From: Lachnospiraceae bacterium | GTDB lineage: Bacteria > Bacillota > Clostridia > Lachnospirales > Lachnospiraceae | NCBI GenBank assembly: GCA_017396555.1 | Contig: JAFQLS010000021.1 | Location: 1 to 64,000 of the forward strand | Length of the DNA stretch: 64,000 nt | Direction: 5' to 3' | Shown: one piece after another, positions 1 to 64,000 of the stretch | How the letters are laid out: every line of letters begins with the position of its first letter | Position numbering within the stretch: the stretch's first letter is position 1 | The notes under the pieces: model-generated | Told to the model about the DNA's origin: nothing | Databases searched by the model: none | The model's input: the letters and a program-made list of their open reading frames with translations, nothing else | Position numbers and translations under genes: made by a program

Positions 1-1
1 G

Positions 2-682
2 CTTGCAGAGCAGCAAAGTATATTCATTATGCGTGCATTTCGTGAGATGCGTCATTATATAAAACAGAATCAGCAGTTTGTTACACGGTCAGAGATGCAT
101 CTTGTAAGTGCGAGAGTATCAGAAATTTCTGTGCAAATGTCAAATATGGCTGACAGACAGAAGAAAACAGAGCAAGATATGCAGGTTATTCAAAAGAGCA
201 TAGATACGCTTAACGAAAACTTTGTTTCAGATAAGGATTTCAAAAATTTTGTTATCTATAAAGGACAGAAGTTCGAAGCAGATGCGGCGTATATAGATAT
301 ATATCAACGGGCTAGGAAGAGTATTTATGTAGTGGATGATTATGTGAATACAAAGACTTTACAGCTTTTGTCGCAGAAGCAAGCCGGTGTAGAAGTAGTT
401 TTATTTACGGAAAATGGTCATGGAAAAAGAGGTTTTTTGACAACGGCGGTAGTAAATGATTTTATACAAGAGTATCCACCACTTAGAATTAAAACGAATG
501 CAGATTGTCATGACAGATTGATAGTTCTGGATTATGGTGAGCCTACAGAACAAGCATATCATTGTGGTGCGTCCAGTAAAGATGCAGGAAAGAAACTTTG
601 CGCCATAAATGTGATATTAGAAACAAGCATGATTCATCCGGTAATAGATAAACTACTATTAGCTCCGGACAAACAGATATAG
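2..682 (+). CDS. ORF6N-type protein with PLD-like C-terminal domain (5' end outside window)
   Basis: The frame is open to the left edge, so the true start lies outside the window; 226 residues are visible. The first residues (SIFIMRAFREMRHYI) resemble the end of an ORF6N (KilA-N-like) phage domain. A coiled-coil-like stretch follows at about 30-75, then a domain with HDRLIVLD and YHCGASSKDAGKK, which resembles the half-site of phospholipase-D-like proteins (His and Lys in an HxK-like arrangement). Such two-part proteins are common in prophages and mobile islands of Clostridia, but their biochemical role is not settled. A terminator follows. It belongs with the accessory DNA at this end of the window. 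The family assignment comes from motifs only. Confidence 0.6.
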   Translation, partial: LAEQQSIFIMRAFREMRHYIKQNQQFVTRSEMHLVSARVSEISVQMSNMADRQKKTEQDMQVIQKSIDTLNENFVSDKDFKNFVIYKGQKFEADAAYIDIYQRARKSIYVVDDYVNTKTLQLLSQKQAGVEVVLFTENGHGKRGFLTTAVVNDFIQEYPPLRIKTNADCHDRLIVLDYGEPTEQAYHCGASSKDAGKKLCAINVILETSMIHPVIDKLLLAPDKQI

Positions 683-752
683 TCATTCTTGTGTGTAATG
701 TCCGTAGAGAGGCAAGGGTGATGCCCTAATCCAAATATCTCATTAGCGGGTA

Positions 753-783
753 GGCAGTCAGAATGATGGCTGTCTATTTTTAT
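753..783 (+). terminator. Rho-independent terminator
   Basis: An 8-bp stem (GGCAGTCA with TGGCTGTC, including G-U pairs) and a 6-nt loop are followed by a T-rich run. It ends the ORF6N/PLD-like gene, ahead of the kinase promoter. Confidence 0.65.
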
Positions 784-784
784 A

Positions 785-813
785 TTGAATTACGGTTGGA
801 ACAATTGTATAAT
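785..813 (+). promoter_or_regulatory. sigma-A-type promoter for the kinase gene
   Basis: TTGAAT and TATAAT are separated by exactly 17 bp. The kinase start lies 66 bp further on, with CGGAGG ahead of it. Confidence 0.6.
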
Positions 814-879
814 TCTGTTGGGACAAAGGGAGAGGCAATAGAATAAAAGTTAAGAAATAATTTTTCACGGAGGCTACAA

Positions 880-2427
880 ATGATTATTACAGTAAACAGT
901 ATTTTGCCCGATGATAAGGGAAATCAATATAAGGTGATAAGTAATATTAAACCAGGCGGATTTGGTCAGGTATTTTTGTGTGAAAGAGTTCAGGATAAAA
1001 AAATGTTTGCTCTTAAGACTATGTTGAATGTGTTTCCATCACAGGATGAATATAATGCTTTTCAGAATGAAATTAACACAGCAAGAACAATTCACAATGA
1101 AAATGTAATAGAGTATGAATATATGCATGATGGTAATACATTCAGTGAATATCCACCATATATTATTATGGAGTATGCTTCGCAAGGTACATTACAAAAT
1201 ATTCTTGAACAACGACGAGGTAAGAAAGAATTCTTTTCAAATGATGAACTGACACAAATGTTTTTGCAGTTGTCAAAAGGTATGGAGTGTATAAACTCAG
1301 TATTAGTCCATCGTGATATTAAGCCGGATAATATTTTAATAAATGATGATGTGTTGAAAATATCTGATTTTGGATTAGCAAAGTATGTTGAAGCAACAAC
1401 AAGAAATGTGACCTTTAAGGGTTTTGGAACTCGTCAATATTGTGCACCGGAAGTTTGGAAAAATGAAAAGAATACATTACAGATGGACATATATTCAATG
1501 GGTATTGTGTTTTATGAATTAGCGACATTACAATATCCATATATGGTACAGACAGGAAATTATATGGATGCACATTTGTATGGTGCTGTGGAGAATCCAT
1601 TAAAGTATAATCCGCAGATATCGGTTAGTATTGTTTCATTATTGAATAAAATGTTACAAAAACCGCGAAGCAAGAGATTTTCTTCGTGGAAGGAGATTAT
1701 AGATCTTTTAGAAGCTGGCGATAACCGCGGAAAACAGAATGATGAGATTGCAAAGTTAGTTCAAATTGCTATTCAAAAACAAAATGAATCTGATACAGCA
1801 TTCCAAAACAAGGAAGTAACAGAGGCAAAGAAGAAAAAAGAAAGAGAAGACCATGTAAAAAAGATAATGTCATATTTTGATAGAGAAATAATAAATGGAT
1901 TTAAAGAATTTGCAGATATATATAATTCGCAATACGCTTCTGGGAAAGTGGAGGTAGACACAAGAAACTTTAAATTGACGTGGGAAGAAAATACAATCAG
2001 CATAAAAATGCCTAAATATCAAACGTTTAAAGTGACTATCGAAGTTTTGGATTCGGAAAAATTTGAAATAATGATAGGATACGAACAATATGGTCAATTA
2101 AGAATTCCTATTTCTAAGAAGTCGACATATCCGACATGTAGAGGCAGAAAAGTATTAGCATGGGGAAAAATAGAAGATAATTCTAACTATGGGTATAATA
2201 TTCTGTTGTTAGAAAATAAAGATGATGAATATGGAGATTGGTTTATTTTATATAATGTTAATTCGGCATTAAATAAGAATCCACGTCGAGAACCGTTTGC
2301 ATTTTCTACAATAGAATTGCCAAGAGAGATAAAGTTGATTGATACAACATATATATATTCTTCTGTATTAGAAGAGTATAATTTGGAAAGATTTCAGAAG
2401 CTAATCGTAACGCTGAAACCTTTGTAA
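880..2427 (+). CDS. Ser/Thr protein kinase with unknown C-terminal domain
   Basis: Residues 15-280 form a Hanks-type kinase: glycine loop GGFGQV (26-31), ATP-anchoring Lys46 in ALKT, catalytic HRDIKPDN (144-151) with Asp146, DFG (162-164) and APE (188-190). All catalytic residues are present, so the enzyme should be active and cytoplasmic. There is no transmembrane segment and no PASTA domain, unlike the housekeeping PrkC kinase. Residues 285-325 are rich in Lys and Glu and may form a coiled coil. Residues 330-515 are a domain I do not recognise. The gene has its own promoter, and a recombinase gene follows 60 bp downstream, so it is probably cargo of a mobile element. A role in phage defence or signalling is possible but is only inference. 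Confidence 0.85.
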   Translation: MIITVNSILPDDKGNQYKVISNIKPGGFGQVFLCERVQDKKMFALKTMLNVFPSQDEYNAFQNEINTARTIHNENVIEYEYMHDGNTFSEYPPYIIMEYASQGTLQNILEQRRGKKEFFSNDELTQMFLQLSKGMECINSVLVHRDIKPDNILINDDVLKISDFGLAKYVEATTRNVTFKGFGTRQYCAPEVWKNEKNTLQMDIYSMGIVFYELATLQYPYMVQTGNYMDAHLYGAVENPLKYNPQISVSIVSLLNKMLQKPRSKRFSSWKEIIDLLEAGDNRGKQNDEIAKLVQIAIQKQNESDTAFQNKEVTEAKKKKEREDHVKKIMSYFDREIINGFKEFADIYNSQYASGKVEVDTRNFKLTWEENTISIKMPKYQTFKVTIEVLDSEKFEIMIGYEQYGQLRIPISKKSTYPTCRGRKVLAWGKIEDNSNYGYNILLLENKDDEYGDWFILYNVNSALNKNPRREPFAFSTIELPREIKLIDTTYIYSSVLEEYNLERFQKLIVTLKPL

Positions 2428-2487
2428 TAACACATATAAATAGAGCAAATGCTTGCATATAAAATTGCAGGAAAAGGTCGTGATTTC

Positions 2488-4170
2488 ATGAAAAAGCAAC
2501 AGAAATGCTACATCTACACCCGTGTATCCACCTCCATGCAGGTAGATGGTTACAGCTTAGATGCGCAAAAAGATAAATTGCATAAATACGCTGATTACCA
2601 GGACATGGTTATCGCCGGGGAATACTCCGATGAAGGGAAAACCGGTAAAAGTGTGGAAGGTCGCCCTCAGTTCCAGCAGATGCTTCAGGATATTGAATCG
2701 AGGAAAGACAAAGTCGATTTTGTTCTTGTATTTAAACTATCCCGATTCGGACGAAATGCAGCTGATGTATTATCATCACTTCAGAGAATGCAAGACTTTG
2801 GTGTTAATCTTATTTGTGTGGAAGATGGTATCGACAGTTCTAAGGATGCAGGAAAGCTTATGATTTCTGTTTTATCTGCAGTGGCTGAAATTGAGCGAGA
2901 GAATATATTGGTACAGACTATGGAAGGACGCAGAAAAAAAGCCAGAGAAGGTAAATGAAATGGTGGTTTTGCACCTTATGGTTATCAGTTAATTAAAGGT
3001 GAATTGCATATAGCTGAGGATGAAGCAGAGATTATTCGAATTATTTACGATAAGTTTGCTAATACAACCATGGGAATTGCGGCTATTGCTACATTTTTAA
3101 ACAACAGCGGATATAAGAAGAAACTTCGCCAGAACAATACCATTGAAGGATTTTCCACATCCTTTGTAAAAGGTGTTTTGGATAATCCGGTGTACTGCGG
3201 CAAGCTTGCTTTTGGCAGAAGAAAGAATGAGAAAATACCGGGTACAAGGAATGAGTACCATATTGTGAAGCAGGACAAGTATATACTTAACGACGGTATC
3301 CATGAGGCGATTGTGTCGGAAGAATTGTGGAATCAGGTGCACAAAAAAAGACAGGAAACCGGTGTTGCCAACATCAAAACCAATAGCTTGGATCACGAGC
3401 ATATTTTATCCGGTATTATTAAATGTCCGATTTGCGGAAGTGGTATGTATGGCAATGTAAATCGTAAAAAACATCCGGACGGCGGACATTACAAAGACTA
3501 TTTCTACTATGCCTGCAAGCACAGAACCATTGTGAATGGTCATAAGTGTACTTACCGCAAGCAGTGGAGTGAGGATAAAATTAATGCAGCGGTGGAAGAA
3601 GTGATCCGCAAGCTTGTGAATAATCCAAAGTTCAAAACGGAAATAAAGAAGCACATCGGACAAAGCATTGATACGCAGGAACTGGACAGAGAGCATACAG
3701 TCTTACAAGAGCGGTTAAAGCAGGTCATCGGTGCCAAGAATAAACTGGCGAATCAAATGGATAACTTATCTGTATCGGACAAGCATTATGACAAGAAGTA
3801 TGAGGATATGCAGGTGCGCCTGGACAAGCTTTATGATGAGATTGAAGAAATTGAAACTCTGATTGAAGAAGTGGAGACCAGATTGTATAATATTAGGCAG
3901 GAGAAAATATCCGGTGACAATGTGTATCAGTTCTTATTATTCTTTGATAAGCTGTATGACAGATTTACGGATATTGAGAAGAAAACATTCATGAAGAGCT
4001 TCCTTGCGGATGTAAATATATACGAGGAAGAGCAGGCGGATGGAAGAATCCTTCGTAGTCATAAGTTTCGGTTCCCTGTATTTTTCAATGGGAAAGAGAT
4101 ATACGAATTGGATTGGGATAACGAAAGTACCGTGGAAACGGTTTGCCTTTTGTCCAAACTGCGAAAGTAG
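2488..4170 (+). pseudogene. Large serine recombinase, interrupted by one nonsense codon
   Basis: Two open segments in one frame make a complete large serine recombinase (560 residues if the stop is read as an amino acid). The N-terminal resolvase domain has YTRVST with the nucleophile Ser, GEYSDEGKTG and KLSRFGRN. After the stop come NGGFAPYGYQ, the recombinase domain, a zinc ribbon (CPICGSGMYG and a later CKHR/C pair) and a coiled coil near residues 400-480. The stop is TGA at 2956-2958 in the context GK*NGGFAPYGY; relatives usually have Trp there (GKWNGG), so one G-to-A change in TGG explains it. The start at 2488 is chosen for AGGAAAAGG about 10 nt upstream. The gene looks more GC-rich than its neighbours, consistent with transfer. 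Its last codons match the end of rlmD. Confidence 0.85.
4132..4154 (+). other. Probable attachment-site half (rlmD-like 3' end) inside the recombinase gene
   Basis: These 23 bases encode VETVCLLS in the recombinase frame. They match 20 of 23 bases of the end of rlmD at 32448-32470, in the same reading frame; all three differences are silent. Serine recombinases of some integrative elements insert at the 3' end of rumA/rlmD-type genes, which would leave a gene tail fused to the recombinase. The attachment role is inference. Confidence 0.5.
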
Positions 4171-4326
4171 GAAGTATACATATGATAGAGAATTCAAAAT
4201 AGTGGGATTGAAAGTGTTATTTCACATGTTGAGTATAATAATGGATTTAAAGTAAGCTTCGGTAAAGTTTTTTGCTGAAGTTTATTTTTTTCGACAAGTT
4301 GTTGACCATTAAGAGAAAGTACAGGT

Positions 4327-4500
4327 ATGAATCGAAAAGAATTTTGCGAGTACTTTGAAATTCCATATATGACGGTAACAGACTGGGAATTGGGGAATAG
4401 AAGGGTTCCACAGTATCTTTTGAGGCTGATGGAGTATAAGATTCGTATAGAGAAGTTAGCGGGTAAAAAGAATCAAGAGAATACGGGGGATAAGAAATAA
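4327..4500 (+). pseudogene. Truncated XRE-like small HTH regulator
   Basis: The 57-residue frame begins MNRKEFCEYFEIPYMTVTDW and continues with a WELGNRR-type helix-turn-helix, as in small XRE-type proteins of Clostridial mobile elements. The codons just upstream in the same frame encode LRESTG, which normally precede MNRKEF, but a stop at 4303-4305 cuts the N-terminus off. In another frame upstream one reads LLTIK, which looks like the lost start. I read it as a frame-disrupted regulator. No good ribosome binding site precedes the ATG. Confidence 0.5.
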
Positions 4501-4522
4501 TGGATAAAAAACAATAAGTACT

Positions 4523-4866
4523 ATGAAAAAAATGTTTGATGATATTATGTACACAATAGAGGATGGAACAGTTGGATTTTGGTATGCAAGAGAGTTTATG
4601 AGATGTTTCGGACCATTTTGCCGACGTCGTCAAAATGGTTGAGATTGGTAGTAATGCGATGCGAGAAGTGGATGATGCTGAATTTGGGCGCATTCGTTCA
4701 AAAGGTGACCAGGCATTATTTGGTGGAAGAAAAGGATTTAAAGGGAGAAGGAGCTATTACTACGGAGCATGTGCAGAATAATGCTGCAGTCTGTGAAATG
4801 CTTGGTACCAGAGGAATTAAACCGGAGGAACTCCCACCATCAGAAGAGAAGAAGATTGAAGAATAA
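4523..4866 (+). pseudogene. DinD-like (BRO/DNA-damage-inducible D) remnant
   Basis: Pieces of one protein lie in order but in different frames. The first is MKKMFDDIMYTIEDGTVGFW and continues to YAREFMRCFG (from 4523). The second is HFADVVKMVEIGSNAMREVD, continuing to FGRIRSKGDQALFGG (about 4613-4735). The third is DLKGEGAITTEHVQNNAAV, continuing to LGTRGIKPEELPPSEE (to 4866). These fragments are characteristic of DinD family proteins of about 280 residues, so at least two internal deletions and frame changes have occurred. It cannot make a functional product. It is part of the run of decayed mobile-element genes between 2.4 and 6 kb. Confidence 0.65.
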
Positions 4867-4978
4867 ATATTAATTCTATTGAATTCGAGCAATTAAAATA
4901 GAAAATGGGAGATGGGTTACATGAATGAAATTTATTTTGTAAAGTATTGTTTTTGATGTGGATTGGAGGATGTTTACC

Positions 4979-5125
4979 ATGGAAGTTTCAAAAAGTGATT
5001 GGAAATTATTTAGAACTCGCATTGGTGATTGGCAGGAAGCGTATATGGAGCGCTTGGTCAGAACTTCGGAAGTGTATCGGACGAGCATTATGACAAGGAG
5101 TATGAGGATATGGATTTGCTTCTGA
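4979..5125 (+). pseudogene. Truncated small conserved protein (MEVSKSDW type)
   Basis: An ATG behind a good TTGGAGG site opens a 48-residue frame, MEVSKSDWKLFRTRIGDWQE and onward. The start is like a roughly 100-residue protein of unknown function that I recall from mobile elements of Lachnospiraceae. After about residue 28 the sequence is unrelated: the DNA there is a piece of recombinase gene in another frame. The gene was therefore cut by a deletion that joined it to recombinase sequence. Confidence 0.45.
5071..5114 (+). pseudogene. Second serine-recombinase fragment
   Basis: Read in the frame SVSDEHYDKEYEDMD, this stretch matches SVSDKHYDKKYEDMQ of the large recombinase upstream (about 3768-3826). 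The DNA is also very similar. It is a short relic of the coiled-coil part of another recombinase gene. Confidence 0.6.
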
Positions 5126-5211
5126 TAATTCAATCCGACTTTTTTTGTATGAAAAAGTCGAGAAATGACTATAGCTTTTTGATAAGATAATAATGAACAG
5201 AGGTGATGAAT

Positions 5212-5991
5212 ATGAATATGCTGGAGTGCATGAATAAAACAATTGAATATGTTGAAGAACATTTGTTGGAAGAACTGCATATGCCGATGATTGCAAACGT
5301 AGCAGGAACTTCCGAAAGTGATATTCAGAAAACATTCTATGCTCTAACGGGTATTTCTATTGTGGAATATGTACGACGAAGACGATTATCATTGGCAGGA
5401 TATGAACTTCAAAAGGGAGAATGCTCTGTTTTGGAAGTAGCCCTAAAATATGGTTATACTTCGCCGGATTCCTTTACAAGAGCCTTTCGGCAAATGCATG
5501 GTATTACACCATCAGCGGTAAAGAAGGGCGGTTGTCTTTTAAAAGCATATGGAAAAATCACCTTTGTATTAACAATCAAAGGAGTTAATGCTATGAATTA
5601 CAGAATTGTAAAAAAATAAGAAATGCATATCATTGGTTTTAAAAAGTGGTTTTCTACGGAAAATGATAGTCAGATGACAGAAATCCCAAAGATGTGGGAT
5701 TCTGTTACAGAGGAAATGAAAGAAAAAATCACAGGATTAAGCAATAATGAGGGTGTTGTTGGATTGTGTGCTGATATGTATGACGGAGGTTTTGATTATT
5801 GGATTGGGTGTATGTCTGATGATAAGTGCCCGGAGGATTTGGAAGAAAAGATAATTCCTGCATCAACATGGGCGGTGTTTGAAATCATAGGTCCAATGCG
5901 TCCGTTACCAAATGCTATGCAGGATATCTGGAAACGTATTTATTCTGAATGGTTACCTAATTCGGGTTATGAACATGCCATGTTGCATTAA
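5212..5991 (+). pseudogene. AraC-family regulator with GyrI-like domain, broken by a nonsense codon
   Basis: Residues 1-100 are an AraC DNA-binding domain with two helix-turn-helix motifs (LHMPMIANVAGTSESDIQKT and VLEVALKYGYTSPDSFTRAF). The frame then hits TAA at 5617-5619 and continues without shift into a GyrI-like effector-binding domain (MHIIGFKKWFSTEND, QMTEIPKMWDSV, GFDYWIG, GYEHA). Relatives run through this point with Glu-Glu, so GAA changed to TAA. The 3' end is also short: the usual last 30 or so residues after GYEHA are missing. An ATG at 5212 with AGAGGTG upstream is the likely start; the frame also offers GTG at 5203. Two lesions make a working regulator unlikely, although the DNA-binding half could still be made. 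Confidence 0.75.
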
Positions 5992-6052
5992 AGAAGTTAA
6001 GCCGTTAAAGGTGATTGGAGTGTAAAAAAATAGTATTGCCGTAAAAAATGCA

Positions 6053-6081
6053 TTGAATAAGTGAATTACTGAATGTATAAT
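6053..6081 (+). promoter_or_regulatory. sigma-A-type promoter for the 6.1-8.9 kb operon
   Basis: TTGAAT and TATAAT with a 17-bp spacer lie about 70 bp ahead of the first gene, which has AAGGAG before its ATG. Confidence 0.55.
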
Positions 6082-6153
6082 AATATGCGAAGCAGACAGA
6101 GAAATGATTGGTTATGCTTTAAATTAAGTATATTTATAAAAGGAGATATTATT

Positions 6154-6693
6154 ATGGGTAATGAATCTACGATTTCTACGATGATTTTACTTATGGTGTA
6201 CATATTGGTGTTAGTATTTGTATTTGTTCTATCAATTGCTATGTGGATTGCGATGCAATATCCATTTTATAGGATGGCAAAGAGACAGGGAATAGAAAAT
6301 GCGTGGCTTGTGTTTGTACCTTGGGGAAATTATTATATAACTTTAAAACTTTCTCCTAGAGAATTTAATCTTTTTAATTTGATTAAATTTGAGAATCGTT
6401 CCAAGGCATTTATATTATTTATTATTGCAACCGCTATTTATATTGTATTAATCCTGCCTATGAGTCTTTTGTCAATGATTCCTATTTTGGGCTGGTTAAT
6501 TTTTCTTTTATATATTATGGCTTATTTGCTAATAAGTTATTCCATAATGTGGAGAATGTATTATGATGTATTAATTACTTATGGGATGGAAGAACATGCT
6601 ATGTGGGTATCTATTTTAGGTATTTTTGTTCCGATTGTAATAACGGTGTTTGCTTATATGATCATGAATAAGGAACCGGATATGTATGCATAA
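6154..6693 (+). CDS. Small multi-pass membrane protein, function unknown
   Basis: This protein of 179 residues has about four hydrophobic segments (near 10-35, 88-110, 113-135 and 150-172). Between the first two is a cytoplasmic-looking stretch with FYRMAKRQGIENAWLVFVPW, reminiscent of DUF5684-like membrane proteins where a Lys-rich helix precedes an aromatic re-entrant segment. The start at 6154 is chosen because AAGGAG lies 9 nt upstream; the frame is open further left without a site. It is the first gene of a likely three-gene operon with a CPBP protease 27 bp downstream. I do not recognise a specific function. Confidence 0.7.
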   Translation: MGNESTISTMILLMVYILVLVFVFVLSIAMWIAMQYPFYRMAKRQGIENAWLVFVPWGNYYITLKLSPREFNLFNLIKFENRSKAFILFIIATAIYIVLILPMSLLSMIPILGWLIFLLYIMAYLLISYSIMWRMYYDVLITYGMEEHAMWVSILGIFVPIVITVFAYMIMNKEPDMYA

Positions 6694-6720
6694 AAGTATA
6701 AAGATATATGGAGGCGTATT

Positions 6721-7698
6721 ATGATTAGAAAACCTGAAATGTTTAAGGAAGCGGAATCTGGTAGATTTAAAAATATTTTTATTCAGATACTGTTGTTCTT
6801 TACGGTATTTATGATAAGTAGCACCATACAATCAATTTTACCAACAATAATGATGTTATTTGATATGGTTGTGGAATTTAGTAAGATTGGAATGGAGCAG
6901 ATAGATAATAATGATATAGAGGCTGTTTTGAATACAGTAATGGCTGCTCAGAGTACAAGACCATATTTGCTTGTAATGTTATTTGTGACGATTTTTGGAA
7001 TTATTATACCGATTATTTTTTGTAAGTTTATTGAAAAAAGATCACTTACATCTATGGGATTTAAAAAGAAAAATGCAATTAGAGATTATATAATTGGTCT
7101 TGTGATTGGCTTTTTAATGTTTAGTGCAGTAATGCTTGTTAATATAATTACAGGCGCAATGAAAATAGATGGAATTAATAAAAATCTAAGTATAATTAGT
7201 ATTATATTTATTGTGATGTTTTTTATTGGTTTCGTTATTCAAGGGGCCAGCGAAGAGATTATGGTAAGAGGTTATTTTATGACCAGTCTTGGCTCTAAGC
7301 ACAATATGATTTTAGCGTTAATGATAAGTTCAGGAATGTTTGGACTTTTACACTTAGGCAATCCGGGATTTACATTCCTTGGTTTTGTAAATCTTATTCT
7401 TGTAGGTGTTTTCTTTGGTCTGTATATCATATGCTTTGATAATATCTGGGGTGCCTGTGCATTGCATTCGATATGGAATTTTGTTCAGGGTAATTTCTAC
7501 GGAGTGCAGGTAAGCGGACTTACTATGTCGGACAGTGTTTTAACAGCAAGCATAAATGAAAAAATGAAGCTTATTAATGGCGGGAGCTTTGGAGCTGAAG
7601 GTGGACTTGCAACAACAATTATTTTGTGTTTAAGTATTGGTGGGCTTTTAATTTATATGAAGGCTACAGGGAAAATTGTTAAGGAAAACAACTGTTAA
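6721..7698 (+). CDS. CPBP family intramembrane metalloprotease
   Basis: This protein of 325 residues has about eight membrane segments. The CPBP/Abi signature is complete: SEEIMVRGYF near residue 178 (EExxxR), FGLLHLGN near 211 (FxxxH) and ALHSIWNF near 251 (HxxxN). These Glu and His residues bind the catalytic metal in the membrane. Family members process prenylated proteins in eukaryotes; in bacteria many serve bacteriocin self-immunity or unknown proteolysis. TATGGAGGCG precedes the ATG. It sits between two membrane proteins of unknown function in one operon, so its substrate may be one of them. No bacteriocin precursor is visible nearby. Confidence 0.88.
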   Translation: MIRKPEMFKEAESGRFKNIFIQILLFFTVFMISSTIQSILPTIMMLFDMVVEFSKIGMEQIDNNDIEAVLNTVMAAQSTRPYLLVMLFVTIFGIIIPIIFCKFIEKRSLTSMGFKKKNAIRDYIIGLVIGFLMFSAVMLVNIITGAMKIDGINKNLSIISIIFIVMFFIGFVIQGASEEIMVRGYFMTSLGSKHNMILALMISSGMFGLLHLGNPGFTFLGFVNLILVGVFFGLYIICFDNIWGACALHSIWNFVQGNFYGVQVSGLTMSDSVLTASINEKMKLINGGSFGAEGGLATTIILCLSIGGLLIYMKATGKIVKENNC

Positions 7699-7720
7699 AT
7701 TATAGTTTGAGGTAACAACA

Positions 7721-8881
7721 ATGAACAAATTTGAAGATAAAAAAGAAGCTGCAAGATGGGTGTTTGCAGTATTGATTAGTTTTTTCGTTTGTACAGGACT
7801 AGCATGGCTTATACCGCATTTATATAAAAAGACAGGTCAGTTAGTATTTTATTTACTAGATGTTTGGTACAATGATTCTTTATCTGTGGTGATATTTTTC
7901 TTGATTGCGGTCGTTTTAGGCTCATATGTATTTGAAAAAAAGGAAAAAAGAGGAAGCCTTAAATCAACATTAAGAATATTCTTTGTAATCGCCTTGGTAT
8001 ATGTATTCTTTGTTAATATATTTGGTGTATCCAGAAGATATGAGGATGTATTAATAGATGGAAAGAGCCCATCCAAATTTGTTTACAAACACAATATATT
8101 TATGGATGTAATTGCTGGAAAGACAAAATTAAAAGAAATACCGGTGGAAAATATAAGTACTGATATAAGTAGCTATAGCATTAGTTCAAGAAGAAGTACC
8201 AGCAGCTATATATCGTATTATGTAATATTTAATATCGATAATAAAAAGTATTCATCATACGAATCGCGAGGATTAAGTGTATGCATTGATAATTTGATAG
8301 ATAATAAAGATACATTATTAATCGAATATTATCCGCATACAGGAATAATAAAATCTGTTGATGGTATAAACAAAAATGATATTCATGAATTAGCAGGTTA
8401 TGCTGGTAGAGTTGAAAATGAAGTAATAAAGGAACAACAAAGAATAGAACAGGAATCAATAAAAAAAGAGGAAGAAGAAAGAGAAAAATCAGCTACAGAA
8501 TATACGGTATTAAGTAGTTCGATTGGTAAAAATTTTGCAGAAATAGAAGCAATGCTATCAGAGAAAAAAATACCACCTACATATGAAATAGTATACATAA
8601 GTTCAAAGATGTATGAAACAAATACTATCGCATTTTATGATGATGATATTGTATACGTGGTTAAGGATAATTTGAGTGAAGATTTAATTCCAATTCCAAG
8701 AATTGTTGAGGGAATGACAAAAGAACAGATTATTAATATTTTAACTGAAGCTGGATTTTCCTATGAATGTGATGAATCTGAATGTGATTCTCACGGAAGG
8801 AATAGATTACATACCAAGGGCCATGCAAATGGAGAGTATGTACCAAGGCAACATAAGGTGTGGTTTTCGGTTGATAAATAA
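7721..8881 (+). CDS. Membrane protein with extracytoplasmic region, function unknown
   Basis: This protein of 386 residues has three hydrophobic segments in the first 110 residues. About 115 residues of mixed character follow (GVSRRYEDVLIDG and onward). Residues 225-255 are Glu/Lys-rich and probably helical. The C-terminal segment includes VEGMTKEQIINILTEAGFSY, a pattern seen in PASTA-like repeats (G-x-S/T-x-x-E-A-x-x-x-L-x-x-A-G). The start has GAGGTAAC upstream and lies 22 bp after the CPBP protease gene, so it is co-transcribed. I do not recognise the family as a whole. Confidence 0.65.
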   Translation: MNKFEDKKEAARWVFAVLISFFVCTGLAWLIPHLYKKTGQLVFYLLDVWYNDSLSVVIFFLIAVVLGSYVFEKKEKRGSLKSTLRIFFVIALVYVFFVNIFGVSRRYEDVLIDGKSPSKFVYKHNIFMDVIAGKTKLKEIPVENISTDISSYSISSRRSTSSYISYYVIFNIDNKKYSSYESRGLSVCIDNLIDNKDTLLIEYYPHTGIIKSVDGINKNDIHELAGYAGRVENEVIKEQQRIEQESIKKEEEEREKSATEYTVLSSSIGKNFAEIEAMLSEKKIPPTYEIVYISSKMYETNTIAFYDDDIVYVVKDNLSEDLIPIPRIVEGMTKEQIINILTEAGFSYECDESECDSHGRNRLHTKGHANGEYVPRQHKVWFSVDK

Positions 8882-8948
8882 ATTTGAGTGTCTGTGTTTG
8901 TATACTTCTATTTCAATAATTACAAAGTCTACTTAAATGTAACAAAAT

Positions 8949-8980
8949 TGGCGGTCGAACATGACCGCCATATTCTTATT
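8949..8980. terminator. Bidirectional terminator between convergent genes
   Basis: A perfect 8-bp stem (TGGCGGTC with GACCGCCA) and a short loop have T-rich sequence on both sides. It can serve the membrane operon on the plus strand and the leucine-rich repeat gene on the minus strand, whose stop codon lies at 8976-8978. Confidence 0.75.
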
Positions 8981-11594
8981 TTATTTTTACAGATTTTACA
9001 GTGCTCCAGTTAGAATAAACCTTTTTGCCATTTATCTTACTGTATGCTTTTACCTTAAAGAAATATTTCTTTCCTTTTGTAAGTTTAGTTTTCTTATATG
9101 AAGTATTTTTTGAAGTAGTAGTCTTTATTTTCTTATAAGTACCTTTCTTTGATGTTGACATATATACTTCATATCCGGTAGCGCCTGCTACCTTTTTCCA
9201 AGTAATCTTTGCCTGTTTCTTTTCGGCTGTTACCTTTATAGTTGGTGCAGTAGTCTTTGTTGACATAGCTGTAACAGAAGAATAATCGCCATATATTTTT
9301 TCGCCATTTACTGTTTTATAGGCACGTACTTTGTAATAATATGTTGTTCCGGCTTTTAATTTACTATTCTTATATGTTGTTGATGAAGTAGATGCAACCT
9401 TTGTATATTTTCCATTTTTAGATGTTGATCTGTATACCTCATATCCGGTTACACCAACAGATTTTTTCCAAGTCATACTAATGGATTTAGTATCATATGA
9501 TGTTTTCTGTTTTAATGTAGTTACCTTTGCAGGCTTTATAACAAAAGCATTTGCTATAGTCTTTGTTCCTGTATAATTGCCTTTTCCTGTTACTACTACT
9601 TTTGCTTTTCCTGGATTAATATTATTACTATATACAACCTTATAATCTACGCCTTCTTCAAGCTTTACACCATCACACATAACTGTGATAACGGAAGTTT
9701 TTGCCTTTCCATCATAAACATATGATTTTGATTCGACAACGGCTGATGTAATATTGAAAGGTGTAATTGTAAATGTCTTTGTAACAGTTCCACAATAGTA
9801 CTCTTTTCCTTTTATTATAACACTTGCTGTTCCGGCATTTACGTTATTTGTATATGAAAATGTATAGTCAACTCCCTCTTCAAGAACCTTTTCTTCATGC
9901 ATAATAGTTACTTCCGGCTCTTTTGTCTCACCATCATATTTGTATGTAGATTCAGATATTGATATCTGTGTTTCTGTCAATGGTGTAGATGTACATTGCC
10001 ATATAATACTGTTATCGTCAGCATATTTATGTGCATATGCATCGTGATTACTATAAATAGTAAGCTTATCATCATAACCAAAAGCATCTTTGTGTATTGT
10101 AGTTACACTGTTAGGTATATAAATGTATTCCAATTCATCACATGAACCAAAGGCAGCTTTTTCTATAGTTGTTAATCCTTTTGGTATCTCTATACGTGTA
10201 AATTTTATACAACTATCAAACGCACATTCACCTATAATTGTAACATCATCAGGAATTGTTACATTACCTAATAATACACAATTAGAAAATGTATATGGCT
10301 CTATTCTGGTTAATCCACTTGGCAATTCAATACTTTCTAATTTACCACAATGAGAGAATGCAGCTCTTCCTATCTCTGTTACTTCTCTAGGTATATTAAT
10401 TGTATTCAGTTCCCAACAATCCTCAAAAGCAGATGCTCCTATACCTGTTACGGTTGAAGGCAATACGATTTCCGTAAGTTCAGAGCAACCCTTAAAAGCA
10501 TAATCTCCTATGCTTGTTATTCCTTCTTGAAGACTGATGTTATCTAATTTCCAACAGCCACTAAACAAGCCATCATTTATACTTGTTATTCCCTCTGGAA
10601 TTTCAATGCTATTGAGACTCATACATCCTGAAAAAGCATAATCTCCTATTGACTCTATTCCCTGTGGAAACTGCATAGTTTTTAAACTGAGACCCTCTGC
10701 AAAAGCATATTTACCTATTTCTATTAAGTCTGTTGATAATGTCACTTCTTCTAGTTGTGAATCAAAAAAAGCATAATCCCCTACTTTAGTTACTCCATTT
10801 GGAATAATATATGATACAGCAGGTAATGTCTCTTCAGTTTCTAAATAAGCTTTAGGGCATTTTACCAAACAGGTTTTATCCTCGTTAAATAAAACTCCAT
10901 CTACTGACGAATATGTTTCATTTTCCTCTGCAACTACAATACTTCTTAGCGTACTAATATTTAATGCTTCTACATCTACATTTTCTAAATCTTTGTGAAT
11001 ATTTATAGATGTTATTTTTTCACAGTTTTTAAATGCACCTTTTTTTACATTTACTACAGTTTCTGGAATTGTAAATTCATTTTCATAAGAATTTGTAACA
11101 AATAATAAAAATGTCTTGTCCTTATTATATAGAATTCCATTTTCAGAAGTATAACGCTCACTATTTGCTGATACAATAAACTCTGCTAACTTGAAGCATT
11201 CGCTGAATGCATATTCGCCTATTTGTGTAACATTTTTAGATATAGTTACGCTTTCAATATCAGATAGTGAAAATGCATAATCTTCAATAGTTGTTACTGT
11301 ATCAGGTATTATTACACTTTTTACTTCTGATCTAAAAAATGTCTCCTTACCAATTACTGTTACTGTCTTACCATTTACAACTTCAGGTATAGTAACTTCT
11401 TCCTCAGAACCTGTATAACTTACAGCTTTGACAGTGGAGTTATCAATATCTTCAAACGTCCAATTTTCTAATGAATTCTCTTCAGCTGCATATACAGTTT
11501 CTTTTGCAATGTTTAATATTCCATTTTCCATAGGCACTACGGATGCTGAAAAAATCATCATTGCAATTAAAATACTTAAATTTTTTCTTTTCAA
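8976..11594 (-). CDS. BspA-type leucine-rich repeat surface protein with Ig-like and FN3 domains
   Basis: This secreted protein has 872 residues. Residues 1-35 form a signal peptide ending near VYA-AEE. Residues 55-520 hold many LRR_5 (BspA/Treponema type) repeats of about 23 residues with the core IGDYAFSGC and IEIPEGITSI. Residues 540-695 hold two Ig-like/MBG modules (YKYDGETKEPEVTI and YVYDGKAKTSVITV). Residues 695-872 are two fibronectin III domains, each with an ATGYEVY-type strand, ending in a Lys-rich tail. No sortase signal or membrane anchor is seen, so it is probably released or held by charge. It starts with TTG, 9 nt after AAGGAGG. Proteins like this bind host or plant surfaces; the ligand here is unknown. 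It is monocistronic and convergent with the membrane operon. Confidence 0.88.
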   Translation of the reverse strand: MKRKNLSILIAMMIFSASVVPMENGILNIAKETVYAAEENSLENWTFEDIDNSTVKAVSYTGSEEEVTIPEVVNGKTVTVIGKETFFRSEVKSVIIPDTVTTIEDYAFSLSDIESVTISKNVTQIGEYAFSECFKLAEFIVSANSERYTSENGILYNKDKTFLLFVTNSYENEFTIPETVVNVKKGAFKNCEKITSINIHKDLENVDVEALNISTLRSIVVAEENETYSSVDGVLFNEDKTCLVKCPKAYLETEETLPAVSYIIPNGVTKVGDYAFFDSQLEEVTLSTDLIEIGKYAFAEGLSLKTMQFPQGIESIGDYAFSGCMSLNSIEIPEGITSINDGLFSGCWKLDNISLQEGITSIGDYAFKGCSELTEIVLPSTVTGIGASAFEDCWELNTINIPREVTEIGRAAFSHCGKLESIELPSGLTRIEPYTFSNCVLLGNVTIPDDVTIIGECAFDSCIKFTRIEIPKGLTTIEKAAFGSCDELEYIYIPNSVTTIHKDAFGYDDKLTIYSNHDAYAHKYADDNSIIWQCTSTPLTETQISISESTYKYDGETKEPEVTIMHEEKVLEEGVDYTFSYTNNVNAGTASVIIKGKEYYCGTVTKTFTITPFNITSAVVESKSYVYDGKAKTSVITVMCDGVKLEEGVDYKVVYSNNINPGKAKVVVTGKGNYTGTKTIANAFVIKPAKVTTLKQKTSYDTKSISMTWKKSVGVTGYEVYRSTSKNGKYTKVASTSSTTYKNSKLKAGTTYYYKVRAYKTVNGEKIYGDYSSVTAMSTKTTAPTIKVTAEKKQAKITWKKVAGATGYEVYMSTSKKGTYKKIKTTTSKNTSYKKTKLTKGKKYFFKVKAYSKINGKKVYSNWSTVKSVKIK

Positions 11595-11719
11595 CTTTAT
11601 GTTCCTCCTTTTTGCTATTATAAAAGTATCTTGTCCTTACACTTTATAAGATGCAGGAAAGGAGGATTTTGTTCCCTTGTTTTTTCTAGAGTAAGTGATA
11701 TACTAAAAAATAATAGTTA

Positions 11720-12145
11720 ATGCACAAAAAATTTATGATAAGGGTAAATATAAAATCAAGAGAGGTAGACTTATTTTGGTTTTTTGTTATTTACTATGAT
11801 TATAAAAGAAATAGATTTAGGACTAAAAGATTACTCTTAAATAAGGATGAAGAATTTATAGTATCAGGAATATATCAATGTTCAAATGATGCGGGTAAAG
11901 CAGATGAGATTATAGCCGAATTAGAGAATACATTTGTACTTGGAACTATTATGACAATACTATTATCAGATATGCTTGTAGGTTCAATATTTAAAATGTT
12001 TGGATTATATAACTATTAGTCTGATACAGTGTTGATATCGGTACTAATTCCGTTTGTATTTATGATGTTTGTATATTATGCGGTATCATATATAATAGCA
12101 GGAAAAATAAAGAGGGTAACACCTAGAGTTTTAGTAACTGAGTAG
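11720..12145 (+). pseudogene. Remnant of an FtsX-like ABC permease
   Basis: A frame of 99 residues (MHKKFMIRVN, KDEEFIVSGIYQCSN, FVLGTIMTILLSD) stops at TAG 12017-12019. It continues in the same frame for 41 more residues (SDTVLISVLIPFVFMMFVYY, then IKRVTPRVLVTE). The tail, a hydrophobic segment then a basic stretch and L-V-T-E, is typical of the C-terminus of FtsX/MacB-type permeases. The large N-terminal part of such a permease is missing, and there is no ATPase partner gene here. I read it as a truncated and nonsense-mutated relic. Confidence 0.55.
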
Positions 12146-12161
12146 ACAAAATCTTCAAAAC

Positions 12162-12191
12162 TTGTTAAAGCATAGGCTGTTATGATATATT
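12162..12191 (+). promoter_or_regulatory. Possible promoter of the DUF1538-hss operon
   Basis: TTGTTA and TATATT with an 18-bp spacer end 31 bp before the TTG start of the DUF1538 gene. No other terminator or promoter is obvious before lemA. Confidence 0.4.
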
Positions 12192-12222
12192 AATATATAT
12201 GTTTTAGAAAGAGGTTTTATAT

Positions 12223-13761
12223 TTGTTTGCAATCAATTCGAAATTCAAAGAAAAACTAACGGAGACGTTAAAAGCCGTTGTTCCAATACTTGCAATAGTG
12301 CTAATCCTGTGCTTTTCAATTGCACCTATTCCACCAAGTATATTGATGTCTTTTTTGATAGGGGCAGGACTTTTAATAATAGGAATGCTTTTGTTTAATG
12401 TAGGAGTTGAATTATCAATGACGCCTATGGGAGAAAAAGCAGGTTCGATAATTACTAAATCGAAAAAAGTATTAATAATAGTAGCAATCAGTTTTATTAT
12501 GGGGTTTATTATTACTATTTCAGAACCTGATCTGCAGGTACTTGCGGCGCAGGTTCCATCTGTTCCTGATTTAACACTTATCTTTGCGGTGGCATTTGGT
12601 GTTGCTATTTTTTTGGTTTTAGCAATACTGCGTATGTTGGTAGGTGTGTCCTTATCGTATATATTGGTAGTTTTATATACAATAATATTTACACTGGTAT
12701 TTTTTGTGCCAAGGGATTTTTTATCAGTAGCATTTGATTCAGGTGGTGTTACTACGGGACCTATGACGGTGCCGTTTATTATGGCATTTGGTATTGGTAT
12801 TTCGGCAATCAGAAGTGATAGACGAGCTTCGGATGATAGTTTTGGTCTTGTATCGATGTGCTCGGTTGGACCGATTCTTGCAGTGCTTATTTTAGGATTT
12901 ATATATAAGCCTGAATCGACGGAACAGGTTTCAGAAGCGATACCTATTATAGATAATACGGTTGATTTGTGGAAAGCATTTGCTGTAGAATTTCCTCATT
13001 ATTTTAAAGAGATGGCATTATCATTACTGCCTATTGTCGTGTTTTTTACTCTGTTCCAATTGGTTTCAAGAGAAATTAACAGACATTCACTAATTAAAAT
13101 AACAGTCGGTATTGTGTATACATATATTGGTCTTGCTTTGTTTTTAACAGGTGTTAATGTAGGCTTTATGTCGGCAGGAAATTATCTTGGACAGACTATT
13201 GCGGAATTGTCATATTCGTGGATTATCGTTCCTATTGGTATGGTGATTGGATATTTTATAGTATTGGCAGAGCCGGCAGTGTTTGTACTGACTAAGCAGG
13301 TTGAAGAAATGACCTCAGGAGCTATTTCTGCAAGAGCTATGGGACTTAGTTTGTCAATTGGTGTATCTGTATCAGTTGGATTAGCTATGATTAGGGTATT
13401 GACAGGAATATCAATCTTGTGGTTTTTGATTCCGGGGTATTTACTTGCGCTGTCAATAACATTTTTTGTACCAAAATTATTTACAGCTATTGCGTTTGAC
13501 TCAGGAGGGGTTGCTTCCGGTCCGATGACGGCAACCTTTTTGCTTTCATTTGCAATGGGAGCGTGTGAGTCGCTTGGTGGAAATATAATTACAGATGCTT
13601 TTGGTATTGTATCAATGGTTGCGATGACACCTTTGATTACCATTCAGATAATGGGTCTGATATATAAGTTTAAAGAAAAGAAGCTTCACAAGTCGGCAGC
13701 AGTTGAAAATATTGTGCCTGCAAATGAAATTTATGAGGATATAGAAATTATTGAATTATAG
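12223..13761 (+). CDS. DUF1538 integral membrane protein (internally duplicated)
   Basis: This protein of 512 residues has about 14 hydrophobic segments. It is made of two homologous halves: the signature FDSGGVTTGPMT near residue 171 recurs as FDSGGVASGPMT near 425, each followed by a hydrophobic helix (FIMAFGIG, FLLSFAMG) and later by FGLVSM or FGIVSM. This matches the DUF1538 family, thought to be cation or solute transporters of the cytoplasmic membrane, often coded beside PII-like proteins. The start is TTG with AGAGG upstream. It is the first gene of a five-gene operon that ends with homospermidine synthase, so transport of a polyamine, a precursor or a counter-ion is a reasonable guess. 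The substrate is not shown by the sequence. Confidence 0.85.
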   Translation: MFAINSKFKEKLTETLKAVVPILAIVLILCFSIAPIPPSILMSFLIGAGLLIIGMLLFNVGVELSMTPMGEKAGSIITKSKKVLIIVAISFIMGFIITISEPDLQVLAAQVPSVPDLTLIFAVAFGVAIFLVLAILRMLVGVSLSYILVVLYTIIFTLVFFVPRDFLSVAFDSGGVTTGPMTVPFIMAFGIGISAIRSDRRASDDSFGLVSMCSVGPILAVLILGFIYKPESTEQVSEAIPIIDNTVDLWKAFAVEFPHYFKEMALSLLPIVVFFTLFQLVSREINRHSLIKITVGIVYTYIGLALFLTGVNVGFMSAGNYLGQTIAELSYSWIIVPIGMVIGYFIVLAEPAVFVLTKQVEEMTSGAISARAMGLSLSIGVSVSVGLAMIRVLTGISILWFLIPGYLLALSITFFVPKLFTAIAFDSGGVASGPMTATFLLSFAMGACESLGGNIITDAFGIVSMVAMTPLITIQIMGLIYKFKEKKLHKSAAVENIVPANEIYEDIEIIEL

Positions 13762-13792
13762 AGAGTCGTGTTTTTTAACAGGAAAGGGATAT

Positions 13793-14470
13793 ATGGGAAA
13801 TTTATATTTAATGACAACGATTGTTAATCGTAAAGATGCAAAAAAATATATTGAAATTTTTAATGAGAATAATCTACATGTTATGTATTTGACACTTGGA
13901 TTAGGAACAGCATCTAATGAAGTATTAGATTATATGGGATTGGATTCACAGGAAAAAGCTGTTGCATTTTCTGTTATTGAAGAGAGTACATGGAAAATCA
14001 TTAAGAAACGTATGGAAAGAGATTTGAAGATTGACGCACCGGGTGGTGGGATTTCATTTACAACACCATTAAGTAGTATTGGTGGAAGACGTACACTCGA
14101 ATTTTTGTTAGAAGACCAAAATTATCAGAAGGAGGCAGAAACAACATTGAAGAATACTAAACATGAACTTATAGTTGTTATTGCGGAACAGGGTTATACA
14201 AATTTGATTATGGATGCAGCGAGAGGTGCCGGAGCGTATGGTGGTACGGTTATTCATGCTAAAGGAACGGGGATGGAATTAGCAGAAAAATTCATGGGTG
14301 TATCGCTTGCAGTTGAAAAGGAAATGGTGTTCATAGTGACTAAGTCGGAGCAAAAAAATGATATAATGAAAGCAATAATGAAGGAGGCAGGTTTAGATAG
14401 TAAAGCAAAATCAATTGCTTTTTCAATGCCTGTTACTGATACTGCGGGGCTTAGACTTATAGAGGATTAA
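13793..14470 (+). CDS. Double-domain PII-like regulatory protein
   Basis: This protein has 225 residues. Two similar ferredoxin-like halves (about 1-105 and 115-225) resemble PII/GlnB-like proteins. Each half has a beta strand start (LYLMTTIVNR; ELIVVIAEQG) and a small-residue loop (GLGTASNEVLDYMGLDS; ARGAGAYGGTVIHAKGTG) placed where the T-loop and nucleotide site lie in PII proteins. Classical PII is about 112 residues and trimeric; a fused pair is unusual. The start at 13793 is chosen for AGGAAAGGG just upstream. It lies 31 bp after the DUF1538 gene, and such PII-like proteins are known neighbours of membrane transporters, so it probably senses a nucleotide and gates the DUF1538 protein. 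The ligand is unknown. Confidence 0.75.
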   Translation: MGNLYLMTTIVNRKDAKKYIEIFNENNLHVMYLTLGLGTASNEVLDYMGLDSQEKAVAFSVIEESTWKIIKKRMERDLKIDAPGGGISFTTPLSSIGGRRTLEFLLEDQNYQKEAETTLKNTKHELIVVIAEQGYTNLIMDAARGAGAYGGTVIHAKGTGMELAEKFMGVSLAVEKEMVFIVTKSEQKNDIMKAIMKEAGLDSKAKSIAFSMPVTDTAGLRLIED

Positions 14471-14473
14471 AAT

Positions 14474-15694
14474 ATGAAACTAGTACCGATACCAAGAGAA
14501 AAATTTGAAGAATATAGAATTAATCTTATGTTTGACTGTTATAAATGGGATCCGCAATTTTTGGATAATAATACTATTGCAAAATATGCGTTGGTATTGA
14601 CACAGGAAGAGCATAAAGAACTGGAAATGCTTACGGAAAGCATAGATGTAGAAACAAGAAATGCAGAAGAGTTTTTGAATAGCAATCTTCATTTGGCAAA
14701 GCCTTTGGGACTTTCAAGAAAGGTTAGAAATGAGATTACTAAGATGAAGAATTATGAACCGGAAGCGCATATAAGACTAATGAGATACGATTTTCATCCA
14801 ACTATAGAGGGTAAGTGGGCAGTAAGTGAGGTTAATAGTGATGTACCGGGAGGATTTGCAGAAGCATCATTAATGCCTGAATTAGTCCTCGGTGTGGTGG
14901 AGGAAAATGATTTCCGTTTTATATGCTTTGGCGATATTTTGACAGAAGCCATTTTAAAGAAGGTAAAGAGAAATGGTCGTATTATGCTTGTGCATTGCAC
15001 CTCGTATAGTGATGACAGACAGGTTATGCAATTCCTTGGTGATAGATTAACAAAAGAGGGATTTGAGATTATTTATGGTGCAGCAGACCATTTGAATTTT
15101 AGAGATAACAAAGCAATTAGTATACTTGATGGTAATGAAGGAGAAGTAGATGCAATAATCAGATTTACTCCTTTGGAATGGCTTGTGGATATCAAACCAA
15201 AACGTTGGCAGGGATATTTTGATACTATTACAGTATCGTGTAATCATCCTGTTGCCATTTTTGCGCAAACCAAGAGATTTCCACTTATTTGGAATACTCT
15301 TGAAAATAACGGGATTAATATGTCTACATGGAGGGAGTTGCTTCCGGAAACAGTAGAGGTAAAACAGGCAAAGGGAAGAGAAGGATTTATTTACAAGCCG
15401 GCATATGGAAGAGTGGGTGAAAGAATTTCTATAAAGGAAGCTTGCAGAGGGGATGAATATAAGAAAATCTTATCAGATGTAAGATTACATCCTAAGAAAT
15501 ATTTAGCTCAAAGGAAGTTTAATAGCAAACCGCTTAAAGGTGAGAATGATGAAGAATTCCATGTGTGTATCGGTTCGTATACCGTAGATGGCAGACATGC
15601 CGGTTATTATGCAAGAATTAGTGATTTGCCACGTATAGATTCACATGCTGCGGATATACCTGTATTGATTGAAGGGAATGATGAAGATGAATAA
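14474..15694 (+). CDS. Glutathionylspermidine-synthase-like ATP-grasp enzyme
   Basis: This protein of 406 residues is similar in length and layout to the stand-alone GSP-synthase domain proteins (YgiC/YjfC type). Signs are YKWDPQFLD near the N-terminus, VSEVNSDVPGGFAEAS near 117-132, and ATP-grasp elements GFIYKPAYGRVGERI near 305 and AQRKFNSKPL near 343. These enzymes use ATP to form an amide between a carboxylate and an amine; in the named family member the amine is spermidine. There is no amidase domain. It begins 3 bp after the PII-like gene. With homospermidine synthase in the same operon, a polyamine amide is the likely product; the acid partner is unknown. Confidence 0.75.
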   Translation: MKLVPIPREKFEEYRINLMFDCYKWDPQFLDNNTIAKYALVLTQEEHKELEMLTESIDVETRNAEEFLNSNLHLAKPLGLSRKVRNEITKMKNYEPEAHIRLMRYDFHPTIEGKWAVSEVNSDVPGGFAEASLMPELVLGVVEENDFRFICFGDILTEAILKKVKRNGRIMLVHCTSYSDDRQVMQFLGDRLTKEGFEIIYGAADHLNFRDNKAISILDGNEGEVDAIIRFTPLEWLVDIKPKRWQGYFDTITVSCNHPVAIFAQTKRFPLIWNTLENNGINMSTWRELLPETVEVKQAKGREGFIYKPAYGRVGERISIKEACRGDEYKKILSDVRLHPKKYLAQRKFNSKPLKGENDEEFHVCIGSYTVDGRHAGYYARISDLPRIDSHAADIPVLIEGNDEDE

Positions 15695-16337
15695 TAAAGA
15701 AATATATAGAATCTGGGCTCCATATGGTAAAAAATGGGTTGATTGGGTCAGACCTGTTCCGTTTGTTAGTGTTAATGAATATTCAAGAAATTATAATTAT
15801 ATGAATATGATGGTTCCGAAAGTTAATTATTTAGATGATAGTTATGAAGGAGCTGCTATAATTGTAGACTTACCCGGAGCAGAGAGTGTAATGGAAGGTC
15901 TTGGACTTGCCAGAAAGGGATATAGACCGATACCCATTTACAACGGAACGATAGAGCAAAAGGATTCAAGGGCTACTGTAGATAATCAGACTGTAGGTGC
16001 AGCACTTGTATGGGGAGCTGCACAGTTAAGTCAAATAGAAATAAAAGATGATGCATTGCCTGTATTTTTACTTGATAAAAATAGAATGAATAGATTTAAA
16101 ATGCAGATTTCATTATTTGATAACAGCTGGGATATTTATCATCAGGATTTGCCCTCGGCAGAATATTTTATAGAAAATAATATAAAGAAGATTATTATAA
16201 TAGGAAGTTCTGTTTCAAAGGATTTGAAAAAAATTCTTTATGGATTTCAAAAGAAAAAAATTCAAATATATTTGGCTAAGAACTATGATGAGCCAAAGAT
16301 ATTTAGAATAAGAAAGCAATTTCAAAAGGATATATAG
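15687..16337 (+). CDS. Conserved protein of the polyamine operon, function unknown
   Basis: This protein of 216 residues overlaps the end of the ATP-grasp gene by 8 bp, so the two are translationally coupled. The ATG at 15687 is preferred because GAAGGGA lies 9 nt upstream; ATGs at 15678 and 15681 are alternatives. The sequence looks like a soluble alpha/beta fold: YEGAAIIVDLPGAESVMEGL near 55, GYRPIPIYNG near 80, PVFLLDKNRMNRFK near 125 and KKIIIIGSSVSKDL near 175. There is no signal peptide or membrane helix, and I do not recognise a family. Its fixed place between two polyamine-type enzymes suggests a partner or accessory subunit. Confidence 0.6.
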   Translation: MNNKEIYRIWAPYGKKWVDWVRPVPFVSVNEYSRNYNYMNMMVPKVNYLDDSYEGAAIIVDLPGAESVMEGLGLARKGYRPIPIYNGTIEQKDSRATVDNQTVGAALVWGAAQLSQIEIKDDALPVFLLDKNRMNRFKMQISLFDNSWDIYHQDLPSAEYFIENNIKKIIIIGSSVSKDLKKILYGFQKKKIQIYLAKNYDEPKIFRIRKQFQKDI

Positions 16338-16347
16338 GAATGTAAAA

Positions 16348-17820
16348 ATGATTAAATTTGATGGAAGAATTGTTCAATTTGGATTTGGTGCCGTTGGCAA
16401 GAGCTTTTATGAAAAGGTATCAAAGGAAATAAAATTTAATGAAAATAAATATATTGTTATTACGAGAGAGAAGGCAGAGTTTCACGATTATATAAATCTT
16501 GGCGGTTTGGTTAGCAATTTTGTAGTTGGAGAAGTGAAAAGAGAGAACTTCAAGGAAGTATTTGGATTTTATTTAAGTGAAGGAGATTTGCTTATTGATT
16601 TTGCAGATACTGTTGGAACCAGAGATATTTGTGAGTGGTGTGCTGAAAATAACATTATGTATATTAATACGGGAGAGGCTGACTGGCCGGATCATTGGTA
16701 CAGCATTTTCGAAGAGAATGATTTAAAGCATATTCTTAAAGAGAAATGCAAAAATGAAGATGAAATGAATAAATATCCAATTGTTTTGCATCATGGAAAT
16801 AATCCGGGACTAGTATCGCATTTTGTAAAAGCGGCGATTACATATGTTGTTAATACTCAGTTTAAGAAGGATAAACAACTTAAGAATCTTGTGAAAAACA
16901 ATCAGTTTAATGAGGCTGCAAAAATTTTAGGCTTAAGGCAGATACATGTTAATGATATTGATTTGCAGGAGGTTAAGGATGAGTATAATGATAAACTGCT
17001 GTTTAGCACATGGTGTACAGATTCGTTTTGGTTTGAAATGCTAAGCGAGGCAACAGTAAATATTGGTACCCACGAAGAAATAGATTTTTCAAATGAATGT
17101 AATTTTGTTGATTATGAAAAAGGCTATTTGGAATTTAAGAAGATTGCAGCAGATAAGAAATGCAGGACATATTATCCGGGAGGAAGATTTGAGGGATTTA
17201 TGGTACCGCACGAAGAAACTGTATCAATAGCTAAGAGTCTGGAGGTTAAAGAGAATGGAAAGGTCGTATACAGACCAACTGTGATGTTTTTGTATTCGCC
17301 ATGTGTATATGCAACTGATTATTTTAAAAATGCGAAGGTGAATGACTATCCTATGCCTGATATATCTAAGCCAATGGACTGCGAAAATGTTGATGGTAAG
17401 ACTATTATACGTGGATATGTGTATCCGCAAAATTTCGAAATTGTGTATAAAGAGAAAATTGCATCAGGGACAGAGTATGTAGGTATATTGCTTATCGGAG
17501 ATAATTTTGAGCCTGTTTGGGTTGGGAACAGAATTGAGATGCCTTATTTATATAAAAATAAAAAGGAATCATTTTGGCAGACACCAACAATTACACCGGT
17601 TGCAATGTCTGCACTTGCAGCTGTTTGCTGGATGTTAACAAATAAAGAAAAAGGAGGAATATATTTTCCGGATGAGATAGAGGATTATAATTACATTATA
17701 AAAAAAGCTGAAAAATATATATCCAAAACCTTATACAAAACATTTTCAAAAAAAGAGATTGAAGATAATCTAAAAATTAATTTTAAAAATATACAGATGA
17801 AGGATTTATTTGCAGAATAA
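16348..17820 (+). CDS. hss: Homospermidine synthase
   Basis: This protein of 490 residues is close to the usual 475-490 of bacterial homospermidine synthase. The N-terminal Rossmann fold has the NAD-binding GFGAVG at residues 12-17. Family-typical segments are FADTVGTRDICEWC, NTGEADWPDHWYS, LHHGNNPGLVSHFVK near 148-162 and TPTITPVAMSALAAVCWML near 412. The enzyme joins two putrescines, or spermidine and putrescine, to sym-homospermidine using NAD as a transient hydride acceptor in the cytoplasm. It is the last gene of the DUF1538/PII/ATP-grasp operon, 10 bp after the previous gene; lemA follows 45 bp later with its own AAGGAGG. No agmatine or putrescine synthesis genes are in the window. Confidence 0.85.
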   Translation: MIKFDGRIVQFGFGAVGKSFYEKVSKEIKFNENKYIVITREKAEFHDYINLGGLVSNFVVGEVKRENFKEVFGFYLSEGDLLIDFADTVGTRDICEWCAENNIMYINTGEADWPDHWYSIFEENDLKHILKEKCKNEDEMNKYPIVLHHGNNPGLVSHFVKAAITYVVNTQFKKDKQLKNLVKNNQFNEAAKILGLRQIHVNDIDLQEVKDEYNDKLLFSTWCTDSFWFEMLSEATVNIGTHEEIDFSNECNFVDYEKGYLEFKKIAADKKCRTYYPGGRFEGFMVPHEETVSIAKSLEVKENGKVVYRPTVMFLYSPCVYATDYFKNAKVNDYPMPDISKPMDCENVDGKTIIRGYVYPQNFEIVYKEKIASGTEYVGILLIGDNFEPVWVGNRIEMPYLYKNKKESFWQTPTITPVAMSALAAVCWMLTNKEKGGIYFPDEIEDYNYIIKKAEKYISKTLYKTFSKKEIEDNLKINFKNIQMKDLFAE

Positions 17821-17865
17821 CAGAATAAATGCTATAATGCTAATATCACGTTAAGGAGGTTTAAT

Positions 17866-18426
17866 ATGGAAAAATATATCGGTTTAATTTGTGTAATTGC
17901 AATTGTGATTGTAATTGCGGTATTTGTTATTGCTACATACAATAGCTTGATACGTTTAAGAAATAGGGTTAAGAATTCATTTGCACAAATTGATACACAG
18001 CTACAGAGAAGATTTGATTTGATTCCTAATTTGGTAGAGACTGTTAAAGGCTATGCATCGCACGAAAAAGAACTGTTAGAAAGTATTACGGCAAGTAGAA
18101 CAGGATTTATGAATGCAGGCTCGAATGGTGAAAAGATGGATATGGATAACCAGTTAACATCAAGCTTGCGAACACTATTTGCAGTAGCAGAGAATTATCC
18201 GGATTTAAAAGCTAACAAAAACTTTGAAAATCTTCAGAACGAGTTGTCGGAGACAGAGGATAAGGTTGCATATTCAAGACAATTCTACAATGATTCAGTA
18301 ACGATGTATAATGATAAGTTACAGATGTTTCCCACAAATATAATTGCAGGAATGTTTGGATTTAAAGAAGAAGCTTTATTTGCTACAAGCGAAGAAGCAA
18401 AGGAAGCTCCAAAGGTTCAGTTTTAA
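17866..18426 (+). CDS. lemA: LemA family membrane-anchored protein
   Basis: This protein of 186 residues has one N-terminal membrane helix (5-25) and then the LemA signature YNSLIRLRNRVKNSFAQID and QLQRRFDLIPNLVETVKGYA, followed by helices with FPTNIIAGMFGF near the end. It is an anchored helical-bundle protein of unknown molecular role, usually coded beside a DUF2207/YgcG-type protein. Here that partner is convergent across a terminator rather than in the same operon. AAGGAGG lies 8 nt before the ATG. It is 45 bp after hss and might receive read-through from that operon. Confidence 0.92.
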   Translation: MEKYIGLICVIAIVIVIAVFVIATYNSLIRLRNRVKNSFAQIDTQLQRRFDLIPNLVETVKGYASHEKELLESITASRTGFMNAGSNGEKMDMDNQLTSSLRTLFAVAENYPDLKANKNFENLQNELSETEDKVAYSRQFYNDSVTMYNDKLQMFPTNIIAGMFGFKEEALFATSEEAKEAPKVQF

Positions 18427-18440
18427 TATTAGATAAAAAA

Positions 18441-18474
18441 GAGTTTGCACTTTTCAAAATGCAAACTCTTTTTA
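18441..18474. terminator. Bidirectional terminator between lemA and the DUF2207 gene
   Basis: A perfect 9-bp stem (GAGTTTGCA with TGCAAACTC) is flanked by A-rich sequence before and T-rich sequence after, so it works in both directions between convergent genes. Confidence 0.85.
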
Positions 18475-18491
18475 TTTGTTTTAGTAATTGT

Positions 18492-20783
18492 TTAGTGACC
18501 GCCGCCACCGCCGCCGCCACCACGACCGCCGCCGCCGTATCCGAAACCGCCGCCACCGCCGCCACTATATGAACCGGAGCGTGTAGCAGAACGTAATCTT
18601 CGACCGGTACGTCTGAATCGTCCTGAACGATAATAATTGTTGCTAAGTATTTCGCTTTCTGATGCCTCGGGACATCTGATGCCTATAGCTTTTATTACTT
18701 TTTCTGAGATACCAAATGCAGTAGCATATATCAGGTATTTTTCCCATAATGGCAATTCAACAAAGGTACGTTCGTTGATAAGTGTATTACTATTTAAGAA
18801 ATTATATAAGCCTCTCCATTTTGCATATTCATCTTCGCCATATTGTGTTAGTAGGATATGTTTGTTAGCCTTTTTATTAAGGAATATAGATGCAATAATA
18901 CAACATACACCAATAATGGTATAGGAACCAAATGCAAGGTCAAGTCGTGTATGATATGAAATAATATTTGCTAAAATTATAAATGCTAATCCACAAATAA
19001 ATAAGGTTTTGCTTGATGATTTTAAATTGTTTCTAGGTTGCTTATAATTTGCTTTTTGGAAGTAACCGTCTCTTACACCAATTGTAACAACTGAGCTATC
19101 TACATTTTTAACAAATGTAGTGGTGTTCTCATAATCAGTTGAAACGCGTGATTGGAATTTGCTCATTAATATTGAGTTATTAACTGCGTGACGAACAATC
19201 AAGTTGAAGTAGTATTGTTCAGTAGTTGTAAGTGGTTCGTACTCAATAGCCGGTTCTTCATAAGCCACATCAGCTTCGGCTGAATTAGTAACAGTTTCAT
19301 CAAATGGAGCCCAAGGAGCCGGATTAAGTGTAGGTTCAGCTACAGTAGTTTCAGCGGAAGGGGTTTCCACAATAGGGGTTTGTTCAGGTGGTATATCCCA
19401 TTTAAAGTCAGGGTCAAATCCTATGTCATTCATGCCAAATGGCGTTTGCTCGTTGGATTGTACAGGAGTTTGAGCTGTTGAAAATGCTGAATCTGACTGA
19501 GTTAGTGGAGCCGGAGCTTTAGGAGGGTTTTTAATTAATATTTCAATATCTGAATTTCCTATTTCTCTAAGCTCAATATATTTCTTTCGTGCAAGGCTAA
19601 GAAGTATGGCTGAATAAATACCTGAGTCATCTTTTGGTTCCTTGTGTTTACAAAATACAAGACTGGCAGCAAAGTTAGGATCTAAATCACTAGGAATATC
19701 TCTGTATAAATCTATCTCCGTGTCCGGTTTGTAGAATACATATTTTGATTTTAACCTTAATTTATATGTAAATGCATATATGAGTATAACTATTGAACCT
19801 AGTATCAATACTACAAACACAATCGTTTTTATACGTTTATATTTTGCAGGAGTATCAATATAATCCTGTTGCTCATCTAATATCTCCGTAAGCACGTCAT
19901 CAAAATAATAATCATTATAAGATGCGTATTCAGTAAATATATGTTTATCTTCGCCATATGCTACTAAGTCAAATTCAATGTATTCATTGTATGGCTTGAA
20001 TTGCAGCTGTTCCTCATTCAGTTCAAACGAAAAAGTATGGTAGCCGGGATTTACACTGTCCGATTCTGTGACAGGGAATGTATTGGAATTTGTACCATAT
20101 GTAGTATAGGTATAATTTCCTTTCGCCGGCATCTTGTCGTTAGGAATAAGTATTTCTCCCTTTAAGGATTCAAGGTGCTCTATAGTATCTCCTGAATAAA
20201 GTGACAAATATAAATCGGAACAGTCATTATATCTTAGTGCAGCATTATTCATTTCGTACTCGATTTCAAATACCATTTCTTCGCGATATACACCATCTAT
20301 ATAGAAAAATACACATTCATACCTTTGCATATCTTCATCATATGGTCCTTCGCTGTGATACCATTTACCGGGACCGTATTCTGTATTCCAATTAACATAA
20401 TCGTAATCATCCCAATATAATTTATCACTTTCCTCATAAATGATTTCGCTTCCATCAGGAAGAATCTGTTTTACAGAATTAACCTTGTAATCTATTTTTA
20501 CGCCATCGTAGTAATCTTCACAGAGATCACGCCATAATTCCCAAAAGGGATTGCTTTTTGAGGCGGCATGGATATCAAAGGTTAAACGTTCTGTAATCAC
20601 TACTTTACCATTACTTCCGGGTTCATCAACTACCTCGGCACGGTATTCTACATCTGTTATTCTTGCATAGTCATTAGGATTTAGGCTTGCATCTTCTGAA
20701 CTGAGAATTGCCATAAGCAAAGGAAGTCCAAAGTTAATGACTATAACTAGAACAACGATAATTGTGACTAGTTTGTTTCTCAT
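18492..20783 (-). CDS. DUF2207 membrane protein with glycine-rich tail
   Basis: This protein has 763 residues. An N-terminal membrane helix (3-23) is followed by an extracytoplasmic DUF2207 region (about 30-300, with ERLTFDIHA and VNPGYHTFSFELNEEQLQF), then a helix near 325-345, a cytoplasmic or linker part rich in Pro/Thr/Glu (420-520), two more helices near 615-660 and a tail from about 735 of Arg/Ser then almost pure Gly with Tyr, Phe and His. The GC-rich gly codons stand out from the AT-rich surroundings. The start at 20781-20783 is preferred to one 15 codons upstream because AAGAAGG precedes it. DUF2207 proteins pair with LemA, as here; the role in envelope function is unproved. Confidence 0.85.
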   Translation of the reverse strand: MRNKLVTIIVVLVIVINFGLPLLMAILSSEDASLNPNDYARITDVEYRAEVVDEPGSNGKVVITERLTFDIHAASKSNPFWELWRDLCEDYYDGVKIDYKVNSVKQILPDGSEIIYEESDKLYWDDYDYVNWNTEYGPGKWYHSEGPYDEDMQRYECVFFYIDGVYREEMVFEIEYEMNNAALRYNDCSDLYLSLYSGDTIEHLESLKGEILIPNDKMPAKGNYTYTTYGTNSNTFPVTESDSVNPGYHTFSFELNEEQLQFKPYNEYIEFDLVAYGEDKHIFTEYASYNDYYFDDVLTEILDEQQDYIDTPAKYKRIKTIVFVVLILGSIVILIYAFTYKLRLKSKYVFYKPDTEIDLYRDIPSDLDPNFAASLVFCKHKEPKDDSGIYSAILLSLARKKYIELREIGNSDIEILIKNPPKAPAPLTQSDSAFSTAQTPVQSNEQTPFGMNDIGFDPDFKWDIPPEQTPIVETPSAETTVAEPTLNPAPWAPFDETVTNSAEADVAYEEPAIEYEPLTTTEQYYFNLIVRHAVNNSILMSKFQSRVSTDYENTTTFVKNVDSSVVTIGVRDGYFQKANYKQPRNNLKSSSKTLFICGLAFIILANIISYHTRLDLAFGSYTIIGVCCIIASIFLNKKANKHILLTQYGEDEYAKWRGLYNFLNSNTLINERTFVELPLWEKYLIYATAFGISEKVIKAIGIRCPEASESEILSNNYYRSGRFRRTGRRLRSATRSGSYSGGGGGGFGYGGGGRGGGGGGGGH

Positions 20784-20931
20784 TTTCAACCTTCTTTCGA
20801 CATAATATTTGATTTTAGTATATAACAAACATAAGAAAGTGTAAAGTATTCTGAAACAAAAGTAGATTGTTAATGCAGAATGGTGAATAAGGTGGTAAAA
20901 TATATTTATATAATGTTTGAGGAGTGCTCGA

Positions 20932-22209
20932 ATGAAAACAGATATAATAATAAGAGATATAGAAAATGGGAAGTATGATGAGGTATTTATAGATATATAT
21001 GCTGATACGGCCTGTATTGATTGTCAAAAGAAAAGGTACATAGATGCTGTTAAAAAATTTGAGGAGATTTATAACGAAAAGGAAGTGCAGATATTTAGTG
21101 CACCCGGAAGGTGCGAGATAGGCGGAAATCATACAGACCATCAGAATGGAATTGTACTTGCAACTGCTATTAATCTGGATGCAATAGGAGTAGTTTCGGG
21201 TAATTCTGATAATAAGGTCAACATTGCTTCAGAAGGTTTTGGAGTAATTCATATTTCGTTAGATGAATTAGGAGAAAGAACAGATGAAAGGGGAAGCACG
21301 AAGGCGCTTGTTAAAGGTGTTTTGTCTGAAATGTCTAAATGCGGATATATAGTAGGAGGCTTTGACGTTTATATAACAAGTGACGTGCCGATGGGCTCGG
21401 GTTTGTCATCCTCAGCATCTTTTGAGGTGCTTATCGGAACAATAATATCCGGTTTATATAATGATATGCAGATTTCACCGGTTGAAATAGCAATGATGGG
21501 TCAATCTGCTGAGAATAAATATTTTGGTAAACCATGTGGCTTAATGGATCAAATGGTATGCGCTATAGGGAATGTGGTGCTTATTGATTTTTTGGAAATT
21601 GATAGTATAAAAGTAGAAAAGATAAATATTGACTTGGATAAGTGTGGATATAGTCTTTGTATTACTGATACCAAAGGCAGCCATGAGAACCTTACAGATG
21701 AATATGCATCTATACCTATGGAAATGAAAAATGTCGCAAAGCATTTTGGAAAGCTAACATTACGCGGCATTACTAAAGAAATGCTCACTAAGGATATAAA
21801 TGTTCTTAGAGAAACTGTAGGTGATAGAGCAGTGTTGCGCAGCCTACATTTTGTTACTGAAAATGATAGAGCCTACAGGGAAGCTGAATATTTAAAAGAA
21901 AACAATATTAAGGCTTTTTTGAAAGAGGTAAATGCATCGGGTAATTCTTCGCATAAATATCTTCAAAATATATATTCAAGTACTAAAGTGCAAAGCCAGG
22001 CTGTGACATTGGCATTAGGATTTAGTGAAGAAATACTTGAAGATGATGAGGCATGCAGAGTTCATGGTGGCGGATTTGCCGGAACAATTATAGCATTTGT
22101 AAAAAAAGAAAATGAGATTTTGTACATAAAAGAAATGGAGAATATATTCGGTGCAGGTTCATGTAAAACCTTGAAAATAAGAAAATATGGTGGTATTAAA
22201 GTGTTTTAA
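20932..22209 (+). CDS. galK: Galactokinase
   Basis: This protein of 425 residues is a GHMP kinase that phosphorylates alpha-galactose at C1 with ATP (Leloir pathway, cytoplasm). Signatures are the galactose-binding APGRCEIGGNHTDHQNG (near 56-72), the ATP loop VPMGSGLSSSASFE (near 152) and the third motif RVHGGGFAGTI near 380. It is about 35 residues longer than typical GalK at the N-terminus, which I have seen in related Clostridia. The ATG at 20932 has GAGGAGTG upstream. galT and galE are not in the window, so it is not part of a full Leloir operon. Confidence 0.93.
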   Translation: MKTDIIIRDIENGKYDEVFIDIYADTACIDCQKKRYIDAVKKFEEIYNEKEVQIFSAPGRCEIGGNHTDHQNGIVLATAINLDAIGVVSGNSDNKVNIASEGFGVIHISLDELGERTDERGSTKALVKGVLSEMSKCGYIVGGFDVYITSDVPMGSGLSSSASFEVLIGTIISGLYNDMQISPVEIAMMGQSAENKYFGKPCGLMDQMVCAIGNVVLIDFLEIDSIKVEKINIDLDKCGYSLCITDTKGSHENLTDEYASIPMEMKNVAKHFGKLTLRGITKEMLTKDINVLRETVGDRAVLRSLHFVTENDRAYREAEYLKENNIKAFLKEVNASGNSSHKYLQNIYSSTKVQSQAVTLALGFSEEILEDDEACRVHGGGFAGTIIAFVKKENEILYIKEMENIFGAGSCKTLKIRKYGGIKVF

Positions 22210-22236
22210 AATATACAAAAGGAAGGAGCTATTTTT

Positions 22237-22596
22237 ATGGCATTAGAAGATTCGTTAAGAGCGCAATTAATTAAACAATTTCCGGCAGATGTATTGGTAC
22301 TTAAGGATGATTTTCACAAAGAGTATTATGCATGTCCAACGTGTAAGAGGGTTGTTGCAATTAGTAATACAAAATGTATGGCATGTGACCAGGCGTTGAA
22401 ATGGGAAAATATCAGAGTACAGGAAATGGAAGAGAAGGGAAAGAAAAAAGCCACGCTTACATTTGAGGTGCCGGCAGATTTTGTTAAATCATATTGTAGA
22501 AAATGTCCAATCTCATATATAGCAAAACATGATAAAGAAAATATGTATGAGTGTCCGTTAGGAATGAGAAATAATTGTCCTTTAGAGATTAATTGA
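22237..22596 (+). CDS. Small cysteine-rich (zinc-ribbon-like) protein, function unknown
   Basis: This protein of 119 residues has a helical start (LEDSLRAQLIKQFPADVLVL) and several cysteine pairs: YACPTCKR, KCMACDQ, YCRKCP, then ECPLG and NCPLE. The first two pairs resemble a zinc ribbon; the last four cysteines could bind a second metal. It has GGAAGGAG before the ATG, lies 27 bp after galK and ends at a strong terminator, so it is probably co-transcribed with galK. I do not recognise a named family. Confidence 0.65.
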   Translation: MALEDSLRAQLIKQFPADVLVLKDDFHKEYYACPTCKRVVAISNTKCMACDQALKWENIRVQEMEEKGKKKATLTFEVPADFVKSYCRKCPISYIAKHDKENMYECPLGMRNNCPLEIN

Positions 22597-22598
22597 TG

Positions 22599-22628
22599 AA
22601 AAAAGCCTTGTTTTAAGGCTTTTTTTTT
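22599..22628 (+). terminator. Rho-independent terminator after the galK operon
   Basis: The stem AAAGCCTT with AAGGCTTT and a TTTT-containing loop is followed by a run of eight T. Confidence 0.85.
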
Positions 22629-22631
22629 GTT

Positions 22632-22648
22632 TCGGAAACGTTATCGCA
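22632..22648 (+). promoter_or_regulatory. Possible cre/LacI-family operator upstream of the amylase gene
   Basis: The sequence CGGAAACGTTATCG is centred on CG. It fits the catabolite-response consensus (WTGNAANCGNWNNCW) with two mismatches and could equally be a MalR-type operator. It ends 28 bp before the -35 box of the amylase promoter, a sensible place for sugar control. No LacI-type regulator gene is in the window. Confidence 0.4.
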
Positions 22649-22676
22649 ATTTGTGAAAAAATAAGACTTGGTCGTA

Positions 22677-22705
22677 TTGACTTAGATTTTTTGGTAATAT
22701 ATACT
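22677..22705 (+). promoter_or_regulatory. sigma-A-type promoter of the amylase gene
   Basis: TTGACT and TATACT with a 17-bp spacer are a strong match. The start codon is about 215 nt downstream, giving a long leader. Confidence 0.65.
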
Positions 22706-22711
22706 AAATTT

Positions 22712-22924
22712 GGAAAATGTTTTTTAACATTTTTATATAAAAATAATAATAGAAGTGTATGTCTATATTTTAAATTATAATGTGTAAAAAAGGAGGTATT
22801 GGCAGGCGGGTTTACTGTGATTTGAAATATATAGACCCTATTTCGTCGTCGGGGGTTTCTATTATCTATTTTGTATATGTTTTGTGTTTTGAAATTGTAT
22901 ATTATAAAAATAGGAGAGAGAAAA
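22712..22924 (+). promoter_or_regulatory. Long, partly structured 5' leader of the amylase mRNA
   Basis: About 210 nt without a gene. It contains AGGAGG at 22791-22797, followed at once by a possible 8-codon TTG-started frame (LAGGFTVI), and a hairpin formed by ATAGACCC with GGGTTTCTAT (8 pairs, two bulged bases) around 22845-22868. It then runs AT-rich to the true AGGAGAG site. It does not match a riboswitch I know. Confidence 0.4.
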
Positions 22925-25543
22925 ATGATACTCAAATCAAAAAATAATACACGTAATAAGATTATAGGTGTAATAGTAGCAATTTGTTTATTAATTACAG
23001 GAATCATTTCTATTCCGAGGTTATTTGATTCAAAGGTTCCTGTTAAGGCAGCAAATTCATCTAGTTATAATTTAGCTAGTAACATTCAAGATGGTGTTAT
23101 ATTACACTGTTTTGACTGGAAGTATAATGATATTAGATATGAACTTCCTAATATTGCGGCAGCAGGTTTTACATCAGTACAGACATCGCCAGCTCAGGTT
23201 GGTAAGGAATCTGGTGCTTGGTATTGGTTATACCAGCCACTTGGCTTCTATGCAGGAACTAATGATTTAGGAACTGTAGATGAGCTTAAGGCTCTTTGTT
23301 CAGAAGCTGATAAGTATGGTATCAAAGTAATCGTAGACGTAGTTGCTAACCATTTAGGAAGTGACCACTCTAGAATTCAGAGTGATTTAAGAGATAGCCA
23401 GTATTGGCACACATACGGAACAGTTTCTAACTGGTCAGATCGTTATCAGGTAGTTATGGGTGAAATCGGAATGCCTGATATTAACAGTGAACATAGTTAT
23501 GTTCAGCAGGTAGTTGCTAATTATATTAATGAATTAAAGAGCTATGGTGTAGACGGTATCAGATGGGATGCTGCTAAGCATATAGCATTACCAAGTGAAA
23601 ATTGTAACTTCTGGTCAACAGTAACAAGCCAAGGATTATATCACTATGGTGAGATTTTAGTTGGTCCAGACGATAGAAGTTCTGGTAACGAAGGATTAAT
23701 GAAAGAGTATACAAACTACATGTCAGTTACAGATAGTTCATATGGTAAGACTCTTCGTGATGCATTTGCATCAGGATCAGTTCCAAGTGCATATGGTAAC
23801 TGGGCTGCACGTGGTATTGCAAATAATAAATTAATTTACTGGGGCGAAAGCCATGATACATGGTCAAATGGTACTGATTGGGGATATTCAAATGGAATGA
23901 GCCAGAATGTAATTGACCGTGCATATGCAGTTGCAGCAAGTAGAAATGAAGTATCAGCATTGTATTTTTCACGTCCTGCTTCAAAGGATAAGAATAGCAT
24001 CAGAGGTGGACAGAAGGGTAGTACACACTTTACAAGTGCAGAAGTAGCAGCAGTAAATCATTTCCACAATGCAATGATAGGACAGAAGGATTACTATACA
24101 ACTGGTAATAACTGTGCTGTTGTATCTCGTGAGTCAGGTGCCGTAATCGTTGCAGGTAGTGGTGGAAACTTCACAGTTTCAGTTCCAAATGGTGGTAGTA
24201 CAACTCAGCCGGGTACATATAAGGAAGCTATAACAGGTTCAACATGGACAGTTACATCTTCAACAATTTCAGGTTATATCGGTTCTTCAGGTATTGCAGT
24301 AATCTACAAGGAAGGCTATGAAATACCTACAGGAACAACAACTACTGAGAACGTTTCAGAAGCAGGAACAGTTTACTTCAAAAATACAAGTAATTGGAGC
24401 GATGTGTATGCATACTACTGGAGTGATTCAAATACGACCATGACAACATGGCCTGGTGTTAAGATGACAAATGTAGGAGATAATGTATACAGCGTTAACA
24501 TTCCAGCAGGTGTTTCGAAGATTATCTTTAATAATGGTGGAGACCTTAAGACAGATGATCTTAACCTTCCAGGTGTGAATAAGATATATAACAATGGTAG
24601 TTGGTCAGACTATGCTGTAGAAACAACAACACAGCAGGAAACAACAACACAGGAAGAGACAACAGTTGCTTCAGATAGCAATATCTTCTATAAGAATACA
24701 AAGAACTGGAGTAAGGTATATGCGTACTACTGGAGTGATTCAAATACAAAGATGACAACATGGCCTGGAGTACAGATGACAAATGTTGGTAACAATACAT
24801 ATGGAGCTAACATTCCAGAGACAGCAAATTACATTATATTTAGTGATGGTAATGGAAATCAGACAAGTGATATAACATTAAAGGGTCTTAATAAGTTATA
24901 TAACAATGGTAGTTGGGAAACTGTAGAGGAAGAGACAACAACACAGGAAGAGACAACAACACAGGAAGAGACAACAACTGAACAGGAAACAACAACTCAG
25001 GCTTCAGATGATTACAATATTTACTATAAGAATACAGGTAACTGGAGCAATGTATATGCATACTACTGGAGCGATGCTAATACAGGTATGACAACATGGC
25101 CTGGAAAGCAGATGACTAAGCTTAGCGATGGCACATATGGAATTAAGGTTCCAACAGATGCAAAATACATCATTTTCAACAATGGTTCAAACACTCAGAC
25201 TAAAGATATAACAATTAGTGGATTTGAAAAAGTATATAACAATGGCTCTTGGTCGAACTATGCAACAGAAGAAGAGACAACAGCAGCTGGTAATTATCTT
25301 TACTTCAAGAATTCGAATAATTGGAGCAATGTATATGCATATTACTGGAGCAATTCAAATACAAAGATGACAACATGGCCTGGAAAACAGATGACAAATA
25401 TGGGTAGTGGTGTATATCGTATTGAAGTTCCTTCAGATGCAAAATATATTATCTTCAATAATGGAAATGGTTCACAGACAAGTGATTTAACAATTTCAGG
25501 AATGAATAAGATTTACCAGAACAATAAATGGTCAAATTATTAA
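22925..25543 (+). CDS. Secreted alpha-amylase (GH13) with four CBM26-type starch-binding modules
   Basis: This protein has 872 residues. A Sec signal peptide is cleaved near VKA-AN (41-43). The GH13 barrel spans about 50-400: DVVANH (138-143), GIRWDAAKH with nucleophile Asp215, YGEILVG with acid/base Glu243 and ESHDTW with Asp311. A beta domain follows to about 460. Then come four repeats of about 80 residues (from 482, 587, 697 and 788), each with WS.VYAYYWSDSNT, MTTWPG and a KIYNNGSW end, the pattern of CBM26 starch-binding modules. They are joined by Thr/Glu linkers (ETTTQEETTT). There is no sortase or SLH anchor, so it is probably released. It cuts alpha-1,4 links in starch outside the cell. 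The start at 22925 follows AGGAGAG; an upstream in-frame ATG lacks a site. Confidence 0.93.
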   Translation: MILKSKNNTRNKIIGVIVAICLLITGIISIPRLFDSKVPVKAANSSSYNLASNIQDGVILHCFDWKYNDIRYELPNIAAAGFTSVQTSPAQVGKESGAWYWLYQPLGFYAGTNDLGTVDELKALCSEADKYGIKVIVDVVANHLGSDHSRIQSDLRDSQYWHTYGTVSNWSDRYQVVMGEIGMPDINSEHSYVQQVVANYINELKSYGVDGIRWDAAKHIALPSENCNFWSTVTSQGLYHYGEILVGPDDRSSGNEGLMKEYTNYMSVTDSSYGKTLRDAFASGSVPSAYGNWAARGIANNKLIYWGESHDTWSNGTDWGYSNGMSQNVIDRAYAVAASRNEVSALYFSRPASKDKNSIRGGQKGSTHFTSAEVAAVNHFHNAMIGQKDYYTTGNNCAVVSRESGAVIVAGSGGNFTVSVPNGGSTTQPGTYKEAITGSTWTVTSSTISGYIGSSGIAVIYKEGYEIPTGTTTTENVSEAGTVYFKNTSNWSDVYAYYWSDSNTTMTTWPGVKMTNVGDNVYSVNIPAGVSKIIFNNGGDLKTDDLNLPGVNKIYNNGSWSDYAVETTTQQETTTQEETTVASDSNIFYKNTKNWSKVYAYYWSDSNTKMTTWPGVQMTNVGNNTYGANIPETANYIIFSDGNGNQTSDITLKGLNKLYNNGSWETVEEETTTQEETTTQEETTTEQETTTQASDDYNIYYKNTGNWSNVYAYYWSDANTGMTTWPGKQMTKLSDGTYGIKVPTDAKYIIFNNGSNTQTKDITISGFEKVYNNGSWSNYATEEETTAAGNYLYFKNSNNWSNVYAYYWSNSNTKMTTWPGKQMTNMGSGVYRIEVPSDAKYIIFNNGNGSQTSDLTISGMNKIYQNNKWSNY
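24370..25540 (+). repeat. Four in-frame tandem CBM26-type repeats
   Basis: Four units of about 240 bp lie at about 24370, 24685, 25015 and 25288. They are very similar in DNA (shared tatgcatactactggag- and acaacatggcctgg-type stretches), separated by Thr/Glu-codon linkers of varying length. They are a likely site of unequal crossing-over and module-number variation between strains. Confidence 0.85.
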
Positions 25544-25562
25544 AATGTGAATAAAAACATTG

Positions 25563-25597
25563 ATAGGAAGTGTCGTAAATGACACTTCCTATTTTTA
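25563..25597 (+). terminator. Rho-independent terminator after the amylase gene
   Basis: A perfect 12-bp stem (ATAGGAAGTGTC with GACACTTCCTAT) and a 6-nt loop are followed by TTTTT. Confidence 0.9.
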
Positions 25598-25701
25598 TGG
25601 GTAATTATTAAAAAAGTATAAAGTGTTTGAAGATTGAAATACTAAAGATGTATAATGGTTTTGTAGTAAAAATTAGTAATATACGAAGGAATAGAGGAAT
25701 T

Positions 25702-26553
25702 ATGAAAAAGACATTGTTGTTTGCTGATAGTACATGTGATTTATCAGAGGAGTTAATAAAAAAATATGGAGTTAATATTGTACCATTGTGTATAGTTTTA
25801 GATGATAAAAGTTATTACGATATGTCAGAGATTACTCCGGATGAGATTTATGAATGGGCAGATAAGAACAAAAAAACGCCTAAGACAGCGGCAGCCACAT
25901 TTGAGTACTTGCAGGATAAGGTGGTTCCATATCTTGAAGAAGGAAATGATATTATTTTCTTCGGTATTTCAGAAGAAATGAGTACGACTTGTAATGTGCT
26001 GAGAATGGTTAGTGAGGAATCTCAAAACGGTAAAATGTATGTTATTAATTCGGCGAATTTATCTACCGGTATCGGATTACAGGTGATTAAGGCGGCAGAA
26101 ATGATAAATAAAGGAATAGATGCTGAAAACATAGTTGCCGAAATCGAAATATTAAAGCCTAAGGTTAGGTCGAGCTTTCTTGTAGATACACTTACATATT
26201 TGGCAAGAGGTGGTAGATGTAGCGGCGCCACAGCATTACTTGCTAATACACTTAAGTTACATCCTTGTATTGAAGTTATAGATGGTAAAATGGATGTTGG
26301 TAAGAAATACAGAGGCAGTATATCAAAGGCGCTTAAGCATTATGTTGAGGATTTAAAAGAAGATTTGTTAAATGCAGATTCGTCCAGGGTTTTTATTACT
26401 CATTCAGGCATTGATGAAGAGATAATTGAAAATGTTAAAGAACAGCTTGTAGCTCTTGATTATTTTGAAGAAATCTTAATAACAAGAGCGGGTGGAGTTA
26501 TTTCAAGTCATTGTGGACCCGGTACATTAGGAGTTTTGTTCATTTCTAAATAA
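25702..26553 (+). CDS. DegV family fatty-acid-binding protein
   Basis: This protein has 283 residues. Typical DegV features are ADSTCDLSEEL (near 8-18), PLCIVLDDKSYYD (near 31), TAAATFEYL (near 66), GISEEMSTT with the conserved Ser/Thr cluster, and the C-terminal HSGIDEE and ITRAGGVISSHCGPGTLGV segments. DegV/FakB proteins hold a fatty acid and present it to a kinase; which lipid is bound here, and whether a FakA partner exists, cannot be seen. The ATG at 25702 has AGAGGAA upstream. The 3' end overlaps the convergent Gx-transporter gene by 27 bp. Confidence 0.92.
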   Translation: MKKTLLFADSTCDLSEELIKKYGVNIVPLCIVLDDKSYYDMSEITPDEIYEWADKNKKTPKTAAATFEYLQDKVVPYLEEGNDIIFFGISEEMSTTCNVLRMVSEESQNGKMYVINSANLSTGIGLQVIKAAEMINKGIDAENIVAEIEILKPKVRSSFLVDTLTYLARGGRCSGATALLANTLKLHPCIEVIDGKMDVGKKYRGSISKALKHYVEDLKEDLLNADSSRVFITHSGIDEEIIENVKEQLVALDYFEEILITRAGGVISSHCGPGTLGVLFISK

Positions 26554-27045
26554 AGGAAGTCTTGTGAGTATAAGGTTACTTAAAAGACCAATAAATATAC
26601 CGGCAATTATGCCACTAAACCATAATACGGGAAGGTAGTAAAGAATAGCAGTAGATTCAAGTATGAGCATTGCCATAAGGATTTGTCCGATGTTGTGACA
26701 TAATCCGCCAGCCATACTTATGTTGGTTATTCCAAACCTTCCTGTTTTTTTTAGTAATATCATCACGGAAGTACTGAGCACGCCCCCGGCAAAACTGTAT
26801 AATAGTGAAAATGTATTTCCGAATGTTATTCCAGTAAGAATGATTCGAATTATATTGATTATAAAGGCATCTTTACAGCTTAATTTGTATATTGCTATAA
26901 GTACAACGATATTGGTTAGTCCGACTTTTATTCCGGGAAGCGCGATGAATGCAGGAATAAGACTTTCTAACCATGATAAAATCATAGAAGTAGCTATTAA
27001 AATCCCACGTAATGCTATTTTGTAAGAATTATTTTGCGATTGCAT
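26527..27045 (-). CDS. Gx transporter family membrane protein (HepS component I-like)
   Basis: This protein of 172 residues has about five membrane segments. It begins YKIALRGILIATSMILSWLE and has LPGIKVGLTNIVVL and SMAGGLCHNIGQILMA, which are hallmarks of PF07456 proteins (annotated as heptaprenyl diphosphate synthase component I or Gx transporter). They resemble small substrate-binding membrane subunits; the transport substrate is unknown. The gene overlaps the upstream NusG-II gene by 17 bp, so the two form an operon. This pairing is common in Clostridia. The annotation as prenyl synthase is historical and probably wrong. Confidence 0.85.
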   Translation of the reverse strand: MQSQNNSYKIALRGILIATSMILSWLESLIPAFIALPGIKVGLTNIVVLIAIYKLSCKDAFIINIIRIILTGITFGNTFSLLYSFAGGVLSTSVMILLKKTGRFGITNISMAGGLCHNIGQILMAMLILESTAILYYLPVLWFSGIIAGIFIGLLSNLILTRLPLFRNEQNS

Positions 27046-27406
27046 CTAAGCCCTCCTTGTCAGAAATATTGCTTTCGATTCGGATAACTACTTTGTGAGG
27101 AAGGCATACAATGCTTTCACCGGATTTTGAAATCTTACCGAAATTCACACATAATTTATCAGGACAATCAGCAGTATCAATCCATGCGTATCCGTCTTTT
27201 ATTGTTAGTCTGTTTAATCCATAGGTGTCTATATCATATGTAATGTCTTTTGCCAACTCAAAGCATTCTATATCTTTTCCGTTAACAGAAACAATAACGT
27301 GGGTTCCGTCATTTTTTTGAGTTATGGTTAAAAAAAGGATGAACAATCCAATGCCGATTAAGCATAAAAATAAACCGAATTTTGCTATGAATTTCTTTGC
27401 GGACAT
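27029..27406 (-). CDS. NusG domain II-containing membrane-anchored protein
   Basis: This protein of 125 residues has an N-terminal membrane helix (8-29) followed by an extracytoplasmic NusG_II (KOW-less) domain: VNGKDIECFEL, GYAWIDTADCPDKLC and ICLPHKVVIRIE-like sequence with the conserved C..H of the family. AAGGAGGAATACTG precedes the ATG. It is first in a two-gene operon with the Gx transporter, divergent from pulA. Such pairs are often found with flavin/ApbE or Rnf genes, none of which is here. Function unknown. Confidence 0.85.
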   Translation of the reverse strand: MSAKKFIAKFGLFLCLIGIGLFILFLTITQKNDGTHVIVSVNGKDIECFELAKDITYDIDTYGLNRLTIKDGYAWIDTADCPDKLCVNFGKISKSGESIVCLPHKVVIRIESNISDKEGLDAIAK

Positions 27407-27476
27407 CAGTATTCCTCCTTAAATAATTTTGTTATAATTTTATAATAAACTTTTGACAGAAATAATGCAACTTTTA

Positions 27477-27505
27477 TTGAATTATAGGGTTGTCTATGTT
27501 ATATT
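27477..27505 (+). promoter_or_regulatory. sigma-A-type promoter of the pullulanase gene
   Basis: TTGAAT and TATATT with a 17-bp spacer lie 38 bp before the ATG, which has GAGAGG ahead. Confidence 0.5.
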
Positions 27506-27543
27506 GAGTGTGAGTTAATACAAATTGTTAGAGAGGTAAAAAT

Positions 27544-29463
27544 ATGGATGGAAATGTGTTTGTAACAAAAGAATTTGAAGAAAAATATACTTATGAAGGA
27601 AAGGATCTTGGTGCAGTTTATTCTAAGGAAAATACAACATTTAAGGTATGGGCACCAACTGCCAGTTCAGTATCAGTTTGTCTATATACAAAGGGAAGCT
27701 CTGCAGAGACAGGAGATAAGTTTATTAATGAATATGAAATGACTCTGGGAGATAAAGGGGTATATACAAAGGTAGTAGATGGAGATTTAGATGGAGTTTA
27801 CTACATTTATAAGGTAACAGTCGATGGTGTTACAAGAGAAACCTGTGATGTATATGCTAAGGCGAGTGGTGTTAACAGCTTAAGAAGTATGGTTATAGAT
27901 TTATCAAGAACTAATCCGGAGGGCTGGGAAAATGATAAACATATTACATTTCCATTAGAAGAGACTGAGATTTGGGAGGTTCATGTAGGTGATTTTTCAA
28001 ATGATATATCATCGGGAATCAAGCCGGAGCATAGAGGTAAATTCCTTGCATTTACAGATGATACCTCTACACTTAATGGTGACGGAGTACATCCAACTTG
28101 CGTGAATTATCTTAAGCAACTGGGAATTACACATGTACACCTTCTTCCGTCATATGATTATGGTTCGATAGATGAAACAAAAGAGAATGAGAATATTAAC
28201 TGGGGCTATGACCCTGTTAACTACAATGTTCCGGAAGGCTCTTACTCAACGAATCCATTTGATGGTGCAGTAAGAATTAAGGAATTTAAGGAAATGGTTA
28301 TGGCACTTCATAAGGCAGGAATATCTGTGGTTATGGATGTTGTATACAATCACACATATTCGCTTGATTCTGTATTTGAAAAGACAGTTCCGGGATATTA
28401 TTACAGACAGGATGAAAATGGTAAATACACTGATGGGTCGGCATGTGGAAATGATACAGCAAGTGACAGAGAAATGTATAGAAGATATATGATTGATTCT
28501 GTTATGTATTGGGCAAACGAATATCATATTGATGGTTTTAGATTTGACCTTATGGGACTTCATGATGTTGAGACAATGAATCAGATTAGAGAAGCAGTTA
28601 ATACAATTCCTGAATGTGGAAAGGAAATGATTATTTATGGTGAGCCTTGGTCTGCTGGTCCAAGTGGATTTAGAGAAGGCGCAACACCGGCTACAAAGAA
28701 GGCTATTAATGAACTTGCTGAGGGTATTGCTGTATTTAATGATGATATAAGAGATGCAGTTAAGGGACCATTCTGTGACCTTGAAGTGCCTGGGTATGTA
28801 AATGGTAAGGAAGATATGGAAAATGATGTTATGCAGGTTATTCCGGCTGGATTTGCAGAAGATTTTGGAGTTCAGCCAAGTAATCCTTCAAAGGTAATTA
28901 ATTATGTATCGGCTCATGATAATAGTACGCTTTGGGATAAATTGATAGATTCAGTTCTTATGGATGACAGCTATACTGTTAGGAATGAAAGACTTGTTAA
29001 AATGAATAAGCTTGCAGCCACTATTGTACAGTTTGCTAAGGGTATACCATTTATGCAGGCAGGTGAAGAAGGCGCAAGAACTAAGTTTGGTGAAGATAAC
29101 AGTTATAATATGTCTAAGAAGATTAATAACATTGATTGGGCAAGAATGTATGAATATGAGGATATGATTGATTATTACAAAGGACTTATTGCAATTAGGA
29201 AGGAATATCCACAGATTAAGTCGTTAACATCAGAGTCACTTGATGATATTATTTTTAATGAGACCGGTATACCGGGAGTTGTGGCATTTGAAAATGGTGA
29301 TTTAACATTTATTTATAATGCAAGTGACAAGGATGTGTCAGCAGATATGCATATCCATGGAAAATATTTGATTGATAGTGGAAATATTGATTTATCAGCT
29401 TCTAAGGATGTGGAAGATATTATAACCGTAAAATCAATAAGCGCAACAGTAATACTTTCATAG
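27544..29463 (+). CDS. pulA: Type I pullulanase
   Basis: This protein of 639 residues has no signal peptide, so it works in the cytoplasm. Residues 20-120 are a CBM48 domain (FKVWAPTASSVSV). The GH13_14 barrel follows, with the type I pullulanase signature NWGYDPVNYNVPEGSYS near 220, VVMDVVYNHT near 271-280, GFRFDLMGLHD with nucleophile Asp335, YGEPWSAG with Glu367 and SAHDNSTLWDK with Asp459. The enzyme cuts alpha-1,6 branch points of imported dextrins or glycogen. It complements the secreted amylase 2 kb upstream. The ABC-F gene starts 11 bp after its stop, so both share a transcript. Confidence 0.93.
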   Translation: MDGNVFVTKEFEEKYTYEGKDLGAVYSKENTTFKVWAPTASSVSVCLYTKGSSAETGDKFINEYEMTLGDKGVYTKVVDGDLDGVYYIYKVTVDGVTRETCDVYAKASGVNSLRSMVIDLSRTNPEGWENDKHITFPLEETEIWEVHVGDFSNDISSGIKPEHRGKFLAFTDDTSTLNGDGVHPTCVNYLKQLGITHVHLLPSYDYGSIDETKENENINWGYDPVNYNVPEGSYSTNPFDGAVRIKEFKEMVMALHKAGISVVMDVVYNHTYSLDSVFEKTVPGYYYRQDENGKYTDGSACGNDTASDREMYRRYMIDSVMYWANEYHIDGFRFDLMGLHDVETMNQIREAVNTIPECGKEMIIYGEPWSAGPSGFREGATPATKKAINELAEGIAVFNDDIRDAVKGPFCDLEVPGYVNGKEDMENDVMQVIPAGFAEDFGVQPSNPSKVINYVSAHDNSTLWDKLIDSVLMDDSYTVRNERLVKMNKLAATIVQFAKGIPFMQAGEEGARTKFGEDNSYNMSKKINNIDWARMYEYEDMIDYYKGLIAIRKEYPQIKSLTSESLDDIIFNETGIPGVVAFENGDLTFIYNASDKDVSADMHIHGKYLIDSGNIDLSASKDVEDIITVKSISATVILS

Positions 29464-29474
29464 GGGAAAAATCA

Positions 29475-31286
29475 GTGAATATTTTAACGGTAGAACATTT
29501 AACAAAGGCTTATACAGAAGAACCATTGTTTGAAGATGCAGCTTTTTATTTACAGGAAGGTGAAAAGGTAGGTGTCATTGGAATTAATGGTACAGGTAAG
29601 TCTACATTATTAAAAATTATAGCAGGACTTGAATATCCTGATAAGGGAAATGTAATTATGGCAAATAACATGGTGGTGAGGTATCTTCCTCAGCACCCTG
29701 TTTTTAATGAGGATGAAAATATATTGCAGAGTATAGTAAAGGGTTCGTGGGAACTTGAAAGTAGTGCGAAATCTATGCTTACTAAACTTGGAATAAATGA
29801 TTTTGAACAGAAGACGTCTACATTGTCAGGGGGACAGAAAAAGAGAATTGCACTTGTGGCAGCACTCATAAGACCGGCGGATATTTTGATTATGGATGAG
29901 CCTACAAATCATTTAGATAATGAAATGGCAGACTGGCTTGAGGATTATCTTAAGAAATGGAAGGGTGCTCTTATTATGGTTACCCATGACAGATATTTTC
30001 TTGACAGTGTAACAGATAGAATTATAGAGGTTGACAAGGGACAGATTTATAGCTATCAGACAAACTATTCCGGTTTTCTTGAACTTAAGGCAGAGAGAGA
30101 GGAAATGGCTCTTGCGAGTGAGCGTAAACGACAGTCAGTTCTTAGAACTGAGCTTGAATGGATTAAGAGAGGCGCAAGGGCACGTTCAACTAAGCAAAAG
30201 GCTAGAATTGAAAGATATGAGGAACTTAAAAATATGAAAGGACCTCAGTTTGACGATACTGTGGAAATAAGTTCTGTTTCAACAAGGCTTGGAAGAACAA
30301 CAGTTGAACTTGATAATATTTCAAAAGCATATGGTGATAAGGAATTAATTAATGATTTTTCATATATTTTTTTAAAGAATGACAGGGTTGGCTTTATAGG
30401 TAAAAATGGATGTGGTAAGACAACTCTTATGAAAATGATAGCCGGAATTGAACAACCTGATTCTGGAAATATTGTCATAGGTCAGACGGTTAAGATAGGC
30501 TATTACACTCAGGAATTTCAGAATGATAAGAATGCAGGAATTGCTTATATGAATCCGGAACTTAAGGTCATAGAATATTTGAGAGAAACAGCGGAGTATG
30601 TACAGACTGTTGATGGTCCTGTATCTGCTTCGCAAATGCTTGAGAAATTTTTGTTTAATGCATCTAAGCAATATGGTTTGATAGGAAAACTGTCAGGAGG
30701 AGAGAAGAGAAGACTTAACCTCTTAAGAGTTTTAATGGAGGCACCAAATGTACTTATTCTTGACGAGCCTACGAATGATTTGGATATTACGACACTTACA
30801 ATATTGGAGGACTATTTGGATTCATTTAACGGCATTGTGATTACGGTTTCGCATGACAGATATTTTCTGGATCGAACCGTTCGCAGAATATTTGCATTTG
30901 AGGAAGATAGTATCAACCAATACGAAGGCGGGTATTCAGACTATGCTCTTAGAAAGGAAATGGAAACTGAACACGAAATCGCAAAAGAGACGGCTACGAA
31001 GGAAAAACAAACTTCTGTAAATAGACAGAATTGGAATTCAGGAAGAGAACGTAAATTAAAGTTTTCATATAACGAGCAGAGGGAATATGAAACTATTGAA
31101 AATGAAATAGCAGAGCTCGAGAAAAAAATAGCAGAATGTGATGAGAAGTCAGCTGCTTTTGCTATGGATTTTGTAAAACTTAATGAAATAATGAATGAAA
31201 AACAAGAGGCAGAAGAGCTACTCGAACAGAAGATGGAGCGGTGGATGTATCTTGAAGATTTGGCAGAGAAGATTAAGAATCAGTAG
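29475..31286 (+). CDS. ABC-F family ATPase (Uup-like)
   Basis: This protein of 603 residues has two ATPase domains and no membrane domain. The first has GINGTGKST (34-42), LSGGQKKR and MDEPTNHLD; the second has GKNGCGKTT, LSGGEKRR and LDEPTNDLD. Between them lies the basic linker region (ELEWIKRGARARSTKQKARI) typical of ABC-F proteins. The C-terminal 80 residues (KLKFSYNEQREYETIENEIA and onward) form the Uup-type coiled coil. ABC-F proteins bind the ribosomal E site and relieve stalled translation. The start is GTG. It lies directly after pulA and 28-40 bp before rlmD. A resistance role cannot be told from sequence. Confidence 0.92.
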   Translation: MNILTVEHLTKAYTEEPLFEDAAFYLQEGEKVGVIGINGTGKSTLLKIIAGLEYPDKGNVIMANNMVVRYLPQHPVFNEDENILQSIVKGSWELESSAKSMLTKLGINDFEQKTSTLSGGQKKRIALVAALIRPADILIMDEPTNHLDNEMADWLEDYLKKWKGALIMVTHDRYFLDSVTDRIIEVDKGQIYSYQTNYSGFLELKAEREEMALASERKRQSVLRTELEWIKRGARARSTKQKARIERYEELKNMKGPQFDDTVEISSVSTRLGRTTVELDNISKAYGDKELINDFSYIFLKNDRVGFIGKNGCGKTTLMKMIAGIEQPDSGNIVIGQTVKIGYYTQEFQNDKNAGIAYMNPELKVIEYLRETAEYVQTVDGPVSASQMLEKFLFNASKQYGLIGKLSGGEKRRLNLLRVLMEAPNVLILDEPTNDLDITTLTILEDYLDSFNGIVITVSHDRYFLDRTVRRIFAFEEDSINQYEGGYSDYALRKEMETEHEIAKETATKEKQTSVNRQNWNSGRERKLKFSYNEQREYETIENEIAELEKKIAECDEKSAAFAMDFVKLNEIMNEKQEAEELLEQKMERWMYLEDLAEKIKNQ

Positions 31287-31325
31287 CATTAAGAAGTAGA
31301 GTGACGTTTCGGAATGGAGATTAAT

Positions 31326-32486
31326 ATGTATACACAGGAAGTAAAGGAATGCTCTTATTCTAAGAAATGTGGTGGATGTCAGTACATTGGTATGCCCTAC
31401 AAGGAACAATTGAAAAAGAAGCAGAAAAAGGTAAATAAACTACTTGATAAACATTGCGAGGTAAAAACTATCCTAGGAATGGATAATCCATATTATTATC
31501 GCAATAAGGTGCATGCTGTATTTGCGAGAACTAAGAAGGGACAGATTATTTCAGGAACCTATGAAGCCGGTAGTCACAGAGTGGTAAATATAGATAGTTG
31601 CCTTATTGAAAACCAAGTGGCAGATGCAATAATAAGAGATATAAGAGAACTCGTAAAATCGTTTAAAATCCAGATTTATAATGAAGATACAGGCTATGGA
31701 TTGCTTCGTCATGTTCTTATAAGAACAGGCTATGTAACAGGTCAGGTTATGGTTGTTTTGGTACTTGCGTCGCCTATAATGCCTTCTAAGAACAATTTTG
31801 TTAAAGCTCTTAGAAAGCTTCATCCGGAGATAACCACCGTAGTTCTTAACGTAAATGACAGACATACGAATATGGTGCTAGGAGAGCGTGACATTGTTTT
31901 GTATGGAAAAGGATATATAGAGGATATTTTATGTGGAATTAAATATAGGATTTCACCACAATCCTTCTATCAGATTAATCCTGTTCAGACAGAAAGGTTA
32001 TACAAGAAGGCAATTAGTCTTGCCGGTCTGACTGGTAAAGAAAGAGTTATTGATGCATATTGTGGTATTGGGACAATTGGTATGACTGCTGCAAGTAGTG
32101 CAGCTGAGGTAATTGGTGTAGAACTTAATAAAAATGCAGTTAGAGATGCAGTTAATAATGCTAAGTCAGCAGGAATAAATAATATCAGGTTTGTGTGTCA
32201 GGATGCTGGCGAATATATGGTTAAGCTTGCTAATCAGGGTGAAAAGGTGGATGTAGTATTTATGGATCCGCCGAGAGCCGGTAGCGATGAAAAGTTTTTA
32301 TCATCTATTGTTAAATTGTCGCCAAATAAAGTTGTGTATGTATCATGTAATCCGGAAACCTTGGAAAGAGATATTAGATATTTGGAAAAGAATGGATATG
32401 CAGCAGAAAGTGCTTGGCCGGTTGACATGTTTCCGTTTAGTGAACATGTGGAGACGGTCTGCCTTCTGTCGAGAAAAGCCCAATAA
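31326..32486 (+). CDS. rlmD: 23S rRNA (uracil-C5)-methyltransferase, RlmD/RlmCD type
   Basis: This protein has 386 residues. The N-terminal CSYSKKCGGCQY supplies three of the four cysteines of the 4Fe-4S cluster, with a fourth in IDSCLIEN. The SAM fold has DAYCGIGTIGMTA near 240, FMDPPRAGSD near 305 and the catalytic CNPETL near 336, ending FSEHVETVCLLSRKAQ. It methylates uracil in 23S rRNA. The ATG at 31326 is preferred because GGAG lies just before it; an ATG at 31314 is possible. The gene is intact. Its last codons are the stretch copied at the end of the broken recombinase at 4.1 kb, so it looks like an unoccupied target of that kind of element. Confidence 0.92.
   Translation: MYTQEVKECSYSKKCGGCQYIGMPYKEQLKKKQKKVNKLLDKHCEVKTILGMDNPYYYRNKVHAVFARTKKGQIISGTYEAGSHRVVNIDSCLIENQVADAIIRDIRELVKSFKIQIYNEDTGYGLLRHVLIRTGYVTGQVMVVLVLASPIMPSKNNFVKALRKLHPEITTVVLNVNDRHTNMVLGERDIVLYGKGYIEDILCGIKYRISPQSFYQINPVQTERLYKKAISLAGLTGKERVIDAYCGIGTIGMTAASSAAEVIGVELNKNAVRDAVNNAKSAGINNIRFVCQDAGEYMVKLANQGEKVDVVFMDPPRAGSDEKFLSSIVKLSPNKVVYVSCNPETLERDIRYLEKNGYAAESAWPVDMFPFSEHVETVCLLSRKAQ
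32448..32470 (+). other. Presumed unoccupied attachment site in the rlmD 3' end
   Basis: The bases encoding VETVCLLS of rlmD match 20 of 23 with the recombinase-gene tail at 4132-4154. The role as an attachment site is inferred from the target choice of rumA/rlmD-specific elements in Gram-positive bacteria. Confidence 0.45.
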
Positions 32487-32587
32487 TTATGTCGTCAATC
32501 TCGTCTATCACTGCAGTTGGGATTTATTGCTGATGGAAAAATATTGTTTGATGGTGCTTTTATTATATTTACAAGGAGAAAAAGGAT

Positions 32588-33601
32588 ATGGAATTTAAAT
32601 TAGCTAAGAGATGCGACGCAGAAAAGGTATATGCACTTGTACAGGAAACTATCAAGGTGATTTATCCGAAGTACTACCTGAAAGAAATTGTAGATATGTT
32701 TTGTGAATTTCACAGTCGCGAAAATATTATAAAGGATATTGAAGTTGGAAATACATACATTTTGGTAGAGAATGAGGAGATAATTGGTACGGGAACAAAG
32801 AATGAAAATCATATTACAAGAGTTTATGTTTTGCCAGGGTATCAGAAAAAAGGTTATGGAACTATTATCATGAATCAGCTGGAAGAACTGATAAAGGAAA
32901 AGTATGATTGTGTTGATATAGATGCCTCGTTGCCGGCTTGCAGATTATATACTCATTTAGGTTACAAAACCGTAGAACATGGAATTTGGGAATGTAAAAA
33001 TGGTGTAATACAGGTTTATGAAATCATGAAAAAACAATTTATAAATGAATCGTTAGAGCAACTAATCATAAGACCATATAAGCAAAAAGATGCAGAGGCG
33101 ATAGTAAGTTGGATTAAAGATGAAAGGGCTCTTCGCAAGTGGAGCTCTGACAGATATGGTGCGTACCCAATAACAGCGGAGGATATTAACTATAAATATC
33201 TGAAATGTAATGGCGATTGTGAGGAGCAGGATAACTTTTATCCCGTAACAGCTGTGGATGCAAATGGTCCGGTTGGGCATTTGATATTGCGCTATACGAA
33301 TAAGGCAAAGACAATAATTCGTCTGGGATTTATTATAGTTGATGACAGTAAGCGAGGTATGGGCTACGGAAAAAGAATGATACAGATGGCAATGAGATAT
33401 GCTTTTGATATGCTGAAGGCGGAGAAAATAACCTTGGGCGTTTTTGATAACAACCCTTCTGCATATTATTGTTACAAAGCGGCCGGATTTAAAGAAATCC
33501 CCATGCAAGAAGATATTGTTTTTGAGATGTTTGGAGAAAAATGGAAATGTATAGAAATGGAGGCAATTCCTGTTACAAAGAAACAAGGGATATGTGGCTG
33601 A
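32588..33601 (+). CDS. Tandem GNAT acetyltransferase
   Basis: This protein of 337 residues is made of two GNAT domains. The N-terminal one (1-140) has VYVLPGYQKKGYGTIIMNQL, the acetyl-CoA loop, and RLYTHLGY. The C-terminal one (155-325) has GFIIVDDSKRGMGYGKRMIQ and NPSAYYCYKAAGFKE. Both loops look intact, so both domains could bind acetyl-CoA. The C-terminal half resembles RimJ-type transferases that act on protein or small amine substrates. AAGGAGAAAAAGG lies before the ATG. The substrate is unknown, and it is probably a free-standing gene after rlmD. Confidence 0.85.
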   Translation: MEFKLAKRCDAEKVYALVQETIKVIYPKYYLKEIVDMFCEFHSRENIIKDIEVGNTYILVENEEIIGTGTKNENHITRVYVLPGYQKKGYGTIIMNQLEELIKEKYDCVDIDASLPACRLYTHLGYKTVEHGIWECKNGVIQVYEIMKKQFINESLEQLIIRPYKQKDAEAIVSWIKDERALRKWSSDRYGAYPITAEDINYKYLKCNGDCEEQDNFYPVTAVDANGPVGHLILRYTNKAKTIIRLGFIIVDDSKRGMGYGKRMIQMAMRYAFDMLKAEKITLGVFDNNPSAYYCYKAAGFKEIPMQEDIVFEMFGEKWKCIEMEAIPVTKKQGICG

Positions 33602-33724
33602 AATATCATTTTTCAATCTGCGAGAGAATGGATTTGATTAGAACTACGAATCCTGCTTTAGATATTTTGGTGAAAAATATTGTGAATTTATAATTATGAA
33701 ATCTGCTTTGCATAAAAACTTTGA

Positions 33725-33753
33725 TTGAAGAAGTGTATAATAAATTGTATAAT
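33725..33753 (+). promoter_or_regulatory. sigma-A-type promoter of the surface-protein gene
   Basis: TTGAAG and TATAAT with a 17-bp spacer lie 53 bp ahead of the start, which has AAGGAGG before the ATG. Confidence 0.5.
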
Positions 33754-33805
33754 ATTAATGAATAAAATATTTGCTCGCAAATTAATGATTTGCTAAGGAG
33801 GATAT

Positions 33806-36088
33806 ATGAGTAGGTTTACAAAAAATAAAAAGGCAGGAATAGCTATATTGCTTGCAATGACATTGGCACTAAGTATATTCCATACATTACCATATAGTTT
33901 AAGTACTGTTAAGGCAGCAAATGGAGAAGGAAGTTTACTGTCTGTCACAACTTATGCAACAAAGAATGAGTTGATGAATGAATTTAATCAGGACGGAACG
34001 AACCCAACTATAGGAAAGATTGTATATGGAAAAGACAGTAACGGAAATCCTCTTGAGTGGTACATATTAGGTAAGGACGGTGGAAAGACTGAAGATAATA
34101 TTTCTATTTTTGCAGCAAGTTCCATAGCTATAGATAAGGTGTTTAATTCAAATGAGGTGGAAAGAAATTATAGTTATAGTGCCAATACCGGATATGGAGA
34201 TGCGTCAGGAAATATTGTAGTATATTCTAATCATTATGGTGCGAGTGAGCTTAGAAGCTTGTTAAACGGATTAGCAACTAATTCAGCTTATTTTACAATA
34301 GATGAACAGAGTTTAATGCAGTCTACAACAGTTATAACAAGCGATGCTAAGAATAGCATAGAATATGTTACTACAGATGTGTTATATGCATTATATGGTG
34401 ATTTGAATAATAGGGAAAACTTGAAGGCAGGAAGCTATAATGACAAGGTGTTACCTATGTCACTGTATTGTAGTGATGGAGATGATTTCTGGCTTCGTTC
34501 ACCTAATCCGACTTCATCATTATACAATTATAGTCTTACCGCAATTGTCGGAAATAGTATTAGTGGGGATACTATCAACGATAAATATGCGGTGCGTCCT
34601 GCTTCTAATATAAATTTATCATCTGTTGTATTTGCATCTGCTGCGACAGTTGCATCTGATACGGTGGTAGCCGGAATAATTTCGGATGGCACAGCAATGA
34701 CATTAAAACTTGATGGAAGTAATACATCTATTGGAAGTGTTGTATACGATAATGCAAGTGGAATTTTGTTAGCGCAAAATGAAACAAATGATAAGGTAGC
34801 TGTGATGGTTCAAGGTAACGATGGAGAAAATGATTGGTATTATAGTAAAGTAATAGCTGATAAGGAATTTATAAATGCATCAGATATAAAGTCAGAAGTG
34901 GGATTAACAGTTGATGTCTCGCTGGATGATTGTAAGATATGGGTTGAAGCTACAAATAATGGTTTGACTTATGTTAAGGAAGCGACAGAAGCGACAATAA
35001 TAAATGATATAGCTATAACCGGTGTTGATACACCAATAGCAAATACAGGACTTGATAATGAAGCTACTATAAGTGCAGTGGGTATTTCCACACAGACGCC
35101 TGCAATTACCTGGAAAGTTGAGGATGATACTGTTACAGGTAATGCAAAATATAATACTATATATACAGTGAATATAACACTTGAGACAGTCGCTAATGCA
35201 TATTTTGCAACTAATATAGAAGCAAAAGTAAATGGAAATATAGCAACAGTTATATATAACCAGGATGGAACAATTACTATAAGTTATACATATCCTGCTA
35301 CGGAAAAAGATACTATAATTTATACTGCGACAGGCTATGAAGACGAATATGACGGAGAGAGTCATGGTATTTCTGTGAATGTGACAGAGCCGGAGGATGC
35401 GACTATAAGCTACAGCACAGACGAAGGAAATAATAAGGAATATAGTGCAATCAATCCTACATTTACTGATATAGGAAGTTATACAGTTTACTACAAGATT
35501 GAAAAAGAGAATTATAATGCTGTAGAAGGAAATAAGACTGTAAAAATAAATAAGAGAGAACTTAATATTAAGGCGGAGGATCAGAATCTTATAGTGGGAG
35601 CTGAAATTGATACATCAAAATATACTGCAGAAGGTCTTTTGGAAGGTCATAGTATAAATACAGTAACTCTTATGCCAAGTACATCTGTTACAACAGGAAC
35701 AAAAATGATATCGGTAGAAATTGATAAGATAATAGATGAACAAGGAATAGATGTGACTGCGAACTACGAAATTGTATATACATCAGGTCAGCTTGTAATA
35801 AAAGAGCCGGAAAGAGATACAGAAGAAAGCAAAGAAGAGACAACGGGAGAGGATGCAACAGAAGAAAATACAACAGAAGAAAATGCAACTGAAGATGTTA
35901 ATACAGGTGATAATGAAACAGAGACAAAAGAGCTGGATGAAACAACAGAAGATGGTGAAACAGTGGAAGAAAGGGTAGAATCGCCAGATACTGAGGATAG
36001 CAATCCTATTAATATATGGTTAATCTGTCTGGTTGTGAGTGGATTTGTTGTAGTGGGTTTAAATAAACATAAAATTTCGACACAATAA
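33806..36088 (+). CDS. Secreted Ig-like surface protein with C-terminal membrane anchor
   Basis: This protein has 760 residues. A signal peptide ends near VKA-ANG (35-37). Residues 55-270 form a domain with WYILGKDGG, SELRSLLNG and FWLRSPNP, a pattern like the DUF6273-type domain of Lachnospiraceae surface proteins. Residues 280-500 hold one or two beta-rich modules. Residues 505-675 are MBG/Ig-like (ATGYEDEYDGESHGISVNVT; KINKRELNIKAEDQ). A Glu/Thr linker (675-725) precedes SPDTEDS, a hydrophobic helix and a basic tail. That end has the layout of a sortase signal, but the usual LPxTG-type Gly is Glu, so it may be only membrane-anchored. Function is probably adhesion or structure; no enzyme motif is seen. 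Confidence 0.75.
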   Translation: MSRFTKNKKAGIAILLAMTLALSIFHTLPYSLSTVKAANGEGSLLSVTTYATKNELMNEFNQDGTNPTIGKIVYGKDSNGNPLEWYILGKDGGKTEDNISIFAASSIAIDKVFNSNEVERNYSYSANTGYGDASGNIVVYSNHYGASELRSLLNGLATNSAYFTIDEQSLMQSTTVITSDAKNSIEYVTTDVLYALYGDLNNRENLKAGSYNDKVLPMSLYCSDGDDFWLRSPNPTSSLYNYSLTAIVGNSISGDTINDKYAVRPASNINLSSVVFASAATVASDTVVAGIISDGTAMTLKLDGSNTSIGSVVYDNASGILLAQNETNDKVAVMVQGNDGENDWYYSKVIADKEFINASDIKSEVGLTVDVSLDDCKIWVEATNNGLTYVKEATEATIINDIAITGVDTPIANTGLDNEATISAVGISTQTPAITWKVEDDTVTGNAKYNTIYTVNITLETVANAYFATNIEAKVNGNIATVIYNQDGTITISYTYPATEKDTIIYTATGYEDEYDGESHGISVNVTEPEDATISYSTDEGNNKEYSAINPTFTDIGSYTVYYKIEKENYNAVEGNKTVKINKRELNIKAEDQNLIVGAEIDTSKYTAEGLLEGHSINTVTLMPSTSVTTGTKMISVEIDKIIDEQGIDVTANYEIVYTSGQLVIKEPERDTEESKEETTGEDATEENTTEENATEDVNTGDNETETKELDETTEDGETVEERVESPDTEDSNPINIWLICLVVSGFVVVGLNKHKISTQ

Positions 36089-36155
36089 TTGAAAAAAATT
36101 AGTTTGATATGATAAAGTATAGATGTGAGATTTGTTTAGTATTGGAGGCGAATTT

Positions 36156-37901
36156 ATGGGTTTAAAAAACAAAAAAAGAAAGAACAAGGCTAGGGGTTTA
36201 AGCATATTAATAAAAATGCTTTTTGCTACAGGTCTTGTAATGGTCGTAGTTGCAGCATTGTTAGCAACTATTGCATGTAAACAGGTTGAAGATGGACTTG
36301 TGGAGGCAGCGGTAGAAGCGGCAGATACGGCAGGAAATGTAGCTGTTGGAGAAGTTGACGGTGATGCTTTAGCAAAGATTAAAAAGGGTAGTGAAGGTAC
36401 AGAAGAGTATAAACAAATATTTGATACGTTGTTAGATATAAAAAATATTTGTAGTGTAAAATATTTGTATACATTGTATGAGGAAAATGGAAAAGTGTAT
36501 TACGGTGTAGATGCTGATAATACAGATTCGCAATATGCAGCCGGCGAAGAATTTGAAGTAAGCTATGAAGAACTCAAGACTGTATTTGAGGGAAATGCAT
36601 ATGCACAAGATTATATAGACCATTCTCTTGATGGAGATTTAATTACAACATACAAGCCTGTTAAGGATAAGACAGGAAAGGTGGTTGCAATAATCGGATG
36701 TGATTATGATGCAAAAACTATAACTCAGACAGTTGATGATAGCATGAATTCAATCATAACTACATCAATAGTTGCAGTAGTAGTTGGTATAATATTGTTA
36801 TGTATAGTAATAGCAGCAGTGCTTAGAAATCTTAAGAAAATTAATTCGAAGATATATGACCTTGTACATAATGAAGGCGATCTCACACAGAAGCTTGATG
36901 TTAAGTCTAGTGACGAGACAGGACTTATTGCAAGTAATCTTAATGAATTACTTGAATATATGCGTGGAATTATGACGAACATTGCAAATAATTCAAGAAA
37001 TCTTAAGGTGTCCTGCGAAAATGTCGTTAACCAGCTAAAAGATACAGAGATAAAAGTATCGGATGTGTCTGCAACAATGGAAGAAATGAGTGCAGCTATG
37101 GAAGAAACAAGTGCTTCGTTAATGGGGGTCAATGAAGCAGTAGAACAGATACATACAGCAGTAATGACTATAGCTGAGAGTGCAGTTGAGGGTAGCGAAA
37201 AATCAAATACTATTACTGATAAAGCATCTGAAATATATAACGAGGCAGTTAGAAACAGAGAAGATGCTACCGAAAAAGCCGGAGTAATGAGGGAAAATAT
37301 TAATGAAAAGATAAAACAGTCAAAGGCTGTAGAAGAAATCAGTGTACTTACAGACAATATTCTTAATATTACCAATCAAACCAATCTGCTTGCGTTAAAT
37401 GCCAGTATAGAAGCTGCCAGAGCAGGGGAATCTGGTAAAGGATTTGCTGTAGTTGCGGATGAAATTGGCAAGCTTGCTACAGATTCAGCAGCGGCTGCAA
37501 ATAAGATTAGAGAAGTAAGTAATATTGTTATAAATGCAGTAAATCATTTGGCAGAGGAATCGGAAAGAATGATAGAATTCCTTGATGAAGTAGCGATGGC
37601 AGGATACGACAAGCTTCTTGAAACCAGCGAAAGCTACAGAGATGATGTTGCCAGTACAGGTGCAGTAATGCAGGAATTTGCAACAGCTAGTGAACAGTTA
37701 AGAAGAAATATTGATGACATTAAAGATGCAATAAATGCTGTAAATATTGCAGTTGAGGAAAGCACAAAGGGAATAGTAACTGTTACCATTAGTTCGTCAG
37801 AGATAACGGAAGCAGTAGGAGTTATTGATGATGAGGCAAATGCAAATAAAGAAATTGCAGAAGATTTAGATAAAGAAGTGGGAAAATTCAAGTTATGCTA
37901 A
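36156..37901 (+). CDS. Methyl-accepting chemotaxis protein
   Basis: This protein has 581 residues. One membrane helix (about 18-40) is followed by an external sensor of about 155 residues that looks like a single-Cache domain ([40 protein letters not shown]), then a second helix (about 199-223), HAMP (224-276) and a long signalling coiled coil with [18 protein letters not shown] near 407. TTGGAGG precedes the ATG at 36156. It is monocistronic, ending at a strong terminator. No che or flagellar genes are in the window, so it belongs to a chemotaxis system coded elsewhere. Ligand unknown. Confidence 0.93.
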
Positions 37902-37904
37902 AAT

Positions 37905-37941
37905 AAAAAATCGTCTTGGTGATACAGCCAAGACGATTTTT
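37905..37941 (+). terminator. Rho-independent terminator (first of a near-identical pair)
   Basis: A 14-bp stem (AAAAATCGTCTTGG with CCAAGACGATTTTT) is followed by T. Except for one loop base it is the same as the terminator at 39043-39080. Confidence 0.9.
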
Positions 37942-38051
37942 GTCCTATACATCATAAAAATATTTGATTTAAAACTGAAAAATAATACAGTCAGATTATA
38001 TTGTGGTATACTGATTTATGAAATTGAAAGGCAAGATTGTAGAGTGAAAAT

Positions 38052-39044
38052 ATGTTAAAGGATATAATAAAACATAGTATATATATGACCATAAAAAAAG
38101 TTGTTTCATACATAGTGTTGGGTATGTTAGTGATGCTGCTTGCATGTATATATCTTCCCAAGGTTAAGAATGGTATAGTTGATTTTGATACAATGGAGTT
38201 ACAGGATTTGTCAGGAAATCAATGTATAAGACTTTTAGTGACAGAAAATTATGGATTGTATAATGAAAAAACGGTACACAGATTGGATCAACCATTTAAA
38301 AAAAATAAAAAATTATATTATTTGGTTAAAGTTGAAAGTTCTGTGGAAAATGAAGAATATTTGATTAGTTTAGTTGTTTCGGATGCAGATAAAAAAGAGG
38401 TTAATAAGTTGGAACAATTAGGAAGGGGTGAATTAAATGAACCTTTAGAAATAATATGTGAGGTAGGAGGGATGAATGATTCAGAGCAGTATACTGTAGA
38501 AAGTTATATGTATGAAAACGGATATGATAATAATAGATGGTTAGTTTGTCATATGATTTTTTGTGACTGGGATACAATGGTAAAGATTGTTAATTATTTA
38601 ATAGGGGTTGGAAAGGTGTTATTTGTTATAGCTATCCTTCTTTTTTTATATAGTATAAGTGGAATCAGAGTTGCAAAATTTAAAAGAGAAATTGAGAATA
38701 ATGGGATTTTATTTGAAAAGGTATTGCAAGATTATGAAATGTCTACGGTTCTAGATAGAAAGAATATGTTTCGAATAGGACGTTTATGTACATATGTATA
38801 TAGTGGTGAAACACCACATGTTTTTGTGAACAAAGATATTAAGAAGGTAGCCTATTTTACAATGACTCAAAGTGGTAAAGGAGGAATATTTAAGAAAATT
38901 ATACATTATATTAGGATAGATATGGTGCGGGATGATTGTGGGGTAGCAACCGTAACCAATAAAGAAAACGCAGAATATATATTAGAAGTGATAAAAAAAT
39001 CTATGCCATGGGTAGAAGTGGTATGGGATGTAGAGGATATTTAA
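38052..39044 (+). CDS. Membrane protein of unknown function
   Basis: This protein of 330 residues has a membrane helix at about 15-35, an extracytoplasmic region of about 145 residues and a second helix near 185-207. A cytoplasmic C-terminal part follows with RKNMFRIGRLCTYVY, KKVAYFTMTQSGKGG, IHYIRIDMVRDD and a closing MPWVEVVWDVEDI. I believe similar membrane proteins occur singly in Lachnospiraceae, but I cannot name a function. There is no good Shine-Dalgarno (AGAGTGAAAA precedes ATG). It is flanked on both sides by almost identical terminators, so its insertion or duplication history may be unusual. Confidence 0.65.
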   Translation: MLKDIIKHSIYMTIKKVVSYIVLGMLVMLLACIYLPKVKNGIVDFDTMELQDLSGNQCIRLLVTENYGLYNEKTVHRLDQPFKKNKKLYYLVKVESSVENEEYLISLVVSDADKKEVNKLEQLGRGELNEPLEIICEVGGMNDSEQYTVESYMYENGYDNNRWLVCHMIFCDWDTMVKIVNYLIGVGKVLFVIAILLFLYSISGIRVAKFKREIENNGILFEKVLQDYEMSTVLDRKNMFRIGRLCTYVYSGETPHVFVNKDIKKVAYFTMTQSGKGGIFKKIIHYIRIDMVRDDCGVATVTNKENAEYILEVIKKSMPWVEVVWDVEDI

Positions 39045-39080
39045 AAAATCGTCTTGGTGATGCAGCCAAGACGATTTTTT
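39043..39080 (+). terminator. Rho-independent terminator (second of a near-identical pair)
   Basis: The stem is the same 14-bp stem as at 37905-37941, with one base changed in the loop over 37 nt. It begins inside the stop codon of the preceding gene and its T-run opens repeat copy A. Confidence 0.9.
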
Positions 39081-39154
39081 ATGTTATAGAAAAGTTCCTC
39101 AAAGATTGAGGGATAAAGGTAGTCTGAAGCGGACTTGTCCGCTTTATTATTGAA
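39075..39154 (+). repeat. 80-nt intergenic repeat, copy A
   Basis: Aligned without gaps to copy B at 41483-41562, 69 of 80 bases are identical. It holds two hairpins: CCTCAA-AGA-TTGAGG and a perfect AAGCGGAC-TT-GTCCGCTT. It follows directly on a terminator T-run and ends 4 nt before the stop codon of the minus-strand cyclase gene. Confidence 0.8.
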
Positions 39155-39157
39155 TTA

Positions 39158-40852
39158 TCATAAAGTTTTTTGTTTAGCCTTACATTCATACATCCTGCTG
39201 TCAGCAAGACGATAGGTGTTTTCAGTTCCAAGGTTAGGAGATTCGTGGGATATAGCATAACCATAGGCTATTGAAATATTAAATTCGTTATTGTCAGAAT
39301 TATATTGGTTTATAGTATTTTCAAAATTTTCGATTAATGAATCAATTATTGATTTGTTATCAGTTTCAATAATTGCAATAAATTCATCACCACCAAGTCT
39401 GCCTATAATTCCTTTCTCCTTGAATGAATTATTAATAATATCAGCAGCCATTTTTATAAGCTTGTCACCAACGGAATGACCATGTTCATCATTTATGAGC
39501 TTTAGATTGTTGAGATCGAAAATAAATATTGAATAACAGCTGTTTTGCTCCTCGTCAAGTCTATTCATATATTCAGCACAATATCTTCGATTGTAGAGTT
39601 CGGTAAGCTGGTCGGTATAAGCATATTTAATCAAAAGAAGTTTTTCGTTTTCTTCAACTACCATTTTTGCAATATTTCTATAAATGTCTATTGCAAGAAT
39701 AGCAAGAAGCATTGAAATACCGATAGAAGATAATCCTTTAATATTAAAGCTGTCTAAACCAAACGATCTTTGTAAATTATATCCCGCAATATCATAGAGT
39801 ACGGTGCCGGCAAAAAAAGCTAATCCGAAGACATAGGACTTCTTGTTAACATTGTTAAGCCGTATATTTTTGATGAATACAAAAGAGAAAAATAACAAGT
39901 GTATTATCAATAGTGCGTGAAAGTATTTTTGTAACCGGGCTGCATGAACCAGATCAAGTGTATGTAATGTAATTGTTACAGATGTAAATAAAAATTGTAT
40001 TGCAAATAATAATTTATATATAGTTGTTAATATTTTATTTGATAACATCTTAATATAACTGTACATAAATCCTAAAAATGGAATTGGAGCAATGTAAAGT
40101 GACATATATTCTACAAGTGAAATTGAATATATAGGTATTGAGAAAATTGCTAATATATTATGGTAGCATAAAGTCCACAAGCCCATGCATATGGAAAATA
40201 ATGAAAGTAAAAAGAAGTTCATATACTTCTTCGAATACGATATTGCGAAAATGGAAAATAAAACAACAAATATTCCAAATATAACAAGGAATGAACCTAC
40301 TAGCATTGGTACAAAATTTACGGTCATGAAATAACGATAGGAGTTAGACCATTCTGTTATATAGATTGAATCAAATTTGGAAAATGGTCCGTCTTCTGTA
40401 ATTTTTAAATCGATTCTAATAGTTTTACCCTTGTAATTATTTGAAAAATTAATAAATTCAATACCACAACCAAGAGATTTGCCATTTTTGAGCCTTTCTT
40501 CGCCGTAAGAATGTATAAGTTCATTGTCTATATACACATCTAATGTTGAATGTCTTATGAAGAAATAAAGTGAAGGTGATACAAAATCCCATTCGTCGGG
40601 AAGCACTCTTGATAGTGAAATAGTATCATCTACATCAAGGGAACCTGTTTTGAAATCTTTAAGATTAACGTTTTTATAGACTTTATCATTAATAGTAATG
40701 TCCCAATTATCATCAATAACGAGCATAGAAGATGTTTTATCTATGTCACTACATATTAAATTAACAATTAAAAAGAGCACTAAAAGAACGCTTGCAAGTG
40801 AATATGCAAGCCAAAAAGTTCGAAAAAATTTTTTGTTAAATAATTTTGACAT
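39158..40852 (-). CDS. Membrane-bound diguanylate cyclase (GGDEF)
   Basis: This protein has 564 residues. A first helix (about 9-31) is followed by an extracytoplasmic region (35-185) with a beta-sandwich look (YVDNELIHSYGEE-like), then a block of about seven helices (190-395), the layout of 7TMR-DISM sensors. The C-terminal GGDEF domain (405-564) has IFDLNNLKLINDEHGHSVGD and GRLGGDEFIAI, so it should make cyclic di-GMP. No RxxD inhibitory site is seen five residues upstream of the GGDEF. GGAGTG precedes the start. The gene lies between the two 80-nt repeats together with mscL. Confidence 0.92.
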   Translation of the reverse strand: MSKLFNKKFFRTFWLAYSLASVLLVLFLIVNLICSDIDKTSSMLVIDDNWDITINDKVYKNVNLKDFKTGSLDVDDTISLSRVLPDEWDFVSPSLYFFIRHSTLDVYIDNELIHSYGEERLKNGKSLGCGIEFINFSNNYKGKTIRIDLKITEDGPFSKFDSIYITEWSNSYRYFMTVNFVPMLVGSFLVIFGIFVVLFSIFAISYSKKYMNFFLLSLFSICMGLWTLCYHNILAIFSIPIYSISLVEYMSLYIAPIPFLGFMYSYIKMLSNKILTTIYKLLFAIQFLFTSVTITLHTLDLVHAARLQKYFHALLIIHLLFFSFVFIKNIRLNNVNKKSYVFGLAFFAGTVLYDIAGYNLQRSFGLDSFNIKGLSSIGISMLLAILAIDIYRNIAKMVVEENEKLLLIKYAYTDQLTELYNRRYCAEYMNRLDEEQNSCYSIFIFDLNNLKLINDEHGHSVGDKLIKMAADIINNSFKEKGIIGRLGGDEFIAIIETDNKSIIDSLIENFENTINQYNSDNNEFNISIAYGYAISHESPNLGTENTYRLADSRMYECKAKQKTL

Positions 40853-40945
40853 TAATACACTCCAAAATAACCTGATTATAATGTATTAATTATATCATTT
40901 ACTGTTTTAAATGTCAAAAAAACAAGAGTTTTGTCGTATGCATTA

Positions 40946-40974
40946 TTGAAATAAAAAAATTGGTATGATATATT
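40946..40974 (+). promoter_or_regulatory. sigma-A-type promoter of mscL
   Basis: TTGAAA and TATATT with a 17-bp spacer lie 33 bp before the start; GGAGG precedes the ATG. Confidence 0.55.
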
Positions 40975-41006
40975 AGATTTAATATATAAAATATGGAGGA
41001 ATACAT

Positions 41007-41435
41007 ATGAGTAAAGTAAAAAAAGCTGGTGGATTCTTTAATGAATTTAAGGAGTTTGCATTAAAAGGAAATGTAATGAGTATGGCAATAGGTGTATTAA
41101 TAGGTGGTGCATTTAGTGGTTTGGTATCATCATTTACAAACAACATTATAACACCTATAATAAATTGTTTTGGAAAAGCAGATTCGTTAGGAGTTGCACG
41201 TCTGGGAATAACAATAAGAGGTCAGAGACTTCAGTTTGGTTATTTTTTTGCGGATGTAATTAACTTTGTAATTATGGCTTTTATTGTATTTCTTATGGTA
41301 AAGGGTATGACAATGCTTGCAAAAATCGGAGAGAAAAAAGAAGAGGCAGCGCCTACAACTAAGGAATGTCCTTTCTGTAAGAGTCAGATAAATAAGGATG
41401 CTACAAAATGTCCGCATTGTACAAGTGAAGTATAA
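41007..41435 (+). CDS. mscL: Large-conductance mechanosensitive channel with zinc-ribbon tail
   Basis: This protein of 142 residues is a pentameric pore that opens under membrane tension to release solutes. The N-terminal FFNEFKEFALKGNVMSMAIG and FSGLVSSFTNNIITP are MscL hallmarks. TM1 is near 20-45 and TM2 near 75-100. After TM2 a cytoplasmic tail ends in CPFCKSQI and CPHCTSEV, a four-cysteine zinc ribbon absent from E. coli MscL but frequent in Clostridia. The gene stands alone with its own promoter and terminator. Confidence 0.94.
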   Translation: MSKVKKAGGFFNEFKEFALKGNVMSMAIGVLIGGAFSGLVSSFTNNIITPIINCFGKADSLGVARLGITIRGQRLQFGYFFADVINFVIMAFIVFLMVKGMTMLAKIGEKKEEAAPTTKECPFCKSQINKDATKCPHCTSEV

Positions 41436-41458
41436 AATAAAATTAATATGCATATAAG

Positions 41459-41489
41459 AACTTTCGAGATTTTTCTCGGAAGTTTTTTA
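41459..41489 (+). terminator. Rho-independent terminator of mscL
   Basis: The stem AACTTTCGAGA with TCTCGGAAGTT (one mismatch region) is followed by six T, which also open repeat copy B. Confidence 0.8.
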
Positions 41490-41562
41490 TGTTATAGGAA
41501 AGTCCCTCAAAGCTTGAGGGATATAGGGAGTTTGAAGTGGATTTGTCCGATTTGTTCTTGAA
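41483..41562 (+). repeat. 80-nt intergenic repeat, copy B
   Basis: It is 69/80 identical to copy A at 39075-39154 and in the same orientation. The first hairpin (CCCTCAA-AGC-TTGAGGG) is kept and extended. The second (AAGTGGAT-TT-GTCCGATT) keeps most pairs through U-G wobble, which hints that RNA folding matters. Confidence 0.8.
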
Positions 41563-41575
41563 AAAATAAAATGAA

Positions 41576-41613
41576 GTATGTGTCTTGTCATATGTAAACT
41601 AATATGTTATACT
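41576..41613 (+). promoter_or_regulatory. nadABC-niaR promoter with overlapping NiaR-like operator
   Basis: TTGTCA (41585-41590) and TATACT (41608-41613) have a 17-bp spacer. The -35 box lies in GTATGTGTCTTGTCATATGT (41576-41595), which resembles the TGTCTTGACA-centred NiaR box of Firmicutes. NiaR (coded at the end of this operon) with bound nicotinate would block the polymerase here. The site identity rests on my memory of the consensus. Confidence 0.55.
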
Positions 41614-41644
41614 CCCATAAAAACGAATTTAAGAGGTGTGAAGA

Positions 41645-42562
41645 TTGAATCTAAAAGATAAGATAAATAGAATTGAAGAACTGAAAAAAGAAAAAAATGC
41701 AGTGATTATGGCACATTATTACGTTGATGGCGAGGTGCAGGGTGTTGCTGATTATTTAGGAGACTCATATTATCTGAGCCATGCAGCAACTACTATAGAT
41801 AAAAATATTATTGTATTGTGCGGAGTAAAGTTTATGGGAGAAAGTGCAAAGGCTTTAAATCCGGAGAAGAAGATTTTGCTTCCGGCCAGTGAGGCGGAAT
41901 GTCCGATGGCACATATGGCTACAGTGGAGTCGATAAGGGAAGTAAGAGAAAAGTATGAGGATGTTGCTGTGGTTTGTTATGTGAATTCTACAGCCGAGTT
42001 AAAGGCAGAAAGTGATGTATGTGTGACATCAGCAAATGCTCTTAATATAGTATCAAAATTGCCAAATAAAAACATATTTTTTATACCCGATAAAAATTTG
42101 GCAACATATATATCGAAGAAATTACCGGATAAGAATTTTATTTTTAATAAGGGGTGCTGTTACATACATGACAGAATTACAAAGGAGCAGGTAGCGTTAG
42201 CGAAGGAATTACATCCCGATGCAAAATTATTGGTTCATCCGGAATGTAAGTCGGATATAGCGGATATAGCAGATTATGTGGGAAGCACATCAGAAATTAT
42301 CAGATATGTTAAGGAAAGTAGTGATAACGAATTTATTATTGCTACAGAAGAAGGCGTTTTATTTGAACTTAATAATGTGGCACCAGAGAAGCAATTCTAT
42401 ACAGTGACAAAGGAACAGATTTGTCCGGGAATGAAAATGGTATCTCTTGACAACATAATAGAAGTACTTGAAAATGAATCGTCACAGATAGAAATGGACA
42501 GGGAACTTATAGATAAAGCAAAAATACCTATGGAAAAGATGTTAGAGCTTGCAAAAAAATAG
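41645..42562 (+). CDS. nadA: Quinolinate synthase
   Basis: This protein of 305 residues makes quinolinate from iminoaspartate and dihydroxyacetone phosphate. Signatures are AHYYVDGEVQGVADYLGDS (22-40) and the three 4Fe-4S cysteines in VLCGVKFMG, NKGCCYIHD and EQICPGMKMVS. The start is TTG with AAGAGGTG upstream. It is the first gene of nadA-nadB-nadC-niaR, with nadB 22 bp downstream. A NiaR-like operator overlaps the promoter, so it should be shut off when nicotinate is plentiful. Confidence 0.94.
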   Translation: MNLKDKINRIEELKKEKNAVIMAHYYVDGEVQGVADYLGDSYYLSHAATTIDKNIIVLCGVKFMGESAKALNPEKKILLPASEAECPMAHMATVESIREVREKYEDVAVVCYVNSTAELKAESDVCVTSANALNIVSKLPNKNIFFIPDKNLATYISKKLPDKNFIFNKGCCYIHDRITKEQVALAKELHPDAKLLVHPECKSDIADIADYVGSTSEIIRYVKESSDNEFIIATEEGVLFELNNVAPEKQFYTVTKEQICPGMKMVSLDNIIEVLENESSQIEMDRELIDKAKIPMEKMLELAKK

Positions 42563-42584
42563 CATCAGGAAGGACGATATTAAT

Positions 42585-43952
42585 ATGAAAAATAGCGTAT
42601 ATGATGTGGTAATTGTTGGAAGCGGAGTGGCAGGATGCTTCACGGCACTTCATTTACCAAAGGAATGGAAAATTCTTATGATAACTAAGAGTAGCTTGGA
42701 GGAAAGTGATTCATTTCTTGCGCAGGGTGGAATCTGTGTGTTAAAGGATGAAAATGACTTTGAAAGTTTTTATGAGGACACGATGAAAGCAGGACATTAT
42801 GAGAATAGACCTGAAGCTGTTAGAGAAATGATAATGTCATCAAGAGCAGTTATAAACGAGTTGATAGAATTTGGAGTAGATTTTCATACGGAAAATGGAA
42901 AATTATGCTATACAAAAGAGGGAGCACATTCTACTAACAGAATCTTATATTACAAAGATGTGACGGGAAAAGAAATAATCAGAAAACTACTTGCCCGAGT
43001 AAAAGAGTTGGAGAATGTTACGATTAAGACCAATACGGAAATGATAGATATTCTGTGCAAAGATAATTGCTGTGATGGTATTCTTTTGAGAAATGGTGAA
43101 GAAGAATTAGAAGTTGTGTTTGCAAGACATACTATGTGGGCGTGCGGAGGCATAGGCGGAATATATGAAAATTCAACTAATTATACACATTTAACCGGAG
43201 ATGCGCTCGCATTATCAATTAAGCACAATATAAAAATTAAAAATATAGACTATGTGCAGATACATCCGACAACCCTTTATTCTAATAAAAAAGAACGAAG
43301 ATTTCTTATATCTGAATCAGTAAGAGGAGAGGGAGCAATTCTGTTAAATAAAAATGGTGAGAGATTTGTGGATGAACTACAACCAAGAGATGTAGTATCT
43401 AAAGCAATATTTGAACAGATGGAAAAGGATGGTACAGAACACGTGTGGTTATCAATGATGACCATTGATGATATAGATGTAACAAAAAGATTTCCATATA
43501 TATGTAAGAGATGTATGGAGGAAGGCATAGATGTTACTAAAGATTTAATTCCGGTTGTACCAGCACAGCATTATTTTATGGGTGGTGTGGACGTTGACCT
43601 TAACAGTCATACATCAATGAGGCATTTATATGCATCGGGAGAAACCTGTTGTAATGGTGTTCATGGTGCAAACAGACTAGCAAGTAATTCGCTACTTGAA
43701 AGTCTTGTGTTTGCAAAAAATGCAGCTTTGCATATGAACAAGGTTGATAAATATACAATTGCTGAGCGTTATAATATTACGGCTGAAACAAGTAGAGAAG
43801 ACAGGTTGAATAGCATGTCGAAATGGAGTATAGATAAAATAATAGAAAAATATAACATAGACCTAACAGAATATGAGGATTATGAAGGCTATACACAGAG
43901 AAAAAAAGATGCCATTTGGGCAGAAATAAATAAAGAAAAGAGGAAAAAATAA
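42585..43952 (+). CDS. nadB: L-aspartate oxidase
   Basis: This protein of 455 residues is a flavoprotein that oxidises aspartate to iminoaspartate for NadA. FAD-binding GSGVAGCFTAL lies near residue 12. FLAQGGICVL, HPTTLYS, SVRGEGAILLN, RDVVSKAIFEQM and HYFMGGVDVDL with GANRLASNSLLE follow in the expected order. The C-terminal helical part is shorter than in E. coli NadB, as usual in Clostridia. AGGAAGGACG precedes the ATG; an upstream in-frame ATG overlaps nadA and has no site. The stop overlaps the nadC start by one base. Confidence 0.93.
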   Translation: MKNSVYDVVIVGSGVAGCFTALHLPKEWKILMITKSSLEESDSFLAQGGICVLKDENDFESFYEDTMKAGHYENRPEAVREMIMSSRAVINELIEFGVDFHTENGKLCYTKEGAHSTNRILYYKDVTGKEIIRKLLARVKELENVTIKTNTEMIDILCKDNCCDGILLRNGEEELEVVFARHTMWACGGIGGIYENSTNYTHLTGDALALSIKHNIKIKNIDYVQIHPTTLYSNKKERRFLISESVRGEGAILLNKNGERFVDELQPRDVVSKAIFEQMEKDGTEHVWLSMMTIDDIDVTKRFPYICKRCMEEGIDVTKDLIPVVPAQHYFMGGVDVDLNSHTSMRHLYASGETCCNGVHGANRLASNSLLESLVFAKNAALHMNKVDKYTIAERYNITAETSREDRLNSMSKWSIDKIIEKYNIDLTEYEDYEGYTQRKKDAIWAEINKEKRKK

Positions 43953-44803
43953 TGGATCAGATTACAGCAAAATTAAATGTAGATAATTTAATAATGATGG
44001 CACTTAGAGAGGATATCTCAAGTGAGGATGTAACAACTAATGCAATAATGCGAGAGGCAAGAATGGGAAATGCTAAGCTTATTTGTAAAGAAGACGGAAT
44101 AGTAGCAGGTCTTGATGTTTTTAAAAGAGTTTTTGAATTGCTGGATAATACAGTAGAAGTAAAATTGTATTATAAGGATGGAGATGAAGTAAAAAATAAA
44201 GATATCTTAGGTGAAGTAACAGGAGATATTAGAGTTATTTTATCAGGCGAGAGAACGGCACTTAATTATTTGCAGAGAATGAGCGGAATTGCTACATATA
44301 CGAGCAAGGTTGTAAAGCTTCTTGGAAATTCTAAAACAAAGCTTCTTGATACAAGAAAGACTACGCCTAATATGAGAATTTTTGAAAAATATGCTGTAAA
44401 GTGTGGAGGCGGACTTAATCACAGATATAATTTGTCAGATGGTATTTTGATTAAGGATAACCATATTGGTGCGGCAGGAAGTATTACAAAGGCTGTTGCC
44501 ATGGCTAAAGAATATGCACCATTTGTTAGAAAGATAGAAGTTGAGGTTGAAAACCTTGAAATGGTAAAAGAAGCGGTAGAGGCAGGAGCAGACATTATTA
44601 TGCTTGATAATATGTCAGCAGAGGAAATGAAAAAAGCTATTGATATTATTGCCGGAAGAGCTAAGACCGAATGTTCAGGTAATGTTACAAAGGAAAATAT
44701 AAATGCACTTACAGATATTGGTGTTGATTACATTTCGAGTGGTGCACTAACACATTCGGCACCAATCCTTGATGTATCTCTAAAAAATTTACATGAGATT
44801 TAG
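43952..44803 (+). CDS. nadC: Nicotinate-nucleotide pyrophosphorylase (carboxylating)
   Basis: This protein of 283 residues converts quinolinate and PRPP to nicotinate mononucleotide. Signatures are EDISSEDVTTNAI near 18, SGERTALNYLQRMSGIAT near 92-109, TRKTTPNMR near 132-140, KCGGGLNHRYNLSDGILIKDNH near 150 (split here as KCGGGLNHRY and LIKDNH) and KIEVEVENLE. It is coupled to nadB by the overlapping TAATG and is followed by niaR after 16 bp. Confidence 0.95.
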   Translation: MDQITAKLNVDNLIMMALREDISSEDVTTNAIMREARMGNAKLICKEDGIVAGLDVFKRVFELLDNTVEVKLYYKDGDEVKNKDILGEVTGDIRVILSGERTALNYLQRMSGIATYTSKVVKLLGNSKTKLLDTRKTTPNMRIFEKYAVKCGGGLNHRYNLSDGILIKDNHIGAAGSITKAVAMAKEYAPFVRKIEVEVENLEMVKEAVEAGADIIMLDNMSAEEMKKAIDIIAGRAKTECSGNVTKENINALTDIGVDYISSGALTHSAPILDVSLKNLHEI

Positions 44804-44819
44804 AAATGGTAGGTAAACT

Positions 44820-45323
44820 ATGTCAGGAGAAGATAGAAGAAAAGGTATATTGGAAGATATATCCAGTTCTGCCAAGCCGGTATCAGGAACTGTTCTGGCC
44901 AAGAAATATGGTGTAAGCCGTCAGGTTATTGTTCAGGATATAGCATTGATTCGTGCAGGAGGAATTGATGTTATCTCTACTGCAAGAGGATATCTTATTA
45001 ATTTGGAGACAAAGGTGACTAAGATATTTTGTGTCAAACATACAGACGAAGAAATCGAAAGTGAATTAAACACCATTGTAGATATGGGTGGTAAGGTTGT
45101 CGATGTTTTTGTTGAGCATAGTATATATGGAAACATAAGAGCAGAGTTAATGTTGGCTTCAAGATTTGATGTCAGAAAATTTATGGATGATATTAGAAAT
45201 GGAATTGCCAAACCACTTAAAAATCTAACAGGCGAAATGCATTTTCATACGGTGGAGGCAGACAACGAGAAAGTATTAGATTTAATAGAAGCGGAGCTTA
45301 AAAAAAAGAATTATTTAGTTTAA
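44820..45323 (+). CDS. niaR: NiaR-type transcriptional repressor of NAD synthesis
   Basis: This protein has 167 residues. Residues 5-60 are a winged HTH_11 domain (SGTVLAKKYGVSRQVIVQDI). Residues 70-167 are the 3H domain, with the histidines in CVKHTDEE, FVEHSIYG and MHFHTVEA that bind metal and nicotinate. NiaR represses NAD synthesis and niacin salvage genes when nicotinate is present. Its place as the last gene of nadABC, plus the operator-like site before nadA, points to autoregulation. Confidence 0.92.
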   Translation: MSGEDRRKGILEDISSSAKPVSGTVLAKKYGVSRQVIVQDIALIRAGGIDVISTARGYLINLETKVTKIFCVKHTDEEIESELNTIVDMGGKVVDVFVEHSIYGNIRAELMLASRFDVRKFMDDIRNGIAKPLKNLTGEMHFHTVEADNEKVLDLIEAELKKKNYLV

Positions 45324-45391
45324 TAACATTTACCTAAAACTTCATAATGTGATATAATATTACATATTTTTTATATTGTGGAGGTTGGTCT

Positions 45392-46717
45392 ATGACAAAA
45401 GAAGAATTCGCACAACTTATATTGAATGAAATAGATGAAATGATATTTGTTATTGATATAGATACATATGAATTGTTGTATTTAAATAGCAAGGGAATAG
45501 AGCTTTTGTGTGACAAAAACGAAAGTTGGGAAAACAGAGCATGTTATGAGGTAATGTGTGGATTTGATAAACCTTGTGAATGGTGTCCTAATTCTATAAT
45601 AAGAGAAAAGGGCAGATATTCGTGGGAGATATTTAATGAAAAAATTAATAAGTATCTTTATGAGAAGTATAAAATGATTACGATAAATGGACGTCAGGCA
45701 AAATTGTGTGTTGCTTCGGATATTACTAAACAGAAGCTTGCGGCAATAGAGCTTACAAAACGACTTGAATTAGAAGAGACATTGGTTAAATGCGTAAGAA
45801 CCTTAAATGAAAATGATGATGCTGATGAGGCCATTAATGTATTATTATCTATTATTGCAGAGTATCATGATGCTGATAGGGCATATATATTCGAATATGA
45901 TGAAAATGAAGATAATATAATGGATAATACATATGAGTGGTGTGCAGAAGGTGTTAAGCCGCAGATAGGGATACTTCAAAGACTGGATGTAGCTTTGATT
46001 GACAGGTGGATAGAATACTTTGAAAAAGATAATGAATTATGTATTTCATCCTTAACCGGTGAGGTAGACAAGGATTCGGAAGAATATAAGATACTTCAAA
46101 TACAGGAAGTTGAGAGTCTTATGACGGCACCGCTTAGAATAGATGGCAAGATATCTGGTTTTATTGGTGTGGATAATCCTAAGAAGAATCTTGATACAAG
46201 GGTGCTTTTAAGATCTGTAAATGCATTTGTTATGAATGATATTCAAAAGAGAAAGGCTATGGCTAAATTATTTGAGTTAAGTTATGGCGATAGATTGACC
46301 AAAGTGGGTAACAGGCATTCCTATGTTGAAAGAATGATTGAATTTGAAACTAAATATTCACATTCGTTAGGAATAATTTTTGCAGATATAAATGGATTGA
46401 AAATAGCAAATGACGTATATGGTCATGAGTACGGTGATAAAATGATAAGGGATGTGGCAAATATTTTAAAGAAAATATTTGTAAAAGATGTATACAGAAT
46501 TGGTGGGGATGAATTTGTAGTATTTTGCCCGGATATTGATGAGGCTGCATTTGAAGAAAAAGTGGCTCAGTTAAATAATAACTGGCCCGAGAATATTACT
46601 GTGTCTGTTGGCTCTGTATGGGAAAATGACTGTAAAAATGTTAAGAAACATGTGATGAATGCAGATAAATTAATGTACGAAAATAAGAAAAGATATTATG
46701 CCGAGAAAAAGGATTAG
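45392..46717 (+). CDS. Diguanylate cyclase with PAS-like and GAF domains
   Basis: This protein of 441 residues has no membrane helix, so it is cytoplasmic. Residues 5-115 look like a PAS domain (DEMIFVIDIDTYELLYLNSK) that includes CGFDKPCEWCP, a Cys cluster that could bind metal. Residues 130-285 are GAF-like (YHDADRAYIFEYDE; LMTAPLRIDGKISGFIGVDN). Residues 300-441 are GGDEF (IIFADINGLKIANDVYGHEY; RIGGDEFVVFC). It is expected to make cyclic di-GMP in response to an unknown signal. GTGGAGG precedes the ATG. The lipid-kinase gene starts 8 bp after its stop, suggesting a joint transcript. Confidence 0.92.
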   Translation: MTKEEFAQLILNEIDEMIFVIDIDTYELLYLNSKGIELLCDKNESWENRACYEVMCGFDKPCEWCPNSIIREKGRYSWEIFNEKINKYLYEKYKMITINGRQAKLCVASDITKQKLAAIELTKRLELEETLVKCVRTLNENDDADEAINVLLSIIAEYHDADRAYIFEYDENEDNIMDNTYEWCAEGVKPQIGILQRLDVALIDRWIEYFEKDNELCISSLTGEVDKDSEEYKILQIQEVESLMTAPLRIDGKISGFIGVDNPKKNLDTRVLLRSVNAFVMNDIQKRKAMAKLFELSYGDRLTKVGNRHSYVERMIEFETKYSHSLGIIFADINGLKIANDVYGHEYGDKMIRDVANILKKIFVKDVYRIGGDEFVVFCPDIDEAAFEEKVAQLNNNWPENITVSVGSVWENDCKNVKKHVMNADKLMYENKKRYYAEKKD

Positions 46718-46725
46718 GTGAAAAT

Positions 46726-47667
46726 ATGCTATATTTTATTGTGAATGCAACATCAAGAAGTGGCAAGGGGTTGAGCATATGGAAAAGGGTAAAAGCTATT
46801 CTTAAGGATAGTAATATAAAGTATAAAGCATATGAAACGAAATATGAAAAACATGCTACTGAATTAGCAAGAAAGATATCATCAAGAGATGAGAAAAAGA
46901 TAGATATTGTAGTGCTAGGTGGAGATGGTACTATTAATGAAGTAATCAATGGTATTGTCGATTTTGAAAAGGTAAGATTTGGTGTTGTTCCGACCGGTTC
47001 TGGTAATGATTTTGCAAGAGGGCTTGGGATTAAGGGCAAGCCTGAGGAAATTATTAAGGATATAATAAGTGAGGAAAATGGGACACGCATTGATATAGGA
47101 AGGGTAACATGGGATGATAATCAGACAAGATTATTTGCGATTAGTTCTGGTGTTGGGCTTGATGCCATAGTCACAAAAAAAACTAATACATCAAAATTAA
47201 AAAAGGTATTGAATAAACTAAAGCTTGGTAAATTGACTTATGTAATACTTACTGTGCAGACATTGTTTAGTATGGATACTTTTGATGCAGAGGTATGCTG
47301 TGAAGGAAATGAAGGTATCAGTTACAAAAAAGTAATATTTATGGCGTGTATGAATTTTAGGGCTGAAGGAGGCGGAGTGCCAATGGCACCGGGAGCTTTA
47401 CCTACAGATGGAAAATTGTCGGTTGCAAGTGCTGCAGGAATTCCAAAATGGAAGACATTTTTCTGTCTTCCGTTGTTAGTGGCTGCTAAACACGAGAATA
47501 TAAATGGATTTGATATATTCGAAAGCGCAAAGTTCATAATTAAAACTGATAAGTCTGTGACATTGCACACTGATGGTGAATATATAGCAGATGTGAAAAC
47601 AGTAGGTTACGAATGTCTAAAGGGAAGATTAAATATGTTGAATGAGGTAAAGAATGGAAACGAATAG
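46726..47667 (+). CDS. Diacylglycerol kinase family (DagK/YegS-like) lipid kinase
   Basis: This protein of 313 residues has the nucleotide-binding signature VLGGDGTINEVINGI near 63 and VPTGSGNDFARGLG near 88, followed by the beta-sandwich C-terminal domain with AEGGGVPMAPGA and DGKLSVASA. Members phosphorylate diacylglycerol or related lipids at the inner membrane face. It lies between a cyclase gene and an aldo/keto reductase gene, overlapping the latter by 14 bp. The exact lipid substrate cannot be told. Confidence 0.9.
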   Translation: MLYFIVNATSRSGKGLSIWKRVKAILKDSNIKYKAYETKYEKHATELARKISSRDEKKIDIVVLGGDGTINEVINGIVDFEKVRFGVVPTGSGNDFARGLGIKGKPEEIIKDIISEENGTRIDIGRVTWDDNQTRLFAISSGVGLDAIVTKKTNTSKLKKVLNKLKLGKLTYVILTVQTLFSMDTFDAEVCCEGNEGISYKKVIFMACMNFRAEGGGVPMAPGALPTDGKLSVASAAGIPKWKTFFCLPLLVAAKHENINGFDIFESAKFIIKTDKSVTLHTDGEYIADVKTVGYECLKGRLNMLNEVKNGNE

Positions 47668-48547
47668 AATAATTGTAGGTTGTATGAGAATTAGTGATAA
47701 GGATGTACAATCAGTAAATAAACTTATTAATGCAGCAATAGAAAATGGAATTAATTTCTTTGACCATGCAGACATATATGGTCAGGGGAAATCAGAATTA
47801 ATATTTGCTGAGGCTGTGAAAAATAATTCCGGTATTAAAAGAGAAGACATTATTTTACAGTCAAAATGTGGAATAAGACCAGGTATTTGTTATGACTTTT
47901 CGAAGGATTATATAATTAAGTCGGTGGATGGTATTTTACAGAGACTTAATACGGAATATCTTGATATACTTTTACTACACAGACCTGACGCACTGGTAGA
48001 GCCGTATGAGGTTGCAGAAGCATTTGATGAATTATATAGGAATGGAAAGGTAAGAAAATTCGGTGTATCTAACCATAAGCCTATGCAAATAGAATTGCTT
48101 AAGAAATATGTTAATCAACCAATTTTATATAATCAGCTTCAATACAGCATACCGGTATCTAATTTGGTGGCAAATGGTCTTGAAGTAAATATGACATCAG
48201 AAGGCTCGTTAGACAGAGATGGCAGTGTGCTTGATTATTGCAGACTTAATGACATAACTATACAGGCGTGGTCGCCGTTTCAGATGCCAAACTGGCAAGG
48301 TTGTTTTATAAATAGTGAGGCATACCCTGAGTTGAATAATGTTTTAAATGAACTGGCAGGAAAATATGGTGTATCTGCTACTGCAATTGCAACAGCATGG
48401 ATTCTTAGACATCCTGCAAATATACAGGTTGTAACGGGAACAACTAATGCAGACAGGTTAAAAGAGATAATAAGTGCCAGAGATATTAAAATAACCAGAG
48501 AAGAATGGTATAGATTATATTTGGCAGCAGGACATATACTGCCATAG
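47654..48547 (+). CDS. Aldo/keto reductase
   Basis: This protein of 297 residues is an NADPH-dependent reductase of the YdhF-like group. The catalytic residues are visible: Asp and Tyr in FFDHADIYGQG, Lys in QSKCGIRPG and His in LLLHRPDAL. RKFGVSNHKPMQIE and the C-terminal VVTGTTNADRLKEI, the cofactor loop, follow. The ATG overlaps the lipid-kinase gene by 14 bp, so translation is probably coupled. Substrate unknown. Confidence 0.92.
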   Translation: METNRIIVGCMRISDKDVQSVNKLINAAIENGINFFDHADIYGQGKSELIFAEAVKNNSGIKREDIILQSKCGIRPGICYDFSKDYIIKSVDGILQRLNTEYLDILLLHRPDALVEPYEVAEAFDELYRNGKVRKFGVSNHKPMQIELLKKYVNQPILYNQLQYSIPVSNLVANGLEVNMTSEGSLDRDGSVLDYCRLNDITIQAWSPFQMPNWQGCFINSEAYPELNNVLNELAGKYGVSATAIATAWILRHPANIQVVTGTTNADRLKEIISARDIKITREEWYRLYLAAGHILP

Positions 48548-48566
48548 AAGACGAAAGAGGTAAAGT

Positions 48567-48797
48567 ATGTATTGTAATATGTGTGGTAAAGAAATAGCAG
48601 ACGATTCAAGATTTTGTAATATATGTGGCGCAAAGGTCATAACACTTGAGGCTAAGGTTACTAATGAACCGGATGTTGAAGAAAATAAAATGTCTGTTGC
48701 TAAGCAGGCGTTGCTGATTGCGGGAGCAACTATAGTAGGTTTGATACTTGCAGGTGGTATATTATTGTTTACGATATCGCTGATAAGTTATTTATAA
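48567..48797 (+). CDS. Small zinc-ribbon membrane protein
   Basis: This protein of 76 residues begins MYCNMCGKEIADDSRFCNIC, a four-cysteine zinc ribbon, then an acidic linker and one C-terminal membrane helix (about 51-74). Such proteins are common in Clostridia and have no known role. GAAAGAGGTAAAGT precedes the ATG, 19 bp after the aldo/keto reductase gene. Confidence 0.8.
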   Translation: MYCNMCGKEIADDSRFCNICGAKVITLEAKVTNEPDVEENKMSVAKQALLIAGATIVGLILAGGILLFTISLISYL

Positions 48798-48869
48798 TTA
48801 ACACTTTACAAGATAATAATATGTGATATACTGTTTAGTAGGTTTTTGAAGAAACGGAAGTTGTTATTT

Positions 48870-49523
48870 ATGGAGATTTTATTTGAAGATGAATACTTAA
48901 TCGTCTGTATAAAGCCTGTTGGGATTTTATCGCAAAAGGATGCGAGTGGTTCTAAAAATATGGTTGATGAGCTTAATTTGTATTTACATGATAAAAATGA
49001 AGCCGGAAATGTATACGTGGTTCACAGGCTTGATAAGAATGTAAGTGGCGTTATGGTATTTGCAAAATCTTCTAAAGTAGCCGCGGAATTATCAAAGATC
49101 ATTGGAGAGAATAAATTTAACAAGGAGTATATGGCTGTTATTAAAGGAACGCCAAATGACAAAGAGGGAGTGCTTGAAGATTTACTATTTAAGGATTCTT
49201 CTAAAAATAAGACTTATGTAGTAAAACGAGAGCGAAAGGGAGTTAAGAAAGCATCACTTGAGTATAAAGTAGTTGATACGATGAATGTGGAATGTGATAT
49301 TATTTCAAAGGTGTGGATTAAGCTTCACACAGGAAGATCTCATCAAATCAGAGTTCAATTTGCGTCAAGGAAAATGCCTTTGCTTGGTGATGGAAAATAC
49401 GGTAGCAGGGAAAATAAATGTGATGTGGCACTTTGGTCATACAGAATATCATTTATTCATCCCGTGACTAGAGAAAAAGTAGATTGTTACAAAAATCCAC
49501 CAGATAAATATCCGTGGTGGTAG
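48870..49523 (+). CDS. RluA family pseudouridine synthase
   Basis: This protein has 217 residues. VHRLDKNVSGVMVFA near 52-66 contains the catalytic Asp. NKEYMAVIKG, KLHTGRSHQIRVQFA and LLGDGKYG are the other family motifs. There is no S4 domain, and the protein is shorter than RluD, so it belongs to the small group acting on rRNA or tRNA sites that cannot be assigned here. The ATG at 48870 is preferred; a TTG at 48846 in frame is less likely. A Bax-inhibitor-like gene follows 20 bp later. Confidence 0.9.
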   Translation: MEILFEDEYLIVCIKPVGILSQKDASGSKNMVDELNLYLHDKNEAGNVYVVHRLDKNVSGVMVFAKSSKVAAELSKIIGENKFNKEYMAVIKGTPNDKEGVLEDLLFKDSSKNKTYVVKRERKGVKKASLEYKVVDTMNVECDIISKVWIKLHTGRSHQIRVQFASRKMPLLGDGKYGSRENKCDVALWSYRISFIHPVTREKVDCYKNPPDKYPWW

Positions 49524-49543
49524 ATTAAAGGAGGAAAATAATT

Positions 49544-50323
49544 ATGGCAGACTATAATCCGTATAAAGATTACAGTTACAAAAATGCATATGATGATGGT
49601 ATGGAAAAAGATATTATGGATGGTTATGATGAACCATATGAGGATTCGGGTGCAAATATAATTGATTTAAACAGCATTCTTGTAAGAGCATTTATTTTTA
49701 TGGTAATTGCGCTTGGTGTTACAGCATTTGTTGCAATGTATGTTGCATCAGATATGAATATGGTAATTAGATTATATTCAGGATATAATTATATTATTTT
49801 AATCGTTGTGGAATTTGCAATGGTATTCTTAACACAGTATGCAGTTAATAAGAAGAATTTACCGTTAGCTATTATCGGATTTTTTGGATATTCGGTGGCT
49901 ACCGGAATTATGTTTTCAGTTATATTTGTTGTATTTGAAATAGGAAGTATTGCAAATGCATTCTTCATAACTGCAGCACTATTCCTGCTTATGGCTGTAT
50001 ATGGAATAATAACTAAGAGAGATATGGATCAAATAGGTGATTATGCTATTATGGCATTGTTAGGAATCATAGTAGTGTCGTTTCTTAATATGTTCGTATT
50101 TGAAAGCTCAGGACTTGACTGGATTGTTTCGGCTGTTACAGTTGTTATCTTTGTATGTTTAACAGCTTATGATACATGGAAATTAAAGAAAATGAGTGCA
50201 CTGAAGGGTGCTGATAAAGAAACTAAGCTGGTTCTTGGAGTATATGGTGCTATGGAATTATATCTTGATTTCATAAATATATTCTTAAAGATTCTTAGAT
50301 TTGTAGGTAGAGCCAGAGATTAA
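49544..50323 (+). CDS. Bax inhibitor-1 family membrane protein
   Basis: This protein of 259 residues starts with a polar, Tyr/Asp-rich tail (1-40), followed by seven hydrophobic segments. The family signs are ILVRAFIFMVIALGVTAFVA, GYSVATGIMFSVIF and the C-terminal CLTAYDTWKLKK with an acidic pair in LYLDFINIFLKILR. BI-1 homologues are pH-sensitive calcium leak channels; the role in bacteria is not settled. AAAGGAGG precedes the ATG. A strong terminator follows. Confidence 0.9.
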   Translation: MADYNPYKDYSYKNAYDDGMEKDIMDGYDEPYEDSGANIIDLNSILVRAFIFMVIALGVTAFVAMYVASDMNMVIRLYSGYNYIILIVVEFAMVFLTQYAVNKKNLPLAIIGFFGYSVATGIMFSVIFVVFEIGSIANAFFITAALFLLMAVYGIITKRDMDQIGDYAIMALLGIIVVSFLNMFVFESSGLDWIVSAVTVVIFVCLTAYDTWKLKKMSALKGADKETKLVLGVYGAMELYLDFINIFLKILRFVGRARD

Positions 50324-50330
50324 TAAAAAT

Positions 50331-50380
50331 AAGGCGTTGCTCTCGCAAATTAAAATTGTGGAGCGACGCCTTTTAATTTT
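50331..50380. terminator. Bidirectional terminator between convergent genes
   Basis: The stem GGCGTTGCTC with GAGCGACGCC (one G-U pair) extends with flanking AA/TT, an 18-nt loop and T-rich ends. It separates the Bax-inhibitor-like gene from engB. Confidence 0.8.
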
Positions 50381-50384
50381 GGTC

Positions 50385-50987
50385 TTATGATGCATCATCC
50401 GAATCGGAAATCAGAGATTCAATTGTGCTCCATATTTCATCACGCCCCTGCTTGGTCTGTGCTGAAAACGGAAGAATAATAGTACCCGGTTTAACATTTA
50501 ATCCCTGACGAATAAGCTTTAATTGCTTTTGTATCTGACTTCTTTTGATTTTATCAAGCTTGGTTGCAATTATAATTGGGTTATATCCGTTATAAACAAC
50601 CCATTCATACATATTCTTATCATTTGAGGAAGGCTCATGGCGTATGTCGATTAGAAGAAATACTGCCTTTAGCTGTTTAGAGGTCTGGAGATAGTTTTCA
50701 ATCATCACACCCCATTTTTCCTGTACATCCTTTGACACCTTAGCATATCCGTAGCCGGGAAGGTCTACAAAATATAGTGCTTCATTTATATTATAGAAAT
50801 TAATTGTCTGGGTTTTACCCGGCTGTGAAGAAGTCCTTGCTAAAGATTTTCTGTTAAGCAATCCATTTATTAATGAAGATTTACCAACATTTGATTTGCC
50901 GGCAAATGCTATCTCGGGCAATTTATTTTCAGGAAGCTTGCTTGTGATACCACAAACAGTTTCTAAATTTACATTTTTAATTATCAT
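50385..50987 (-). CDS. engB: Ribosome biogenesis GTPase EngB/YsxC
   Basis: This protein of 200 residues assists 50S subunit assembly. GTPase motifs are G1 AGKSNVGKSSLI, G2/G3 SSQPGKTQTINFYNI and DLPGYGYAK, and G4 TKLDKIKR. The start at 50985-50987 (MIIKNVNLETV) is chosen because AAAGGG lies about 10 nt upstream; another ATG 8 codons earlier has no site and would exceed the usual length. It is convergent with the gene to its left and divergent from rho. Confidence 0.94.
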   Translation of the reverse strand: MIIKNVNLETVCGITSKLPENKLPEIAFAGKSNVGKSSLINGLLNRKSLARTSSQPGKTQTINFYNINEALYFVDLPGYGYAKVSKDVQEKWGVMIENYLQTSKQLKAVFLLIDIRHEPSSNDKNMYEWVVYNGYNPIIIATKLDKIKRSQIQKQLKLIRQGLNVKPGTIILPFSAQTKQGRDEIWSTIESLISDSDDAS

Positions 50988-51135
50988 TTGAAACGAACCC
51001 TTTCTATACATTTTTCATTATTGTACTATTATTTTAAAAATAATGCTACCATTTTTATTTTTTGTAGTGTATAATGTGGATATCTGAAACATATCGTTAT
51101 AAATTCCCAAGAATATTAAGGAGAAATGAATATTT

Positions 51136-52497
51136 ATGAAAGAAAAGTTAATGAGTCTTTCTGTAAGTGAGTTGCGTGAAATTGCAAAACATCAGCATAT
51201 AGGGAGAACAACAGGAATAAAGAAAGAAGAGTTGGTGGAGGCTATATTGGCCGCCCAGGCTGCAAAGGAAGAAGCTACAGAAGTTGCAGAGGTAAAAGAA
51301 GAAATTAAAGAAGATAAGAAGGAAGATAATCGCAGAACAGATTCTTTGGATGAAGAAAGAAAAGATTTAGACAGTGGAATAGTAGCGGATGGTATTCTTG
51401 AGGTTATGCAGGATGGTTATGGGTTCATAAGATGTGAGAATTTTTTACCGGGAGAAAATGATGTATATGTCTCTCCTTCACAGATAAGAAAGTTTAATCT
51501 TAAGACAGGTGATATTATTAAGGGTAAGGTCAGAATTAAGACACAGAATGAGAAGTTTGGTGCACTTTTATACATAAGTGAAATTAATGGACGTCATCCA
51601 TCAGAGGCTACAAGAAGAAAGAATTTTGAGGATTTAACTCCAATATTTCCAAATGAGCGACTTAATATGGAGAGTGGAAGCAGTAAGCTATCAATGAGAA
51701 TTATGGACTTGATAGCACCGGTAGGTAAGGGGCAGAGAGGTATGATTGTATCGCCGCCAAAGGCTGGTAAAACTACACTTCTTAAAGAGGTTGCTAATTC
51801 AGTGCTTAGAAATAATCCTAAGATGCATATGATTATTTTACTTATTGATGAGCGTCCGGAAGAGGTTACGGATATCAAGGAAGCAATTATTGGTGAAAAT
51901 GTTGAGGTTATTTATTCTACATTCGATGAGCTTCCGGAACATCACAGAAGAGTATCTGAAATGGTTATAGAGAGAGCTAAGAGACTTGTAGAACATGGAG
52001 AGGATGTTATTATTCTTCTTGATAGCATTACACGTCTTGCAAGAGCATATAATATGGTAGTTCCGCCAAGTGGTAGAACATTGTCAGGCGGTCTTGATCC
52101 TGCAGCTCTTCATATGCCTAAGAGATTTTTTGGTGCTGCCAGAAATATGCGTGAAGGCGGAAGTCTTACAATTCTTGCTACAGCACTTGTGGAAACGGGT
52201 AGCAAAATGGATGATGTAGTATATGAGGAATTCAAGGGTACAGGTAATATGGAGCTTGTTCTTGACAGAAAATTATCTGAAAAGAGAGTTTTCCCTGCTC
52301 TTGATATTGTTAAATCAGGTACCAGAAGAGAAGACCTTCTTCTTAGCAGAGAGGAAATGGAAGCTGTCTATATTATAAGGAAGTCAACTAATGGAATGAG
52401 AACAGATGAAGCTGTTGAAAGAATACTTGATTTGTTTGCTAAGACTAAAAATAATGATGAATTTATCAAATCAATAAAAAATATTAGACTTATATAA
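51136..52497 (+). CDS. rho: Transcription termination factor Rho
   Basis: This protein has 453 residues. The N-terminal SAP-like Rho_N helix ([17 protein letters not shown]) is followed by an acidic/basic linker (45-80) longer than in E. coli, the RNA-binding cold-shock domain ([20 protein letters not shown]), the Walker [14 protein letters not shown] near 208, [25 protein letters not shown] and the Q/R-loop segments. It is a ring-shaped helicase that ends transcription. TAAGGAG lies before the ATG. rpmE follows after 118 bp with its own promoter. Confidence 0.96.
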
Positions 52498-52507
52498 TAA
52501 AAAGTGC

Positions 52508-52536
52508 TTGCATTACAAGTTGGCTTGTGCTATACT
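52508..52536 (+). promoter_or_regulatory. sigma-A-type promoter of rpmE
   Basis: TTGCAT and TATACT with a 17-bp spacer lie 80 bp before the start of rpmE. Confidence 0.6.
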
Positions 52537-52564
52537 TTAAAAGCTGTTTTAAAGTAGTAGTATG

Positions 52565-52580
52565 ATTGGCGTCAGCCAAT
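52565..52580 (+). promoter_or_regulatory. Hairpin in the rpmE leader
   Basis: A perfect 6-bp stem ATTGGC-GTCA-GCCAAT lies 36 nt before the ATG. L31 mRNA leaders that let the protein repress its own synthesis are known in Firmicutes; whether this is one is inference. Confidence 0.4.
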
Positions 52581-52615
52581 TTGTATATGATTAATTTTGT
52601 AGAGAGGTGAAAGAA

Positions 52616-52816
52616 ATGAGAGAAGGAATTCATCCAGAATATTATCAGGCAAAGGTTGTATGTAACTGTGGTAACGAGTTCGTAACAGGTTCAACCAAGG
52701 AAAGCATCCACGTAGAAATTTGTTCAGAATGTCATTCGTTCTATACAGGTCAGCAGAAGGCTACTCAGGTTCGTGGACGTATTGATAAGTTCAATCGTAA
52801 GTATAATATGAACTAA
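52616..52816 (+). CDS. rpmE: Ribosomal protein L31
   Basis: This protein of 66 residues begins [20 protein letters not shown] and continues with [13 protein letters not shown]-type sequence. The four cysteines in CNCG and CSEC make this the zinc-binding L31 type, which can be swapped for a zinc-free copy under zinc shortage. The ATG at 52616 is preferred over a GTG 9 nt upstream because AGAGGTG is the ribosome binding site and L31 normally starts there. A terminator follows. Confidence 0.96.
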
Positions 52817-52839
52817 TTGTAAATAATTATGACAGATTA

Positions 52840-52871
52840 GGTTGAGGTTGCTAGAATCTCAACCTTTTTTT
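52840..52871 (+). terminator. Rho-independent terminator after rpmE
   Basis: The stem GGTTGAG with CTCAACC and an 11-nt loop is followed by seven T. Confidence 0.85.
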
Positions 52872-52888
52872 CAAGAAAGGAGTACACC

Positions 52889-53929
52889 ATGAAACCATCA
52901 GGTATAGGCGGTCAGGCCGTATTAGAAGGAATAATGATGAAGAACAAAGAAAAGTATGCCGTAGCCGTTCGTAAGCCGGATAAGGAGATAGAACTTAAGG
53001 TTGACGAATATAAGGGAATTACTAAGGGTAATAAGATTCTTAATCTTCCTTTTATTAGAGGTGTATTTAATTTTATAGATTCACTTATCCTTGGAATGAA
53101 GACACTTATTTATTCGGCAGATTTCTATGAGGATGAAGATGAGGTAGAGGTTAAGCCGGGAGATAAGGTTGCAGATTCCTTATTTAAGGAAAAAGCAGAG
53201 AGTGTTATGATTGGTGTAACAGTGTTTATATCTGTTATCATTGCCATAGGTTTATTTATGGTGTTGCCAACCATTATAGCAGGATTTTTTGAGAAACAGT
53301 TCAATATACTGTCAGCAGGTCTTGTGTCTGCGATAGAAGGAATTGTTAGAATAACTTTGTTCCTTATATATGTGGTTCTTATTTCATTTATGAAGGATAT
53401 TCAGAGAACCTATATGTATCACGGAGCAGAGCATAAATGTATTAACTGTATTGAGCATGGTAATGAGCTTACAGTGGAAAATGTTATGAAGAGTTCAAGA
53501 CTTCATAGAAGATGCGGAACGAGCTTTTTATTATTCGTTATGATAATAAGTATCATTTTGTTTATGTTTATCAGAGTGGATGGAATGGTGCTTAAGATAG
53601 TTACAAGATTACTTCTTGTTCCGGTTGTAGCCGGCATTTCTTATGAGATTATCAGACTTGCAGGAAGAAGCGATGCTCTTATAGTAAGAATTATAAGTGC
53701 ACCGGGATTACTTCTTCAGAGACTTACAACTAAAGAGCCGGATGAGGATATGGTTGAGGTGGCTATAGCTGCTGTTGAAGCTGTATTTGACTGGAAGCAG
53801 TACCTTGAGGAGTATGAGGCGGAGCTTGACGCAGAAATGGAAGAGTCGGAGGAGTCAGATTCGGAAGAAAATGAGACTTCTGATGAGTCTGATGACGAAA
53901 ACGCTGAGGATGATGAAGATGACGTATAG
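52889..53929 (+). CDS. DUF1385 membrane protein
   Basis: This protein of 346 residues belongs to the DUF1385 family: GGQAVLEGIMMKNKEKYAVA at 7-26, PFIRGVFNF, YHGAEHKCINCIEHG near 174 and HRRCGTSFLLFV near 205. There are about four membrane segments. The conserved H, C and E residues in the second half suggest metal binding, but the function is unknown. The C-terminus from about 312 is almost only Asp/Glu/Ser. It sits between rpmE and prmC as in most Clostridia, and its stop overlaps the prmC start by 11 bp. Confidence 0.93.
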   Translation: MKPSGIGGQAVLEGIMMKNKEKYAVAVRKPDKEIELKVDEYKGITKGNKILNLPFIRGVFNFIDSLILGMKTLIYSADFYEDEDEVEVKPGDKVADSLFKEKAESVMIGVTVFISVIIAIGLFMVLPTIIAGFFEKQFNILSAGLVSAIEGIVRITLFLIYVVLISFMKDIQRTYMYHGAEHKCINCIEHGNELTVENVMKSSRLHRRCGTSFLLFVMIISIILFMFIRVDGMVLKIVTRLLLVPVVAGISYEIIRLAGRSDALIVRIISAPGLLLQRLTTKEPDEDMVEVAIAAVEAVFDWKQYLEEYEAELDAEMEESEESDSEENETSDESDDENAEDDEDDV

Positions 53930-54791
53930 GCAGATTCTTGTTGAGGGCGAAAATATCCTTAAGGATGCCGAAATTGATGATTATAAATCAGATGCATGGT
54001 TGCTATTTGAGTATGCATTTGGTATGAATAGAACCGGTTATCTTGTTAAGGCAGATAAAGAAGTTGAGGGCGTTATATCCGAGTATCTAGATATAATAAA
54101 TGAGAGAGCAACCAGAAAGCCTTTACAGCATATTACAGGAGTTCAGGAGTTCTATGGACTTGAATTTATTGTAAATGAAAATGTTCTTATTCCAAGGCAG
54201 GATACGGAAATTCTTGTAGAAGAGGCGATTAAGATTATCAATAATCCGGATTGCAAGGATACAGGTTGTCACATTCTTGATATGTGTACCGGTTCAGGCT
54301 GTATTGCCATAACACTTGCAAAGAATTGTGAAAATACGAAAGTTACAGGTGTGGACATTTCTGACGGTGCGTTAGAGGTGGCAGTAGCTAACAAAGAAAA
54401 AAATTCAGCAGCTAATGTTGATTTTATTCAGAGCAATTTATTTGAAAATATAAATGATAAATTTGATGTTATTGTATCGAATCCACCATATATTGAAAGT
54501 GATGTGATTGATACATTGATGCAGGAAGTTAAGGACTTTGAGCCAAGGCTTGCACTTGATGGTGAGGCTGACGGACTTAAGTTCTATAGAGAGATTACAA
54601 AACAGTCTCTTAAATATATGAAGCCTTCCGGTTATCTTTTATACGAGATAGGACATAATCAGGGTGAGGCAGTAAGCAATATTATGATAGAAAATGGATA
54701 CACTGCTGTTAAGGTGATTAAGGATTTGGCAGGACTTGACAGGGTGGTTATGGGACATTTCCCAGAAGAAATGGAGGAAGACAATGTTTGA
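53919..54791 (+). CDS. prmC: Release-factor glutamine methyltransferase
   Basis: This protein has 290 residues. The helical N-domain ([20 protein letters not shown]) is followed by the SAM fold with [16 protein letters not shown] near 130 and the substrate motif SNPPYIESD near 185, which holds the Gln side chain of the release factor. It methylates the Gln of the GGQ motif of PrfA/PrfB. The ATG at 53919 lies inside the end of the DUF1385 gene and matches the usual start; longer frames upstream are read-through of the acidic tail. Its end overlaps prfA by 8 bp, so enzyme and substrate are coupled. Confidence 0.94.
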
Positions 54792-55854
54792 TAAGTTAGA
54801 AGACCTTTTGTTCAGATATGAACAGTTAATGCAGGAGTTAAGTGAACCTGATGTGGCAAACGACACAAATAGATTCCGCAAGTTAATGAAGGAACAGAAT
54901 GACCTTACACCTATCGTTGAGGCATTTAAGCAGTACAAACAGGAAAAGCAGAACATAGAAGATAGTCTTATGATTCTTGAAGAGGAATCAGACGAAGAAA
55001 TGAGAGAAATGGCAAAGGAAGAGCTTAATGAAGCTAAAACTAAGGTAGAGAATCTTGAAAAAGAGCTTAAGATTCTTCTTCTTCCAAAGGACCCTAATGA
55101 TGATAAGAACGTTATCGTGGAAATCAGAGCAGGCGCAGGTGGAGATGAAGCAGCACTCTTTGCAGCAGAAATTTACCGTATGTATGTGCATTATTCAGAA
55201 GGTCGTAACTGGAAGGTTGAGACTATGGAATGCGAAGAAATCGGTATTGGTGGTATGAAATACGTTTCCTTCATGGTAACAGGAAATGGTGCGTATTCAG
55301 TACTTAAATATGAATCAGGTGTACACCGTGTACAGCGTGTACCGGAAACAGAATCAGGCGGACGTATCCACACATCTACAATTACTGTAGCTGTTATGCC
55401 GGAGGCGGAAGAAGTTGACGTTCAGATTGATGAAAAGGATATTCGTATCGACGTTATGCGTGCATCAGGAAATGGTGGACAGTGTGTCAACACAACTGAC
55501 TCAGCAGTACGTCTTACTCACTTCCCATCAGGAATCGTGGTATACAGTCAGACAGAGAAATCACAGCTTCAGAACAAAGCTAAGGCATTTGCCCTCCTTC
55601 GTGCAAAGCTCTACGACATCGAATGTCAGAAGGCTCATGACGCAGAAGCAGAGGCAAGAAGAAGCCAGATCGGAACAGGTGATCGTTCAGAGAAAATCAG
55701 AACCTACAACTTCCCACAGGGACGTGTAACTGACCACAGAATCAACCTTACATTATATAAGCTTGATAAGGTAATGAATGGTGATATACAGGAAATAATC
55801 GATGCTTGTATAGCTGCGGATCAGGCAGCTAAATTGGCAAAGATGAATGAATAA
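54784..55854 (+). CDS. prfA: Peptide chain release factor 1
   Basis: This protein has 356 residues. [15 protein letters not shown] is the usual start. The GGQ loop is [16 protein letters not shown] near 230, and [17 protein letters not shown] contains the codon-recognition region with the PxT-type tripeptide PET. It recognises UAA and UAG. GGAGG precedes the ATG, and the gene overlaps prmC. The downstream codons of this gene use more C-ending and GC-rich codons than neighbours, as in highly expressed genes. Confidence 0.95.
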
Positions 55855-55875
55855 GCTATGAGTGCAGAATATGTA

Positions 55876-55918
55876 AAAAAGAAGATTTGGACTGCTTGCA
55901 GGCCAAATCTTCTTTTTT
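55876..55918 (+). terminator. Rho-independent terminator after prfA
   Basis: The stem AAAAAAGAAGATTTGG with CCAAATCTTCTTTTTT is 16 bp and perfect, with a 12-nt loop. Confidence 0.92.
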
Positions 55919-55960
55919 GCATATTCTATAAGAATGCAAACGAAAGGTTAAAAGAAAAAA

Positions 55961-57019
55961 ATGGGAGCTGCGATGGAACAGATGGCAGCAGTTGGCGAAG
56001 GAATAGCAGCATTCAGCTATGGATATGTGGGACTTCGTACGTTAGGTACAACGCTAGGACCACAGTTGTCGCTTGGTGCATTAACCATGTATGTATCTGC
56101 AGCTATCAATTTTTCTTCTATGGTAACGGCATTTGGACAGAGCGTGGTAATGCTGATTCAGTTTTTGAGCTGGCTTGATCCATATATGGAATTCATGTCT
56201 TTGGCAGAGGAAACAAAATCAACAGGAAAAGTTCCATTTACAGGAGAAGTAGAAACTTTAGAATTTAAAAATGTAACATTTTCCTATCCAAAGGCAGAAA
56301 AATCCGTGTTACAAAATGTGTCATTTGAAATCAAAAAAGGAGAGAAGATTTCGATTGTCGGCTTGAATGGGGCTGGAAAATCTACGCTTGTAAAATTGAT
56401 TTGTCGTATGTATAAAGCAGATAGTGGAGAAATTCTTATCAATGGAAGAAACATTTACGAGTATGAATATTTTTCCTATATGAATACGATTTCCGCAGTA
56501 TTCCAGGATTACCGTATCTTCAACTTTACCATTGCAGAAAATATATCCTGCCATGAAAAAGATGCGGATGTATTAGAGGTAAAACGTCTCATAAAAGAAG
56601 TAGGATTGGAAGAAAAAGTAGATGAATTACCACTTGGTATCGAAAGCCGTTTTGGAAAAGATTATGATGAAGATGGTATCGAACTGTCTGGAGGACAGGC
56701 ACAGAAGATTGCGATTGCAAGAGCATTATATAAGAAGGCTTCCATGGTGATTTTAGATGAACCGGCAAGTGCACTTGAACCAATTGCAGAGGCGGAGATT
56801 TACGAGAAATTTAATGGTTTGGTAGAAGATAAGACTGCGATATACATTTCACATCGTATGTCATCTTCGGTATTCTGTGATAAGATTTTGATTATCGATG
56901 ACGGTACGGTAGCCGACTATGATACACATGAAAATCTTATGCAGAAAACGGAGAGTCTGTATTACCGGTTGTTTATGTCGCAGGCGGAAAATTATAAGTT
57001 GGAAGAATGTTTTTCATAA
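55961..57019 (+). pseudogene. 5'-truncated ABC exporter (half-transporter)
   Basis: This protein has 352 residues where complete half-exporters have about 580-600. The first 85 residues are only the last part of a membrane domain (SLGALTMYVSAAINFSSMVT). The ATPase domain is intact: GLNGAGKST near 138, the Q-loop AVFQDYRIFN, LSGGQAQK and MVILDEPASALEP, then HRMSS as the H-loop. The start region has no Shine-Dalgarno, and the codons before it are out of frame. It lies just after the prfA terminator. I judge it a deletion relic of a peptide or lipid exporter, though a short protein could still be made. Its origin may be the same event that placed the large secreted-protein gene here. Confidence 0.7.
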
Positions 57020-57157
57020 ATTGATTCAATATGGTGACTCTTGAAATCAGATAGACATTTTCCTTGGTGTGTGGTAGTATAAATGCAGAAAAAACAAAAG
57101 AAATTGAAGTAGGATTCTGCAAAGTATACAAATTCAATCAAGAAGGAGAATGATATA

Positions 57158-60100
57158 ATGTGTAAAAGAATAGCTGCATGGTTTATCTGTATAATGATAA
57201 TATTTACAAATATTCAGATTCCGCCATTTATTGAAGTAACAGAAGCGAGTGAAATTTTTGATAGTAATCTTTATGAAAGTGAATATTATGAGTTTATACA
57301 AAAAGGTGATCTTTTCTATCGAAATTATATAAAAGATAAATATGTATCTACTGCATCGAAAAATGGAGATGATGAAAAAGTATTTACAATTGAGAGTATC
57401 TATGCTTTTGAATATGCAATTAATAAGGATTTTCTTAGTGAACAAACGATTACTATGCTTACATCAGGTGATACAAAAGTGGTTGATCTTGATACATATA
57501 CAGATATGGTAAATGTTTTTTGTGCAGAATCAGTTGAAGCAGTATTAGAAGCAAGGAGAAGTACAGATGCACCGGACTGCTTACCGGAAAGCATACAGTC
57601 TAACAGTGAAGCGTATGAATGGTTACAGGAAACTTCAAATGCAAAAGGAATTACAACGCCAAATTTCGATGAACTTTCTTTTTTGGGGTATGATCCCTTA
57701 GGCTCAACCAGCTTTTTTGAATACATATATAAATATGCTAATATGTCTCGTGGAGGACTTAGAGAGGCTGTATTAAATGATAAGCAGAAACTTGTAAATA
57801 AAGATGGGAATTTGATACTGGGTTGGGGAAAACTTCCGGATGGAGATATTACAATTCAGTCTTCCTATAATTTTGAGCTTGGAAATTTGTGTGGTTTATA
57901 TAATGCTGAAAATTTTGCATTTGTTTCAAGTGATAACAGATATTATGTGATTAAAAATAATATTTTGCAAACACAGAATATGAACTTGAATTTTGCTAAA
58001 GATGTAACTTTGCATGATGTTGCATGGTATGATGTGACGGATGTTGAAGACAGGGATATAAATATTGTTTTGGATGAATATAATGGGATACATTATGATG
58101 ATTTTATTAATCAAATAGGAAAAGTAAATTCTGCTTATTTGCACAAAGTAGAAGCGGTAGGATATCAGGTTCTTTTTTATTTATTAGAGGCATCTTTACC
58201 AATTAGTGCAGAAAATGAAGGAAATATAGTTTACAAATTATCAACTGATATGGAAACAGATATTGATATGAAATGTTTAAGTACCGTGACACTTTCTGTA
58301 AATGTTGAGAATGATATCGATGGCTGGTATAAGGATCACGTTTACTTTTTTAGTTCCAATCCGGATGTTGCGTATGTAGATGATACGGGAACAGTATATG
58401 GAATATCAAATGGAAGTGCTGTGATTACTGCATTTGTAAAGTCTGCAGGAAGATGTGTCCCTATACATTATAATGTTAATGTCACAGATTCGCTTAACAT
58501 AAATAATAAGGTTGCTATTGGATATTTTTCAGAAGATTCTGTATTTTTAAGTAATGCTTCGGATGTAATATTTGACAGTCTTCCATCAAATCTTGAAAAA
58601 GAAGGTGGTGCTGCTTTTGCTTTATACGAGCAGCCAATGTTTTATGTAAATGGACAGATTATTACTGATGCGACAAAGCCATTGGCAGAAGATGATGAAT
58701 TATTACTAGATAGATGGACACAGACATCAGCTTGTGGAACAATGCCATTTGAAGATTATAAAAAATTAGCGGATGAATTACATAAACAAGGGAAAAAGAT
58801 GTATGTATTTTTTCAATCGTTCTATTCTGCTGATTATGGAGCATCTGTAAGTTCATCTTCATATATTCAGCAAATGGTAAAGCGATATAAAGAAGATAAT
58901 ACAGATGCTGAGGCAAAGGCATTTATTGATAAATTGATGAATGCATATAAAGAATATTTTTCAAAATATGGAGATGATTATGAAGCAGCGGGAATAGATG
59001 GTATATATATTACGGATCACTTAGGAAATTATGATAATTCTATTTATGGTATTGAAGGAGAACGCTGGAAAGAAGTTATTGATTCGTTAAGTGAGAATTA
59101 TTCAGGAGAAATCTTAGCCTATGTAAATGATATTGATAGTACAAAAGAAATGCTATTAAATAACAGTATTTTTAGTTATGTAGATGGTATACATATATCT
59201 ACAGGACATAAAATGCAAGAATTATTTACATCGGAGAACCCATCGATTAAAGAATGTAAAAAAATAATAGAAGATAATTATGTGGATTTTTGTGATGCCA
59301 TGTATGAAAAGTTTCACAAACCTATTTCAACGGAATGGTGGATTTCAAGTACAAAGCATCCATCAGGTGAGCATAATATTAATGGAAATACATGGTGCAG
59401 AGGAAAGTCAGGAAGTATTAATGAAAATGAATTTAGTACAGAGGCAGACTATCTTCAGCAAATGAAGGTATGGGAGGCAATACTTGAAGTTTTCTCAGAA
59501 AAAATATATACAGATATAATATATTCAAGATATGCTTACCAGTCTGTGAAAATCAATAATACCTGTTACGATTTAAATAGTGGTTATGATTGTTCTGCTA
59601 CCGTATATAGTAAACCTGCTGCCAGATTGTTAAAAGCGTGGAGTACGAAATCTTTAACAAGAGAGCTCGGTAAAGATGAAACGTTTAGTATTGACTCTAT
59701 AGGACAACAGGAACTGATATATGATTATTGTACTGTAGTAAAAGGTGATTGCCTGGAGATTAATTTAAATCCGATAGATGCAAATTATGTATATGTTTCA
59801 AAAAATGTAAATATTGCAAGTGTGGACGAATTAGGTAAATTGACAGCAAATTCTGTTGGAAGAACTGCTATAGACATAATCAATAATGACAATGGTGCAA
59901 AAAAGAGTTTTATGCTATTTGTGCTTCCAACATCAGAGCTGTACGATAAAATTTTAGGTAAAGTAAATTCATATATTGATTTATTACATAATGAAGGTTA
60001 TCCGGTTACTCAATCTACATTTTGGAGTGTTTATGAGTTGGCTATTAGAATTAACGAAAACATTTTGTCAGATGAAGAAATAAATGTTTTGGTAGATAAT

Positions 60101-61972
60101 GGAATATTTGACTATTTAAGTAATGCACAGTATTCAAAGTTTGTTGCTTCATTAAAAGAATATAATACTGTTAATTTGGACTTGCTTCGTCTTGATGAAA
60201 ATACAAGTTGTGAGTGTGAAAATAATGAACAATATATCAGAAAGTATATAGCAAAATGTTCATTTGATGGTAATCTGCATGAAAGTTGTGATGCTATTAA
60301 CATAGGAGACGAGTATGAATTACACCATAAAAATGGAGATATTTTGTTTGGCTGGGTTAACTATGGCGGTGTAAGAGTTCAGGCAATGAGAGAATTTAGT
60401 GCATCAAATCAGGCTATGTATTATATGAAAGCGATACAGACTGGTGATAGAATTTATTTTGTAAATAATTCTTTGATGTATGACAGTGTATATATAACAG
60501 TAGATGGTACTGAAATAGGTTTAACACTAGAAGAAGATGGTGGTATAAAAATATCAGATTTTATTGATGCTGTAGGAGAAGAATTTTATAATACACTTGT
60601 AGATTATTATGATACAGATACAAATGGATATTATATATCTAGAGGCACAGGAAATAATGGCTTTTTCTTTATAAAAGAGGATATTGGATACCCTACTAAT
60701 ACTCTGTTTGATTTTGAATGCGAAAATATAGTGTCGGATGGTTCTACAACACTTGAGCCAAAGGTAACAGTAAATTATTCAGGGGGAACAGTAACTTTTT
60801 ATTATAAAGGTGTTGATGAAAGCGAATGGAGTATAGAGTCGCCTAAAGAAGCCGGGAATTATATTGTAAGGGGTATTGTCTCGCCTAAGAATGGATATAG
60901 AAAGAAGATATGTGATAAAGAAGTAAAAATTATTGATAATAAAGCGCCAAGTGAAGCAGATAAGTTAACTCCACCATCAAATATCACATTGATTCAGAAT
61001 GGATCTATTATTGATATTAACTGGAATAATGTTATAGCTGCTAGCAGATACAAGATTTTGAAAAGATATAATTCTGCTGATGAATGGGTGACAATTGGTT
61101 ATTCAGGTATTAATGGATTTAAGGATAAAATAGAGGAGTGTAATCAATATATTGAATATGCTGTATATTCAACAAACCTTTATGATACAAGTGAATTATC
61201 TGAACCTGTTACTATAATATCTGAGAATCATAAATGGGATGAAGGAATTATAACAAAAAATCCTACTTGTACGAAAAAAGGTGAAAAGACTTTTGTATGT
61301 TCTGTGTGTAAAGAAACAAGAAAAGAAGAAATATCCGTAAAGGAACATTCGTATAAAAGAGAAATATCAAAGGCGAATATTAATACAAATGGTGAAGTGG
61401 TGAATATATGTACTGTTTGTAATAAAAAGACAAGTGAAAGCATTATTTATTATCCTGAAACGATTATACTATCTAAGAAATCATATACTTATAATGGTAA
61501 AGTTCAAAAACCTACTGTAGTAGTAAAAGATAGTAAAGGTAAAATTATTGATAAGGAGAATTATTCAATTTCATATTCATCAGGTTGTAAGAATGTAGGG
61601 GAATATAAAGTAATTGTTAAGTTTCAGGGTAATTATGAAGGAAAGAAAACTCTTACGTTTAAAATTAAGCCAAAGAAAGCAAGTTTGAAAGGGGTAGTCG
61701 CAAATAGCAAAGGATTTACTGTAAAATGGACTAAACAGAAAAAACAAATAACAGGATATGAAATTCAGTATTCTAAGTATAAAAACTTTAAGAAAGCAAC
61801 TATAAAGAATATTAATAAAAGTAGTACAGTATCGTTAAAAGTTTCTAAACTTAATGCAAAGAAAAAATATTATGTAAGAATTCGTACTTATAAAACAATC
61901 AAAGTAAATGGTAAAAAGATAAAGATATATTCAGATTGGTCCAAAGCAAAAACAATAAGAACAAAGAAATAA
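57158..61972 (+). CDS. Large secreted multidomain protein with TIM-barrel-like region
   Basis: This protein has 1604 residues. A signal peptide ends near VTEASE (about 28-32). Two related segments with GNLILGWGK (near 220) and GDILFGWVN (near 1060) flank the centre. BIG2-like modules are near 410-445 (SSNPDVAYVDDTGTVYGISN) and 880-915 (IASVDELGKLTANSVG). Residues about 450-800 look like a (beta/alpha)8 barrel: AIGYFSEDS, KKMYVFFQSFYSAD, AAGIDGIYITDHLG, GEILAYVNDID, SYVDGIHISTG and PISTEWWISS. The C-terminus has FN3 (about 1271-1365), a CXXC module (TFVCSVCKETR), an Ig/MBG domain (YTYNGKVQKPTVVV) and a last FN3. It probably acts outside the cell on a glycan or as an adhesin. AAGGAG precedes the ATG. 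Confidence 0.75.
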   Translation: MCKRIAAWFICIMIIFTNIQIPPFIEVTEASEIFDSNLYESEYYEFIQKGDLFYRNYIKDKYVSTASKNGDDEKVFTIESIYAFEYAINKDFLSEQTITMLTSGDTKVVDLDTYTDMVNVFCAESVEAVLEARRSTDAPDCLPESIQSNSEAYEWLQETSNAKGITTPNFDELSFLGYDPLGSTSFFEYIYKYANMSRGGLREAVLNDKQKLVNKDGNLILGWGKLPDGDITIQSSYNFELGNLCGLYNAENFAFVSSDNRYYVIKNNILQTQNMNLNFAKDVTLHDVAWYDVTDVEDRDINIVLDEYNGIHYDDFINQIGKVNSAYLHKVEAVGYQVLFYLLEASLPISAENEGNIVYKLSTDMETDIDMKCLSTVTLSVNVENDIDGWYKDHVYFFSSNPDVAYVDDTGTVYGISNGSAVITAFVKSAGRCVPIHYNVNVTDSLNINNKVAIGYFSEDSVFLSNASDVIFDSLPSNLEKEGGAAFALYEQPMFYVNGQIITDATKPLAEDDELLLDRWTQTSACGTMPFEDYKKLADELHKQGKKMYVFFQSFYSADYGASVSSSSYIQQMVKRYKEDNTDAEAKAFIDKLMNAYKEYFSKYGDDYEAAGIDGIYITDHLGNYDNSIYGIEGERWKEVIDSLSENYSGEILAYVNDIDSTKEMLLNNSIFSYVDGIHISTGHKMQELFTSENPSIKECKKIIEDNYVDFCDAMYEKFHKPISTEWWISSTKHPSGEHNINGNTWCRGKSGSINENEFSTEADYLQQMKVWEAILEVFSEKIYTDIIYSRYAYQSVKINNTCYDLNSGYDCSATVYSKPAARLLKAWSTKSLTRELGKDETFSIDSIGQQELIYDYCTVVKGDCLEINLNPIDANYVYVSKNVNIASVDELGKLTANSVGRTAIDIINNDNGAKKSFMLFVLPTSELYDKILGKVNSYIDLLHNEGYPVTQSTFWSVYELAIRINENILSDEEINVLVDNGIFDYLSNAQYSKFVASLKEYNTVNLDLLRLDENTSCECENNEQYIRKYIAKCSFDGNLHESCDAINIGDEYELHHKNGDILFGWVNYGGVRVQAMREFSASNQAMYYMKAIQTGDRIYFVNNSLMYDSVYITVDGTEIGLTLEEDGGIKISDFIDAVGEEFYNTLVDYYDTDTNGYYISRGTGNNGFFFIKEDIGYPTNTLFDFECENIVSDGSTTLEPKVTVNYSGGTVTFYYKGVDESEWSIESPKEAGNYIVRGIVSPKNGYRKKICDKEVKIIDNKAPSEADKLTPPSNITLIQNGSIIDINWNNVIAASRYKILKRYNSADEWVTIGYSGINGFKDKIEECNQYIEYAVYSTNLYDTSELSEPVTIISENHKWDEGIITKNPTCTKKGEKTFVCSVCKETRKEEISVKEHSYKREISKANINTNGEVVNICTVCNKKTSESIIYYPETIILSKKSYTYNGKVQKPTVVVKDSKGKIIDKENYSISYSSGCKNVGEYKVIVKFQGNYEGKKTLTFKIKPKKASLKGVVANSKGFTVKWTKQKKQITGYEIQYSKYKNFKKATIKNINKSSTVSLKVSKLNAKKKYYVRIRTYKTIKVNGKKIKIYSDWSKAKTIRTKK

Positions 61973-61982
61973 AAGTAAAAGG

Positions 61983-62018
61983 ATTGCTAAAGTTGTGATG
62001 ATTTTAGCAATTTTTTTT
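61983..62018 (+). terminator. Rho-independent terminator after the large secreted-protein gene
   Basis: The stem ATTGCTAAA with TTTAGCAAT and an 11-nt loop is followed by a run of seven or more T. Confidence 0.85.
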
Positions 62019-62127
62019 ATAATCCAAGTCTAAATAGTAATTTACATATTATTGTATATATGACATAATATATACGGATTCTTTTGTGCTAAAAATACAA
62101 TTCCTTTTTTAAAAGAAAAGGAGAAAT

Positions 62128-62655
62128 ATGAAAGAAGAAACAAATTTTGTCCTAAGGGCGATGTCAGGACGTGAAAAATATGATGAAGCATGTAAAGCAA
62201 CATGGAAGTTAAAAGAAATCATTGCACCGGTGCTGCAGTTTGCAGTTAGAGAATATCAAAATCATTCTGTTGCGGAAATAATAGGATATATCAATGCATC
62301 CACCATTTCCGATGCCATTCCATTGGATGATTTGCCAGCCTTTATCGAGGGATTGGAAAATTAGTTCTCGTCACCGACAGAAAAAAGGGTATTTTATGAT
62401 ATTCATTTTACAGCGAAAAATCCGGAACTGTCTTCTGAAGATATTCTGGTAATGCTTCATATTTATTTTGAAATTCAAAATGATTACAAGCCATCCAATC
62501 CAAGTTACCCGATTACCAAACGAGCAGTATATTATGCGGCAAGGGAATTATGTTCGCAGTTAAAGGTTGTAACACATAATACCAATTATGCAAAGTTGGA
62601 AAAGGTATATTCCATATGGATTTGCAATGAAAATATTCCAAGTAAACTTCTTTAG
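62128..62655 (+). pseudogene. PD-(D/E)XK nuclease family transposase-like gene, interrupted
   Basis: One frame reads MKEETNFVLRAMSGREKYDE onward to a TAG at 62362-62364. It then continues in frame with FSSPTEKRVFYDIHFTAKN, LHIYFEIQNDYKPSNPSYPI, TKRAVYYAARELCSQL and KLEKVYSIWIC. These are hallmarks of a Lachnospiraceae family annotated as PD-(D/E)XK nuclease family transposase; the acidic residue before QND and the Lys in TKR are typical. The family is about 300-400 residues, but here only about 175 remain and the C-terminal half is absent. AAAAGGAG precedes the ATG. One nonsense codon and a 3' truncation make it inactive. Confidence 0.65.
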
Positions 62656-62660
62656 GCTAC

Positions 62661-62738
62661 AATCAATAGCGGTGTAAACGAAAAAGCAGTCTACAGTTAA
62701 TTTTATAAACTGCCCTTTCGTTTGCACCGCGTTTGATT
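62661..62738. other. Long imperfect hairpin (about 26 base pairs)
   Basis: Three paired blocks nest in one hairpin: AATCAA with TTGATT (62661-62666/62733-62738), GCGGTGTAAACGAAA with TTTCGTTTGCACCGC (62669-62683/62716-62730, one G-U pair) and GCAGT with ACTGC (62686-62690/62709-62713). They are separated by 2+2 nt mismatches and close on an 18-nt loop. There is no T-run, so it is not an ordinary terminator. It could be a structured RNA, a MITE or a transposon end. Confidence 0.75.
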
Positions 62739-63240
62739 TTGCCAAAGTGAACAAAGTCGCGTCCGGGGAACCGATATATATGGGGTTTCAATTCGGCTAA
62801 CTTTCCTTAGAATGAAGGTTGGTAGAAACTATCGTATAGCGACTATTCAATTTATGGCATAGCAAACAAGCCTCATCGCCGAGACTTGGATTTCAAGTTT
62901 ACTTGGAAAGACGATGTCCTTTTTTAGGATATAGGAGCGGAGCTTCGTACATATGCGTAGCAGATGTTTCACATATAATAAATGTCATGTGAGTCAAAGG
63001 AGCAACGAGATGGAACGAAGTGGAATCAAGGTGGGAGAAAGTCATTTACAAATTATAGTCGTTGGTAGAAGAATTAGAGCTAGAATGGGATGACTCTTAT
63101 AGAACAATAGGTGCTGCAAGGTTAGTGGCGAAAATGTATTTAATTTATGTTGAAAATAGGTTCGTCAGAAAAAGTGTAGATAAATGTTTAGGATTCGTCA
63201 GAAAAAGTGTATAATTAAAATAAATAGTACATAATATGTA
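62739..63240. other. Accessory intergenic region without a clear gene
   Basis: About 500 bp with only short frames. The first part contains a short frame (DFAKVNKVASGEPIYMGFQF) ending at TAA near 62800 and a small hairpin around ATATATAT. From about 62947 a mixed-composition stretch follows (GAGCGGAGCTTCG; CAACGAGATGGAACGAAGTG) with no clear start signals. A nested hairpin then a T-run near 62876-62930 might be a terminator. The tandem repeats at the end are listed separately. I see nothing else. Confidence 0.4.
63161..63211 (+). repeat. Tandem 18-nt direct repeat ahead of the AAA ATPase gene
   Basis: TTCGTCAGAAAAAGTGTA occurs perfectly at 63161-63178 and 63194-63211, 33 nt apart start to start (about three helix turns). 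The second copy runs into a TATAAT (63210-63215) that could be the -10 box for the ATPase gene, so the repeats may be operators. No matching regulator gene is visible. Confidence 0.6.
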
Positions 63241-64000
63241 ATGGGGCAATTAGAAGAATGGTATAACAGAAAAAACAGAAAGCCACTTATTTTAAAAGGG
63301 GCAAGACAAGTGGGAAAAACATGGTTGATGAAAGAATTCGGAAAAACTCATTTCAAATATACTGCATATGTAAATTTCGATAATAATAGCAAAATGGCAA
63401 ATGTATTTGATAATGACTATGACATTGATAGGATATTAATGTCCATAAATATTGAAACCGGAGTGAAGATACTTCCTGAAGAAACTTTAATTATATTTGA
63501 TGAAATACAGGAGAATCCAAAAGCAATCGCATCGTTAAAATATTTTTGCGAAGAGGCTCCGGAATATGCTATTATAGCAGCTGGCTCGTTATTAGGAGTT
63601 GCTATTCATGAGGGAGTTTCATTTCCGGTAGGGAAAGTAGATACTTTAGAACTTAATCCTCTAAATTTTAGGGAATTTTTGTTGGCGATAGGAGAAGAAG
63701 GTCTTGTAAGACTAATTGAAGAAATGAATATGCCATTAATCGAGAACTTTCGTGAAAAATATATTGACTGGTTAAAAAAGTATTATTATATAGGTGGGAT
63801 GCCAGAAGTAGTATCGTCATTTGTGACAGAGAAAGATTTTACAGAGGTGCGTCGTTTACAAAAGAGAATTATTGAAATGTATGAAGCTGATTTTAGCAAG
63901 CACACTTCTGCAAATGAATTACCTAGAATACGAATGGTATGGAATTCAATTCCGATGCAGTTGGCAAAGGAAAATAGAAAGTTTTTCTTTGGAAAAATCA
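63241..64000 (+). CDS. AAA ATPase with DUF4143 (3' end outside window)
   Basis: The frame is open to the right edge; 253 residues are visible. LILKGARQVGKTWLMKEFG near 17-35 is the Walker A motif of the AAA_14 domain, TLIIFDEIQENPKAI near 95 is Walker B and IIAAGSLLGVAI near 118 is sensor-like. LELNPLNFREFLLA and YYYIGGMPEVVSSF lead into the DUF4143 nuclease-like domain. These ATPases are common in gut bacteria and of unknown role. The ATG at 63241 lacks a good Shine-Dalgarno, and the usual few residues before NRKPLI are slightly short, so the start is uncertain. Confidence 0.85.
   Translation, partial: MGQLEEWYNRKNRKPLILKGARQVGKTWLMKEFGKTHFKYTAYVNFDNNSKMANVFDNDYDIDRILMSINIETGVKILPEETLIIFDEIQENPKAIASLKYFCEEAPEYAIIAAGSLLGVAIHEGVSFPVGKVDTLELNPLNFREFLLAIGEEGLVRLIEEMNMPLIENFREKYIDWLKKYYYIGGMPEVVSSFVTEKDFTEVRRLQKRIIEMYEADFSKHTSANELPRIRMVWNSIPMQLAKENRKFFFGKI

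Follow-up and report, generated by a model that had tools for sequence, protein, structure and literature searches.

The window (the whole 64,000-nucleotide stretch of DNA that was analysed) carries five tightly packed open reading frames on the forward strand, separated by 31, 3, −8 and 10 bp; in their positions, spacing and family names they agree with the initial annotation. They specify a double DUF1538 membrane protein (12223–13761), a double PII-like protein (13793–14470), a YgiC/GspS-like ATP-grasp acid-amine ligase (14474–15694), a 216 amino acid protein of no recognised family, hereafter UNK (15687–16337), and a homospermidine-synthase-like (HSS-like) NAD enzyme (16348–17820). The start of the PII gene was placed at the ATG at 13793, the mechanical ORF beginning at 13751. 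Further along the forward strand is a gene for a LemA family protein (17866–18426; PF04011, 205 bits), and on the reverse strand a convergent gene specifying a DUF2207 membrane protein (18492–20828; PF20990, 94.7 bits).

As lemA lies only 45 bp beyond hss, the transcription unit may not stop at the latter, although a 10-of-12 promoter-like site (17809–17838) is situated ahead of lemA. A strong hairpin with T tracts (18430–18478), lying between lemA and the convergent DUF2207 gene, is a probable terminator on the basis of its fold energy (−17 kcal/mol, z −4.44), and was absent from the list produced by the consensus terminator scan. Consensus matches to promoters and terminators were close to shuffle level. 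The single promoter formerly assigned to all five genes could not be demonstrated, promoter-like matches being near chance (40 versus 32.9, sd 5.5, in shuffles). A listed role in defence was rejected, no support for it having been found.

Gene neighbourhoods were compared in 14 loci from 13 genomes, which had been retrieved in similarity searches with the UNK of the window as query. The ligase gene is immediately 5′ of UNK in 13 of these loci, HSS is immediately 3′ in 11, and a convergent DUF2207 gene adjoins or closes the module in 12. LemA is present in four loci and, among the neighbours scanned, DUF350 stands beside the ligase in one alone (L023). Genes overlap or almost touch in ten loci. 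The conserved unit is the ligase-UNK pair, usually followed by HSS and ending against the convergent DUF2207 gene, an end (sometimes with LemA) that had been overlooked when the boundary of the unit was first drawn. Its carriers are draft genomes of approximately 1.0 to 4.0 Mb from Lachnospiraceae, Clostridia and Bacilli; the cluster is kept well beyond its source genome, so that the neighbourhood comparison does not refute the system.

UNK and the ligase were detected in the identical three of 299 family genomes, the ligase profile having been made from UNK-linked ligases, which biases it toward this result. No HSS was found by profile search anywhere in two of the carriers (G331 and G599). 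Since ligase and UNK co-occur in the same genomes, with or without HSS, they are regarded as the core pair. Between the four genes, distance matrices are correlated (Mantel r 0.50 to 0.80, p ≤ 0.0008), which is expected if they were inherited jointly as a unit; plain vertical descent would yield the same. That so rare a module is maintained as a unit across draft genomes points to a specific metabolite.

The ligase matched GSP_synth (PF03738; 69 bits, cut-off 29.3) and, by profile, YgiC. Foldseek analysis of its predicted structure (pLDDT 70; of five models the best alone was fair) returned YjfC (4.9e-14) together with GspS and YgiC. The catalytic residues of the R-x-D, E-x-N-x-D/E-x-P and K...R-x-G motifs are conserved: R104, D106, E119, N121, P125, K308, R313 and G315 each occur in 22 or more of the 23 aligned ligases. 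Judged from sequence, the clade appears to combine intact chemistry with loop motifs of its own. The fold and the catalytic residues are shared with E. coli YgiC/YjfC and with GspS; the window enzyme differs from these in its loop motifs, in its low identity (15–17% in the fold matches) and in its tie to UNK. It also differs in that no Pfam match to the amidase domain of the bifunctional GspS was found in its 406 residues; YgiC and YjfC, from their chain lengths, are likewise single-domain proteins. These two E. coli relatives are cited as peptide-spermidine ligases in the available text of PMC12568646.

UNK, as originally stated, belongs to no recognised family, giving no match in Pfam, NCBIfam, PHROGs or PADLOC. 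It is conserved across nine aligned relatives and is predicted to have an alpha/beta structure (pLDDT 79), and a fold search gave nothing clear.

The HSS-like protein contains a Sacchrp_dh_NADP domain (45.5 bits, cut-off 25.1) and matched solved homospermidine synthases, with 2ph5 at E 4.5e-38 and 14 HSS chains at E 2.6e-23 or better. In the Blastochloris numbering (PMC8489232), five of the seven catalytic residues (Asn162, Trp229, Glu237, His296 and Glu298) are invariant in all 16 aligned rows. All 11 clade members have Asp in place of Glu210, a residue of the inner amino site, and at the entrance eight have Ala and three Thr where Glu117 would stand; three proteobacterial or phage HSS have Glu at both positions. 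In the Blastochloris enzyme the changes E210A/Q/K and E117Q/K abolish or nearly abolish activity, E210D not being among the variants in the available text. The protein is called HSS-like and, because two substrate-handling residues are changed, homospermidine its presumed product.

That the enzyme makes some other amine (from cadaverine, agmatine, an amino acid or a mixed pair), which the ligase then conjugates, is a serious possibility, though we would put it below an even chance. It accords with both substitutions and with the extra residues in the C-terminal part of the clade, but the charge at position 210 is retained by Asp, acidic residues (Glu110 and Asp112 of the window protein) are found near position 117, and the remaining five catalytic residues are conserved. 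It also accords with the distribution of PF01276, the OKR-type decarboxylase that is one possible source of putrescine: this was detected in four of 13 carriers, the genome of the window included, and the source is unclear in most. The search for amine supply comprised PF02784 and PF01276. The one match to PF02784 over the cut-off in the window's own genome is a 419-residue ORF, which we take to be a diaminopimelate decarboxylase. In three of the 14 loci HSS is absent beside ligase-UNK, so that the amine may come from elsewhere.

The link between hss and an amide ligase had been thought to be without a name. However, clustering of hss and gss has already been published for beta-proteobacteria and Achromobacter phage Motura, and conjugation of homospermidine proposed (available text of PMC9992855); in those clusters, as in the window, hss lies near a GspS-like ligase gene. 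The Motura cluster differs in having DUF350 and a DUF1190-like protein (20.9 bits, just below the cut-off of 22) around it and no UNK-family match in a Pfam scan. Its ligase scores 480.6 bits against GSP_synth, compared with 69 for that of the window, and did not group with the UNK-linked ligases when a tree was made. The PspA/DUF350/DUF1190 polyamine-ligase operons (PMC11237479) also bring together a ligase with polyamine and membrane genes, and DUF350 adjoins the ligase in L023 as it does there; the available text describes an AdoMet decarboxylase or aminopropyltransferase, whereas the module has HSS instead. No match to PspA, DUF350 or DUF1190 was obtained among the 15 window proteins scanned. 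Among the papers searched, none joins glutathionylspermidine, ATP-grasp and homospermidine synthase in these words, and none combines homospermidine synthase with Firmicutes and horizontal gene transfer. The term "glutathionylhomospermidine" occurs in one of them. The clustering of hss with a ligase being known, what is new is the protein of no recognised family and, possibly, a shifted amine substrate.

The probable function of this small gene set, carried by a gut-type bacterium and its distant relatives, is to produce an unusual polyamine and to couple it with an acid, aided by UNK. The HSS-like enzyme would use bound NAD to join diamines into a triamine resembling homospermidine. Given a peptide, an amino acid or another acid, the ATP-grasp ligase would convert its carboxylate to an acyl phosphate, and would then couple the activated acid to this amine. 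UNK would serve as a dedicated partner of the ligase, either by binding or delivering a substrate or by entering into a complex with the enzyme. A role of the product in the cell envelope is probable, since the recurring neighbours (DUF2207, LemA and, once, DUF350) are membrane proteins. As a whole, with the DUF1538-PII pair standing apart, we give this explanation about an even chance.

The recurrence of membrane proteins in these neighbourhoods (DUF2207 in 12 of 14 loci, LemA in four, DUF350 in L023) would also suit a ligase that modifies a protein or envelope polymer, instead of a small acid, with the polyamine, UNK presenting the target, and operons of the PSP-linked type with related ligases have been proposed to act on membranes (available text of PMC11237479). 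We consider this unlikely, as the characterised relatives of the ligase use small peptides (available text of PMC12568646) and the neighbourhoods examined showed no substrate gene that recurs. Conjugation of the HSS-derived triamine with an acid is the preferred reading. A bolder form of it, which we advance as doubtful, is that UNK founds a new family of dedicated partner subunits through which the ligase gains a new acid or amine. Some Lachnospiraceae of the gut and some Bacilli with small genomes would then make an undescribed polyamine conjugate, from an HSS of shifted substrate, which would modify or protect the Gram-positive envelope. Three pieces lend themselves to testing, namely the protein without a family, the ligase clade with its own loop motifs and the HSS clade with altered substrate contacts, and the module could reveal whether polyamine conjugation serves the envelope in Gram-positive gut bacteria, as proposed for the PspA-linked systems.

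The first two of the five genes belong to a different association. The DUF1538 protein contains two matches to this domain (PF07556; 461.3 bits, cut-off 22.6), and the C-terminal half of its PII-like partner a P-II domain (PF00543; 36.2 bits, cut-off 25). The latter was rightly described as a double protein, since its halves align with one another (hhalign probability 98.8, E 4.6e-17) and a relative, L071, has them as two separate ORFs. A PII-like gene adjoins DUF1538 in 29 of 30 fetched loci, and none of the 30 showed a ligase, UNK or HSS, the flank visible beyond the PII gene being 579–798 bases in 20 of the 29 and the other nine ending within that gene. The DUF1538-PII pair is independent and common, and merely sits before the module.

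Of the five-gene system first proposed, the cluster of polyamine enzyme and amide ligase with an unrecognised third protein stands, and the membership of DUF1538 and PII is not supported: a regulated homospermidine conjugation system with DUF1538 transport and PII sensing as functional parts would be in keeping with the close gene spacing and with the identical arrangement in L003, which is the nearest relative among those found, but is improbable, given that the pair precedes the module in only two of 14 loci (the window and L003), that DUF1538 occurs in 76 of 250 family genomes versus three of 299 for the ligase profile, that the DUF1538-PII loci, within their limited flanks, showed none of the module genes, and that in G331 and G368 DUF1538 is on a different contig from the module. 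The pair would have been added to the head of the operon in the lineage to which the window and L003 belong.

DUF1538-PII is probably a nucleotide-regulated cation transporter. Among the papers searched, the sole one to mention both DUF1538 and PII has "PII" inside a sequence motif. The UmpAB cation/proton antiporter, of the DUF1538 family, likewise has two DUF1538 units, which here lie within one chain. The window protein scored 163.7 and 135.5 bits against the UmpAB equivalogs, below the NCBIfam cut-offs of 490 and 500, and differs from UmpAB in being paired with a double PII-like protein.

The five open reading frames of the window at 12223..17820 were found with the spacing given in the initial annotation, and the family names of the genes hold in profile and solved-structure comparisons; the 216-residue protein (UNK, 15687..16337), described there as lacking a recognised family, indeed matches none. 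The proposal that all five genes form one system stands at the middle and fails at both ends, where the DUF1538-PII pair proved separate and the conserved limit is a convergent DUF2207 gene (18492..20828, reverse strand). The conserved unit is a real module in which a YgiC/GspS-like ATP-grasp ligase (14474..15694) and UNK are usually followed by a homospermidine-synthase-like enzyme (HSS, 16348..17820). It is probably polyamine-conjugating, and its make-up is new although its kind is already known. Contig C2, which carries the window, belongs to a 2.34 Mb draft genome with 85% completeness.

Related loci were collected in several searches. A scan of GTDB species genomes with UNK gave eight loci, the UNK profile matched one of 299 genomes in the phylum search (the source genome itself), and in the order of a Bacilli MAG it matched six of 213, two of them already in the GTDB scan and one a fragment with stops. 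In the family search, with one genome per genus and the source genome included, three of 299 matched (the source genome G000 together with G331 and G368). The resulting set of 14 loci from 13 genomes (the window, L003-L010, L023, L024, L102, L103 and L104; the G738 fragment was left out) is biased towards kin of the window, because every locus was found by similarity to its UNK. The ligase gene lies immediately 5' of UNK in 13 of the 14 (exception L004) and HSS immediately 3' in 11 (exceptions L006, L009 and L023). Among the ten loci with ligase, UNK, HSS and DUF2207, the spacing between ligase and UNK varies from -23 to 9 and that between UNK and HSS from -23 to 45, with start codons assigned mechanically. 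One contig, which holds L004 and L006, carries a split module with UNK twice, HSS behind one copy and the ligase before the other, approximately 19 kb apart; the UNK-HSS-LemA-DUF2207 part follows a MiaB-like radical SAM gene (PF04055, UPF0004) and the ligase-UNK part a MatE gene. In G331 (L023, 5187-10662, reverse strand) DUF350 is followed by the ligase, UNK, a Crp-like regulator and a hybrid-cluster (prismane) protein, an arrangement that ties UNK to the known DUF350-ligase pairing. A weak UNK match with four stops (L105, G738:C36:6211-6492) is possibly a decayed copy; the module genes are absent from its 9-kb contig.

The ligase profile matched exactly the same three of the 299 family genomes as UNK. 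Since G000 was selected for both, the coincidence concerns G331 and G368 and amounts to one in 44,253 under independence, with kinship ignored and with a profile itself built from UNK-linked ligases. HSS matched four family genomes, strongly in G000 and G368 and as distant proteins in two others (L025:8350-9693, 447 aa; L026:8066-9418, 450 aa), where the ligase and UNK profiles found no match. No HSS match was obtained anywhere in G331 or G599, both of which have ligase-UNK and may be incomplete. Ligase and UNK thus occur in the same genomes with or without HSS, and therefore form the core, HSS being the usual third gene.

The window DUF1538 protein contains two full copies of the domain (8.5e-72, 2.0e-69), and its PII-like neighbour is a double-domain protein. 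DUF1538 was found in 76 of 250 family genomes, including the three ligase carriers, and in the best 30 loci fetched a PII-like gene adjoins it in 29, the remaining one being an incomplete gene with which its contig begins. No ligase, UNK or HSS was seen in any of the 30 loci, but only 20 of the 29 pairs come with sequence past PII (579-798 bases), and the other nine end inside it. In G331 and G368, DUF1538 and the module are on different contigs, and the pair precedes the module in only two of the 14 loci (the window and L003). What was described as a five-gene operon thus consists of two modules, which were placed head to tail in the lineage to which the window and L003 belong. In L071 (2221-2908) the double PII-like protein is split into two ORFs of 117 and 109 aa. 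The 99-aa ORF preceding DUF1538 (11720-12019) belongs to no family, and blastp of the relatives' loci found no counterpart.

At the other end, the convergent DUF2207 gene comes next in the cluster, with or without LemA, in 12 of the 14 loci (exceptions L006 and L023). LemA is present in four. LemA-DUF2207 pairs are known from unrelated settings (PMC12631010), so this end may be a common pair staying beside the module, but the 12 loci with DUF2207 have almost nothing in common in their other flanks. In the window, lemA (17866..18426) follows hss by 45 bp and a hairpin lies between lemA and DUF2207.

The window ligase scores 69 bits against PF03738. YjfC, GspS and YgiC are fold matches of its model (pLDDT 70), the best of five and the only fair one. 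Across 23 aligned ligases (13 UNK-linked, nine chosen from 29 other phylum loci, and that of phage Motura), R104, D106, E119, N121, P125, K308, R313 and G315 are conserved with at most one exception. The UNK-linked proteins carry DVPGGFAE (DVPGGLAE in L023), whereas most others have a DTPT-type loop; DDRQVMQ and a C-terminal PRIDS-like block also set them apart, and a long branch with support of 1.0 separates the 13 from the other ten. HSS and a ligase have probably been brought together on more than one occasion. Two GSP_synth proteins, 867 and 822 aa long (L038:1-2604 and L039:1489-3957), one with two GSP_synth matches, are possible fused double ligases; membrane-anchored proteins come after both genes.

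In the HSS-like enzyme, Asn162, Trp229, Glu237, His296 and Glu298 (Blastochloris numbering and catalytic roles from PMC8489232) are invariant in 16 aligned rows, and the redox chemistry has likely been kept. The Glu210 position is Asp in all 11 clade members and that of Glu117 is Ala in eight and Thr in three; in L025 and L026 the residue at 210 is Asp and that at 117 is Asp or Gly, and Glu occupies both positions in three sequences from proteobacteria or phage. As reported in the same crystal paper, E210A, E210Q, E210K and E117K are inactive and E117Q retains 1.5%. The C-terminal part of the clade carries extra residues, fewer in L010. An OKR-type decarboxylase is present in four of the 13 carriers.

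Alignment of nine UNK sequences revealed 44 invariant residues, including W10, W17, W20, R22, D61, N86, N100, D130, R133, N135, D145, N146, W148, D149, Q153 and D154. None is Cys or His, which would suit a binding or partner protein better than a hydrolase that relies on either residue. The predicted structure is alpha/beta (pLDDT 79; below 50 at 135-150), and a fold search with it gave no clear relative.

Clusters of hss and gss in phage Motura and beta-proteobacteria have been published, with glutathionylhomospermidine as the proposed product (PMC9992855), as have operons in which a polyamine ligase is joined by DUF350 and genes for membrane stress (PMC11237479). Peptide-spermidine ligase activity of YgiC/YjfC is cited in PMC12568646, YgiC lacks GspS activity according to PMC12506659, and UmpAB is cited as a DUF1538 antiporter in PMC7221264. 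As far as the literature searched shows, UNK, the divergent ligase and HSS clades and the DUF2207 end are new, as is the separation of DUF1538-PII from the module.

Elsewhere, the window encodes a BspA-type protein that combines leucine-rich repeats with fibronectin type III domains (8976-11594), and an alpha-amylase with four CBM26 starch-binding stretches (22871-25543), whose gene comes after a galactokinase-like one (20917-22209).
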